A stretch of DNA of 44,062 bases from an uncultured Mediterraneibacter sp. (GTDB taxonomy: Bacteria; Bacillota; Clostridia; Lachnospirales; Lachnospiraceae), in NCBI GenBank assembly GCA_944376695.1, contig CALWDM010000017.1, positions 1-44,062 on the forward strand, given 5' to 3'. The number at the start of each line of letters is the position of its first letter. Position 1 is the first letter of the stretch. The notes under the pieces are model-generated. The model had not been told where the DNA came from, ran no database searches, and saw only the letters and a list, made by a program, of their open reading frames with translations. Of the stretch, positions 1-44,062 are shown one piece after another. A program made the translations under genes and the position numbers.

Positions 1-300
1 ACTCTGCTTTTCCCTTCTCCATCGTAATCTTCAGTCGTATTCACTTTTTATTCAAGAGTTTCCGAGACCACTCTGTAGAATAGAGGTCAGCCACCCTGTA
101 ACACGGTTGTTCCTGTCCATATACTACCACAGACATAGGCAGCGGACAATTATTATTTTCGCTTCTTCTTTTCCAAATATTTGTTCGTCTCCTCTGCATT
201 TATTATGAAGGAACAAGTGTTTGTTGGTATTCTTTATCATAACACACTGCCGGAAATCATTCCATCCCCGCACTCTGTGATAAATCTGTTAATTTTCCCT
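1..300. other. left-edge region without a clear gene
   Basis: I see no convincing gene here. On the minus strand an ATG at 20-22 opens a frame (M-E-K-G-K-A-E) that runs off the window edge, but it has no clear ribosome binding site, so it may or may not be the start of a neighbouring gene. The rest is AT-rich and leads into the promoter of the broken response regulator. Confidence 0.3.
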
Positions 301-304
301 CAGA

Positions 305-336
305 TTTAGCCTGGCTTTAGCCGTCTGTGCTATAGT
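305..336 (+). promoter_or_regulatory. response-regulator promoter with OmpR/PhoB-type direct repeat
   Basis: TTTAGCC occurs at 305-311 and again at 316-322, separated by 4 bases, so the copies are 11 bases (one helical turn) apart. A TATAGT -10-like box follows at 331-336, 8 bases after the second copy. A 7-4-7 direct repeat in place of a -35 box is typical of sites bound by OmpR/PhoB-family regulators and suggests autoregulation of the regulator gene starting at 374. The function is inferred from this geometry. Confidence 0.5.
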
Positions 337-373
337 GATATGGTATAAATTTATCATATCAGGAGAGAAAACT

Positions 374-508
374 ATGCGTTTACTTTTAGCGGAAGACGAT
401 CCAAGACTATTAAAATCACTGACCCACATCTTTGAGGCAAACCGGTTTGTAACGGACGGCGTCAGCAACGGGGAGGATGCATGGAAACTCAATATGTATC
501 CTAGATAA
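374..508 (+). pseudogene. response regulator receiver domain, truncated by insertion
   Basis: The frame starts at ATG 374, 7 bases after an AGGAGA ribosome binding site (361-366). It begins MRLLLAEDDPRLLKSL, the beta1 strand and acidic pocket (E7, D8, D9) of an OmpR-family receiver domain. Similarity to a receiver appears to hold to about residue 36 (N-G-E-D-A). The frame then continues with unrelated residues (W-K-L-N-M-Y-P-R) and stops at 506-508. An intact regulator would be about 225 residues, so the phosphoacceptor aspartate, the lysine and the DNA-binding domain are all missing, as is any partner kinase gene. The break coincides with a switch to AT-rich DNA and the 3' end of the helicase gene on the opposite strand. 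A disrupted two-component system is the best reading; this 44-residue product is unlikely to function. Confidence 0.75.
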
Positions 509-517
509 TGTAATTAT

Positions 518-3271
518 TCACTTTATCATTGTGATTGATGATAGCTGCGCTAACAAATAAACATCTTTGTTTGAATTTTTAACTTCAAGGCGCTCAAGGA
601 CAGCTTTCTCAGTCTCTGGGCTCCAGTATATTTTCAACCTATTCTTTGCGCGGGTGATTGCTGTATAAAAAATGTTATGCGTGATACGTTCTTCTACTTC
701 GTTTGTGATAACGATTTTTACTGAGTTATATTCTAAACCTTGGGCTTTGTGGATAGACACGGCATACGCAACTTGAAATGGCACAACCGTGGAGTTGTTA
801 TCGTCATCATCTTCATCGGTACTTCGAAATTTATTAACGCTGAATGAGATAACGGAATTTCCTGCATCAGACTCTCCAATAAGTTCAAAGTCGTAGTCCC
901 ACGCATCTATCTCATTTATGGATTCCTCAAGCTCAATATCAAACCAAATTTGATGCTCTTCTGGATGAATCCCAACAATGCGCCCCTTTGTGTTGTTATG
1001 AATCAATGGGGAAAAGGTATTTAACTCATTAAACAGAACTGGATCACCAATCTTATATGTGTTGATTCCCCATACAATTCTCTCATTTGGATTACTGTTC
1101 TGCAAAAAGCGATTGATATTGTTAATTCCATAGAGTCCGTCATAATTCAAGCAGAGAATAATTTCGTCATCAGTACTATGTTCAAAAATAGACTCATCAA
1201 GTCTTGCAACATAACCGTTTTTCACTAATGGTTCTAAAATTGCATCATCGAGTCTACGTACGCGATCCCAAACGGTTAATAAATCTTGATTAGTGGTTCT
1301 GTACCGATAGGTTAATTCAAACACAGAAGTTGCAGGTACAAACTTTTGTGCGATGCTAAACCAATTGCCAAAGTAAATGGATTCTATCTGATATACATCA
1401 CCCACTAAGACCAACAGCTTAAAGTTGGCTTTTTCAAGCACCTGTCTCATATCATTGTTGCTTACGGTGCTACACTCATCGATAAACAGTATGTCGCACT
1501 CGGTATCGAGATTTCTATTTGATAAAAATTTTGCAATAGTATTATACCCACTGTTCCCAGCAGTTACTTTTCTTCTCATATTATCCACAGCGGGATAAGT
1601 ATTTGCCAAGAATATCTTATCCTTTTCTCCCCAAAAATTTGCTATATGGTTAATTAGGGTAGATTTACCTGTCCCTGCAGAACCGTATACTATTGCGACA
1701 TGTGAATTTTCAAACATGTGGCGCAGTGCTTCTTTTTTGTTTTCGTCATCAATACTGTATGACTCTCGAGAAAGCCATGAATCAACAGACGCAGTATATT
1801 GAGAAACACCAGACGAGGAAAGTTGTTGCAGCTTTTTGATGATTTCAGCGCTATCCTCAGCATATTCTTTGATATAAATATGCCCTTTATATTCTTCTAG
1901 CCTACGTCCAGTATGCTTATAGTAAAGGGCAGCGTTATATTTCCGAATCAACTCATCAATATCCTCAAACCCTTCTATTCCGGTTTTTGGAGTAAAAAGC
2001 TTTCCTTCTATCTCGGTATTGTTCTTAATATATCGAGCAAATAACTCATGCTCATGACCAGAGACGGGAATTGAGTTAAATAAGTCATATATCCTCGGAT
2101 TATGTTGGCGAAGAGAAGTACAATAAGGCATATGGTCAAAAGGCATACAGCCATAGTTTAGATAAAGGTTTGATAAACCGTCACACCGCTTATTCCAGTA
2201 CTGCCATTTGATAATACGATTGTTTATCTTATATAGCAAATAGCGTAACACATTTGAGCCAGCCTTATCACTCAAAATGATTTCTCGGCACTGATCCAGG
2301 AGTTTATATATTTTGATTGACTTAGCTTGCGAAGTGACATAACTTTTTATAAAATCATAATAATTCTGATCACTACTTACAAGCTCTGACAAGGGCATTT
2401 TAACAGTTGAGAGAAATCGCATCAGTTCCCTATATTCAATCGAGGTAGTGCTATGTTCCACTCGTGGTCCAAAGATTTCAGAGAGGTTATCCCATTCACA
2501 CGGACGAATAGATACTTCATAATCGTCTATTATTAAAATGGACATATCCTTGTCTAAAATGCGAATTGTATCATTATGAATAGAAAATTTTATAGCATAG
2601 TTATCCATAATTTCATGACGAGTAAAGGCAATTATTCGATCAAATTTACTTGTATTAGCTGTTGCTGCAGTAAATGTAATCTCATAATATATCTTTTGAT
2701 TTATAAAGAAAGGTTTGATTTTTTGAACATAATAGCGATCATTATACGTGACTGCATAGCTAAACCTGCTTGGCGACTCAATTCTCTCTGCAATTTTCGC
2801 GTAATAATCGGATAACTCGGTATCAGTATCTAGTGGAAAATCCTCAAGATTTTCTAGTACATCCAGATTGTGCGTCTGTTTAAGATAAAGTTTGATTTTA
2901 AGCAGATGCTCATAATATTTGAGTATAAGTCGCTCAGAGCCATCTTTGTCTATCGTGTAGTGTGACACAGACTTCTGGAGTAATTTGTGAAATCTATATA
3001 AAAAACGTAAATGCCCATGACGCTGCATATCTTTTAGGGCGGCAACATTGACATCGTAATCATTAGGATTAACATCCGCGCCATTAGAAAATACCTTAAT
3101 CGCCACATATTCCACAAAATTCCGAATATGCCCCAAAATATTTTGGCTCAGAAGTCCACGTTCGGTTGAACCGAATCGTGCAATGTTATCACAAATCACT
3201 TCACTTGTATCCAGAATAGCCTTATCAATTCTTAACAATATCACCATCTCCCTTTGTTTCGAAAATCTCAA
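518..3271 (-). CDS. large SF1 (RecD/UvrD-like) DNA helicase with uncharacterised N-terminus
   Basis: This encodes about 917 residues. The C-terminal ~390 residues are a superfamily 1 helicase. A Walker A GSAGTGKST lies near residue 530, Walker B LFIDECS about 65 residues later, a GDVYQIESI motif III-like segment follows, and a UvrD/RecD-type C-terminal motif SIHKAQGLEY near residue 840 is followed by FYTAITRAK. The first ~520 residues match no domain I recognise. The annotated start at 3271 is TTG. An in-frame ATG at 3247 and a GTG just after it lie beside a GGGAG sequence, so the start is uncertain by about 10 residues. The gene is much more AT-rich than the repair operon to its right and ends next to the truncated response regulator, which points to horizontal transfer. 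Lone helicases of this type often occur in defence islands, so an anti-phage role is possible but unproven. Confidence 0.8.
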   Translation of the reverse strand: MRFSKQREMVILLRIDKAILDTSEVICDNIARFGSTERGLLSQNILGHIRNFVEYVAIKVFSNGADVNPNDYDVNVAALKDMQRHGHLRFLYRFHKLLQKSVSHYTIDKDGSERLILKYYEHLLKIKLYLKQTHNLDVLENLEDFPLDTDTELSDYYAKIAERIESPSRFSYAVTYNDRYYVQKIKPFFINQKIYYEITFTAATANTSKFDRIIAFTRHEIMDNYAIKFSIHNDTIRILDKDMSILIIDDYEVSIRPCEWDNLSEIFGPRVEHSTTSIEYRELMRFLSTVKMPLSELVSSDQNYYDFIKSYVTSQAKSIKIYKLLDQCREIILSDKAGSNVLRYLLYKINNRIIKWQYWNKRCDGLSNLYLNYGCMPFDHMPYCTSLRQHNPRIYDLFNSIPVSGHEHELFARYIKNNTEIEGKLFTPKTGIEGFEDIDELIRKYNAALYYKHTGRRLEEYKGHIYIKEYAEDSAEIIKKLQQLSSSGVSQYTASVDSWLSRESYSIDDENKKEALRHMFENSHVAIVYGSAGTGKSTLINHIANFWGEKDKIFLANTYPAVDNMRRKVTAGNSGYNTIAKFLSNRNLDTECDILFIDECSTVSNNDMRQVLEKANFKLLVLVGDVYQIESIYFGNWFSIAQKFVPATSVFELTYRYRTTNQDLLTVWDRVRRLDDAILEPLVKNGYVARLDESIFEHSTDDEIILCLNYDGLYGINNINRFLQNSNPNERIVWGINTYKIGDPVLFNELNTFSPLIHNNTKGRIVGIHPEEHQIWFDIELEESINEIDAWDYDFELIGESDAGNSVISFSVNKFRSTDEDDDDNNSTVVPFQVAYAVSIHKAQGLEYNSVKIVITNEVEERITHNIFYTAITRAKNRLKIYWSPETEKAVLERLEVKNSNKDVYLLAQLSSITMIK

Positions 3272-3741
3272 TTATATCCAATACCATTTTACATCTTTCT
3301 ACTCAAATCGTAAATCCGTCAAATTTCGAGTAACATTATTTTGAACAAAAACCTTTGATTAGACTAAAAGCAAAAAGAACCGGCGAGTCATTTCACTATG
3401 AAACAACTCGCCGATTTCCTTTTAGCAACTCTGTTTGTCAGTCGTTAAGTTAGTTTTTCTGATTCAATCTCTCATTACTACAGTATTACCAAACTTAAGT
3501 ATCCTTTAATCAGGCTTAATGAGGCTCTCAGTTTCTTCATCAAATTCCAACTCATACAAACAAGAGATTTTTCCCTATACGTTAGTACATCAATTTAACC
3601 CCTCTGATTACTAAAAGAATTGCCCATTTTTTATCAATAAATTTTACCAAATAATATGGTTTTTCATTGCTTATCATTTTACTCCAATCAGCATCATGCT
3701 TATTATACTCAATAAAACTATTGTTGAATATTAGCGAAACA
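3272..3741. other. AT-rich spacer between helicase and repair operon
   Basis: This ~470-base stretch has no gene longer than 60 residues. It holds a bulged hairpin (3381-3413) and a 57-codon minus-strand frame at its right end (listed separately). I found no transposase remnant and no clear direct repeat matching the junction near 480-510. It may be the far flank of the DNA segment that brought in the helicase. Confidence 0.5.
3381..3413 (-). terminator. bulged hairpin, probable intrinsic terminator
   Basis: CGGCGAGT (3381-3388) pairs with ACTCGCCG (3406-3413). After a two-base mismatch on each side, TTTCA pairs with TGAAA around a 3-base loop. Read on the minus strand, the hairpin is followed by a T-rich stretch (TTCTTTTTGCTTTT), so it probably ends transcripts coming from the sbcC side before the helicase gene. 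Confidence 0.5.
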
Positions 3742-3755
3742 TCAGTCAGTGTCAT
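3582..3755 (-). CDS. small unknown protein, 57 residues
   Basis: A 57-codon frame starts at ATG 3755 and overlaps the last bases of the 91-residue gene at 3742-4017. Its composition looks protein-like, with aromatic and charged stretches such as EKPYYLVKFIDKKWAIL, rather than a random frame. It has no good ribosome binding site and I recognise no family. It could be a small gene translated by coupling to the upstream gene, or the surviving tail of an older gene damaged when the AT-rich segment arrived. It is AT-rich like the spacer, unlike sbcC. Confidence 0.3.
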   Translation of the reverse strand: MTLTDVSLIFNNSFIEYNKHDADWSKMISNEKPYYLVKFIDKKWAILLVIRGVKLMY

Positions 3756-4017
3756 ACTGATTCTTAGATGATTGTTGTATATCCGCTTCCTTCACCGTCC
3801 CGTCTTCATCATACGTCACAAGAAAAACCCTTTTCTCATCCAGCACCCACACTTCCTGTTCTGAACTGACCTTCTCATCAGGCCTATCCCACACTGTAAC
3901 AAGCTGAACTCTTTTATAACCTTCCAGTTCCTGCAGATCTTCCGCCTGCAGGGATTCCAGATGTATTGAACCCTGTTCCCATTTTGTAACAAAACTTCCC
4001 TTTAACTGATCTGCCAC
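3742..4017 (-). CDS. small hypothetical protein downstream of sbcC, 91 residues
   Basis: I do not recognise this protein. It starts with GTG at 4017 inside the 3' end of sbcC (16-base overlap, different frame), so it is probably translated by coupling to sbcC as the last gene of the recQ-sbcD-sbcC operon. The product is acidic, soluble and without membrane segments or cysteines. Its middle reads as beta-strand-like segments (VQLVTVWDRPDEKVSSEQE, RVFLVTYDEDGTVKEAD), resembling small alpha+beta domains of unknown function. The C-terminus is polar and probably disordered. Repair-related function is suggested only by position. Confidence 0.65.
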   Translation of the reverse strand: MADQLKGSFVTKWEQGSIHLESLQAEDLQELEGYKRVQLVTVWDRPDEKVSSEQEVWVLDEKRVFLVTYDEDGTVKEADIQQSSKNQYDTD

Positions 4018-7000
4018 CTCACATGGCTTCCCTCTTCGTCCTTTCTCACGATAAGCTGATCCTCGATCTCCTGCTTCAGCTCTGTCACATGGGAGATGAT
4101 CCCGATCAGCCTGGAGCCGCCCGCCATCTCCTGGAGCACCCGGACCGCCTTATCCCGGGAGTGCTCGTCCAGCGAGCCGAAGCCTTCGTCTATGAACATC
4201 ATGTCCAGATTGACCGACGCCGCGCTCTCCTGGATCTGATCCGCCATGCCGAGCGCCAGGCACAGAGCCGCCATAAAGGACTCCCCGCCGGAGAGGGTGC
4301 GCACTTCCCGCTCCTTCCCGGTCACCGTAGAGTAGACCATCAGGTCAAGCCCCCGGTTCTTTCCTTTTCCCGCCTTGTCAATGTCAAACATCCGCAGTTC
4401 AAACTGCCCTGCCGACATTTCGTCAAAACGGCGGTTCGCCGCATAGAGTATCCGCTCCAGATAACAGCGCTGCACATAAGTCTCGATGTCCATGCGGCTT
4501 CCGGTCACATTTCCGGAGAGCAGGTTGTACAGCTCGTCCAGCCTCCCGTGCTCTTCCATGATCTTCCCCCGCTCTTCCATGACCGGTTTCAGCGACTCAT
4601 ACACCGCGGCATCTGTTTTGTAATAGCTTCTGACTTCTTCCAGACGTGTCCGCGCGTCCTTCATCTCGTTCTCCGCCGCGTCCGCCGCCTGTTTCAAGTC
4701 CTCCGGCACAGGGCACTCCTGTCCTTCGGCCGCGGCTTTTGCGGCATCCCGTCTGCTCACGGTAGCTGTTTTCCGCTTCTGCCATGCATCCGCCTGTCCC
4801 TGCAATGTCTCCGCGTCACTTCGGGTATAGCTTTCCGTCAGTTCCTTCCACTCTGCCTCGGAAAGATCCTTTTCTTCCATGACCGCTTCGTAGCTGTCTT
4901 TTCTCTGGCCGCACTCTTTCTCCTGGACGGGAAGTTCTGACCGGTACCGGCTGATCAGCGCCTCCGCCTTCGTTCTGGCAGACTCCGCCCTCTGAGCTTT
5001 TTCTTCCGCGGCTCCCGAATCTGATTCTGCCTTCTTCCGTCTCTCTTCTGCACCGGCAAGCTCTGCCCGTGCCTCTGCCTCGCTCAGGTAATCCCGTGAG
5101 GATTCCAGATGCTTAAGCTCCGCCTGCTTTGCGGCAAATGCAGTCTTCGCGTCCACCGCTTTCCGGGATGCCTCCTCTGCCGCTGTTTTCTGAGCCGCCT
5201 TTTTCTCCCCGATCCCGAGCAGATATCCCCGGAGCTCTTTCAGAGTCTTCAGCTCTTCTTCCAGCTGGCCGCCTTCCCTGTCAAGAGACTTCTTCCATAC
5301 GCCCAGCAAATCTTCCGCCTGTCCCAGCGTCTTCGCTTCTCCGAACGCCTGGAGTTCCTCGTTTGCCGGAAGAGTTTCGCTTAGCTTTTGGCGCAGCCTG
5401 AGCAGCTCTTCCCAGAGGCTCTTCTCCTTTTCTTCCAGAAGGGCTGTCGCTGCCTGTGCGGCTGACGCCGCCTTCTCCTGCCTCTTTCTTAAACGCCCCA
5501 CTTCCCGCTCCCCCGTCTCCAGCGCTTCCCGGCTGAGATCCCTGTGTTCCTCTTTGATCTCACAGGGACGGGGATGATCCAGAGAGCCGCAGACAGGACA
5601 AGGTTCTCCCGGGCGGAGCTGTTCTCTGGCAATCATCCCTGCCTGTTCATTGAGGAAGATCCGCCTCGCTGTCTCATATTCCTGATTCTTCGTCTCATAG
5701 ATGCTGCTTGCCCCGGCAAAATCCTGTCTTGCCCGGTCCGCTGCATTCCTCTGCGCCTGCACCTCTCTGGCGGAACTTTTCGCCGCTTCGATATCCTTCC
5801 GCAGCTCTTCCGCCTTTGCACATTCCGCCTGCCAGCGTTCCTGCCGGATCTCTGCCTGAGCGAGGGATTCCGTCTGACTTCTCCACTGACGCTCGTTTTC
5901 CTCAAGAGTCTGCATCTTTTTCTGAGCGTCCTCCGCTTCCCGCTCTGCGCGGCGGAATGCTTCCCACGCAAGGGAAACCTCTTTTTCTGCCTGCCGGAGT
6001 CTGCTGAAAATATCCAGAGACTTCTGCACTCTCTCGGATACCTGCGTGAACTTCCGGATCTCCAGTGCAAGCTGTTCTTTCGCCCACTCTGTCTCTCCCT
6101 GCGCTGCCCGGCATGTCTCTGTAAGGGACGGAAGCGCCGCCTCCTGCTCTGCTAAGTGTTTCCCCGTATTCTCCAAAGTCCGGGCTGCATCCAGATACCG
6201 TTCATATACAGCGCGGATCTCATACGCCCTGCTGATCTTCCGTGCTTTTTCTTCTGCTGTCCGAATCCCGGCTTCTTCCGCCGCGCACCGGACGAGTTCC
6301 TGCTCCGCTTCTTCCAGCTCTTCGAACCGCTTTAAAAGCTGTATCCCTGCGATATGGGCGTCTCTCTTTTCCAGATAGTTTCGTTCCGCCCCATCGTATT
6401 CCTTCTGCGCCTGGCCGCAGCGTTCTTCTAACACGCCGCAGAGGCGTTCCAGTCCGTCCAGCAGCCGTTCCATATCCGCTGCGGAAAGCCGGTCCGAGGA
6501 AACGATACGCCTCTTCAATGCCTTAAGCTCTTCCGCCTGCTCATCGTCTTCCGGTACATCAATGTGCGACACCTCAGTCTGGCACACCGTGCGGATCTGT
6601 CCCATCTCCTGCTGTTTTTCCCTTCTCCGCTTTCCCAGCTCCTCCACGATCTTTGCGTACAGCTCTGTGTGGAAGAGCTTGCGGAAGATGAGCTTTTTGT
6701 CGTCGGATTTCGCCCGCAGAAGCTCCATGAACTCCCCCTGCGCGATCATGGCGACCTGCATGAACTGGCTCTTCGTCACCCCCACGATCTCTTCCAGCTT
6801 CCTGTCCGTCTCTTTCTGCGGGTACTCTGTCCCGTCCGGCATGGTGAGCGACACGCTCTCGCTCTCTTCCTTTACCCCGGTCCCGCGCTTCAGAGGCCGG
6901 ACATGCCTGGGCACCCGGCGGACCGTGTACTTTTCCCTGTACTTTTCCGCATATGCTTCCGCGTTTATTCCCAGGTCTTCTCCTCTGCCGCCTCCCGATC

Positions 7001-7259
7001 CCTCTGCGAATACCAGCTCCACGAACGGCTCTGTACCGGCGTCCACATACTGGCTCTGGAGCTCTGTCCCGTTCTTCTTGTTCATCCCGGAGCTTGCCTC
7101 TCCGTAGAGGGCGAATACAATGGCGTCAAATATGGTCGTCTTTCCCGCCCCCGTGTCCCCGGTGATCAGGAAAAGGTTCTGGTTCGTCTGTTCAAAATCA
7201 ATGACCGTCCGCTTCCCGTAGGAGCCGAACGCCTGCATAGTCAGTCTGAGCGGCCTCAT
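4002..7259 (-). CDS. sbcC: exonuclease SbcC, ATPase subunit of SbcCD
   Basis: SbcC is the Rad50-like subunit of the SbcCD complex, which opens hairpins and cleaves DNA ends in an ATP-dependent manner. The 1085 residues are a normal length. The N-terminal ABC half has Walker A GDTGAGKT at residues 34-41. Long charged coiled coils flank a zinc hook C-P-V-C near residue 553. The C-terminal half has the signature LSGGES near residue 986 and Walker B/D-loop MMFIDEGFGSLDEHS near 1020. The start overlaps the sbcD stop by 4 bases (ATGA), the usual coupling for subunits made in equal amounts. The high GC content of this gene creates several long but spurious frames on the plus strand. Confidence 0.97.
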   Translation of the reverse strand: MRPLRLTMQAFGSYGKRTVIDFEQTNQNLFLITGDTGAGKTTIFDAIVFALYGEASSGMNKKNGTELQSQYVDAGTEPFVELVFAEGSGGGRGEDLGINAEAYAEKYREKYTVRRVPRHVRPLKRGTGVKEESESVSLTMPDGTEYPQKETDRKLEEIVGVTKSQFMQVAMIAQGEFMELLRAKSDDKKLIFRKLFHTELYAKIVEELGKRRREKQQEMGQIRTVCQTEVSHIDVPEDDEQAEELKALKRRIVSSDRLSAADMERLLDGLERLCGVLEERCGQAQKEYDGAERNYLEKRDAHIAGIQLLKRFEELEEAEQELVRCAAEEAGIRTAEEKARKISRAYEIRAVYERYLDAARTLENTGKHLAEQEAALPSLTETCRAAQGETEWAKEQLALEIRKFTQVSERVQKSLDIFSRLRQAEKEVSLAWEAFRRAEREAEDAQKKMQTLEENERQWRSQTESLAQAEIRQERWQAECAKAEELRKDIEAAKSSAREVQAQRNAADRARQDFAGASSIYETKNQEYETARRIFLNEQAGMIAREQLRPGEPCPVCGSLDHPRPCEIKEEHRDLSREALETGEREVGRLRKRQEKAASAAQAATALLEEKEKSLWEELLRLRQKLSETLPANEELQAFGEAKTLGQAEDLLGVWKKSLDREGGQLEEELKTLKELRGYLLGIGEKKAAQKTAAEEASRKAVDAKTAFAAKQAELKHLESSRDYLSEAEARAELAGAEERRKKAESDSGAAEEKAQRAESARTKAEALISRYRSELPVQEKECGQRKDSYEAVMEEKDLSEAEWKELTESYTRSDAETLQGQADAWQKRKTATVSRRDAAKAAAEGQECPVPEDLKQAADAAENEMKDARTRLEEVRSYYKTDAAVYESLKPVMEERGKIMEEHGRLDELYNLLSGNVTGSRMDIETYVQRCYLERILYAANRRFDEMSAGQFELRMFDIDKAGKGKNRGLDLMVYSTVTGKEREVRTLSGGESFMAALCLALGMADQIQESAASVNLDMMFIDEGFGSLDEHSRDKAVRVLQEMAGGSRLIGIISHVTELKQEIEDQLIVRKDEEGSHVRWQIS

Positions 7260-8410
7260 TCCTGTATCACCTCCTGTACCGTGTTGATCACATCCCGAAG
7301 GAGCGCTTTTTCCTCCTCGTCCGGCTCATTTAAAAAGGCACAGCACAATTCAAAAGGATCCAGCTCCTCCTGAACCGCGTACGTCCTCCCATAGTCTGCC
7401 CTGCGCATCGTCTCCCTGCGGATCTCAAGAAGGTTCGGGAACGCGCTGCGTATCCGATCCTGCATGTCCAGCACATCCAGGTCCGCCTTGTCTGTCAGGA
7501 TCACGGTTGCATAATCCCCGCACGCCTGTCCCAGCACTTCCTCAAGCTCTCCCCGGATCACGCGCACCTGACGGAGCGGTTCCAGGGGAAGGACTGTTGT
7601 CCGCCTGTCTCCCTTTTCTCCCAGTTCCACCATAACGATCCCCTTCTGCTGTCCCGCCTCGCTGACAGAGCATGCAAGGGGCGTGCCGCAGTAGCGGATG
7701 AACTCACTGCCCGCTTTCATCGGCTTATGGATGTGTCCCAGCGCCGCATAGTCAAACTTCTCCAGGATCTCCGCATTTACCTGATCGATATTTCCCACAG
7801 TCCGTATCTCCGAGTCCATGCGCTCCACATCCTCCGCATGTGTCCCCGCAGGAAGATAGAACTGATGGCTGACGATCACATTCCGCTGGGACAGGTCGAT
7901 CTCCTCGCGCCCGATCAGGCGGCGCAGCGTCTCGTCATAGGACAGATTGTTTCCGTTCTCATCCACTCCGGTGAGCTGTTTTACCATGGACGGCCGGACA
8001 AAGGGCAGCAGATAAAAGTTTACCGGACCGCACTCATCTTCCAGTGTCACCTTCTCGATCCGCTCTCCTTCCACCCGCGGCGGCTGGCCGATCATGTACA
8101 CGTTCTGCCGCGAGAGCACGCTTCGGAAGCAGTTGATTCTTGGGCCGCTGTCATGGTTTCCGGCGATCATCATCACCGCGGCGTCCGGCAGGGCGGCATT
8201 GAGCCCTGCGATAAAACGGTCAAATAGCTCTACCGCCTCCGCAGACGGTACCGCCTTGTCGTAGATATCTCCCGCTATGACCACTGCCTGCGGCTGTTCC
8301 CGGACCGCGAGATCCGTGATCTGCCGTAAAATGTATTCCTGATCTTCCCGAAGATCCCGGTTAAAGAGCTTCAGGCCGATGTGCAGGTCTGAAAGATGAA
8401 AAAACTTCAT
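7256..8410 (-). CDS. sbcD: exonuclease SbcD, nuclease subunit of SbcCD
   Basis: SbcD is the Mre11-like metallophosphoesterase subunit that carries the Mn2+-dependent nuclease active site. Phosphoesterase motifs are in order: D8 and H10 in HLSDLHIG, GDIYD at 47-51, GNHD at 84-87, VSHQFY near 185 and GHIHKP near 230. Length (384 residues) is normal. The start ATG at 8410 lies inside the 3' end of recQ (50-base overlap), and the stop overlaps the sbcC start. These overlaps suggest recQ, sbcD and sbcC are co-transcribed and translationally coupled. Confidence 0.97.
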   Translation of the reverse strand: MKFFHLSDLHIGLKLFNRDLREDQEYILRQITDLAVREQPQAVVIAGDIYDKAVPSAEAVELFDRFIAGLNAALPDAAVMMIAGNHDSGPRINCFRSVLSRQNVYMIGQPPRVEGERIEKVTLEDECGPVNFYLLPFVRPSMVKQLTGVDENGNNLSYDETLRRLIGREEIDLSQRNVIVSHQFYLPAGTHAEDVERMDSEIRTVGNIDQVNAEILEKFDYAALGHIHKPMKAGSEFIRYCGTPLACSVSEAGQQKGIVMVELGEKGDRRTTVLPLEPLRQVRVIRGELEEVLGQACGDYATVILTDKADLDVLDMQDRIRSAFPNLLEIRRETMRRADYGRTYAVQEELDPFELCCAFLNEPDEEEKALLRDVINTVQEVIQE

Positions 8411-10703
8411 CTGGATGTCCTCCTATCCGTTTCATTAATCCCACCAGATATTTCTGTCCTTTCTCCGTATAAAGGAACACTTCATAAGGATTCCCATTCG
8501 AACTGATCCTCTCTTCCGCCCGGATCCCGGCTTCGCGCCCCTTCTCTGTCAGGAAGTTCCTTGTGTAGCCATTCTGGAATCTCTGCTCCAGACAGCCCTC
8601 TTCCAGCAGGCTCTCTGTAAGCTGTCTGATCGTCAGCCGTTTCATCAGCTTCTCGTCTCTTAATTCATTGATCTGTGCGACGAAATCACTAATCGTGGTC
8701 TCCGGGACATACCGGATCCCGGCAAGAATCTCTTCTGTGAGACAGAACGGTGACTTTCTCCCTTTTATTTTCTTTTCTGTCAGAGGCGTCTCCCCGCTTC
8801 CGTTCACACTGTCCTCGTTCTCGATGCCGTTGTCGCTCTCACGAGCCGGTCCCCATGTTTCTCTGTCTCCACCGGTAACGGAACGGATCTTTTCCAGGAA
8901 GAGTCCGCCGTACTGTTCCAGCTTCTTGGCCCCCATCCCATGAACATACAGCATTTCTCCTTCGTTCAGGGGCAGTTTGACACACATATCCCGCAGAGTC
9001 TTATCCGACGCCACCACATATGGAGGTACGGACCGCTCTCTTGCCAGTTCCATACGGAACCTGCGCAGCTCTTCAAAGAGCTCTCTTCCCTTCTCCGTCA
9101 GTTCTTCTGCCCGGACAGAACGCTTTCCTGCTCCGCTCAGCCCCGGACCTTTTTTCTCTTCTTCTTTTTTATAGCGGATGATAAAAGGAGTACCCCCGCC
9201 CAGAAGCTGCCCGGATTTCTCCGTCAGCTTCAAAAGGGAATATTTATCCTGTGTCTGCCGCAGATACCCCTGCTCCAGCATGGCGCGTATCACTTCTTTT
9301 ATCATCGTCTGCCCCAGTTTATTCTGCTTTCCGTAGACCGGGCTCTGATCCATCCGGTAATTCCGGATCTTCGCAGTATTCTCCCCAAGCAGCGTCCCCG
9401 CGATCACATTCATGCCGAAACGCTGTCCGCAGGATTGGACGCACCGGACCACATCCGCCGCTGCCTCCGAAGCATCCATCTCATCGAATTCTTCCAGGCA
9501 GTTGGAGCAGTTTCCGCATGTCTCTCCCGCATTCTCCCCGAAGTAGTTCAGTATGTATGCCCTGAGGCATTTTGCAGTCGTACAGTAGCCTTCCATCTTC
9601 CGCAGGCGCTCCATGTCCTGAGCCTGGATCATCCGCAGTTCTTCCGCTGTGTATTCCCTGTAATCCTCCTTGCTCTCCAGGAGCATACGGTTGATCACCG
9701 TATCCTGGGGCGAATAATACAGGATACATTCCGCGGGCTCGCCGTCGCGCCCTGCCCTGCCTGCTTCCTGATAGTAATTCTCCATACTCTGTGGCATGTT
9801 GTAATGAAGGACGTACCGCACATTTGACTTGTCAATCCCCATTCCGAACGCATTCGTAGCGATCATCACCTTTACCCGGTCATAGATAAAATCCTCCTGG
9901 CTGGTCCGCCGTGCCTCCGCGCCCATTCCCGCATGGTATCTTCCCACGGAAAATCCTGCATTTTCCAGATCAACGTACAGCTCGTCCACACCTTTCCTTG
10001 TGGCACAGTAGACGATCCCGCTGTCTTCCCTGTGGTTTTCCAGATATGCCCGGATCCGCTCTTTCTTATCCTTTGCCTTCTGCACTTCGAAGCAGAGATT
10101 CTCCCGGTCAAAGCCAGCCACCGTCTCATACGGATGCTCAAGCTGCAGTGAGGAAAGGATATCCTCCCGCACCCGCTCAGTAGCTGTGGCTGTAAAAGCA
10201 GAGACAACCGGCCGCAGGGGAAGCTGGCGGATGAAGGAAAGGATCCTCACATAGCTCGGCCGGAAATCCTGCCCCCACTGGGAGATGCAGTGGGCTTCAT
10301 CCACTGTGACCATAGAAATCTGCGCATGGCAGGCAAAATCAAGAAACCGGGGCGTCTCCAGCCGCTCCGGCGCTGCGTAGATGATCTTATACCTTCCCGC
10401 CTTCGCCAGTTCCAGCGCTTTTGCAGTCTGGTTTTCTGTCAGGGAACTGTTGATGTAAGCCGCATGGATCCCTGCTTCATTCAGCGCCTTGACCTGGTCC
10501 ACCATAAGGGAGATCAGCGGCGATACGACCAAAGTGATCCCGGGCATCAGAAGGGCGGGAAGCTGATAGCACAGAGACTTTCCCGCGCCGGTAGGCATCA
10601 CGGCAAGCACATCCTCCCCTGTAAGGATATGGTCAATGATCTCTTCCTGTCCCGGGCGGAAGGAATCATAGCCGAAATAAGTTTTCAAAGTCTGCTTTTT
10701 CAT
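8361..10703 (-). CDS. recQ: ATP-dependent DNA helicase RecQ
   Basis: RecQ is a 3'-5' helicase used in recombination and fork repair. I chose ATG 10703 (780 residues) because GGAG lies 7 bases upstream; the frame is open 14 codons further without a good site. Walker A MPTGAGKS is at 36-43 and the DEAH box at 135-138 within VDEAHCISQWGQDFRP. A helicase C domain carries the QEAGRAGRDGE motif. The RQC zinc site shows cysteines in CGNCSNC, and an HRDC-like region contains LPLNEGEMLYVHGMGAKKLE. About 150 further residues resemble a winged-helix tail found in longer clostridial RecQ proteins. The 3' end overlaps sbcD. Confidence 0.95.
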   Translation of the reverse strand: MKKQTLKTYFGYDSFRPGQEEIIDHILTGEDVLAVMPTGAGKSLCYQLPALLMPGITLVVSPLISLMVDQVKALNEAGIHAAYINSSLTENQTAKALELAKAGRYKIIYAAPERLETPRFLDFACHAQISMVTVDEAHCISQWGQDFRPSYVRILSFIRQLPLRPVVSAFTATATERVREDILSSLQLEHPYETVAGFDRENLCFEVQKAKDKKERIRAYLENHREDSGIVYCATRKGVDELYVDLENAGFSVGRYHAGMGAEARRTSQEDFIYDRVKVMIATNAFGMGIDKSNVRYVLHYNMPQSMENYYQEAGRAGRDGEPAECILYYSPQDTVINRMLLESKEDYREYTAEELRMIQAQDMERLRKMEGYCTTAKCLRAYILNYFGENAGETCGNCSNCLEEFDEMDASEAAADVVRCVQSCGQRFGMNVIAGTLLGENTAKIRNYRMDQSPVYGKQNKLGQTMIKEVIRAMLEQGYLRQTQDKYSLLKLTEKSGQLLGGGTPFIIRYKKEEEKKGPGLSGAGKRSVRAEELTEKGRELFEELRRFRMELARERSVPPYVVASDKTLRDMCVKLPLNEGEMLYVHGMGAKKLEQYGGLFLEKIRSVTGGDRETWGPARESDNGIENEDSVNGSGETPLTEKKIKGRKSPFCLTEEILAGIRYVPETTISDFVAQINELRDEKLMKRLTIRQLTESLLEEGCLEQRFQNGYTRNFLTEKGREAGIRAEERISSNGNPYEVFLYTEKGQKYLVGLMKRIGGHPDEVFSSFRPAHRPEAL

Positions 10704-10813
10704 TTTCTCACTCCAGATTTGCCATAAATAATTCGTAAAAGTCATCTTCCCCGGCGATTATATGGGAGTTCTCCCCGCCGTCGGTGATCCGCTTCACCGC
10801 CGCTTAAAACTTT

Positions 10814-12058
10814 TCAGTCTGATCTCTTCCGGCCAGGGCCGAAAATATACGCCACTCCTGCCAGCGGCATCGTCACCATCAGCACCGGATAAAACCACTC
10901 GATATCCAGCCCTCCGTACAGCATCCCGCCGATCACTGGCCCCAGCGTCATCCCGAGGTCAAGGCCGATATAATAGGTACTGTTGGCCAGCCCACGCTTC
11001 TCCTTCCCCGCAAGCAGGATCGCCGTGGACTGACAGACAGAACTCATGATCCCGTACCCGCCTGCAAGGAAGCACGAGGCAAGAAGCATGACCGCATTAT
11101 TTTTCATTATGCTCAGGAACAGAATCGCCAGCAGTTCACTCAGCGCGCCCGCGATCAGGAAAACATGAAAAGGCAGCTTGTCAAACAGATTGCGCAGCGA
11201 CAGACGAAGCGCGATCAGCACGACTGCATATGCCGGAAAAAACAGGCTCACCGAGATCTTCAGTCCCCTGACCTCCGCGTAAGTCACAAGAAATGACTGG
11301 GTCGCGCAGTACGGGATCGCGAACAGCATGATGATCATGGCGATCGGGAGCACCCTGACATCGATCAGCCCAAGTCTCCTTTTCGCTATTTCTCCGGCAG
11401 TTCCTGCACCCGCAAATCCCGCGCCGGCAGATTCCGCATTGTTTTTTTCCGCGTCAGTTCTTCCTGTGCCGCTCCTTTCTGAGATTCCACTCTCCGGCTT
11501 CCCCTTATCGCCCACAAACTGGATCACCGCAATGACCGCTGCTGAAAATACAAGGGCGATCACAAAGGATGCCCGGTAACCGAATGCCTGATAAGCGCTC
11601 ACTCCGATCGCCGGCGCGACCGCCATGGCAAGGGCGTTCATGGTCCCGTAGAATCCCATCCCGGAACCGATCTTCTCTTTTGGCAGCATATTGGACATCC
11701 AGGTTGCCATACACACTGAACAGCAGGCAAATCCGAATCCGTTAATGATTCTGGCAATAACAACGACAGCTTCATTTGGCGCGAAAATGTAACCCACACA
11801 CGCCAGCGTCATAAATACAGCTCCTGCAAAAGAGAGCTTATACTTACTGACCCGGTCCGCCAGATTCCCCGCGATCGGACGGCAGAATAAGGACACAAGA
11901 TTCATCAGTCCCCCGACCAGCCCCATCAGAGCGGCCGAGGCGCCAATGCTCTCCGTAAATCCCGTGATCAGCGGCGTCACCAGCATGGAACTCGCCATAT
12001 AGAAAAAACTGGCAGCCAGCACGAGGATGATGTCTTTGGAATAAATTTTCTGTCTCAT
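10814..12058 (-). CDS. MFS transporter, drug-efflux-like
   Basis: This encodes a 414-residue, 12-helix major facilitator protein. ATG 12058 is preferred over the longer frame (to 12124) because AGGAAGAG lies just upstream and the hydrophobic first helix starts soon after. The loop after helix 2 (N-L-A-D-R-V-S-K-Y-K) resembles the MFS motif A region, G-x-x-x-D-R-x-G-R-R. The central cytoplasmic loop, near residue 190-220, is long and rich in Gly, Ala, Ser and Glu. Substrate cannot be read from the sequence; drug or metabolite efflux is the usual role of such proteins. It is 75 bases downstream of the CtpE-like ATPase and may share its transcript. Confidence 0.85.
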   Translation of the reverse strand: MRQKIYSKDIILVLAASFFYMASSMLVTPLITGFTESIGASAALMGLVGGLMNLVSLFCRPIAGNLADRVSKYKLSFAGAVFMTLACVGYIFAPNEAVVVIARIINGFGFACCSVCMATWMSNMLPKEKIGSGMGFYGTMNALAMAVAPAIGVSAYQAFGYRASFVIALVFSAAVIAVIQFVGDKGKPESGISERSGTGRTDAEKNNAESAGAGFAGAGTAGEIAKRRLGLIDVRVLPIAMIIMLFAIPYCATQSFLVTYAEVRGLKISVSLFFPAYAVVLIALRLSLRNLFDKLPFHVFLIAGALSELLAILFLSIMKNNAVMLLASCFLAGGYGIMSSVCQSTAILLAGKEKRGLANSTYYIGLDLGMTLGPVIGGMLYGGLDIEWFYPVLMVTMPLAGVAYIFGPGRKRSD

Positions 12059-12133
12059 AGATACTCTCTCTTCCTTTCGCCCTGCTCTTTTCCCAGTTGA
12101 ACAATGCTTTTTGAGTCCTGCCATTATCCGGTC

Positions 12134-14566
12134 TTACTCTTCTGTATTTCTTCCACGGAGCTTCAGATAATAAAATCTCATCTTCTCCACCAGAACAGTC
12201 AGATACCGCAGTACCGGCTCTGTGGCGATGGCAAACACAACGAACAGCATCACACATTCCATAGTCATGCCCGTGATGGCGAACAGATCTTTCAGGAAGA
12301 TGCTGCAGAACAGAAGTCCCGCGATGCATCCGGCCAGGATCCCCACACGGATCTTATTCATCGGAGCGCTGATCTTATACAGGATCATAAATCCCACGAT
12401 CGACAGCAGCATGGTCGCCGCGGTGGAGATGTCCGTTGAGTCCACGCCGAAAGTGCGCCCGAAGACGACCAGGGCGCCCACTGCCAGCGCGTCTGTCACC
12501 GCTGCCGGGAGCGCTTTCAGGAATACATTCGTAAGGAAATGTCCTTTAATGATATTCTTATTCGGCTCCAGAGCCAGGAAAAACGCCGGGACTCCGATCG
12601 TGAACATGCTGATCAGCGAGATCTGCGACGGCTCCAGCGGGTAGGTAAACATAAATACCAGAGAGATCAGGCTTAACAGGAAGGAAAAGATATTCTTCAC
12701 GAGGAACAGGCTTGCCGAGCGCTGGATATTGTTGACCACCCTTCTCCCTTCCAGTACGACCTGGGGCATACAGGAGAAGTCAGACTCCAGCAGCACAAGC
12801 TGGGACGCCTGGGCTGCCGCCTCGCTCCCTGAAGCCATGGCGATACTGCAGTCCGCGTCTTTGAGCGCCAGCACGTCGTTGACGCCGTCCCCGGTCATTG
12901 CCACTGTATGTCCGGCGTCCTTGAGGATGCGCACGAATTTTCTCTTCTGGTTCGGCGTAACGCGCCCGAACACAGTGTTTTTCAATACAGCCTCCCGTAG
13001 TTCTTCCTCCGTCTCCAGCTCAGAGGCGTCCACATATTTGTCTGCATTTTCTATTCCGGCCTGCTTCGCTACATTTGACACAGTCACCGGGTTATCCCCT
13101 GAGATAACTTTCACTTCCACTCCCTGCTCCGCAAAGTATTCGAAAGTCTCCTGTGCAGCCTCGCGGATCGGGTTTGCCAGCATCACAAATCCCAGCGGCA
13201 CAATAGCATGGTCCAGCGGTTTCCCGTCGATCTCTCCGTCATAAGTCCCGAACGCCAGGACGCGGGCCCCTGTGGACGCATGTTTCGTGATCTCTTCCGC
13301 ATACTCCCCGTACTTCTCTTTCAGCACGAACTCCGGCGCTCCCAGCACATAGGCCCCATCCGAAAATGTCACGCTGCTGTATTTTGTGGCAGAAGAAAAT
13401 CCGGTCTTCGAGAGCGCCGTCCTCCCTGAGTCTTCTGTGAAATACTCTTTCACCGCTGCCATGGTGATATTATCCTTTGTCATGGCAGCCGCAAAATCTC
13501 CGATCAGTACCCGCAGCGGCTCCATCTTTTCTTCATCATACTCATCCGTCTCAGACACTGCCTGGACCTTCATCATATTCTCCGTGATCGTCCCGGTCTT
13601 GTCCACGCAGAGCACATCCACGCGGGCCAGGGTTTCGATGCACTTCATATCATGCAGGAGGACTTTTTTCTGCGCCAGCCGGACTGCGCTCACCGCGAGG
13701 GCAACGCTCGCCAGGAGGTAAAGTCCCTCCGGGATCATGCCGATCACTGCCGCGATCATGGATGTCACGCTGTCCCGGAAGCCGTCGTGCTGGAGAAAGA
13801 ACGCCTGGGAGAACAGCACAAGCCCGATGGGAATGATCGCCACGCCCACACATTTTACCAGTTTGTCCAGTGAGCGGATCATCTCAGACTGCTCGCCCTC
13901 CTGCATTTCCTTCGCCTGGAGCGTCAGCCTGGAGATATAGGAATCTTCTCCCACCTTGTCCAGCCTTGCATGGCACTGTCCGGACACGATAAAGCTCCCG
14001 GACATCAGTTTGTCTCCTCTGCGCTTTGTGATCTCGTCCGCCTCTCCCGTGAGCAGGGACTCATTGACCTGCACCTCCCCCGCTGAGACAACGGCGTCTG
14101 CGCAGACCTGATTTCCTGCCTGAAAGATCACGATATCATCCAGCACCAGCTCTTCCGCATCGATCACGGACCTCCTCCCGCCCCGCACCACAGCCGTCCG
14201 GGGCGCGTTGAGCATTGTCAGCTTGTCGAGCACCTGCTTTGCACGGATCTCCTGTATGATACCGATCATGGTATTGGCAATGATGACCGGCAGGAATGTC
14301 AGATCCCGGAAGGAGCCGACCAGGCAGAGCAGCACCGCCAGCACGGCAAAGATCAGGTTAAAATATGTGAATACATTTTCATGGATGATCTCCTTCGTCG
14401 TCCTGGAAGGCGGTTCCACCGCGCGGTTGACCCAGCCGTGCAGGCGGTGTTCCTGCACCTGGCGGCTGGTCAGCCCCTCCCGGTAGTCCGGCTCATACCT
14501 GGTCGTCGGTATCCGCCTGTCCCTTCTCGTCTCCCTCTCTGCTGTCCTCTTCGTTCTTCCTGCCAT
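12134..14566 (-). CDS. P-type cation ATPase, CtpE-like
   Basis: This 810-residue P-type ATPase has the phosphorylation motif DKTGT near residue 321, GDGVND in the hinge, and helix 4 motif PEGL (G-M-I-P-E-G-L), as in the mycobacterial CtpE group, rather than PEAL or CPC. CtpE is known as a calcium uptake pump; for this protein the ion is inferred only. There is no N-terminal metal-binding domain, so it is not a copper or cadmium pump. ATG 14566 is chosen over the upstream TTG because AAGGGG lies about 11 bases before it. It lies downstream of ftsH on the same strand with a ~100-base gap. Confidence 0.85.
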   Translation of the reverse strand: MAGRTKRTAERETRRDRRIPTTRYEPDYREGLTSRQVQEHRLHGWVNRAVEPPSRTTKEIIHENVFTYFNLIFAVLAVLLCLVGSFRDLTFLPVIIANTMIGIIQEIRAKQVLDKLTMLNAPRTAVVRGGRRSVIDAEELVLDDIVIFQAGNQVCADAVVSAGEVQVNESLLTGEADEITKRRGDKLMSGSFIVSGQCHARLDKVGEDSYISRLTLQAKEMQEGEQSEMIRSLDKLVKCVGVAIIPIGLVLFSQAFFLQHDGFRDSVTSMIAAVIGMIPEGLYLLASVALAVSAVRLAQKKVLLHDMKCIETLARVDVLCVDKTGTITENMMKVQAVSETDEYDEEKMEPLRVLIGDFAAAMTKDNITMAAVKEYFTEDSGRTALSKTGFSSATKYSSVTFSDGAYVLGAPEFVLKEKYGEYAEEITKHASTGARVLAFGTYDGEIDGKPLDHAIVPLGFVMLANPIREAAQETFEYFAEQGVEVKVISGDNPVTVSNVAKQAGIENADKYVDASELETEEELREAVLKNTVFGRVTPNQKRKFVRILKDAGHTVAMTGDGVNDVLALKDADCSIAMASGSEAAAQASQLVLLESDFSCMPQVVLEGRRVVNNIQRSASLFLVKNIFSFLLSLISLVFMFTYPLEPSQISLISMFTIGVPAFFLALEPNKNIIKGHFLTNVFLKALPAAVTDALAVGALVVFGRTFGVDSTDISTAATMLLSIVGFMILYKISAPMNKIRVGILAGCIAGLLFCSIFLKDLFAITGMTMECVMLFVVFAIATEPVLRYLTVLVEKMRFYYLKLRGRNTEE

Positions 14567-14667
14567 TTCTGTCAAAACCCCTTTTTCTTTCTGTATCTCT
14601 CAGCCGGTCACGCTTCCGCTCATGTTTCTGATCACATTTCCTGTAACATTTCCAGCCTCATTTCTGC

Positions 14668-16533
14668 TCACGCTTCTGTCTCCCGGCCGCTCTCTGTGCC
14701 GATATACTCCTTCCGGCTTAATATATTCATAAATTCTTCACCGGTAATCGTCTCTTTCTCATAGAGATATTTTGCCAGCTCATGCAGCTTGCCGATATTG
14801 TCCTTCAGAAGCTGCTTTGCCTTGTCATAAGAACGTTTCACGGTATCCACCACCATGTCGTCGATCTCCGCCGCAGTCTCCGGGGAACAGCTCAGGCTGC
14901 TGTCTCCGCCCAGGTACGGGTTGGACTGTGTCTCCAGAGCCACCATGCCGAACTTGTCGCTCATGCCGTAGCGCGTGATCATCGCGCGGGACAGCTTTGT
15001 CGCCTGCTCGATATCATTGGATGCCCCGGTGGTGATGGAGTGGAAGATCAATTCCTCCGCGCAGCGGCCGCCGGTCAGTGTTGCGATTTTATTCTCAAGT
15101 TCCTCCTTTGACATCAGGTTTTTCTCATCTTCCTCCACCTGCATGGTATAGCCCAGCGCTCCTGACGTACGCGGAATGATGGTAATTTTTGTCACAGGCG
15201 CGGAGTCTGTCTGAAGAGCCGCCACAAGCGCGTGACCGATCTCATGATAGGACACGATCAGTTTCTCTTTATTAGACAGCACGCGGTTCTTCTTCTGATA
15301 TCCCGCGATAACTGTTTCAATACTCTCTTCTAAATCCGCCTGAGTAACATACTTTCTGTTCTCCCTCACTGCCCTCAGGGCCGCCTCATTTATCATATTG
15401 GCCAGCTCCGCTCCGGAAGCGCCGGAAGCCGCCCTTGCAATGGCATTAAAGTCCACATTGTCGCTTAAGCGCACCTTGCGTGCATGAACTTTCAGTATCT
15501 CTTCCCTGCCCTTTAAGTCCGGAAGCTCTACCGGGATCCTCCGGTCGAATCTTCCCGGACGCAGAAGCGCCGGATCCAGGCTGTCCGGACGGTTCGTCGC
15601 CGCCAGGATGACTACACCCTTGGAGGCGTCAAAGCCGTCCATCTCCGTCAGGAGCTGGTTCAGCGTCTGTTCGCGCTCGTCATTCCCGGAAAATCCCTGT
15701 CCGTCTCTTTTCTTTCCGATCGTATCGATCTCATCGATAAAGACGATACACGGCGCTTTCTCGTTCGCCTGCTTAAAGAGATCGCGCACTTTGGATGCAC
15801 CCATGCCGACAAACATCTCTACGAACTCAGAGCCAGAAATCGAGAAAAACGGCACATGCGCCTCGCCAGCCACTGCCTTTGCCAGCAGAGTCTTACCGGT
15901 TCCCGGCGGTCCCACCAGCAGCGCGCCCTTCGGGCACACAGCTCCGATCTCCTGGTATTTCTGCGGGTTGTGAAGGAAATCAACGATCTCCGTCAGGAGC
16001 TCTTTCGCCTCATCCTCGCCGGCCACATCGTTAAATGTAATGCCCGTGGTAGACTGCACATAGACTTTTGCATTGCTCTTTCCAAACTGCATAAAGGGAT
16101 TACCGCCGCTCCCTCCCCCTATTTTTTTCATCATCTGCTTTGCAAGGAGCTGACCCAGTCCCCAGAAGATCAGAAGAGGCACGATCCAGCTTAAAATGAA
16201 GCTCAGGATCGGGTTCATCGGCTCCTGTGCTACTCTGCCAAATTTACATCCGGCGTCATCCAGACGGTTGACCAGATCCGGATCGTCAAATGTCGTAGTT
16301 TCATAATAGTTTGGGGTTTCTTCCTTATCTGTAAAATAGATGCTGTCCCCGTCCAGCTCTACTGTTGAGACCCTGCGCTCCTCCACCATATTGAGGAACG
16401 TTCCGTAGTCCACTTCTTTCACATTTCTTCCCGAGATCGTCGGGACGAGAAGGAAATTGAGCAGAAACAGGACCGCCAGCGCGATCAGATAATAAAAAAT
16501 CAGCGGCTTTTTCGGTTTCTGTACTTGTTTCAT
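14668..16533 (-). CDS. ftsH: ATP-dependent zinc metalloprotease FtsH
   Basis: FtsH is a membrane-anchored AAA+ protease that degrades misfolded membrane proteins and selected regulators. The 621 residues start after an AAGGAGG site 6 bases upstream. Membrane segments lie at about 11-30 and 106-126, with an extracytoplasmic domain between. Walker A GPPGTGKT is near 207, Walker B IVFIDEID follows, then the second region of homology with RPGRFDR. The zinc-binding HEIGH motif is near residue 430. It is flanked on both sides by P-type ATPases. Lachnospiraceae often carry more than one ftsH; this copy is not next to hpt/tilS. Confidence 0.95.
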   Translation of the reverse strand: MKQVQKPKKPLIFYYLIALAVLFLLNFLLVPTISGRNVKEVDYGTFLNMVEERRVSTVELDGDSIYFTDKEETPNYYETTTFDDPDLVNRLDDAGCKFGRVAQEPMNPILSFILSWIVPLLIFWGLGQLLAKQMMKKIGGGSGGNPFMQFGKSNAKVYVQSTTGITFNDVAGEDEAKELLTEIVDFLHNPQKYQEIGAVCPKGALLVGPPGTGKTLLAKAVAGEAHVPFFSISGSEFVEMFVGMGASKVRDLFKQANEKAPCIVFIDEIDTIGKKRDGQGFSGNDEREQTLNQLLTEMDGFDASKGVVILAATNRPDSLDPALLRPGRFDRRIPVELPDLKGREEILKVHARKVRLSDNVDFNAIARAASGASGAELANMINEAALRAVRENRKYVTQADLEESIETVIAGYQKKNRVLSNKEKLIVSYHEIGHALVAALQTDSAPVTKITIIPRTSGALGYTMQVEEDEKNLMSKEELENKIATLTGGRCAEELIFHSITTGASNDIEQATKLSRAMITRYGMSDKFGMVALETQSNPYLGGDSSLSCSPETAAEIDDMVVDTVKRSYDKAKQLLKDNIGKLHELAKYLYEKETITGEEFMNILSRKEYIGTESGRETEA

Positions 16534-16665
16534 CTGAATCCTCCTTTTTTATTTCCATGCATTCATGTGTAACCGCCCTCATATTTCCCATACATATCAG
16601 ATCAGCGCCGGCACACGAAAGGAGCAGCGCGCTCCCCCGTCTGCTGGCGCTGTAAAAAATCATTC

Positions 16666-19284
16666 TTATCTGTTCTTCTTAAACAGCAGGCGGATCCCTT
16701 TCATGATCTGGATGATCGGGATATTGACTGCCGCAAGCCCGTATACGATAAAGAGCTGTCCGACCGTAAGCGTCTGTACTTTAAATACATTGTGCAGGCC
16801 CGGTATCATGACAACGCCTGTGATCAGCACAATGCCAAGCAGGAACGCTCCGATGAGCCATTTATTGTTGACCATCTTCTTTGTAAATACGACCGGGCGG
16901 TCAGACTTACAGTTAAATCCGTGGAACAGCCTTGCAGAACAAAGTGTCGCAAATGCCATCGTCATTCCCAGCAGTTCGTTTTCGCCGTGGTAACCGATCA
17001 TGAATGCGATCATCGTTGTCACTGCGATGGAGAGCCCTTCTGTACCGATCTTGATCAGGAAATCCTTTGTCAGAATGGACTCATTCATCGGTCTCGGCTT
17101 CTCTTTCATCACATCCTTTGATCCGGGCTCCAGTCCCAGGGCGATCGCCGGAAGACTGTCTGTCAGCAGGTTGATAAAGAGCAGGTGCACCGGTGCGAAC
17201 GGAACCGGCAGCGCCATGATGGACGCGTACAGGACTGCCAGGATCGCGCCGAAGTTGCCGGACAGAAGGAACTGGATAGAGCTCTTGATATTCCGGTAGA
17301 TATTCCTTCCGTTCTCCACTGCCTTCACGATCGTTGCAAAGTTGTCATCCGTGAGGACCATAGCCGCAGCGTCCTTAGACACCTCGCTTCCCGTGATACC
17401 CATGGCGACACCGATATCCGCCTGCTTTAGCGCAGGAGCATCATTAACGCCGTCCCCGGTCATGGATACGATATTGCCTTTTTCCTGCCATGCGCGGACA
17501 ATACGGATCTTATGCTCCGGCGACACACGCGCATACACAGAAATCCCCTCTACGAAATCTTTCAGTTCTTCGTCTGACATCTTGTCGATCTCAGCACCTT
17601 CGCATGCCTCGGACTCGTCTTCCAGGATGCCGATCCTCTTTGCAATTGCAGCGGCAGTCACTTTGTGATCACCGGTGATCATAATCGGGCGGATCCCTGC
17701 GCTCTTACATTCTGCAACCGCCGCCTTTGATTCTTCCCTCGGCGGATCCATCATCGCGATCAGTCCGAGGAATGTCAGGTCATACTCATCTTCAAGGGTC
17801 AGCTCCAGTTCATCTGATACTACCTTGTATGCAAATGCCAGGACGCGGAGTCCCTGCCTTGAGAATGCCTGGTTCTGGTCCTCGATATTCTTTCTGTCCT
17901 GCGCGGTCACCGGACGGACCTCCGATCCGATCTGGATCTTGTCCATCCTGTCTAAAAGGACGTCCACAGCGCCCTTCACGATCATTGTCGGCACACCTTC
18001 CATCGTGTGCTTTGTAGACATCAGTTTGCGGTCGCTGTCGAACGGGTTCTCGCTCTCACGGGGATATTTTGCCCTCACAGCTTCCGGGTCAAGCCCAAGA
18101 CGGCTTCCCAGATTGATCAGCGCTGTCTCTGTCGGATCGCCGATCTCCACGCCGTCTGTGATCTTGGAATCGTTGCAGAGCATACTTCCGATGAGCAGCC
18201 TGCTCTGGGACGGGTCATTCAGATCGATGCCGTCTGCCTTGATGCAGTCCTCATCCACATAGTAGTCCTCCACTGTCATCTTGTTCTGCGTCAGCGTTCC
18301 CGTCTTATCCGAGCAGATGACAGACACGCTCCCCAGACCTTCCACTGCCTGGAGCTTTCTCATGATGGCATGCTCCCTCGCCATCTTCTGTGTGCCAAAG
18401 GAAAGGACGATCGTAACGATAGAACTCAGCGCCTCCGGGATTGCCGCAACCGCCAGAGCCACCGCAAAGAGGAATGCGTCTCCGATATTATCGCCTCTGA
18501 AAATGCTCACTCCGAAAAGGAGCGCACAGAACACCAGGATCAGGATCGACAGCTTCTGACCGAACTGGTCTAAGTTGACCTGGAGGGGCGTTCTCTTCTC
18601 TGATGTGGTCTTTAAAAGGCTTGCGATCTTACCCACCTCAGTGTCCATTCCGATGCCTGTCACAACAAAAGAACCTCTTCCGTACGTTACAAAGCTGCCC
18701 GAATAGACCATGTTCAGCCTGTCTCCCAGCGGGACCTCATCCGCCTGGATCGCGTCGATATTCTTCTCCACGCCGAGGCTCTCCCCTGTCAGTGCGCTCT
18801 CATCCACCTTCAGGCTGGCGCACTCGACCAGGCGTCCGTCTGCCGGGATATAGTCTCCGGCATCCAGCATAACGAGATCTCCCACCGTCACTTCTGAAGA
18901 CGGGATCTGTACAACATTTCCATTCCTTAATACTTTTGCCTCCGGGCCGGAGAGCTTCTTCAGGCTCGCAAGAGACTGCTCTGCCTTCACGGTCTGCACG
19001 GTTCCAAGAACCGCGTTCATCGTGATCACGATCAGGATAACCGCCGCGCTTTCGATATCTCCCATAAAGCCGGACGCAATCGCCGCAATAATAAGGATAA
19101 TCACAAGGAAATCCTTATACTGCTCCAGGAAAATCTGAAGGATCGTCTTCTTCTTCCCTTCCACCAGCTCATTCGGGCCGTACTTTTCCTGGTTCGCCCT
19201 TACCTGTTCCTCTGTGAGCGGCTCTGTCGATCCATTGACCGATTTAAGCGCTTCCTCACTGGTCATTTGAAAATAGTGTTTCAT
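16666..19284 (-). CDS. Ca2+/Mn2+-type P-type ATPase (PMR1/SERCA family)
   Basis: The 872 residues form a P2-type pump. An N-terminal cation-ATPase domain begins MKHYFQMTSEEAL. Helix 4 carries AAIPEAL, the phosphorylation motif DKTGTLTQNKM is near residue 326, GDGVNDAPALKQADIG marks the hinge, and six C-terminal helices follow, with N-L-L-T-D-S in the helix-6 region. These features place it with calcium/manganese exporters. Translation starts at 19284 after GAGGAGG. The gene is preceded by a yybP-ykoY manganese riboswitch with its own promoter, so Mn2+ export under manganese excess is the likely role; Ca2+ transport is also possible. Confidence 0.93.
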   Translation of the reverse strand: MKHYFQMTSEEALKSVNGSTEPLTEEQVRANQEKYGPNELVEGKKKTILQIFLEQYKDFLVIILIIAAIASGFMGDIESAAVILIVITMNAVLGTVQTVKAEQSLASLKKLSGPEAKVLRNGNVVQIPSSEVTVGDLVMLDAGDYIPADGRLVECASLKVDESALTGESLGVEKNIDAIQADEVPLGDRLNMVYSGSFVTYGRGSFVVTGIGMDTEVGKIASLLKTTSEKRTPLQVNLDQFGQKLSILILVFCALLFGVSIFRGDNIGDAFLFAVALAVAAIPEALSSIVTIVLSFGTQKMAREHAIMRKLQAVEGLGSVSVICSDKTGTLTQNKMTVEDYYVDEDCIKADGIDLNDPSQSRLLIGSMLCNDSKITDGVEIGDPTETALINLGSRLGLDPEAVRAKYPRESENPFDSDRKLMSTKHTMEGVPTMIVKGAVDVLLDRMDKIQIGSEVRPVTAQDRKNIEDQNQAFSRQGLRVLAFAYKVVSDELELTLEDEYDLTFLGLIAMMDPPREESKAAVAECKSAGIRPIMITGDHKVTAAAIAKRIGILEDESEACEGAEIDKMSDEELKDFVEGISVYARVSPEHKIRIVRAWQEKGNIVSMTGDGVNDAPALKQADIGVAMGITGSEVSKDAAAMVLTDDNFATIVKAVENGRNIYRNIKSSIQFLLSGNFGAILAVLYASIMALPVPFAPVHLLFINLLTDSLPAIALGLEPGSKDVMKEKPRPMNESILTKDFLIKIGTEGLSIAVTTMIAFMIGYHGENELLGMTMAFATLCSARLFHGFNCKSDRPVVFTKKMVNNKWLIGAFLLGIVLITGVVMIPGLHNVFKVQTLTVGQLFIVYGLAAVNIPIIQIMKGIRLLFKKNR

Positions 19285-19307
19285 GTAATCCTCCTCTTCA
19301 TCCGATG

Positions 19308-19366
19308 TGAAATAAAAATGAGACTCCTATTGCACACCGTTGTTATGTAATGCAATAAAAGTCTCA
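19308..19366 (-). terminator. riboswitch-controlled terminator
   Basis: TGAGACT (minus strand, from 19366) pairs with AGTCTCA (to 19319), and ATTGCA pairs with TGCAAT inside the same stem. The hairpin is followed on the minus strand by a T-rich run (TTTTTATTT) at 19308-19318, before the ribosome binding site of the ATPase gene. It is the expression platform of the manganese riboswitch. Confidence 0.8.
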
Positions 19367-19453
19367 CCGTTTAATCGCGATACGGATGAAATGCTCATCG
19401 TACTGACGTCATCGCAAACGCTTGAATCAAGCGCCAGTTACTCCCTTTTACCA
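19308..19453 (-). ncRNA. yybP-ykoY manganese riboswitch
   Basis: The transcript leader begins near 19453 with AAAAGGGAGTAACTGGCGC, which matches the conserved 5' core of yybP-ykoY aptamers. It continues through paired arms (GCGCTTGATTCAAGCG; CGATGAGCATTTCATCCG) to the conserved TGAGAC segment. It ends in a terminator hairpin that uses the same segment, as expected for a transcriptional switch. The downstream gene is a P-type cation ATPase, a known partner of this class, which senses Mn2+. Inferred action: Mn2+ binding stabilises the aptamer, prevents terminator formation and switches the exporter on. Confidence 0.87.
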
Positions 19454-19459
19454 AACAAT

Positions 19460-19488
19460 AATATAATGGAAATTTGAGGCACTGTCAA
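19460..19488 (-). promoter_or_regulatory. sigma-A promoter of riboswitch and ATPase
   Basis: TTGACA (19483-19488) and TATATT (19460-19465) on the minus strand are separated by exactly 17 bases. The predicted start, about 7 bases downstream, falls at the 5' edge of the aptamer. Confidence 0.85.
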
Positions 19489-19517
19489 TGCTTTTTACGC
19501 TTTTTTCACAATTCAAA

Positions 19518-19545
19518 AGCAGGATATCCTTACGGATATCCTGCT
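19518..19545 (-). terminator. rpsU terminator
   Basis: A perfect 12-base stem (AGCAGGATATCC / GGATATCCTGCT) with a 4-base loop lies just after the rpsU stop codon. On the minus strand it is followed by TTTGAATTGTG, a modest T-rich tail. It separates rpsU from the riboswitch promoter. Confidence 0.75.
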
Positions 19546-19558
19546 CAAAGTGCACTTA

Positions 19559-19735
19559 TTAATTATATTTACGTTTTCTAGCAGCTTCAGATTTTTTCTT
19601 ACGTCTTACGCTTGGCTTTTCATAGTGTTCTCTCTTGCGGATCTCCTGCTGAATGCCAGCTTTAGCGCAGTTTCTTTTGAATCTGCGTAAAGCGCTGTCT
19701 AACGTCTCGTTTTCTTTAACGATTACATTTGACAT
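19559..19735 (-). CDS. rpsU: 30S ribosomal protein S21
   Basis: This encodes 58 residues beginning [20 protein letters not shown] and ending in a lysine/arginine-rich tail ([15 protein letters not shown]), the full normal form of bacterial bS21, a small-subunit protein. The start ATG at 19735 follows GGAGGGGAGG about 15-20 bases upstream, a rather long spacing. It stands alone, with its own promoter at 19814-19841 and terminator at 19518-19545, between alaS and the manganese-regulated ATPase. Confidence 0.97.
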
Positions 19736-19813
19736 AGTCTCACACCTTACCTCCCCTCCAGCCTTGTATTGTGCATAATACGACTGTTCGGGTATTTTCT
19801 TGCACTAATAAAG

Positions 19814-19841
19814 ATTATATCATATTTTTTTCTTCCGTCAA
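19814..19841 (-). promoter_or_regulatory. rpsU promoter
   Basis: On the minus strand TTGACG (19836-19841) and TATAAT (19814-19819) are separated by 16 bases. The start site would fall about 70 bases before the rpsU start codon, leaving a medium-length leader that contains no riboswitch I recognise. Confidence 0.75.
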
Positions 19842-19955
19842 CTATTTTCCTCAGAAAAACTTATAAAACGCATGAAAAAACCACGAATCACAGTGCTTTT
19901 TTCTTCTTTCCCCGGTCATAACCGAAGTACATCGGAGAAACGGCGAGTTCCCCGA

Positions 19956-22595
19956 TCAGTTGATCTGGCCTTCCAGCACCTCAGCCGCTTTTTCCAGGGC
20001 ATCCGGGATCCCTGCCGGATTCTTGCCGCCTGCCTGCGCCATGTTCGGGCGTCCGCCTCCTCCGCCGCCGACGCATCCGGCGATGCCTTTCACCAGGTTG
20101 CCCGCGTGTGCGCCCTTCTTCATTGCCCCGTCTGTGGCGGTTGCCATAAGGCTGACCTTCCCGTCATTTCCGGAAGCAAGCACAACTACTCCGTCTCCCA
20201 GCTTTTCTTTGAGCTGGTCGCCCAGGTCGCGCAGCCCGTTCATGTCAACGCCGTCGATCTGCGCTGCGAGGAGTTTCACCCCCTTCACTTCTTTCACCTG
20301 ATCCATCACATCTCCGGCAGCTTCCTGAGCCATTTTGCTCTTTAAGCTTTCGATCTCGCTGTGGAGCGATTTATTTTCCGCCAGTATATGGCTGATCTTA
20401 TCGCCGAGATTGTCCGGTGTCGTTTTCAGGAGATGAGCGGCTGCTTTCAGTTTCTCTTCGATATCCGCATAATACTTCAGCAGTCCCTCAGAGGTCAGCG
20501 CTTCGATCCTGCGCACACCTGCCGCAACGCCAGTCTCGGAAATGATCTTGAACGCCATGATCTCAGAAGTATTCTTCACATGTGTACCGCCGCAGAATTC
20601 AATGGAAAAATCGCTCATATTGACTACGCGTACGATATCGCCATATTTCTCGCCAAACAGAGCCTGAGCCCCGGTTTTCTTTGCCTCCTCGATGGGCATG
20701 TTCTTCACGATGACCGGAAGCCCGTTGGAGATCTGTTCGTTTACCATATCCTCGACCTTTTTCAGTTCTTCCGCTGTCATGGCGGAGAAATGCGTAAAGT
20801 CAAAGCGCAGCCTGTCCTCGTTGACGCTGGAACCAGCCTGCTCCACATGGGTGCCGAGAACGGTGCGGAGAGCCTTCTGGAGAAGGTGGGTCGCACTGTG
20901 GTTTCTCGCGGAGAGCGCGCGCTTCTTTGCGCTGACTTCCAGAGAAACTTTGTCTCCCACTTTGATCATGCCTTTTGTCATCACACCGATATGGCCGATC
21001 TTTCCACCGAGCAGCTTAACGGTATCTTCTACTTTAAATTCGCCTTCTGCGGTGCGGATATACCCTGTGTCAGCCTCCTGACCGCCGCTCGTCGCATAGA
21101 ACGGTGTCTCATTTACAAACACAGTGCCCTTCTGCCCTTCGGAGAGCGCGTCTGTGAGCTCCTCCTCCGTGGTAAGTACAGTTACGTCAGACTCCCATGT
21201 CAGATTGTCATATCCGACAAAAGTACTTGTCACGCCGGGATCAATGGATTCATATACGGTCACGTCAGCGCCCATGTAGTTCGTTACTTCACGCGCGTTT
21301 CTCGCAGTCGTCCTCTGGACTTCCATTGAAGCCTTAAAGCCTTCTTCATCCACATCCATTCCCTTTTCTTCCAGGATCTCTTTTGTCAGATCCAGCGGGA
21401 ACCCATAAGTATCATAGAGCCGGAACGCGTCATCGCCGTTCAGTGTCTTCTCACCCTTTTCCTCCATGTCTGCGATCATATCAGAGAGGATGCCAAGTCC
21501 CTGGTCAATGGTCTTGTTAAACTGCTCTTCCTCTTTTGTGATCACTTTGAGGATAAACTCCTTTTTTTCCTCCAGCTCCGGATATCCGTCCTTAGAGCCT
21601 TCGATCACAGTCTGAGCCAGTTCCGGAAGGAACCCTTTGTGGATACCCAGAAGCCTTCCGTGACGGCACGCGCGTCTTAAGAGACGGCGCAGCACATAGC
21701 CCCTTCCCTCGTTGGACGGCATGATCCCGTCAGAGATCATAAACGTCACGGAACGGATATGGTCTGTGATCACACGGATCGACACATCGTTTTTGTATTC
21801 TTTGCCGTATTCTTTGCCCGCAAGGCGGCATACATGGCCGCGGAGCGCTTTGATCGTATCCACGTCAAAAATGGAATCCACGTCCTGGACCACAGATGCC
21901 AGACGCTCCAGCCCCATTCCTGTATCGATGTTCTTCTGTTCCAGTTCTGTGTAATGGCCGTTTCCGTCATTGTCAAACTGGGTGAACACGTCATTCCAGA
22001 TCTCCATATAACGGTCGCAGTCGCACCCTACAGTACACTCTGGCCTGCCGCATCCGTACTTTTCCCCGCGGTCATAGTAGACCTCAGAGCAGGGACCGCA
22101 CGGACCGGAACCATGCTCCCAGAAATTGTCTTCTTTTCCGAATTTAAAAATACGCTCCGCCGGAATACCCATCTTTTTGTTCCAGATCTCAAACGCCTCG
22201 TCATCATCCACATATACGGACGGATACAGTCGGTCCGGATCCAGGCCCACTACCTCTGTGAGAAACTCCCATGTCCACTGGATCGCTTCCTCCTTGAAAT
22301 AATCTCCAAACGAAAAGTTCCCGAGCATCTCAAAGAAAGTACCGTGGCGCGCGGTTTTTCCCACGTTTTCGATATCGCCTGTACGGATACATTTCTGGCA
22401 GGTGGTCACACGCTTCCTCGGCGGGATCTCCTGTCCTGTAAAATATGGTTTTAACGGCGCCATTCCTGAATTGATGAGCAGCAGGCTCCTGTCATTGTGC
22501 GGCACCAGAGAAAAACTCTTCATCGCAAGGTGTCCCTTGCTCTCAAAGAACTCAAGAAACATTTTTCTAAGCTGGTTTACTCCATATGGCTGCAT
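19956..22595 (-). CDS. alaS: alanyl-tRNA synthetase
   Basis: AlaS charges tRNA-Ala. I chose ATG 22595 (879 residues), preceded by GAGGAGG; the frame is open 37 codons further but those residues are not AlaS-like. The product begins MQPYGVNQLRKMFLEFFESKGH, and the class II catalytic core runs to about residue 440. The editing domain shows HSATH near 563 and CGGTH near 666, which together bind zinc. The C-terminal DHHA1 domain ends with a glycine-rich segment (GGGGRPNMAQAGG). No T-box leader lies upstream; a plain promoter is at 22637-22665. Confidence 0.97.
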   Translation of the reverse strand: MQPYGVNQLRKMFLEFFESKGHLAMKSFSLVPHNDRSLLLINSGMAPLKPYFTGQEIPPRKRVTTCQKCIRTGDIENVGKTARHGTFFEMLGNFSFGDYFKEEAIQWTWEFLTEVVGLDPDRLYPSVYVDDDEAFEIWNKKMGIPAERIFKFGKEDNFWEHGSGPCGPCSEVYYDRGEKYGCGRPECTVGCDCDRYMEIWNDVFTQFDNDGNGHYTELEQKNIDTGMGLERLASVVQDVDSIFDVDTIKALRGHVCRLAGKEYGKEYKNDVSIRVITDHIRSVTFMISDGIMPSNEGRGYVLRRLLRRACRHGRLLGIHKGFLPELAQTVIEGSKDGYPELEEKKEFILKVITKEEEQFNKTIDQGLGILSDMIADMEEKGEKTLNGDDAFRLYDTYGFPLDLTKEILEEKGMDVDEEGFKASMEVQRTTARNAREVTNYMGADVTVYESIDPGVTSTFVGYDNLTWESDVTVLTTEEELTDALSEGQKGTVFVNETPFYATSGGQEADTGYIRTAEGEFKVEDTVKLLGGKIGHIGVMTKGMIKVGDKVSLEVSAKKRALSARNHSATHLLQKALRTVLGTHVEQAGSSVNEDRLRFDFTHFSAMTAEELKKVEDMVNEQISNGLPVIVKNMPIEEAKKTGAQALFGEKYGDIVRVVNMSDFSIEFCGGTHVKNTSEIMAFKIISETGVAAGVRRIEALTSEGLLKYYADIEEKLKAAAHLLKTTPDNLGDKISHILAENKSLHSEIESLKSKMAQEAAGDVMDQVKEVKGVKLLAAQIDGVDMNGLRDLGDQLKEKLGDGVVVLASGNDGKVSLMATATDGAMKKGAHAGNLVKGIAGCVGGGGGGRPNMAQAGGKNPAGIPDALEKAAEVLEGQIN

Positions 22596-22636
22596 TGCTA
22601 TAATCCTCCTCTTTCGCTCCAAAAAGCCTGTTCTAT

Positions 22637-22665
22637 AATATATCACAGCAGGATATATTTGTAAA
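22637..22665 (-). promoter_or_regulatory. alaS promoter
   Basis: TTTACA (22660-22665) and TATATT (22637-22642) on the minus strand are 17 bases apart, about 40 bases before the alaS start codon. A GC-rich imperfect hairpin (22668-22689) just upstream may end the hydrogenase transcript, but its T-tail is weak. Confidence 0.75.
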
Positions 22666-22726
22666 GCGGACGCCCTGAAAAGAGCGCCCGCCCGAAATAT
22701 CCTCATATGACCGGAACCAGTTCATT

Positions 22727-24247
22727 CTATTTCAGCTCAATTTCCTCAAGCTCCTTCGGAGGAACTGGCCTGCTGGAATTTTTTACAAATGTGGTAAGGT
22801 TCTTCTTTGCCTTCGCTACCGGGATGTTCGTACCCGCGCCGGCGATACATCCGCCCGGACAGCCCATGCCTTCGATCAGACATCCGTTCATCCTTCCGGC
22901 TTTTGCGAGGGCCAGGATCTTCTTACATTCTGCCAGACCTTCCGCATGTTCAATATTGACCTGCACATCCGGATAGTATGCATTGATGCATTTCTCGATC
23001 GCCTCAGCCACGCCTCCTGCGCAGCCGTAGCCGCGCCCTGCTCCTGTTGCGTCATGGAAGGAGGACTCCGCTTCATATTCTGTAAGGTCAATGCCCTTCG
23101 CATCGAACATTGCCTGCATTTCCTCAAAAGTCACGACAAAGTCCACATCGCTTCTCACAGATCTTCTGGATGCCTCCAGCTTCTTTGCCGCGCATGGTCC
23201 GATAAATACAACCTTTGCATTCGGATGCTCCTGCTTGATCGTCCTTGCTGTCGCCACCATCGGAGTCAGTTCCTGTGAGATCTCATCGATCACGTCCGGG
23301 AAATATTTCTTAGCCAGGACAGCCCAGGACGGACAGCAGGACGTGAGCAGGAACGGGAGCTCTCCTGTCACTACCTTCTCCACATAGTGATGCGCCTCTG
23401 CGATTGCACCGATATCGGCGCCCAGCGCTACCTCATAGACCTCAGAAAATCCCATTTCCCTCAGGGCTGCTTTGATATTTCTCGGAGTGATGTTGTCTCC
23501 GAACTGGCCGACAAATGCCGGAGCGATTTCCGCAACGATTTCCTCACCTTCTGACAGCGCCCTCGCGAGCTGGAAGATCTGTGATTTGTCCGAGATCGCG
23601 CCGAACGGACAGCTGACCATGCACATTCCGCAGGAAACACATTTATCGTTGTCAATAAACGCGCGTCCGTATTTGTCTGATACGATGGCATTTACGCCGC
23701 ATGCCTTCTGGCACGGTCTTTCTTTCTTTGCAATGGCGTCATATGGACAGACTGACTTGCATCTTCCGCATTTGATACACTTATCCTGATCTATAAAAGA
23801 GCGTCCGTTCACCATTGAGATCGCGTCCTTCGGACAGACCTCCTGGCATGGATGGGCCAGACATCCCTTACAGACATTGCTCACCTCGTATTTATTTTCC
23901 TCACAGCTTTCGCATGCAGAAGGGATTACCTGCATAAGCGGCGGTTCATAATATTTCTCAGAAATATTACTCGCCTCCACTCCTGCGGTAAGGTGGACCG
24001 GCTTGTTCTCCGGGCGCAGGGAAAGCCCCATTGCAAGACGCAGTCTTTCCCTTACGATCGCTCTTGAGCGGTAAGTACTCTCGCGGTATTTCTCTGTATC
24101 GTCATTGACGATATCATAGGGAATGGATTCCATATCATCAAGAAGCGTATCCGCATCTGCCTTAAATCCAAGCTTCGCCACTTCTGTAAATACCCGTCTG
24201 CGGATCTCCCTTACTGTTGTGTGTAATCCTCTCATGCTTAATTCCAT
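22727..24247 (-). CDS. monomeric [FeFe]-hydrogenase
   Basis: This cytoplasmic enzyme of 506 residues catalyses reversible proton reduction to H2 using ferredoxin-type electron carriers. The N-terminal third contains several [4Fe-4S] motifs (CIKCGRCKSVCP, CVSCGMCMVSCP and a Cys-rich segment CESCEENKYEVSNVC). The H-cluster domain has TSCCPSW (P1), GPCAAKKLEA (P2) and EGMGCPGGC (P3). P2 lacks the usual Met before Pro-Cys, and P3 ends AGAGT rather than GGGQP, which fits the monomeric group-B-like enzymes of gut clostridia better than the classic ferredoxin hydrogenase. GGAGG lies 7 bases before ATG 24247. No maturase genes (hydE, hydF, hydG) are nearby. Confidence 0.9.
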   Translation of the reverse strand: MELSMRGLHTTVREIRRRVFTEVAKLGFKADADTLLDDMESIPYDIVNDDTEKYRESTYRSRAIVRERLRLAMGLSLRPENKPVHLTAGVEASNISEKYYEPPLMQVIPSACESCEENKYEVSNVCKGCLAHPCQEVCPKDAISMVNGRSFIDQDKCIKCGRCKSVCPYDAIAKKERPCQKACGVNAIVSDKYGRAFIDNDKCVSCGMCMVSCPFGAISDKSQIFQLARALSEGEEIVAEIAPAFVGQFGDNITPRNIKAALREMGFSEVYEVALGADIGAIAEAHHYVEKVVTGELPFLLTSCCPSWAVLAKKYFPDVIDEISQELTPMVATARTIKQEHPNAKVVFIGPCAAKKLEASRRSVRSDVDFVVTFEEMQAMFDAKGIDLTEYEAESSFHDATGAGRGYGCAGGVAEAIEKCINAYYPDVQVNIEHAEGLAECKKILALAKAGRMNGCLIEGMGCPGGCIAGAGTNIPVAKAKKNLTTFVKNSSRPVPPKELEEIELK

Positions 24248-24548
24248 ATTTTTTCCTCCTGTTATTCTCTCATCTGTACTCCATGCATTATCCGTGCATG
24301 GAGAAGGATCCCTTCAGTCTCTCCTGCGCTGGCGCTGCCACGCCGCCGGAATTTTCGAAACGTCTGCCGAATACAGACGTCTTCCTGGTATGTATCTTCC
24401 CCGACTCCAGGGACACATGTCTTCCCTGTTTTTAATAATACCATGTATGAGACAAATTTCCCAGATATATTTTTAACAATCCCCTGTATTATTTTAAGAA
24501 CAATACAGGGGATCGCTTATTGCCTGTTTCCACTTTTTAAATCCGCTC
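24248..24548. other. intergenic region between metH and hydrogenase
   Basis: This 301-base stretch has no gene. It holds three hairpins: the metH-side stem at 24481-24511, ACGTCTG/CAGACGT at 24360-24380, and a 9-base perfect stem CTCCATGCA/TGCATGGAG at 24279-24303, about 30 bases before the hydrogenase start codon. The last would lie in the hydrogenase leader. A TATTAT box (24435-24440, minus strand) exists but lacks a matching -35, so I assign no promoter. Confidence 0.6.
24481..24511 (-). terminator. probable metH terminator hairpin
   Basis: CCCCTGTATT (24481-24490) and AATACAGGGG (24502-24511) form a perfect 10-base stem with an 11-base loop, 38 bases after the metH stop codon. The T-tail on the minus strand is weak (ATTGTTAAAAAT), so termination may be partial. 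Confidence 0.55.
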
Positions 24549-27008
24549 TTACTCTCCGATACCGAATACCTTCCGGGCATAATGGACGGACTGCATGGCA
24601 TCCTTTCCATAAAAATCAGCCCCGATCATATCTGCATATTCCTGATTAAGCACCGCCCCTCCGACCATCACACGGCATCCAGGAGCCTTTTCCCTCAGCT
24701 GACGGATCGTCTCCTCCATGCTGACTACAGTTGTGGTCATCAAAGCGCTCAGTCCTGCAAGAGGCGCCTGCTTTTCCAGCACCGTATCCACAATTTTTTC
24801 CGGCGGCACATCCTTACCCAGATCGATCACGTCAAAACTGTAATTTTCCAGCAGCACTTTCACGATATTCTTTCCAATATCATGGATATCTCCTTTGACT
24901 GTTGCAATCACCACAGTACCTATCTTTTCCTGGATCTCACCGCTTTTATCCATCTTTTCTTTCAGGACCGCGAACGCGCTCTTCGCCGCTTCCGCGCTCA
25001 TAAGGAGCTGGGGAAGGAAGACTGTCCCCTTTTCAAACCCGTCTCCCACCCTGTTCAGCGCAGGAATCAGATCTTCATTGATAATATCCAGAGGAGCTTT
25101 TTCTTCTGTCAGCTGTACCGTAATAGTATGCGCATCCTCTTTGAGTCCTTTTTCGATCGCTGCCCCAAGTCCCATGCCCTGAGCGCCTGCTGTTCCCGGG
25201 CCGGATGAGGAGGCTTCCGCCGTGCCCGCCGGAGCGGAACTGTATCTGCCTATGTAGCGCTCACAGTTTGAGTCCAGATTCATCAGGGCATGATATGCAT
25301 ACCACGCCTTCATCATATCCTCTGAAGATGGGTTGATAATTCCCGCGCTCAGCCCGTTCATCATTGCCATCGTATAAAAAGCTGAATTGATCACCGGACG
25401 GCTCGGGAGTCCAAAAGAAATATTGGATACTCCAAGTACAGTGTTCACCTTCACCTCATCCCGCAGACGGCGCAGCGTCTCAAGCGTCACTGTCGCTCCC
25501 TCCGGCTCGGAGCTGATCGTCATGGCAAGGGCATCGATCACGATATCTTTCTTCCCGATTCCATATTTTTTCGCCTCACCTATGATCTTTTCGGCGATAC
25601 GGACACGTCCGTCCGCGTCAGCCGGTATCCCTTCTTCATCCAGTGTAAGCCCGATGACTACGCCTCCGTATTTCCGGATCAGAGGAAATACTCTGTCCAT
25701 AGACTCCTGCTTTCCACTGACAGAATTTACCATTGCCTTTCCGTTATATATGCGAAGCGCCCGCTCCATTGCCTCCGTATCCACAGTATCGATCTGAAGC
25801 GGAAGATTGACTACGCTCTGGATTTCCTGCACAGCCTCTTCCATCAATGCCGGTTCATCGATATCCGGAAGTCCGACGTTTACGTCCAGAATATGCGCTC
25901 CATTGTCCTGCTGTGTAATCGCTTCTCTCAGGATATAATCCAGGTCATGTTCTTTGAGCGCCTGTTTAAAACGCTTCTTTCCTGTCGGATTGATTCTCTC
26001 ACCGATAATCCTGGACCCGCTGTTCTGCTCTGGTCTGTTTCCGAGAAATACACTCTTTCCATAGGATGACACGACAGTATATTCTTTCTCTGTGACCGGA
26101 AGAGGACGCAGCCCCTTGCAGGCATCTCTCATCGCACGGATATGCTCCGGCGCGGTGCCGCAGCAGCCTCCGATCACAGAAGCGCCCATCTCCGTGATCT
26201 GCTTCATTAAATATGCAAATTTTTCCGGAGCCACGTCATAGTATGTTCTTCCTTCCCTCTGCTGAGGAAGTCCGGCATTCGGTTTGACGATCACTGGCAG
26301 AGACGAATATCGAAGCATCTCCTCAAGGACGGGGAACATCTGCTCCGGTCCCATACCGCAGTTGATTCCCAGAGCATCCACCCGCAGTCCTTCCAGAAGT
26401 GCCACGACAGACGGAACATCCGCTCCGGTAAGGAGCTTGCGCCTTTCATCAAATATAGCCGTAGCAAACACCGGAAGAGAAGTATTTTCCTTCGCCGCCA
26501 GCACAGCAGCCTTCAGCTCATAAGTATCGCTCATTGTCTCGATGTGGATGAGATCCGCGCCTGCCTGCTCTCCTATGACCATGACTTCCCTGAACGCTTC
26601 ATAAGCAGTTTCAAAATCCAGGTCACCCATCGGTTTTAAAAGTTTTCCGGTAGGCCCCACATCAAGCGCAGTATAGATCCGTCTGTCAGCGCCCGACTCC
26701 CGGACCGCCGCTTTCACATGTCCCACGGCTGTTCTGATGATCTCTTCCAGCGGGCAGCGCTCATCGTGAAATTTCAGTGCGTTCGCCCCGAATGTGTTTG
26801 TGAGGACAATGTCGCTCCCCGCTTCAATATAACGCCTGTGTGTTTCCCTTATTACCTCCGGATGCTCCACGTTCCACGTCTCCGGAAGCTCTCCCGGGGC
26901 CAGCCCTCTCTCCTGGAGCTGTGTGCCCATCCCGCCGTCAAAATATAAAAGTTCCTTTCCAAGTCTGTCTCTGAGCATATATCTGTCCTTTCCACCGTTC
27001 TCTTTCAT
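24549..27008 (-). CDS. metH: cobalamin-dependent methionine synthase, short form
   Basis: This enzyme transfers the methyl group of 5-methyl-THF via cobalamin to homocysteine. About 819 residues from ATG 27008, which overlaps the stop of the upstream gene by 4 bases (ATGA); an ATG at 26978 is an alternative start. Domain order: homocysteine-binding zinc domain (INCGMG, then GGCCGTAPEH), pterin-binding domain (GERINPTGKKRFKQAL), cap, and B12-binding domain with D-I-H-D-I-G, whose His is the cobalt ligand. The C-terminal AdoMet-binding activation domain of full-length (~1200-residue) MetH is absent; it is supplied by the adjacent gene at 27005-27646. Confidence 0.95.
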   Translation of the reverse strand: MKENGGKDRYMLRDRLGKELLYFDGGMGTQLQERGLAPGELPETWNVEHPEVIRETHRRYIEAGSDIVLTNTFGANALKFHDERCPLEEIIRTAVGHVKAAVRESGADRRIYTALDVGPTGKLLKPMGDLDFETAYEAFREVMVIGEQAGADLIHIETMSDTYELKAAVLAAKENTSLPVFATAIFDERRKLLTGADVPSVVALLEGLRVDALGINCGMGPEQMFPVLEEMLRYSSLPVIVKPNAGLPQQREGRTYYDVAPEKFAYLMKQITEMGASVIGGCCGTAPEHIRAMRDACKGLRPLPVTEKEYTVVSSYGKSVFLGNRPEQNSGSRIIGERINPTGKKRFKQALKEHDLDYILREAITQQDNGAHILDVNVGLPDIDEPALMEEAVQEIQSVVNLPLQIDTVDTEAMERALRIYNGKAMVNSVSGKQESMDRVFPLIRKYGGVVIGLTLDEEGIPADADGRVRIAEKIIGEAKKYGIGKKDIVIDALAMTISSEPEGATVTLETLRRLRDEVKVNTVLGVSNISFGLPSRPVINSAFYTMAMMNGLSAGIINPSSEDMMKAWYAYHALMNLDSNCERYIGRYSSAPAGTAEASSSGPGTAGAQGMGLGAAIEKGLKEDAHTITVQLTEEKAPLDIINEDLIPALNRVGDGFEKGTVFLPQLLMSAEAAKSAFAVLKEKMDKSGEIQEKIGTVVIATVKGDIHDIGKNIVKVLLENYSFDVIDLGKDVPPEKIVDTVLEKQAPLAGLSALMTTTVVSMEETIRQLREKAPGCRVMVGGAVLNQEYADMIGADFYGKDAMQSVHYARKVFGIGE

Positions 27009-27646
27009 CGTCTGTACTCGCAGTCCCTCTTCCCGCACGCCTCACATCCCTGAATGGGACATCTCTCCTTTACCGGGCTTGCACCGATCAGTGCGGTGAC
27101 TGATTTTGTCGGCGTCATCACACATCCGTCCGTCATGGTAAGTCCGATCGTTTTGGCGCAGTCCAGTATCCGCATAAGCGGTTCCTGATACCGGATGTCA
27201 AAATCCCCATACCCCGGACTGAACCTCGGCCTCAGATAAAGCTTCTGCACTTCCAGCTCCCGTCCGATCTTAAGCTGTTCTTCATCGCAGTATTCTTCAA
27301 GAAACGCGGCTGCACATGACTGAAGGATCACCGCCTTCGCCATATCTGTCAGAGACGCCCGCCTGATAAGCATGTCAACCCCTGCTCCCAGGGTCGCTCC
27401 AAAAAGCACTGCTTTTTTGCATCCCTTCAGGTTTCTTTCCAGGCTGGTACTCCTGATCTCCATATTGCCAATTATGATTCTTCCATCCTCTGTCTGTGCC
27501 ATATCAAAAATGCGGCAGACCGACTTGGGCGCCGCTGTCCGCTCCAACTCTGCGAAAGCGTCCTCGATCAGCGCCAAAGTCCTGTCGTCTGCCGCATTTC
27601 TTCCATATCCCAGATATCGAATGGCTTCCTTTATCCTTCTCTCCAT
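27005..27646 (-). CDS. stand-alone MetH activation-domain protein
   Basis: The 213 residues resemble the AdoMet-binding reactivation domain normally fused to the C-terminus of MetH. The motif RPRFSPGYGDF corresponds to the conserved R-P-x-x-G-Y element that binds AdoMet. A Cys-rich C-terminus (CPIQGCEACGKRDCEYRR) ends the protein and may bind metal. The inferred role is reductive remethylation of oxidised cobalamin on the truncated MetH encoded immediately downstream (4-base overlap). The start lies 9 bases after the metF stop. A split MetH of this kind is common in anaerobic Firmicutes. Confidence 0.9.
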   Translation of the reverse strand: MERRIKEAIRYLGYGRNAADDRTLALIEDAFAELERTAAPKSVCRIFDMAQTEDGRIIIGNMEIRSTSLERNLKGCKKAVLFGATLGAGVDMLIRRASLTDMAKAVILQSCAAAFLEEYCDEEQLKIGRELEVQKLYLRPRFSPGYGDFDIRYQEPLMRILDCAKTIGLTMTDGCVMTPTKSVTALIGASPVKERCPIQGCEACGKRDCEYRR

Positions 27647-27655
27647 ATCGCCACC

Positions 27656-28525
27656 CTATGCCTTTATGATCTCTGACAGATTGCTCATGATCGCTGCGGC
27701 GACATCAGGTTTATTCATTGTATAAATATGAATATTCTTTACGCCGTTTGCGAGCAAATCAATGATCTGATCCGTAGCATACGCGATCCCCGCCTGTTTC
27801 ATCGCTGCCGGAGAACCGCCGAATCGATCCAGTATCGCAAGAAATCTTCTCGGAAAAACAGTGCCTGAAAGCTCCTGGCTCCGTTTCATCTGCGTCGCGC
27901 TCGTAATCGGCATAATGCCGGGCAGCACCGGGACTGTAATGCCTGCCTCCCTGATTCTGTAAAGAAAATTATAGTGGATATCATTGTCAAAGAACATCTG
28001 AGTTGTCAGGAAGTCCACTCCGCTGTCCACCTTCTGTTTCAGATAACGGATGTCATCCTCCTTGTGTTCATTCTCCACATGGCCTTCAGGATAACATGCA
28101 GCGCCGATGCAGAAATCGCCATGCTTTCTGATCTCTTCTACAAGCTCAAATGCATAATGAAAACGATCCACAGCAGGAAATGACACCCCCTCAGGAATAT
28201 CTCCGCGCAGAGCAAGGATATTCCTGATGCCATGCGCCTTTAAATCCTCAATCACCCCGCGCACCTCTTCCTTTGTAGACGAAGCGCATGTCAGATGCGC
28301 CAGACTCTGCAGATGCAGATTATCTCTGATATGGGAAGCGATCTTTGCCGTATTTTTGCTTGTACCGCCTCCCGCTCCATATGTAACGCTGATAAACGCC
28401 GGATTTAATACTGACATGGCGTCTACCGCGGAAATCACCCTGTCAAACCCCTCATCCGTCTTCGGAGGGAATACTTCAAATGAAATGTGTATGCTGTCTT
28501 CTCTCAGTTTATCGATTATCTTCAT
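27656..28525 (-). CDS. metF: methylenetetrahydrofolate reductase
   Basis: MetF reduces 5,10-methylene-THF to 5-methyl-THF, the methyl donor for MetH, using a flavin cofactor. The 289 residues are the standard bacterial catalytic length. It begins MKIIDKLREDSIHISFEVFPPKTDEG, with the conserved F-E-F/V-x-P-P element, and contains LRGDIPEG and the TQMFFDN segment typical of the TIM-barrel active site. The ribosome binding site AGGAG lies about 12 bases upstream. Only 36 bases separate it from the glgA stop codon, so the met genes may be read from the glgA promoter. Confidence 0.95.
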   Translation of the reverse strand: MKIIDKLREDSIHISFEVFPPKTDEGFDRVISAVDAMSVLNPAFISVTYGAGGGTSKNTAKIASHIRDNLHLQSLAHLTCASSTKEEVRGVIEDLKAHGIRNILALRGDIPEGVSFPAVDRFHYAFELVEEIRKHGDFCIGAACYPEGHVENEHKEDDIRYLKQKVDSGVDFLTTQMFFDNDIHYNFLYRIREAGITVPVLPGIMPITSATQMKRSQELSGTVFPRRFLAILDRFGGSPAAMKQAGIAYATDQIIDLLANGVKNIHIYTMNKPDVAAAIMSNLSEIIKA

Positions 28526-28561
28526 CCGGTAAAAATTCTCCTGTCATCTTCTGCTATATGT

Positions 28562-30010
28562 TTATTCGCCGATCAGCTCTTTATAGAGCTCCTCATACTG
28601 TCCCGCGGAATTCTTCCATGAGAAATCCTGGCTCATGGCACGCTCCACGATCTTGTTCCAGTCTCTTTTTTTATCGTAATAGATCCTCTCGGCATAACGG
28701 ACAGTATTCAGCATTTCATGCGCATTGTAATTGCAGAAGCTGAAACCTGTTCCGGTCTTTTCGTATTCATTGTACGGCTGTACAGTATCTTTCAGTCCGC
28801 CAGTCTCTCTCACGATCGGCAGAGTGCCGTACCTCAGGCTCATAAGCTGGCTCAGCCCGCATGGCTCAAACAGGGACGGCATCAGGAATGCGTCGCATGA
28901 GGCATAAATCCTGTGTGAGAGTTCATCTGAATAATAGATGTTTGCCGATACCCTTCCCCCATATTTCCATGCAAAATGGCGGAACATATTCTCATATTTT
29001 ACATCACCTGTCCCGAGAACGACGATCTGCACTGCATCCTGGCAGAGTTCATCCATAATATAATCAACAAGATCAAAACCTTTCTGATCCGTCAGTCTTG
29101 AGACCATACCGATCAGCATAACCTTCGGCTCTATATTCAGCCCAAGCTCTTCCTGAAGTGACGTCTTATTGGCCGGCTTGTTCCTCCTGAAATTGTCAAT
29201 ATTATAATTTCTGGCAATCCTCCAGTCTGTCTCCGGATTCCAGTCACTGTAATCCAGACCGTTGACGATCCCGCGAAGATCATTGGATCTTGCGGACATC
29301 AACCCGTCCAGGCCTTCTCCATAAAATGGCGTTTTGATCTCCTCCGCATAACTCCGGCTTACGGTCGTCACTTTATCCGCATATACGATGCCTCCCTTCA
29401 GCAGATTTGCATCTTTGTACGCCTCCATTTTATCTGGGACAAAATAATATTCCGGCAGACCTGTGATGCCTCTCACTGTCTTTGTATCCCACACTCCCTG
29501 GAACTTCAGGTTATGTATGGTCATCACAGTCTTTATCCCGCGGTAATATTCTCCCAGATATCTGAAATTGTCGAGATATACCGGGATCAGACCGGTCTGC
29601 CAGTCATGGCAGTGAATCAGATCAGGGCGGAATCCGATCACCGGAAGAATGCTCAGGACTGCCTTTGAAAAAAATGCAAATTTCTCAATATTCCACTTCG
29701 GGTCACCGTCATACGGAGCAAAGCCGCTGAAATAGTGTTCATTATCAATAAAATAAAATGTGATGTCATTTAATACAGTTTTTAAGACTCCCACATACTG
29801 ATTCTGCCCTGCGATATCCATATAAAAATGAGTCACATACTCCAGCTTTTCCTTCCATTCCTGCTTCATACATGTGTAATTGGGGATCACAACGCGCACA
29901 TCATATCTCTCTTTATCAAACTCTTTTGGAAGTGAACCGGCAACATCCGCAAGACCTCCGGTCTTGATAAAAGGCACACACTCTGAAGAAGCAAATAAAA
30001 TGTTTTTCAT
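28562..30010 (-). CDS. glgA: glycogen synthase
   Basis: GlgA transfers glucose from ADP-glucose to the growing alpha-1,4-glucan. I chose ATG 30010 (482 residues) because GGAGG lies 9 bases upstream. The N-terminal ADP-glucose-binding motif KTGGLADV is at about 15-22, and the GT-B fold C-terminal half contains MLIGMVSRLTDQKG and the E-P-C-G-L-S-Q nucleotide-sugar site. No other glycogen genes (glgC, glgD, glgP, glgB) are in the window. It has its own promoter at 30064-30091 and is followed closely by metF. Confidence 0.95.
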   Translation of the reverse strand: MKNILFASSECVPFIKTGGLADVAGSLPKEFDKERYDVRVVIPNYTCMKQEWKEKLEYVTHFYMDIAGQNQYVGVLKTVLNDITFYFIDNEHYFSGFAPYDGDPKWNIEKFAFFSKAVLSILPVIGFRPDLIHCHDWQTGLIPVYLDNFRYLGEYYRGIKTVMTIHNLKFQGVWDTKTVRGITGLPEYYFVPDKMEAYKDANLLKGGIVYADKVTTVSRSYAEEIKTPFYGEGLDGLMSARSNDLRGIVNGLDYSDWNPETDWRIARNYNIDNFRRNKPANKTSLQEELGLNIEPKVMLIGMVSRLTDQKGFDLVDYIMDELCQDAVQIVVLGTGDVKYENMFRHFAWKYGGRVSANIYYSDELSHRIYASCDAFLMPSLFEPCGLSQLMSLRYGTLPIVRETGGLKDTVQPYNEYEKTGTGFSFCNYNAHEMLNTVRYAERIYYDKKRDWNKIVERAMSQDFSWKNSAGQYEELYKELIGE

Positions 30011-30063
30011 AACTTCGATCCTCCATCTTGCATTCATCGCCCAAAGGCTTATTATTAATGTAT

Positions 30064-30091
30064 ATTATACCTTATTTCCTGCATAATGCAA
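30064..30091 (-). promoter_or_regulatory. glgA promoter
   Basis: TTGCAT (30086-30091) and TATAAT (30064-30069) on the minus strand are 16 bases apart, giving a ~45-base leader before glgA. The -35 box lies only 11 bases past the spo0A stop codon, with no terminator between. Confidence 0.7.
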
Positions 30092-30102
30092 CGGTAACCT
30101 TT

Positions 30103-30900
30103 TTAATTCATTCTGCCTCCATGTTTATATTCGAGCTGGATCGTATCTGCGATCAGGGCGATGAACTCGGAATTTGTCGGCTTCCCTTTTCCTGTGCTCA
30201 CTGTATATCCAAACAGTTCGTCAAGAGTATCCAACTTTCCTCTGCTCCATGCGACTTCGATCGCATGCCGGATTGCCCGCTCCACACGGCTGGATGTTGT
30301 CTGGTATTTTTTAGCCACTGTCGGATACAGGATCTTTGTAATGGCATTTAATACATCCATATCGTTCACCGCCATTATGATCGCATCGCGCAGATAGTGA
30401 TATCCCTTGATATGCGCGGGGATTCCGATCTCATGCAGCATATTTGTCACCCTGTTTTCAAGGCTCCCCGCCTGAGTGTTCTCTCCTGTTCTGCTCTCCT
30501 CTTTTCTGTCATATCCCCGGAACATTTTTCTCACCGATTTTATCCTGTCAAGAAGCATTTCATTGTTAAACGGCTTCATGACATAGTAATTCGCGCCCTT
30601 ATTAAAGGCATCTTCTGTGATCCTTTCCTGACCTACCGCTGTAACGACGATGAAGTAAGGACGCTTATCGGCAGTGTGTGACTGATTGACCTGCTCCATC
30701 ACAGTCAGTCCGTCCATTTTCGGCATGATCAGATCAAGCAGGACAACATCAGGCTGTCTGTCTTTGATGATCTGACACATCTCCTCACCATTTTTAGCCT
30801 TACCGACCAGCTCCAGATCTTTGTCTGTGCTGATGATATCTCCAAGCAGATCAAGTATCCTCTGGTTATCGTCGGCTATGGCAACACTCAAATGTTCCAT
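30103..30900 (-). CDS. spo0A: sporulation master regulator Spo0A
   Basis: Spo0A is the phosphorelay response regulator that commits the cell to sporulation. The 265 residues comprise a receiver domain with acidic pocket D10/D11, phosphoacceptor D56 (VVLLDLIMP) and the M-K-P lysine near 108, a variable linker, and a C-terminal Spo0A DNA-binding domain. The latter contains [29 protein letters not shown] and [14 protein letters not shown], the segments that contact 0A boxes and sigma factors. Its promoter (30951-30980) and two 0A boxes (30999-31018) point to autoregulation. It lies next to spoIVB as in most clostridia. Confidence 0.98.
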
Positions 30901-30950
30901 CCTCTTCTCTCCTTTAGACCTGAGAAGCTTTCCTGAAACGCCACTCGCTT

Positions 30951-30980
30951 ATTATATCTTGTGTCGGATCGCAGAATCAA
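30951..30980 (-). promoter_or_regulatory. spo0A promoter, sigma-A type
   Basis: TTGATT (30975-30980) and TATAAT (30951-30956) on the minus strand are 18 bases apart, about 50 bases before the spo0A start codon. I did not find a convincing sigma-H promoter in this interval. Confidence 0.65.
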
Positions 30981-30998
30981 GGAGATTTTGTAGCACTA

Positions 30999-31018
30999 AT
31001 TCGACACGGTTTTCGACA
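30999..31018 (-). promoter_or_regulatory. two tandem Spo0A-binding boxes
   Basis: On the minus strand TGTCGAAA (31011-31018) and TGTCGAAT (30999-31006) match the TGTCGAA core of the 0A box. They are in the same orientation, 12 bases apart, about 20 bases upstream of the spo0A -35 box, a position suited to activation by Spo0A~P. Confidence 0.7.
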
Positions 31019-31025
31019 TTTCAGA

Positions 31026-32105
31026 TTATTCGACCTGGTCCAGCATGTTCTCTATGAATATGCCGTATCCCATTGTCGAATCCTGCACGAACACATGAGT
31101 GACCGCGCCAATCAGCTTCCCGTTCTGTATGATCGGACTTCCGCTCATCCCCTGTATGATCCCTCCCGTTTTTTCAAGCAGCTCCGGGTCTGTCACCTGA
31201 ATGACCAGCCCCTTATTGATCTCTGACCCTGACATGTCGATTTCTGTCACCTGGATCTCATATTCTTTTAATTCATTGTCTATAAAACATCTGATCGACG
31301 CCGGACCTTCTACGATCTCATCTTTGCCGGCTGTCTCAATGGGGATCTGCTCTTCAAACAACTCGTCGATCCGGTCTATGGTTCCATAGATACCTGCCTC
31401 TGTATTTTTGTCAATAGTCCCAAGCACATTGTAATTATTATACACAATGATCCCTTCCATACTTCCCGGCGAACCGTCAGCCCCACGGATAATATCCTGT
31501 ATGCTGGTCCGGTATACAGTGCCGTCCGAGATGGACATGAGCACACTTGTGTCGGTATCGTGGATGCCGTGACCGAGTGCTCCAAAACGACTCTGTTCAG
31601 TGAGAAATGTCACCGTCCCCAGTCCCTGTACATTATCTCTCACCCAGATACCGAGCCTGTATTCGTCCGGCGCGTACTCCACAGGGTTTATCCTGATATC
31701 CATCGTCTCATCCCCACGGCGGACCGTTAGTATGACCCGCTCACCTGATATTCTTTCCACCGCTTCCAGCAGTTCTCTCTTTCCCGTGATCTCCCGATGA
31801 TCCACAGCAGTGATATAATCGCCCGAACGCACCAGATTTGCCGCGGGTTCATACTCTTTTCCGTCAATACCTTCGATCTCCTCCGTATTGAGCACCATCA
31901 CGCCGTCAGTTTCCATATAGATGCCCACCGGCATCCCTCCCAGGAGCACAGTGCCGCTTCCGGATGCTCCGGTGCTGGCTTCTGCCTGCTGCGGCGGGAG
32001 ACCTGACGCTCTTTTCCACGCGCTGTTCCACCCCAGAACCAGCGCCGGAACTGCAGCGATAAGCAGCAGGGACAGAAATATCCTGTATTTCCGGCTTTCC
32101 ACCAC
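31026..32105 (-). CDS. spoIVB: SpoIVB signalling serine peptidase
   Basis: SpoIVB is secreted from the forespore into the intermembrane space, where it activates pro-sigma-K processing. The 359 residues start with GTG at 32105. A single N-terminal membrane anchor (about 7-25) is followed by a PDZ domain (about 95-165) and the S55 peptidase domain. The catalytic His is in GALGHGI near residue 177 and the catalytic Ser in GMSGSPI near 320. It lies upstream of spo0A. A strong terminator (32164-32188) separates it from recN, so it probably has its own forespore promoter, which I could not identify. Confidence 0.95.
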   Translation of the reverse strand: MVESRKYRIFLSLLLIAAVPALVLGWNSAWKRASGLPPQQAEASTGASGSGTVLLGGMPVGIYMETDGVMVLNTEEIEGIDGKEYEPAANLVRSGDYITAVDHREITGKRELLEAVERISGERVILTVRRGDETMDIRINPVEYAPDEYRLGIWVRDNVQGLGTVTFLTEQSRFGALGHGIHDTDTSVLMSISDGTVYRTSIQDIIRGADGSPGSMEGIIVYNNYNVLGTIDKNTEAGIYGTIDRIDELFEEQIPIETAGKDEIVEGPASIRCFIDNELKEYEIQVTEIDMSGSEINKGLVIQVTDPELLEKTGGIIQGMSGSPIIQNGKLIGAVTHVFVQDSTMGYGIFIENMLDQVE

Positions 32106-32163
32106 ACTTTCACTTCCTTTCTGTCATAAGGATAAACTTTCTCTTTTAAGAAAAACAAAAAGA

Positions 32164-32188
32164 AACGGATACCTGCGCCGTATCCGTT
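32164..32188 (-). terminator. terminator after recN
   Basis: AACGGATAC (32164-32172) and GTATCCGTT (32180-32188) form a 9-base stem with a 7-base loop. On the minus strand it is followed by TCTTTTTGTTTTT, a strong T-tract. It ends the dxs-to-recN transcript before spoIVB. Confidence 0.9.
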
Positions 32189-32225
32189 CCTAGTATGTGT
32201 GGGTTTCCGCCTTTTCACACTGGTA

Positions 32226-33902
32226 TTATATTTCACGCTTTGCCAATTCTTTCATCTCTCTCGCGCTTTCCACAATGTGCTCTGTCACGCTCGCCCCGCC
32301 GAGGAGCCTTGCCAGCTCGCTGACCGATGCTTCCTCATCCAGAAGATGGATGCGGGTCTGCACGGAGTGATCTTTCGCTTCTTTTCTGATTACAAAATGT
32401 AAGTCCGCTGCCGAAGCGATCTGAGGCAGATGGGTAATACAGATCACCTGCCGGCTTTTTCCAATCAGGCGAAGCTTTTCCGCCACCTTTCCGGCTGTAA
32501 TGCCGGAGATGCCCGCATCGATCTCATCAAAAATCAGTGTGGGCGTATCTTCCTCATCCGCCAGAACAGCCTTCAGCGCCAGCATGATACGGGAAAGTTC
32601 GCCTCCGGACGCAATATTTCCGAGCGCTTTCATCGGTTCTCCCGGATTCACGGCAAGATAAAACTCTGCCTCATCCCTTCCGTTTGCGCTGAAATGCCCG
32701 CTGTCAGCAACGCGCAGCTCCAGCCTTGTATCCATGAAATTAAGCTCCGTCATCTGCTCCCGGATCGCATTCGCAAATTCAGAAGCATATTTTCTGCGTA
32801 TCCCGCTCAGTCTGTCCGTCACATCCTGCACTTCTGCCAGAGAACGTTCCTTTTCTTCCCGGATCTTCTCTCTGTACGAATCATAATCTGTCAGTTCTTC
32901 TATTCTTTTCTTTTTTTCTTCGCAGTATGCGAGGATCTCTTTGACTGAATTACCATATTTTGCCTTTAAATGGTTTATGAGGTTCAGACGCTCCCCGGTT
33001 TCTTTAAACTCATCCTCAGAAAACTCAAAGCTTTTTGCGTACTCGGAGAGTTCCCGGTTAAAATCATTGAGCAGGCTGTCCGCATCCAGCAGCTGACTGT
33101 ACAGCTGCGCCCCTGTCTCATCGAACTCCGCCGCGTCCTGGAAGGCGCGGATCGCCCGGCTTAAGCAGTCGCTGGCATTGCCGGCCGCGTCCTCACATGT
33201 ATAACGGTACGTCTCTCCTACCGCTTCCGTGATTTTCCTGCTCTCTGTCATCCTCCGGTAAAGCTCCTCGAGCTCTTCATCCTCCCCGGGCTCAAGAGCA
33301 GACTCTTCAATCTCATTTACTTCAAATTCCGCAAGGGAGAGCTCCCGTCTCCTCTCCTCCTCATCCAGAGAACACGCTTCCTCCTGCCTGCAGATCTCCT
33401 GGTATCTCCGGTAACATTCTCTCATCTCCTCCTTCACCGGCCGGAGTTCTTCCCCGGCGTACAGATCCAGCAGGGCGAGATGGTTCTTCCTGTTCAGAAG
33501 GGTCTGATTGTCATGCTGTCCGTGGATATCAATCAGCATGCTGGCGGCGTCTCTGAGCGTAGACATACTCACGGTCTCTCCGTTGATCCGGCTCAGGCTC
33601 CTGCCCTGCATCAGCCTGCGGCTCAGAGTGACCGTGTTTCCTTCCGGAAAGATGTCCAGAGCTTCCAGTCTTTTTTTCAGCTTTTCATCATCCACGGTAA
33701 ACGTCAGCTCCACAAGCCCGCTGTCCGACCCGTTTCTCAGCATATCCGCGCTGTATTTCGCTCCCAGGGCAAGCCCCACGGACCCTAAAAGGATCGATTT
33801 CCCCGCTCCGGTCTCCCCGGTAAGGATATTGAGCCCCGGTCCGAAATCCACTTCTGTCTCATCGATCAGAGCCAGGTTTTTTACATGAAGATTCTGCAAC
33901 AT
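32226..33902 (-). CDS. recN: DNA repair protein RecN
   Basis: RecN is an SMC-like ATPase that gathers DNA ends at double-strand breaks. I chose ATG 33902 (558 residues) because the longer frame has no RecN-like sequence. Walker A GETGAGKS is at 29-36, long coiled coils fill the middle, and the C-terminal ATPase half has ASGGELSRIMLALK and Walker B TLIFDEIDAGISG. AGGTG lies 5 bases upstream. The gene starts 8 bases after argR stops, a pairing conserved in Firmicutes. Confidence 0.96.
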   Translation of the reverse strand: MLQNLHVKNLALIDETEVDFGPGLNILTGETGAGKSILLGSVGLALGAKYSADMLRNGSDSGLVELTFTVDDEKLKKRLEALDIFPEGNTVTLSRRLMQGRSLSRINGETVSMSTLRDAASMLIDIHGQHDNQTLLNRKNHLALLDLYAGEELRPVKEEMRECYRRYQEICRQEEACSLDEEERRRELSLAEFEVNEIEESALEPGEDEELEELYRRMTESRKITEAVGETYRYTCEDAAGNASDCLSRAIRAFQDAAEFDETGAQLYSQLLDADSLLNDFNRELSEYAKSFEFSEDEFKETGERLNLINHLKAKYGNSVKEILAYCEEKKKRIEELTDYDSYREKIREEKERSLAEVQDVTDRLSGIRRKYASEFANAIREQMTELNFMDTRLELRVADSGHFSANGRDEAEFYLAVNPGEPMKALGNIASGGELSRIMLALKAVLADEEDTPTLIFDEIDAGISGITAGKVAEKLRLIGKSRQVICITHLPQIASAADLHFVIRKEAKDHSVQTRIHLLDEEASVSELARLLGGASVTEHIVESAREMKELAKREI

Positions 33903-33910
33903 ACTGACAC

Positions 33911-34369
33911 CTATTCTCCTTTTGAAATGATCTTCCTGATCTTGTCCATGACAGCCACTGTATCCGCCACGGTGCGGATCGCGCACATGATCGTGTCGTC
34001 CCCCGCGATGCATCCCACGACTTCGTTCCATTTCATGGAATCCACGGCGACCGCCACTGCCATCGCCATCCCGGACACCGTCTTGATCACCAGGATATTC
34101 TGCGCCATATCCATGGATACATAGCCGTCTCTGAGCACCCGGATATATTTTTCGCTCATTTCCGGCTCTTCCTGCCGGTGCACGACATACTTCTGTTTCC
34201 CCGCGCCCACGGAAACTTTCGTCAGTTTCAGATCCCGGATATCCCTGGATACCGTCGCCTGGGTCACTTTGAATCCTGCCCGGTTCAGGTATTCCGCAAG
34301 CTCTTCCTGGGTCTCGATGTCATATTGGCTGATCAGTTCAATGATCTTTGCATGCCGGCTGATTTTCAT
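33911..34369 (-). CDS. argR: arginine repressor ArgR
   Basis: ArgR is a hexameric, arginine-responsive regulator of arginine metabolism. The 152 residues have an N-terminal winged helix (ETQEELAEYLNRAGFKVTQATVSRD) and a C-terminal arginine-binding, hexamerisation domain with A-G-D-D-T-I-M. It sits in the nadK-argR-recN run with 4 bases to nadK and 8 to recN. No arginine biosynthesis gene is nearby. Confidence 0.96.
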   Translation of the reverse strand: MKISRHAKIIELISQYDIETQEELAEYLNRAGFKVTQATVSRDIRDLKLTKVSVGAGKQKYVVHRQEEPEMSEKYIRVLRDGYVSMDMAQNILVIKTVSGMAMAVAVAVDSMKWNEVVGCIAGDDTIMCAIRTVADTVAVMDKIRKIISKGE

Positions 34370-34373
34370 TTTT

Positions 34374-35207
34374 TTAATTTCCTTTCATCTTTTTGCGCAT
34401 GGTCTTCATAAAGCTCTCTCTGCTCAGCTTGATCAGCTTTGCCGTCTGCCCTGCGCGCCTGATACAGACCCTCTCTCCTGTGACAAGAGTCGTCTGCTCC
34501 GCCCCGTCAAAGCAGAGGGACACTTGTTCCTGCCTTCCGTAACGCCCTTCGCAGACCTCCACCTCGATAAGGTCGTCCGCGGAGAGCACCACACTGCTTG
34601 TATTCAGCGCATGGGAACAGATCGGAGTGATCACGATCATCTGCGCCGTAGGCTCCACGACCGGGCCGCCGGCAGAGAGATTGTATCCCGTGCTGCCCGT
34701 GGGAGTTGACAGAATAACACCGTCAGCCTGATAAGTATTGAGCAGAGCGCCGTTCACATAGATATTGAATCTGACGATCCGGACCTTTCCTCCCCGCGCC
34801 AGGACAATGTCATTCAAGGCAATATCTTTCCTTGTCCCGCGGAAGGAGCCTTCCAGCATCATGCGCTCCTCGGTCTCCGGCTGCCCTTCAAAAAGCCGGT
34901 CCAGCGCTTTCCGGAAATCTTTCAGCTCCACATCCGCCAGATAGCCCAAAGTCCCAAGATTGATGCCAAGCAGAGGGAGACTGTGTTCCCCCAGGTCACG
35001 GACCGCCCGTATCAGCGTCCCATCGCCCCCGAGCACAAGCCCGCACTGCGCTTCCCCGGGAACCGTCCCCGGTATGATATGCCCTTCCCCGTCCTTTTCT
35101 GACAGGAAGCACCTCTTCCCGTGATCCTCGATATACTGCCGGATCTCATTGGTGACTCCATAGTCTCTATCCTTAAGTTTATTCGTAATGATATAAAAGC
35201 AGTCCAT
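34374..35207 (-). CDS. nadK: NAD kinase
   Basis: NadK phosphorylates NAD+ to NADP+. The 277 residues contain GGDGTLIRAV near 62 (phosphate donor site), GINLGTLGYLADVE, and the STPTGSTGYNLSAGGP nucleotide-binding segment. AAGAGGTG lies 4 bases before ATG 35207. It lies between tlyA and argR as in related genomes. Confidence 0.95.
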   Translation of the reverse strand: MDCFYIITNKLKDRDYGVTNEIRQYIEDHGKRCFLSEKDGEGHIIPGTVPGEAQCGLVLGGDGTLIRAVRDLGEHSLPLLGINLGTLGYLADVELKDFRKALDRLFEGQPETEERMMLEGSFRGTRKDIALNDIVLARGGKVRIVRFNIYVNGALLNTYQADGVILSTPTGSTGYNLSAGGPVVEPTAQMIVITPICSHALNTSSVVLSADDLIEVEVCEGRYGRQEQVSLCFDGAEQTTLVTGERVCIRRAGQTAKLIKLSRESFMKTMRKKMKGN

Positions 35208-35224
35208 GTCACACCTCTTGACGC

Positions 35225-36031
35225 CTACTTTGCAAGCTCTTCAAACGCCCGGTCCACTACCGTATCCGGGTCGAGCCCTCTGTTTTCGCCCTCATCCTGA
35301 CCGGATTTTTTCAGATGGATCAGGTATTCGATATTTCCCTCAGGCCCTTTGACCGGGGAGAAGTCCAGGGCACATAAGTCAAATCCGATGCTCTGCGCAT
35401 GAGCCATCACCTTTCGGATCACTTCCCGGTGGGTGCTCTTTTCTCTGACTACGCCCTTTTTGCCGACTTTCTCCCTGCCCGCCTCGAACTGGGGCTTGAT
35501 CAGAGCTACGATCTCCCCGTCCGCCTTCAGGTAGTCCCGGATCGGCGTCAGGACTTTCGCAAGGGAGATAAAGGATACGTCAATGGACGAAAAGTCCACA
35601 GGTTCGCCGATGTCCTCCGGCGTCACATAGCGGATATTCGTCTTTTCCATACATACCACTCTTGGGTCATTGCGAAGCTTCCAGTCAAGCTGTCCTCTCC
35701 CCACATCAATGGCATAGACCTTTTTTGCCCCGTGCTGGAGCATACAGTCTGTAAATCCTCCTGTAGAAGAGCCTACATCCGTGCACACACAGTCCTTTAC
35801 GTCCACGTCAAAACCTGCAAGAGCCTTTTCCAGCTTCAGCCCGCCCCTGCTCACATAGGGCAGGACATGCCCTCTGACTTCAATACTCACGTCCGGGGGA
35901 AACGTGCTGCCCGCCTTATCCTCTCTCTGTCCCTCTACAAAGACATTTCCCGACATAATGACTGCCTTTGCCTTTTCTCTTGATTCCGCAAGATTTCTCT
36001 TTATAAGCAGTACATCCAAACGTTCTTTCAT
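35225..36031 (-). CDS. tlyA: TlyA-family rRNA 2'-O-methyltransferase
   Basis: The 268 residues combine an N-terminal S4 RNA-binding domain (MKERLDVLLIKRNLAESREK) with an FtsJ-like methyltransferase domain: DVGSSTGGFTDC for AdoMet binding and DVSFISL downstream. Family members methylate ribosomal RNA and were once called hemolysins. It starts one base after the dxs stop codon, so it is coupled to dxs. Confidence 0.9.
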   Translation of the reverse strand: MKERLDVLLIKRNLAESREKAKAVIMSGNVFVEGQREDKAGSTFPPDVSIEVRGHVLPYVSRGGLKLEKALAGFDVDVKDCVCTDVGSSTGGFTDCMLQHGAKKVYAIDVGRGQLDWKLRNDPRVVCMEKTNIRYVTPEDIGEPVDFSSIDVSFISLAKVLTPIRDYLKADGEIVALIKPQFEAGREKVGKKGVVREKSTHREVIRKVMAHAQSIGFDLCALDFSPVKGPEGNIEYLIHLKKSGQDEGENRGLDPDTVVDRAFEELAK

Positions 36032-36032
36032 T

Positions 36033-37922
36033 TCAATTCCCTTTTTTCTTGTTTCCCATGATCCTCAGATAATCAGTGATTACCTGTTTCACAACAGCCT
36101 CCCGGTCCAGTCCGACCTCTTTTCTGAGGACTTCTGCATTCCCGTGCTCTACATATTCGTCTGAAATCCCGATATTGCGCACGTTCACATCCAGCGCCGC
36201 GCGGGAGACATATCCCGTGACCTGTTCGCCGAATCCTCCCGTGAGCACGTTTTCCTCGATCGTAACAATCAACGAGTGATCTTTCGCAAGCTCTTCCAAA
36301 AGATCTGTATCCAGCGGCTTGACAAATCTGGCGTTGATGAGACTGCAGCTGTACCCTGTCTCTTTCAGGCTCCGGCGCACACTTTCCGCAAGTTCTGCCA
36401 TATGTCCCACAAAGATGATCGCAATATCTTCCTCCTCATAGAGCGTTTCGCTCTTTCCGTACTCGATCGGCGCCCTGAACTGGCGCATCCCCTCATAAGC
36501 GGCGCCCCTGGGATATCTGATGGCAACAGGGTGCCGGAAATCTACGGCAAAGCGCAGCATATCTGCCATTTCCCATCGGTTCTTTGGAGAAATAACTGTC
36601 ATATTCGGTATCGTTGTCAGAAAAGAAAGGTCAAACATACCCTGATGCGTCTCTCCATCGCTCCCCACCAGCCCTGCGCGGTCCACCGCGATCACGACCG
36701 GGAGGTCCTGGAGGCAGACATCGTGGATCGTCTGATCATACGCCCTCTGTAGAAACGAAGAATATACTGCAAACACAGGTTTCATCCCTCCGGCAGCCAG
36801 TCCTGCCGCAAATGTCATGGCGTGCTCCTCCGCGATCCCCACATCAAAAAACCTCTGAGGAAAATGCTTCGCAAAAGTAGCCAGCCCTGTTCCGTCAGCC
36901 ATCGCAGCTGTAATCGCCACCACCTTATCATCCCGTCTTCCAATATCAGTCAGCACTTTGGAAAACACCTGGGTGTAAGTATCCGGTCCGCCGGGATCTT
37001 TCGGTTCGCCCGTCTCAATCTCAAAAGGACCCGGGCCATGAAATCTTGCAGGGTTGTCCTCCGCCGGAGCATACCCTTTTCCTTTCTTTGTGATTACATG
37101 GACAAGGACGGCATGCTCCACCCGTTTCGCCTCATTGAATACTTTCAGAAGTTTACGGATATCATGACCGTCCACCGGTCCCAGATAGGTGATGTCCATA
37201 TCCTCAAAAAACATCCCGGGTACAAGAAGCTGTTTGATCCCGCTCTTTGTTTTACGGATCTGGTTTACGATGCGGTCGCCTCTGCCCGGAAGCCTCTTCA
37301 GCGTATCCTCCACTCCCCTTTTCAGGTCTGTGTATGCCTGTGCAGTCCGCAGCCCGTTTAAATACTTTGACATCCCGCCCACATTCTCTGAGATCGACAT
37401 ATTGTTGTCATTAAGCACAATAATGAAATTACTTTTCAGCCTGGAAGCATTGTTGAGCGCTTCGTACGCCATGCCGCCTGTGAGCGAGCCGTCGCCGATG
37501 ACAGACACCACGCTGTGGTCCTGCCCCAGAAGCTCTCTCGCCGCCACATAGCCCAGGCCCGCGGAGATCGAAGTCGAACTGTGTCCTGTGTCAAATGCGT
37601 CGCAGGGGCTCTCCTTCCTCTTTGGGAACCCGCTCATGCCTCCGTATTTCCTCAGATCATCAAATCCGTCCTTTCTTCCCGTGAGCAGCTTATGCGTGTA
37701 GGACTGATGCCCCACATCCCAGATCAGCTTATCCCCCGGAAAGTTCAGCGTCAGATGGAGCGCCATCGTCAGTTCAACGACACCCAGATTTGACGCAAGA
37801 TGTCCCCCTGTCCGGCTGATCTTCTCAATCAGAAACTTTCGGATCTCTCCGGCAAGCTCCTTTAACTGTCTTTCGTCCAGTTTCTTTATATCATTTTCCT
37901 TCCGGATCATCTCAAGTATCAT
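36033..37922 (-). CDS. dxs: 1-deoxy-D-xylulose-5-phosphate synthase
   Basis: Dxs joins pyruvate and glyceraldehyde-3-phosphate, the first step of the MEP isoprenoid pathway. The 629 residues are full length. Substrate His occurs in GGHLASNLGVVE, and the thiamine diphosphate site GDGSLTGG with the paired Asn in LNDNNMSIS. The transketolase pyrimidine domain includes GIAEEHAM, and a C-terminal domain follows. AAGGAG lies 7 bases before ATG 37922. It follows ispA by 11 bases, placing early and late isoprenoid steps in one operon. Confidence 0.97.
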   Translation of the reverse strand: MILEMIRKENDIKKLDERQLKELAGEIRKFLIEKISRTGGHLASNLGVVELTMALHLTLNFPGDKLIWDVGHQSYTHKLLTGRKDGFDDLRKYGGMSGFPKRKESPCDAFDTGHSSTSISAGLGYVAARELLGQDHSVVSVIGDGSLTGGMAYEALNNASRLKSNFIIVLNDNNMSISENVGGMSKYLNGLRTAQAYTDLKRGVEDTLKRLPGRGDRIVNQIRKTKSGIKQLLVPGMFFEDMDITYLGPVDGHDIRKLLKVFNEAKRVEHAVLVHVITKKGKGYAPAEDNPARFHGPGPFEIETGEPKDPGGPDTYTQVFSKVLTDIGRRDDKVVAITAAMADGTGLATFAKHFPQRFFDVGIAEEHAMTFAAGLAAGGMKPVFAVYSSFLQRAYDQTIHDVCLQDLPVVIAVDRAGLVGSDGETHQGMFDLSFLTTIPNMTVISPKNRWEMADMLRFAVDFRHPVAIRYPRGAAYEGMRQFRAPIEYGKSETLYEEEDIAIIFVGHMAELAESVRRSLKETGYSCSLINARFVKPLDTDLLEELAKDHSLIVTIEENVLTGGFGEQVTGYVSRAALDVNVRNIGISDEYVEHGNAEVLRKEVGLDREAVVKQVITDYLRIMGNKKKGN

Positions 37923-37933
37923 TATGATTCTCC

Positions 37934-38824
37934 TTATTTTTCCCTGTATACAAGACTTTTCAGGAGTTCTTCGAGAAATCCGCCGTCCGGCTGTATCTCC
38001 CGCAGAACGCAGACCGCCTCTTCCGTCATGCGTGCCACCTCCTGTTTGGAACCCTCCAGCCCTTTCCAGGTCACATAGGTTGTCTTCTCGTTCTTTTCAT
38101 CGCTGTGCACCGGCTTGCCCAGCACTTCCGCGGCGCCCGTGACATCCAGGATATCGTCCTGGATCTGGAACGCCAGCCCGATCCCCCGGGCGATCTGCTC
38201 CATCTTTTCCGTATTCTCAGCGCCAGCGCCAGCCAGCACCGCGCCAATCATCATGGATGATTCGATCAGCGCGCTCGTTTTGAGCCGGTAGATAAAATCC
38301 AGCATATCTCCTGTCAGGTTGTGTCCGGACTCCTTCACATCCACCACCTGCCCGCCGATCATTCCATAGATCCCGGCTTTTCCTGCCAGTATCTTAAGCG
38401 CCTGTCCGATGCGCCCGCTCTCTTCCGGGGCAATATCAAAAGCGCGGCAGGCAGTCTCAAAGGCGTAGTTTAAAAGCGCGTCTCCGGCCAGGATTCCCAT
38501 ATCTTCTCCGTACACTACATGGGTCGTTTTCCTTCCCCTGCGGTATTCATCATTGTCCATCGCCGGAAGGTCGTCATGGACCAGCGAATATGTGTGGATC
38601 ATCTCGATGGCAGCCAGAAAGGGTTCAATGACTTCTCCCCCGCCCCCGAACAGAGTATAGGACTCCTGCATCAGCATAGGGCGGAGACGCTTTCCGCCGG
38701 CCATAAGGCTGTACTCCATCGCCTCCATGATGATCTTCTGATATCCTTCCTGACGGGGAAGGTACTTCATTAATATATTTTCGATCGATCCGAGCCGTTT
38801 CTGATATTCTTTTTTAAAATTCAT
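37934..38824 (-). CDS. ispA: geranyl/farnesyl diphosphate synthase
   Basis: This polyprenyl synthetase condenses isopentenyl diphosphate with allylic diphosphates. I chose ATG 38824 (296 residues) because GGAG lies 6 bases upstream and the 16 extra codons of the longer frame are unlike the family. The first aspartate-rich motif is in LVHDDLPAMDND and the second in QIQDDILD; GGKRLRPML binds the substrate diphosphate. The start overlaps the xseB stop. Confidence 0.94.
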   Translation of the reverse strand: MNFKKEYQKRLGSIENILMKYLPRQEGYQKIIMEAMEYSLMAGGKRLRPMLMQESYTLFGGGGEVIEPFLAAIEMIHTYSLVHDDLPAMDNDEYRRGRKTTHVVYGEDMGILAGDALLNYAFETACRAFDIAPEESGRIGQALKILAGKAGIYGMIGGQVVDVKESGHNLTGDMLDFIYRLKTSALIESSMMIGAVLAGAGAENTEKMEQIARGIGLAFQIQDDILDVTGAAEVLGKPVHSDEKNEKTTYVTWKGLEGSKQEVARMTEEAVCVLREIQPDGGFLEELLKSLVYREK

Positions 38825-39050
38825 GCGTCTCTCCATCCTCATCCAGAATGAGCACCTTCTTTTCCACCTCATCGATGGATCTGCTGCACTCTTTTAAAAG
38901 CCCCATGCCTTTGTTGTACAGATCAAAGGAGCGTTCCAGAGAGATCCCGTCTTCTTCCATCTCCCCGATCACGCCTTCAAGCTGTGCGAACATTTCTTCC
39001 AGGCTGCGCTTTTCCTCCTGCTGCTCTTCTTTCACATCTGCTGTTGTCAT
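38814..39050 (-). CDS. xseB: exodeoxyribonuclease VII small subunit
   Basis: XseB is the helical small subunit of exonuclease VII. I prefer ATG 39050 (78 residues): GGAGG lies 8 bases upstream, whereas the longer frame (to 39080) would overlap xseA. The core SLEEMFAQLEGVIGEMEEDG and LERSFDLYNKGMGLLKECS is typical. It is encoded 16 bases after xseA and overlaps ispA by 11 bases. Confidence 0.93.
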   Translation of the reverse strand: MTTADVKEEQQEEKRSLEEMFAQLEGVIGEMEEDGISLERSFDLYNKGMGLLKECSRSIDEVEKKVLILDEDGETHEF

Positions 39051-39066
39051 GTTTCCTGCCTCCATG

Positions 39067-40317
39067 TTATTTATCCGCAATGCACCGCTCTTCGCCGGAC
39101 AACTCTCTGCCCGGGGAGGATAAGGGCTCTGCCGCCAGCACCTGCGCCCGTATTTTCCCGTCGCTTACATAAATATCAAGGCACTGTCCCTGTTCAGCCT
39201 GTGCAATGCTCTTTACATTTTTCCCGTCTTCGCTCTGTACATAAGAATATCCCTGGCTGAGCTTCAGAAGCGGCGATAGTCCTTTCATCTTTTCCACACA
39301 CAGCGCCAGCCTGTGCTGCTCTCTCGTCAGTCTCCCGGCCATGAGCGCGCGGATCTTCGTGTCCAGTTCCGCCGCATACTGACGGCTCTCATTCAGCCTC
39401 TGGCGAGGATGGGCAAGCTTCAGCCGAAGAGCCGCGTGCTCCAGGAGCTTCCGCCTCTTCTCTGCCTCTAACCGGACCGTTCGCCGAAGCGCTTCCCGGT
39501 AAGCCAGGAGCCGCTCTCTCACCTCCCTGACATCATATACCGCCAGCTCAGCGGCGGCAGAAGGGGTGGGAGCGCGCATATCGGCCGCAAAATCCGCGAT
39601 CGTTGTATCAGTCTCATGTCCCACTGCTGAAATGACCGGGACCGTACAGTCAAAAATAGCCCGCGCCACAGTCTCCTCGTTGAACGCCCACAGATCCTCA
39701 ATACTCCCGCCGCCGCGGCCGACAATGATCACATCCACCTGCTTTTTCTCCAGAGCTCGTATCCCCTGCGCTACGCTCTGTGCCGCTCCATCGCCCTGCA
39801 CCTGGGCCGGATACAGGATCAGCTGCACATAGGGATTTCGCCTGCCCGCGATATTGATGATATCCCGGACCGCCGCCCCGGTGGGCGCGGTGACGATGCC
39901 GACAGTGCGCACATACCTCGGGATCGGCTGCTTGTATTCGGGAGCGAACATGCCCATCTCCGAGAGTTCCTTCTTCAACGCCTCAAAGCGTTCGTACAGC
40001 GCGCCCACTCCGTCGAGCACAATCTCCCTTGCGTAGAGCTGGTATTTCCCGTCTCTCTCATAGACGCTCACTGACCCGAGGACGATCGCCTGCTGCCCGT
40101 CCTGCAGCCGGAAGGAGAGCCCTGCCCGTGATCCCGAGAACATGACACATGCGATGGTGCCTGACGCGTCTTTCAGAGAAAAATAGATATGCCCTGACGT
40201 GTGGTATTTACAGTTGGAGATTTCCCCCTTTACATAGATCCGGCTCAGCATGAAATCCTGAGAAAACATGTTCCTGATATAAGAATTGACCTGTTTCACC
40301 GTATAGACGTTTTTCAT
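39067..40317 (-). CDS. xseA: exodeoxyribonuclease VII large subunit
   Basis: XseA is the catalytic subunit that degrades single-stranded DNA. The 416 residues start with an OB-fold (about 1-100: YTVKQVNSYI, GEISNCKYHTSGHIYFSLKD), followed by the catalytic domain with GRGGGSIEDLWAFNEE and SAVGHETDTTIADFAAD, then a coiled-coil region that binds XseB. It begins 2 bases after nusB stops. Confidence 0.96.
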   Translation of the reverse strand: MKNVYTVKQVNSYIRNMFSQDFMLSRIYVKGEISNCKYHTSGHIYFSLKDASGTIACVMFSGSRAGLSFRLQDGQQAIVLGSVSVYERDGKYQLYAREIVLDGVGALYERFEALKKELSEMGMFAPEYKQPIPRYVRTVGIVTAPTGAAVRDIINIAGRRNPYVQLILYPAQVQGDGAAQSVAQGIRALEKKQVDVIIVGRGGGSIEDLWAFNEETVARAIFDCTVPVISAVGHETDTTIADFAADMRAPTPSAAAELAVYDVREVRERLLAYREALRRTVRLEAEKRRKLLEHAALRLKLAHPRQRLNESRQYAAELDTKIRALMAGRLTREQHRLALCVEKMKGLSPLLKLSQGYSYVQSEDGKNVKSIAQAEQGQCLDIYVSDGKIRAQVLAAEPLSSPGRELSGEERCIADK

Positions 40318-40319
40318 CC

Positions 40320-40727
40320 TCAGGACTCCTGTTTCGCAAGTTTTCCGAGTATACCGTTTACAAATGACGAACTGCTCTCACCGCCGAAACGCTTTGCCAG
40401 CTCTACAGCCTCATTTATGGCAACACCGTCCGGGATATCCCCGTCCCATTTCATCTCATAGACTGCCAGCCTTAAGATCGTCAGGTCGACCTTATTCATC
40501 CGGGCGGTCTTCCATCCCTTTGCATTCTCATTCAGGAGCGCGTCGATCTCCGGGAGACGGCTGACCACAGCCTCGTATTTTTCCCGGATATAATTTATCT
40601 CTTTGTCCCCCGCGTCCTCCAGTGTCTCAAAATAATATTTCAGATGATCCGGCATGTCCGCGGGATCATTAAATTCGATCTGGAACAGCATTTTAAAAAT
40701 GTGTTCTCTCAGTTCTGTCCTAACCAT
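40320..40727 (-). CDS. nusB: transcription antitermination factor NusB
   Basis: NusB, with NusE/S10, promotes antitermination on rRNA operons. The 135 residues are all helical, with an N-terminal R-T-E-L-R-E-H-I-F-K-M-L-F-Q segment and a C-terminal D-G-V-A-I-N-E-A-V-E-L-A-K-R-F segment typical of the family. AGGAAA lies just before ATG 40727. The gap to asp23 holds a terminator and a short tandem repeat. Confidence 0.94.
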   Translation of the reverse strand: MVRTELREHIFKMLFQIEFNDPADMPDHLKYYFETLEDAGDKEINYIREKYEAVVSRLPEIDALLNENAKGWKTARMNKVDLTILRLAVYEMKWDGDIPDGVAINEAVELAKRFGGESSSSFVNGILGKLAKQES

Positions 40728-40784
40728 ACTGTTTCCTTTCTTCTGCTGGTAACGGAAGTATCATTTCCTCTGAACCGCTGTTCT

Positions 40785-40828
40785 GTGCTTACAGATGCTC
40801 CGTGCTTACAGATGCTTCATACTTACAG
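40785..40828. repeat. 17-base tandem repeat between nusB and asp23
   Basis: GTGCTTACAGATGCTCC (40785-40801) is repeated as GTGCTTACAGATGCTTC (40802-40818), followed by a partial copy ATACTTACAG (40819-40828). It lies in the presumed nusB leader just after the asp23 terminator. No function is evident. Confidence 0.85.
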
Positions 40829-40851
40829 AAAAAGGATGTCTTACGACATCC
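40829..40851 (-). terminator. asp23 terminator
   Basis: GGATGTC (40834-40840) and GACATCC (40845-40851) pair around a 4-base loop; on the minus strand a TTTTT run follows at 40829-40833. It lies 37 bases after the asp23 stop, so nusB and the genes after it may need another promoter or read-through. Confidence 0.85.
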
Positions 40852-40887
40852 CTTATCACGCAAAGGCAGTCTGCCCTGCAGGACGGC

Positions 40888-41277
40888 TTAATCCTGCTTC
40901 TCCATCTCAACGCCTGCCACTTTGATATTGACGTCAGCCACTTCAAGCCCTGTCATATTCTCCACAGCATTCTTCACTTTTTCCTGCACCTTGCCCGTCA
41001 CATCCATAATATTGTAATTATATTTCAGGTTCAGCGCAAGCGATACAGTGACAACGCCTTCAAGGACATCCACTTTCACGCCTTTGGACAGATTCCTGAT
41101 TCCCAGTTTCCCGATCACTTCATTTGTGATATTTCCTGCCATGGATGCAACGCCTTCGACCTCTGTCGCCGCAAGCGCCGCGATGATCGCCACGACCTCA
41201 TCCGCGATCTTTACTTCTCCGAGGCTTGCTTCGTTCTGTATGGTATATGTGTTTCTCTCGTCCTTTGCCATATTCAA
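40888..41277 (-). CDS. Asp23/Gls24 family envelope stress protein
   Basis: The 129 residues belong to the Asp23/Gls24 (DUF322) family, small proteins often associated with the membrane via partners and linked to envelope stress. Typical segments are G-E-V-K-I-A-D-E-V-V-A-I-I-A, GVASMAGN and the repeated V-x-V-x-x-L-x-V pattern near the C-terminus. In sporulating clostridia this gene usually separates the spoIIIA operon from nusB. It has its own promoter (41308-41335) and terminator (40829-40851). Confidence 0.92.
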   Translation of the reverse strand: MNMAKDERNTYTIQNEASLGEVKIADEVVAIIAALAATEVEGVASMAGNITNEVIGKLGIRNLSKGVKVDVLEGVVTVSLALNLKYNYNIMDVTGKVQEKVKNAVENMTGLEVADVNIKVAGVEMEKQD

Positions 41278-41307
41278 AACCTCCCGTTTTGTCTGATCTC
41301 TTTCCCC

Positions 41308-41335
41308 ATTATAACAAATATCCCGGTGTTTGCAA
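41308..41335 (-). promoter_or_regulatory. asp23 promoter
   Basis: TTGCAA (41330-41335) and TATAAT (41308-41313) on the minus strand are 16 bases apart, about 30 bases before the asp23 start codon. The element to the right begins beyond this promoter, so asp23 expression is probably preserved. Confidence 0.75.
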
Positions 41336-41381
41336 AGAAAAAGTTCTGCTCTGCTCTCCGCAGAAAAATTTCAACCTTTTT

Positions 41382-41388
41382 TTCGACA
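41382..41388 (-). promoter_or_regulatory. candidate Spo0A box upstream of asp23
   Basis: On the minus strand TTTTGTCGAAAA contains the TGTCGAA core of a Spo0A box. It lies about 47 bases upstream of the asp23 -35 box. A single 7-base match in AT-rich DNA can arise by chance. Confidence 0.35.
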
Positions 41389-41499
41389 AAATTTCACTTT
41401 CAGCACTTTGTATAATTTCATTCTACTTATGTTGTTAATTTTGCATATATGCTTACATGCCTTTAGGGCTGGCGTGATCGTCAGCCCGCTTTATCTCCC

Positions 41500-42558
41500 T
41501 TATGCCAGTTTCCTTATCTCTTCCTCAAACAGTTCCCCAGCGCTTCTATATCCGTGTATCCGGCGCGGATATCCGTTTATCCAGTCCTCTACCTCTTGTA
41601 TCTCTTCCTCTGTCTTTCCGTCAAAGTTTGTTCCTTTCGGCACTTTCCGGCGTACCATCTTGTTTGTTACTTCGTTTGTTCCCCTCTCCCACGAGCTGTA
41701 CGGATGGCAATAGTATAGCTTTGTCCGTTTCTCTCCCTCATTGATCGCCGATCTCTCCAGCTCTTCGCACAGTGCAAACTCTGTGCCATTGTCTACCGTA
41801 ATGCTTTTAAAAACTTCTTTGAAAAGCTCTCCCCATTTTTTCTCTAATGTATCTAAAGCCGTTACCACCGCTGCTGCTGTGTGGTCTGGTAATTTGAATA
41901 TGATTTCAGCCCGTGTTTTCCTCTCTGTCAGAGTCAGCAGAGTATTTTTTGATTTTTTCTTTTGTCCTATCACGCTATCCATTTCCCAGTGCCCAAACTC
42001 TTCCCGGTTCTCTACCTCTTCCGGGCGCTTCTCTATGCTTTCCCCTGCCTCTGCCCTCTTCTGCTGTTTCCTTACCTTTTTGTATTGCCTCTTTTTGTTT
42101 GCCTTAACTGGCAAATCCTTATTTGATAATTTTAAGAATATCCCTTTGTCTATGTAACTGTAAAGCGTAGTTGTGCAAATCTTTGTGTCAAACTCTTCCC
42201 ACTTTCCCTGTGCTGTCAACTGCCCCAGCACTGCCGCCGGGCTGTAATCTTCATTTATAATTTTATCTTCTATATAATTCGCCAGCTTAATATCATTCCC
42301 TATTTTAAGCTGTGTTCCGCGCACTTTTAAATTTTCCTCATACTTCTGCTGTGCAAGGTCTGCGCTGTACCTCATTTCCGTTGTATAGTCGCTGTTCAGA
42401 TGCTCATACAGTCCGCGCTTGATCTCATTATATATAGTGCTCCTGTGCACTCCGATCATAGACGCAATTTCGGCTTTTGAGTGTCCAGCCTGTAAAAACG
42501 CCTCTATTCTTATTCTATCCCTCTTCTGTAACTGTCTGCTGCCCTTTTTGTTTGCCAT
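41500..42558 (-). CDS. IS30-family transposase
   Basis: The 352 residues have an N-terminal helix-turn-helix (about 27-48: SKAEIASMIGVHRSTIYNEI) and a C-terminal DDE domain. Catalytic residues are D194 in HWEMDSVIG, D256 in VDNGTEF and E291 in SSWERGTNEV, spaced as in IS30. Length is normal and the frame is intact, so it may be active. I found no clear short inverted repeats closely flanking the gene, as an ordinary IS30 copy would have. It is the last gene of a minus-strand run with two small genes upstream and points toward asp23. A terminator (42585-42615) lies between it and the HTH gene, so read-through or antitermination may limit its expression. Confidence 0.92.
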   Translation of the reverse strand: MANKKGSRQLQKRDRIRIEAFLQAGHSKAEIASMIGVHRSTIYNEIKRGLYEHLNSDYTTEMRYSADLAQQKYEENLKVRGTQLKIGNDIKLANYIEDKIINEDYSPAAVLGQLTAQGKWEEFDTKICTTTLYSYIDKGIFLKLSNKDLPVKANKKRQYKKVRKQQKRAEAGESIEKRPEEVENREEFGHWEMDSVIGQKKKSKNTLLTLTERKTRAEIIFKLPDHTAAAVVTALDTLEKKWGELFKEVFKSITVDNGTEFALCEELERSAINEGEKRTKLYYCHPYSSWERGTNEVTNKMVRRKVPKGTNFDGKTEEEIQEVEDWINGYPRRIHGYRSAGELFEEEIRKLA

Positions 42559-42584
42559 ACCTTGCCTCTTTCGTATCTATATTA

Positions 42585-42615
42585 AAAGCCGCAGGCTGTT
42601 AAACTCTGCGGCTTT
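42585..42615 (-). terminator. hairpin before the transposase gene
   Basis: AAAGCCGCAG (42585-42594) and CTGCGGCTTT (42606-42615) form a perfect 10-base stem with an 11-base loop, followed on the minus strand by TTTTAATAT. It lies between the small HTH gene and the transposase and could lower transposase transcription. Confidence 0.75.
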
Positions 42616-42626
42616 CATAAATTCTG

Positions 42627-42794
42627 TTATTGTCTGCCCTGCAATATTTTTTCTACTATCAGCTTTTCTATATACTTCGGGCAGCTTCGTTCTCCGTTCT
42701 CCCAGTTTTGCAGCGTTCTATAAGGTATCTCCAGCCAGTCCGATACCTCGCGCCTGCTCATGCCCTGCTTTTTGCGCGCCTCTTCTATCGTCAT
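42627..42794 (-). CDS. small helix-turn-helix protein, 55 residues
   Basis: A 55-codon gene from ATG 42794. The AAGGGG ribosome binding site lies 9 bases upstream. The product is almost only a helix-turn-helix: EEARKKQGMSRREVSDWLEI followed by PYRTLQNWENGERSCPKYIE, a Cro/C1-type fold with the recognition helix around RTLQNWENG. It resembles compact phage Cro/Ner-like or excisionase-like regulators. It lies between the 43-residue gene and the transposase. Its ribosome binding site may be controlled by RNA structure (see 42802-42884). Confidence 0.8.
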   Translation of the reverse strand: MTIEEARKKQGMSRREVSDWLEIPYRTLQNWENGERSCPKYIEKLIVEKILQGRQ

Positions 42795-42801
42795 ATCATC
42801 A

Positions 42802-42884
42802 CGCCCCTTGTCTTTTTATTTATTCCTGCTATAATCTAATTAAGCACTTGGGGCGGTCAGCAGGAATGTTTAGGTATCCGCCCC
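42802..42884 (-). promoter_or_regulatory. candidate RNA switch over HTH gene ribosome binding site
   Basis: In the minus-strand RNA, GGGGCGG (from 42884) can pair with CCGCCCC (from 42856). The same CGCCCC can instead pair with GGGGCG (42807-42802), which contains the ribosome binding site of the HTH gene. A further 9-base pair ATTCCTGCT/AGCAGGAAT (42859-42867 with 42822-42830) overlaps the first choice. The two folds are mutually exclusive, as in translational switches. Inferred only from pairing. Confidence 0.45.
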
Positions 42885-42902
42885 TCGTGTGTACCCTTTA
42901 TT

Positions 42903-43034
42903 CTATTTTCTTATTTCTTCAAGTATCTTATCTATGTGCTCTACGGTATGTATTTCCCCGTTTGTTCTCGCAACTTCTCTGATTGATACCAGCATTGCGA
43001 TAAGATCAGCTTTGCTCATTTCTTCATTCTCCAT
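42903..43034 (-). CDS. 43-residue acidic helical protein of unknown function
   Basis: ATG 43034 is chosen because AAAGGAG lies 6 bases upstream; a longer frame (to 43085) lacks such a site and would run through the promoter. The product (MENEEMSKADLIAMLVSIRE..., ending in HIDKILEEIRK) is acidic and predicted helical. I recognise no family. As the first gene behind the operator-controlled promoter at 43073-43123 it occupies the position of an early regulator in a transposable-phage-like operon. Confidence 0.7.
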   Translation of the reverse strand: MENEEMSKADLIAMLVSIREVARTNGEIHTVEHIDKILEEIRK

Positions 43035-43072
43035 GTTTAACTCCTTTCCTGCCGTTCCCTTGTTACAATTAT

Positions 43073-43123
43073 AGTATATACCCATTGAGCTTATTTGTCA
43101 ATACTTTTTATACTCAATGAGCT
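43073..43123 (-). promoter_or_regulatory. operon promoter with paired operator-like repeats
   Basis: On the minus strand TTGACA (43096-43101) and TATACT (43073-43078) are 17 bases apart. AGCTCATTGAGTATA (43109-43123) and AGCTCAATGGGTATA (43077-43091) match at 13 of 15 positions. They are 32 bases apart, about three helical turns, on one DNA face and on either side of the -35 box. This layout suggests binding of a dimeric repressor, most simply the XRE protein encoded next door, blocking transcription of the 43-residue, HTH and transposase genes. Confidence 0.75.
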
Positions 43124-43152
43124 ATTTTTTTACAATATAAAACGCCGCAACT

Positions 43153-43410
43153 TCATTGTTGCAGCGCTTCATCTTCTGCGGTCAGCCATTCCATACTTAC
43201 ACCCAGCACTTTTGCAAATATTTTCAGCTCATAATCTGTTACAAATCTTGTTCCTATCTCTATCCGGCTTATGCTGTCACGTTCCAGTGTTATCCCCTGT
43301 GTCTGCACTCTTGCCGCAAGGTCTGTTTGCGTTATGCGCTTCTCGGCTCTCGCCATCTTAATGCGCCTCCCGCAGAGGTTTTTCTTGACTTTGTAGCTGT
43401 AAATTTTCAT
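43153..43410 (-). CDS. XRE-family repressor
   Basis: The 85 residues carry a Cro/C1-type helix-turn-helix (ARAEKRITQTDLAARVQTQG and RDSISRIEIGTRFVTDYELK), ending at V-S-M-E-W-L, with a very short tail. This is the size of a small phage or ICE repressor without a cleavage domain. It starts at ATG 43410, about 10-15 bases after GGGGAACAGG. It lies immediately upstream of the operator-flanked promoter and diverges from the PH-like gene. The inferred role is repression of the transposase operon. Confidence 0.85.
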   Translation of the reverse strand: MKIYSYKVKKNLCGRRIKMARAEKRITQTDLAARVQTQGITLERDSISRIEIGTRFVTDYELKIFAKVLGVSMEWLTAEDEALQQ

Positions 43411-43458
43411 CTTTTACCTGTTCCCCTGTCCACCACATGTTAATAATCAGAATTTTTC

Positions 43459-43497
43459 TTGACTTTAACACATATGCCACCTAAAATTGTGTTAAAG
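43459..43497 (+). promoter_or_regulatory. PH-gene promoter inside a perfect inverted repeat
   Basis: TTGACT (43459-43464) and TAAAAT (43482-43487) are 17 bases apart. CTTTAACAC (43463-43471) and GTGTTAAAG (43489-43497) form a perfect 9-base inverted repeat spaced 17 bases, spanning from the -35 edge to just past the -10. Its sequence differs from the operators at 43077-43123, so a different regulator, or a second binding mode, is likely. Confidence 0.7.
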
Positions 43498-43535
43498 GTC
43501 AGAACCGAAAAATTTAAGGAAGAGAGGTTTATTTT

Positions 43536-43943
43536 ATGGGATTGTTTAGAAAAAAAGAAAAGCCACAAAAGCAATCTGTGCCGGATGCAATGGCAAATAA
43601 TGTTTTCCGAAAATCATTGCTTGATGGTGAGAGTATCGAAATAAGCATAGATGGTAAATGTGAGGCTGAAAAACTTGTGTTCTCTGTCGCTGTCCTTGCT
43701 CTTACAAATAAGCGTTGTTTTTACTATAAGCAGGACGGCAGCCAAGCCGCTATAGAAAGTATTCTTTTTGATAAGATCACATCTGTTGAGCAGATTTCCG
43801 GCTTTGAAAAAAAGATGGGGAATTACATAGGAATAAAATTGCAGACAATAGACGGAAAAGCGCGGGTTATCCGTTGTCTCAACAATTCCGAAAATCAAAA
43901 CAAAATCAATACTATTATTTTTGAGCTTCAAAGCAGATCATAA
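43536..43943 (+). CDS. small PH-like domain protein
   Basis: The 135 residues start at ATG 43536 after AGAGG. After a basic N-terminus (MGLFRKKEKPQKQS) the rest looks like a bacterial pleckstrin-homology-like beta domain: LALTNKRCFYYKQDG matches the common L-T-N-x-R-x-x-x-Y pattern, followed by strands (ITSVEQISGF, YIGIKLQTIDGKARVIRC) and a final helix. Such proteins are found in phages, ICEs and chromosomes; their function is mostly unknown. It has a regulated promoter (43459-43497) and a strong terminator (43949-43985), and is the only plus-strand gene here. Confidence 0.7.
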   Translation: MGLFRKKEKPQKQSVPDAMANNVFRKSLLDGESIEISIDGKCEAEKLVFSVAVLALTNKRCFYYKQDGSQAAIESILFDKITSVEQISGFEKKMGNYIGIKLQTIDGKARVIRCLNNSENQNKINTIIFELQSRS

Positions 43944-43948
43944 TTTAA

Positions 43949-43985
43949 GAGCGGGAATGGTTGTTGTGCCATCCCGCTCTTTTTT
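43949..43985 (+). terminator. terminator of the PH-like gene
   Basis: AGAGCGGGA (43949-43957) pairs with TCCCGCTCT (43972-43980), with an inner ATGG/CCAT-like extension, followed by TTTTT (43981-43985), starting 6 bases after the stop codon. Confidence 0.9.
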
Positions 43986-43994
43986 CGAGAGTGT

Positions 43995-44043
43995 AAAATA
44001 AAGTGTGTAAGTTACCGGTAACAAAACTTACGCACTTTATTTT
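43995..44043. repeat. long hairpin with inner palindrome at the window end
   Basis: The arms 43995-44013 and 44025-44043 pair over 19 bases with a single G-T wobble and an 11-base loop. A perfect 12-base palindrome GTTACCGGTAAC (44011-44022) overlaps the inner end. A-rich and T-rich outer edges mean it could terminate transcripts from both sides. It may also be a protein-binding or element-end structure. Confidence 0.75.
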
Positions 44044-44062
44044 TATGCAAAAATGCGATACA

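Follow-up and report, generated by a model that had tools for sequence, protein, structure and literature searches.

An IS30-family transposase module in an uncultured Mediterraneibacter sp. as the probable right end of a prophage inserted ahead of a host promoter

Promoters formed by joined element ends are known from IS911-like circle junctions and from the circle-dependent transcription of Tn916, where they serve transposase or transfer genes, whereas the junction promoter discussed below would drive an early phage operon. ICE6013 of Staphylococcus, as generally described, has 3-bp repeats; it is large and, as would hold for the element studied here, owes its movement to an IS30-like enzyme, but it is conjugative. 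TnGBS, ISLre2 and ISKra4 of the Mutator superfamily have been described to insert upstream of sigmaA promoters, at a constant distance from them, the insertion of most TnGBS-type elements being oriented relative to the promoter (excerpts of PMC3942029). IS30 itself leaves 2-bp target repeats and is directed to hot spots or to its own ends instead of promoters (excerpts of PMC9333248). Among phages, an IS30 integrase was described in 2018 for Faecalibacterium phage FP_Lagaffe (Lagaffevirus, NC_047911), for which cos-site packaging, unlike that of Mu, direct repeats at the ends and active virion production are reported; promoter targeting and the length of the repeats were not found in the part of that article available to us (PMC5883640). 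IS30-integrase phages are already known, as is promoter targeting by other transposases; the combination of the two was not found in the literature searched.

Here, a window of 44,062 nt (the whole stretch of DNA that was analysed) from an uncultured Mediterraneibacter sp., a gut bacterium of the Lachnospiraceae, was compared with related loci in bacterial genomes and in viral or phage records. The comparison points, with a probability of about 0.75, to a temperate prophage of the Lagaffe kind, derived from a tailed phage, of which the window would hold the right end and in which an IS30-family transposase would act as integrase. An earlier sequence-only reading had described an XRE gene immediately upstream of an operon with a 43-aa gene, a 55-aa HTH gene and an intact IS30 transposase gene, and all four genes were found, on the minus strand, as was the strong operon promoter with paired operator-like repeats (Table 1). 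That reading placed the start of the module at 41430; the element instead reaches its tip at about 41363.

Table 1. Positions of genes and signals in the window.
Feature	Position	Strand	Evidence or remark
Predicted 15-bp target duplication	41348-41362	unstranded	predicted from repeats in 21/27 relatives
asp23-nusB host promoter	41308-41336	minus	-35 TTTGCA, -10 TATAAT, 17-bp spacing; 10/12 consensus letters
Right tip of element	41363-41389	minus	sharp end in common with relatives
Outward -35 TTGAAA at right tip	41374-41369	minus	
Sub-terminal core TTCGACAA at right tip	41382-41389		plus-strand letters
IS30-family DDE transposase (putative phage integrase), 352 aa	42558-41500	minus	NF033563, phrog_4646
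HTH55, 55-aa HTH_3 protein	42794-42627	minus	Pfam HTH_3 1.6e-7
43-aa protein, operon gene 1	43034-42903	minus	60 aa from upstream ATG; unnamed family
Operon promoter with two CTCAWTGRG operator-like repeats	43125-43073	minus	sequence
Operon -35 TTGACA	43101-43096	minus	17-bp spacing to -10
Operon -10 TATACT	43078-43073	minus	
XRE-type repressor, 85 aa	43410-43153	minus	HTH_3 3.3e-7; phrog_3 transcriptional repressor 1.6e-9
Bacterial PH domain (bPH) gene, divergent	43536-43943	plus	Pfam bPH_3 at cut-off
IS256-type element tip, contig break	43987-44062	plus	76 bp identical to C3:362-437

The transposase reading frame is open over all 352 aa, and its product matches the NCBIfam IS30 model NF033563 (9.1e-73, 245 bits against a cut-off of 80) and the PHROG family phrog_4646, annotated as 'integration and excision, transposase' (2.6e-138); it is thus an enzyme of the IS30 family and not the Mutator-type transposase of TnGBS-type ICE. 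D194, D256 and E296 are conserved in 103/103 aligned relatives and E291 in 101/103. By sequence, only an HTH stretch matched a solved structure. A structure model (pLDDT 78.6, pTM 0.49) resembled the IstA protein of IS21 as well as retroviral-integrase-like cores (best match 8q4d, E 8e-8, TM 0.33); the model offers no explanation of the 15-bp repeat. The XRE and HTH55 proteins both exceed the Pfam HTH_3 cut-off, the 43-aa protein has no Pfam match, and the divergent bPH gene is a probable lysogeny cargo gene. Accompanied by the repressor gene, the two small genes of the operon and this cargo gene, the transposase has more company than is usual in the IS30 insertion-sequence family. Its gene lies in the position of an integrase, the sharp element end following 125 nt past the gene, beside the attachment site.

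Direct repeats were found at the tips of 21 of the 27 elements examined (14/18 and 7/9), with lengths of 14-25 bp and 15 bp as the commonest; they were not found in G005, G013, L076, L022, G080 and G079a. Repeats of such length set these elements apart from IS30 with its 2 bp (excerpts of PMC9333248). The last tip base is C in the window and A in its nearest relatives. Both ends of group A elements have in common just a short sub-terminal core, TTCGACAA, which stands 19 nt from the tip at left ends. A long terminal inverted repeat was also considered and rejected. A search of 14 genomes for a 19-bp word of the right end, allowing up to 2 mismatches, gave exact copies in G001, G002 and G003, all of them located at right ends already known, and the remaining matches, with 2 mismatches, lay near no mapped left end in the coordinates compared.

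In the relatives, a sigmaA-type -35 box stands about 26 nt downstream of the tip, and the window follows the same rule, the asp23-nusB promoter having its -35 box 26 nt past the tip; in eight same-genus loci compared, this promoter occurs without the insertion. Promoters were scored as consensus matches of at least 8/12 letters in a slot 24-27 nt from the tip. Such a promoter was present in 48/80 right flanks as against 98/3063 control windows, while shifted slots gave 3-6/80, a move of 4 nt being enough to abolish the signal. For the 46 best promoters, the spacing was exactly 26 nt in 26 and 24-27 nt in 38. In the window's own clade (tree built from proteins >300 aa only), 39/41 independent flanks carried the promoter; L054 and L062 of this clade have none at the right end. 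Other elements with a mapped left end had the promoter at the left tip (11/11) and not at the right tip (0/10), among them L042, the only member of the Lagaffe branch (L038, L042, L064) with a mapped left end; the end that faces the promoter is mostly a lineage trait. Terminators as a second type of target were given up after promoters had turned up at left tips. Where the right end lacked a promoter, strong terminators were found there in 10/32 loci, compared with 2/48 promoter loci and 44/1496 control windows; they may represent the end of the gene behind. The counts for the 46 best promoters and for the circle junctions omit eight loci in which no end was convincing (L071, L073, L078, L080, L082, L083, L084 and L086), L101 and L127, which are cut off, and L108 and L139, which nearly duplicate other loci. 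Also omitted were L032 and L021, any locus whose flank was <75 nt, and flanks that were exact duplicates; for L068 the tip was moved by 2 nt by hand.

The elements of the Mutator superfamily mentioned above differ in that their transposase is unrelated, their distance from the -35 box is 15-17 bp instead of 26, and they are conjugative elements or insertion sequences instead of phages (excerpts of PMC3942029). What is recognised could also be a property of the DNA ahead of promoters, A/T-rich, bent or nucleoid-free, without any role of RNA polymerase. We consider this a real possibility, at clearly less than even odds: many of the repeats are A/T-rich, and insertion there does least harm to the host, so that selection could also filter the sites, but the sharp distance and the loss of signal on a 4-nt shift speak against it, as do repeats that are not A/T-rich, such as GGATTGCGCCGGCGC in L035.

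A terminator-like hairpin was present at all left ends examined (z < -2 in 34/34), and inward from it follow a small HTH_38 gene, which encodes a lone transposase-type HTH domain and was found behind 13/14 left ends, and then the early genes. A T-run directly follows the 3' arm in 29/34 hairpins, the five without it being L033, L117, L124, L068 and G011. Compensatory changes were observed in 8/8 outer stem pairs among 28 hairpin sequences chosen from the 34, with L124, L131, L091, L195, L056 and L199 left out. That the hairpin is instead a palindromic double binding site for the transposase or the HTH_38 protein appears less likely; its outer arm in group A does contain the core that is also present at the right end, but the T-run is what a terminator would have, and the paired stem substitutions fit RNA pairing, although a DNA palindrome would covary too.

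Phage records contain a closed circle junction (attP) of right end and left end. IS30, whose transposase belongs to the same family, forms a circle with abutted ends (excerpts of PMC9333248), and its 2-bp tip gap fits these junctions. The attP site unites an outward -35 box of the right end with a -10 box of the left end; the spacing is 17 bp in 20/21 junctions and 18 bp in L099, and the -35 box is poor (TTGCAT) in 3/21 (L113, L118, L143). The -10 box has a mean of 4.8 matches at attP and 2.8 after integration (p = 2e-10); integrated left ends lack a -35 box, with a mean of 2.2 matches to it (12 tested), compared with 2.6 by chance and 5.3 at attP. Integration splits the junction promoter, and the junction transcript is predicted to lack the 5' arm of the hairpin, so that integration itself may switch the early genes off.

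A tentative scheme can be built on these observations, in which circularisation, insertion and early transcription are all deduced from sequence alone. On derepression, the transposase would join both ends into a circle, and this would assemble the early promoter with its transcript start inside the 5' arm of the hairpin; because the start falls within that arm, the junction transcript would escape termination. The circle would then enter the host DNA just ahead of a promoter, on its upstream flank, guided probably by contact with promoter-bound RNA polymerase or with UP-element DNA, and would leave the core of the host promoter whole. Insertion would split the early promoter and keep a complete hairpin that stops read-through from the host, by which integration would help to silence the lytic genes. 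The full combination, namely a phage-borne IS30-type transposase lineage whose insertions, staggered by 15 bp, fall at the UP-element flank of promoters occupied by polymerase, an early promoter built by circularisation and dismantled by integration, and a hairpin that overlaps the start site and is passed only by the junction transcript, is put forward as somewhat short of an even chance.

The assignment of the window to a phage depends on record L100/G015, in which virion and lysis genes are visible that the window does not hold. This 36.6-kb record has terminase, portal, head, tape-measure and endolysin genes and ends in a near-identical module, with identities of 97% for the transposase, 99% for XRE, 100% for the 43-aa protein, 98% for HTH55 and 93% for bPH, the last in the equivalent place. 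Among the loci around the transposase, close homologues of the 43-aa protein occur only in L100, L026 and L108 (98% in both) and L008 (in two pieces, 93% and 83%), each beside the transposase gene; the same four loci have an HTH55 homologue at the equivalent place, and the layout of promoter and CTCAWTGRG repeats recurs in all four. More widely, an XRE homologue is encoded upstream of the transposase gene, in the same orientation and at a distance of no more than 3 kb, in 20/66 genome loci and 24/50 viral or phage loci, and late phage genes lie upstream in 41/59 genome loci and 34/39 viral loci. The transposase gene is located past the lysis genes and next to the attachment site, and the early genes start across attP. 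The distance between the repeats is 35-51 kb in eight relatives. Just 5.7-10.7 kb separate the repeats in L030, L042 and L056, which may be satellites or decayed prophages.

The gene order, for which the sequence-only reading had advised a search, recurs in phage genomes, including Lagaffe, where the endolysin and holin genes are followed by a minus-strand ORF, an HTH gene, a 41-aa gene, a regulator and the transposase, and these in turn by an HTH gene and the early genes. Lagaffe likewise has an IS30-family transposase as integrase, a junction promoter and a hairpin, but its transposase is 56.5% identical to that of the window and belongs to another clade, and it has contractile tail genes. 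Of the left end of a transposing prophage that had been suggested, the prophage end is retained, since a near-identical module closes a phage record, while the side is the right one, since the transposase gene lies past the lysis genes.

The module could alternatively be no phage end but a small transposon of the IS30 type, regulated by its repressor and carrying a cargo gene. L035 would agree with this, a 2.1-kb element with 15-bp repeats whose additional genes are all small and which shows that this type of transposase also moves elements without phage genes, as would the lack of structural phage genes in the window; as a near-identical module including bPH ends a phage record, and all four genes occur in L008 and L026 in the neighbourhood of tail, holin and endolysin genes, this reading is judged improbable. 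The Mu-like control region of the sequence-only reading, and with it a phage replicating by transposition, would agree with the order of repressor, small regulators and transposase and with a Mu Gam-like gene annotated in Lagaffe, but was set aside as very improbable: the likeness is superficial, the phage records have closed attP junctions with the early genes across attP, the transposase is IS30 and not Mu A, and Lagaffe is cos-packaged (available part of PMC5883640).

The contig ends at position 44062, and its last 76 bp are 100% identical to a part of contig C3, in which they are followed by the start of a gene that we take, by eye, to encode an IS256-type transposase. The remainder of the prophage was not found in the own assembly with 8.5 kb of the nearest relative as query, and terminase matches in C6 and C32 were left without assignment because their phages are only remotely similar to that relative. 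The own genome likewise yielded nothing for the other host flank beyond the promoter itself, and only one copy of the predicted duplication is present. Since neither a left end nor a second repeat nor a phage body was found in the assembly, the window copy may be a prophage remnant.

The comparison yields an insertion rule for a group of gut phages, at about 26 nt ahead of the -35 box and with a facing end that is mostly a lineage trait, and integration could itself serve as the off switch of the early genes. The long target repeat is unusual in the IS30 transposase family and invites structural work. The IS30-type enzymes would be a second family of DDE transposases that targets promoters, without kinship to the Mutator enzymes that serve TnGBS, which suggests that mobile DNA in general finds a safe harbour at such sites.

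The operon described in the sequence-only reading is present on the minus strand of the window, which is all of contig C17 of a 2.67 Mb, 94% complete assembly (G000). The transposase belongs to the IS30 family (NF033563, 245 bits with a cut-off of 80; phrog_4646 'transposase, integration and excision', 2.6e-138), and the XRE protein as well as the 55-aa protein were assigned to the HTH_3 family. All four other loci compared with the window share the promoter of the 43-aa gene with its two operator-like repeats. The DNA to the left of the element reads as ordinary chromosome; the gene for an Asp23 protein is located there, followed by genes which, by eye, we take to be nusB- and xseA-like. The contig end falls inside the tip of an IS256-type-looking element. 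This 76-bp tip is also found near the end of contig C3, and the assembly break was probably due to repeat copies of the element.

Coordinates of features in the window and in related loci
Feature	Location	Description
Candidate defence gene	window 518-3271, minus strand	917-aa protein
Neighbouring gene	window 4002-7259	presumably SbcC-like (by eye)
Host promoter in window	-35 starts 26 nt beyond tip	TTTGCA; TATAAT 17 bp on; 10/12 letters
IS256-type tip	window 43987-44062; G000:C3:362-437	contig end at 44062
L035 element	L035:9086-11182	2.1 kb between 15-bp repeats
L030 element	L030:485-11187	10.7 kb between repeats
L042 element	L042:4979-11103	6.1 kb between repeats
L056 element	L056:5353-11085	5.7 kb between repeats
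Double junction in genome G012	L200:3321-3600	left end; the 3' end of another transposase copy and a junction of the circle type follow within about 150 bp

The transposase search matched genome loci (best 80 of 85) and 47 viral contigs. Closest among the matches listed was L100, in which the whole module and the divergent gene for a bacterial PH domain (bPH) protein are found in identical order (identities to the window: transposase 97%, XRE 99%, 43-aa protein 100%, 55-aa HTH protein 98%, bPH 93%). Here, the module closes the 36.6-kb record G015, which contains genes for terminase, portal, major head protein, tape measure and endolysin/amidase, a reverse transcriptase and, near the opposite end, a 63-aa HTH_38 protein. 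The reverse transcriptase (RVT_1; L147/L148) is located close to the tail genes and is perhaps part of a diversity-generating retroelement; ParA-type and HNH genes are present too. The module is also present in loci L008 and L026, where by eye it comes after tail, holin and endolysin genes. Late phage genes were located upstream of the transposase in 41/59 genome loci and 34/39 viral loci, counting only loci whose upstream sequence covered 3 kb or more and excluding L096-L100, because these or the same record had supplied queries. An XRE homologue was found upstream of the transposase in 20/66 genome loci and 24/50 viral or phage loci, and the regulators therefore vary. A corresponding order (endolysin, holin, minus-strand ORF, HTH, 41-aa protein, regulator, transposase) is present in Faecalibacterium phage FP_Lagaffe. 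According to Cornuault et al. 2018 (PMC5883640), an IS30-type integrase is known from one phage genus; the Lagaffe integrase was named an IS30 transposase, virions and a cos site were found, and the direct repeats at its ends were unexpected. Taken together, the L100/G015 module, the late genes in relatives and the Lagaffe order indicate that the window most likely holds the right-hand end of such a prophage, in a copy that lacks its left end. Of the earlier proposal, a possible left end of a transposing prophage, the phage end is retained as most likely, but as the right one. The same assembly has two other phage-like regions with terminase genes, one in the first 20 kb of contig C6 and one on C32; both are only remotely similar to the present phage. 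Elsewhere in the window, the 917-aa protein, encoded in a low-GC stretch (about 37%), matches the PADLOC candidate defence family PDC-S53 from end to end (1320 bits).

The relatives have sharp ends, mostly about 45-230 nt past the transposase gene. Host sequence flanking the right end was compared with far-upstream sequence, and the copy abutting a left-end motif was taken as the left end. Direct repeats were identified in 14/18 elements and in 7/9 further ones, with lengths of 14 bp (one), 15 bp (nine), 16 bp (five), 17 bp (four), 20 bp (one) and 25 bp (one), a spread consistent with 15 bp plus some lengthening by chance; no repeats were found in six of the 27 elements searched (G005, G013, L076, L022, G080, G079a). 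IS30 itself, by contrast, makes 2-bp repeats (PMC9333248). The repeats are 35-51 kb apart in eight prophages and 2.1-10.7 kb in four small elements. The smallest, L035, carries the same kind of transposase, no phage genes and a small gene presumed by eye to be ribbon-helix-helix-like, and represents an insertion-sequence form of the transposase lineage. The L030, L042 and L056 elements have both phage ends and may be satellites or decayed prophages.

All promoter calls were based on consensus, scored as matches to the 12 letters of TTGACA and TATAAT at a spacing of 16-18. At 24-27 nt outside the right tip, 48/80 loci with distinct right flanks scored 8 or more, compared to 98/3063 control windows further downstream and only 3-6/80 loci when the slot was shifted by 4, 8 or 12 nt. 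Homologous flanks hardly matter, as 44 of 76 flank clusters had the promoter. Promoter loci group together in a maximum-likelihood tree built from 103 transposases: within the window's clade (50 transposases, support 100/96) the promoter was present in 41, absent in two (L054, L062) and seven were unlabelled, corresponding to 39/41 flank clusters, and five promoter loci (L055, L059, L085, L130, L140) lie outside. Among the remaining loci with mapped left ends, an equally spaced promoter was found outside the left tip in 11/11 and at the right tip in 0/10 tested. These left-facing scores are partly modest (8 in L042; 9 in G010, G012 and G014); in two of these elements, G010 (10) and L042 (9), a shifted slot equals or beats the true one. 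The ten right-facing, doubly mapped elements each reach 8 or more at the right tip, partly by definition, and one of them, G001, scores 8 at the left tip too. Thus, 21/21 doubly mapped elements have promoter-like sequence at one tip, and the end facing it is mostly a lineage trait. The genes behind the target promoters, which from ORF starts we take by eye to include those for ribosomal proteins, NusG, trigger factor and TypA, are predicted to be often strongly expressed; tRNA genes lie within 400 nt in 6/40 promoter-class loci and 2/1127 control windows.

The asp23-nusB locus is present in all 58 genus genomes searched, the window's own included. In eight same-genus loci compared, the same promoter is insertion-free and lies behind the end of another gene, presumably release-factor-3-like. 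The insertion in the window left the core of the host promoter whole; counted from the transcript start, the 15-bp repeat would span about -61 to -47, where UP elements lie. Targeting of sigmaA promoters, 15-17 bp upstream, is described for Mutator-superfamily enzymes (PMC3942029). For IS30-type phages, no account of promoter targeting, 15-bp repeats or a split early promoter was found in listings from searches of open-access PubMed Central or in excerpts of PMC11792537 and PMC12629997.

In 20 of the 21 loci that have right and left ends joined as in a circle (attP), the right-end hexamer is followed by a -10-like left-end hexamer with 17-bp spacing (18 bp in L099). The latter matches TATAAT at 4-6 positions (mean 4.8), versus a mean of 2.8 with host DNA after the right end (80 loci; p = 2e-10); the right-end hexamer is poor (TTGCAT) at 3/21 junctions. 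In integrated left ends (n=12) the -35 place is taken by a host hexamer that looks random (2.2 matches on average; random 2.6, attP 5.3), so that a full promoter would exist only in the circle. Junction promoters of insertion sequences are already known (title of reference 23 in PMC9333248). The phages L128 and L131 (96% identical) share a stretch that starts 20 nt ahead of the -35 and extends to the 5' arm of the hairpin, save the two inter-tip bases, which fits a 2-bp spacer carried over from the previous site. In G012, the spacer of a second, tandem junction (AA) equals the two host bases adjoining its left tip; the arrangement suggests a tandem or nested insertion.

A stem-loop follows the -10 in 34/34 left ends examined (every z < -2; mean -17.1 kcal/mol), with a T-run directly after it in 29/34. 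Removal of the first 6 nt, mimicking transcription that begins about 7 nt past the -10, leaves -8.5 on average. In the alignment of 28 of the 34 hairpins, all eight pairs of the outer 8-bp stem show compensatory changes and 94.5% of cells are paired, values reached by 0/500 shuffles, and pairing falls to 28-45% in slid stems; the number of additional pair types did not exceed that in shuffles (204/500). The next gene encodes a lone HTH_38 domain resembling the transposase N-terminus. It is located within 900 bp of the left end in 13/14 repeat-defined left ends, among them all seven chosen independently of this gene, and is missing in L035.

With enzyme family, ends, repeats, target position, junction architecture and hairpin conservation established by sequence comparison, we propose a cycle, of which contact with the polymerase is the least supported part. 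The XRE protein would shut off the transposase operon, and upon its loss the transposase would make the circle, where the new promoter would start the early operon from within the hairpin arm. A possible role of the lone HTH_38 protein is competition for the element ends. Insertion near an occupied promoter would split the early promoter again, and the hairpin, then intact, would stop transcripts arriving from the host.
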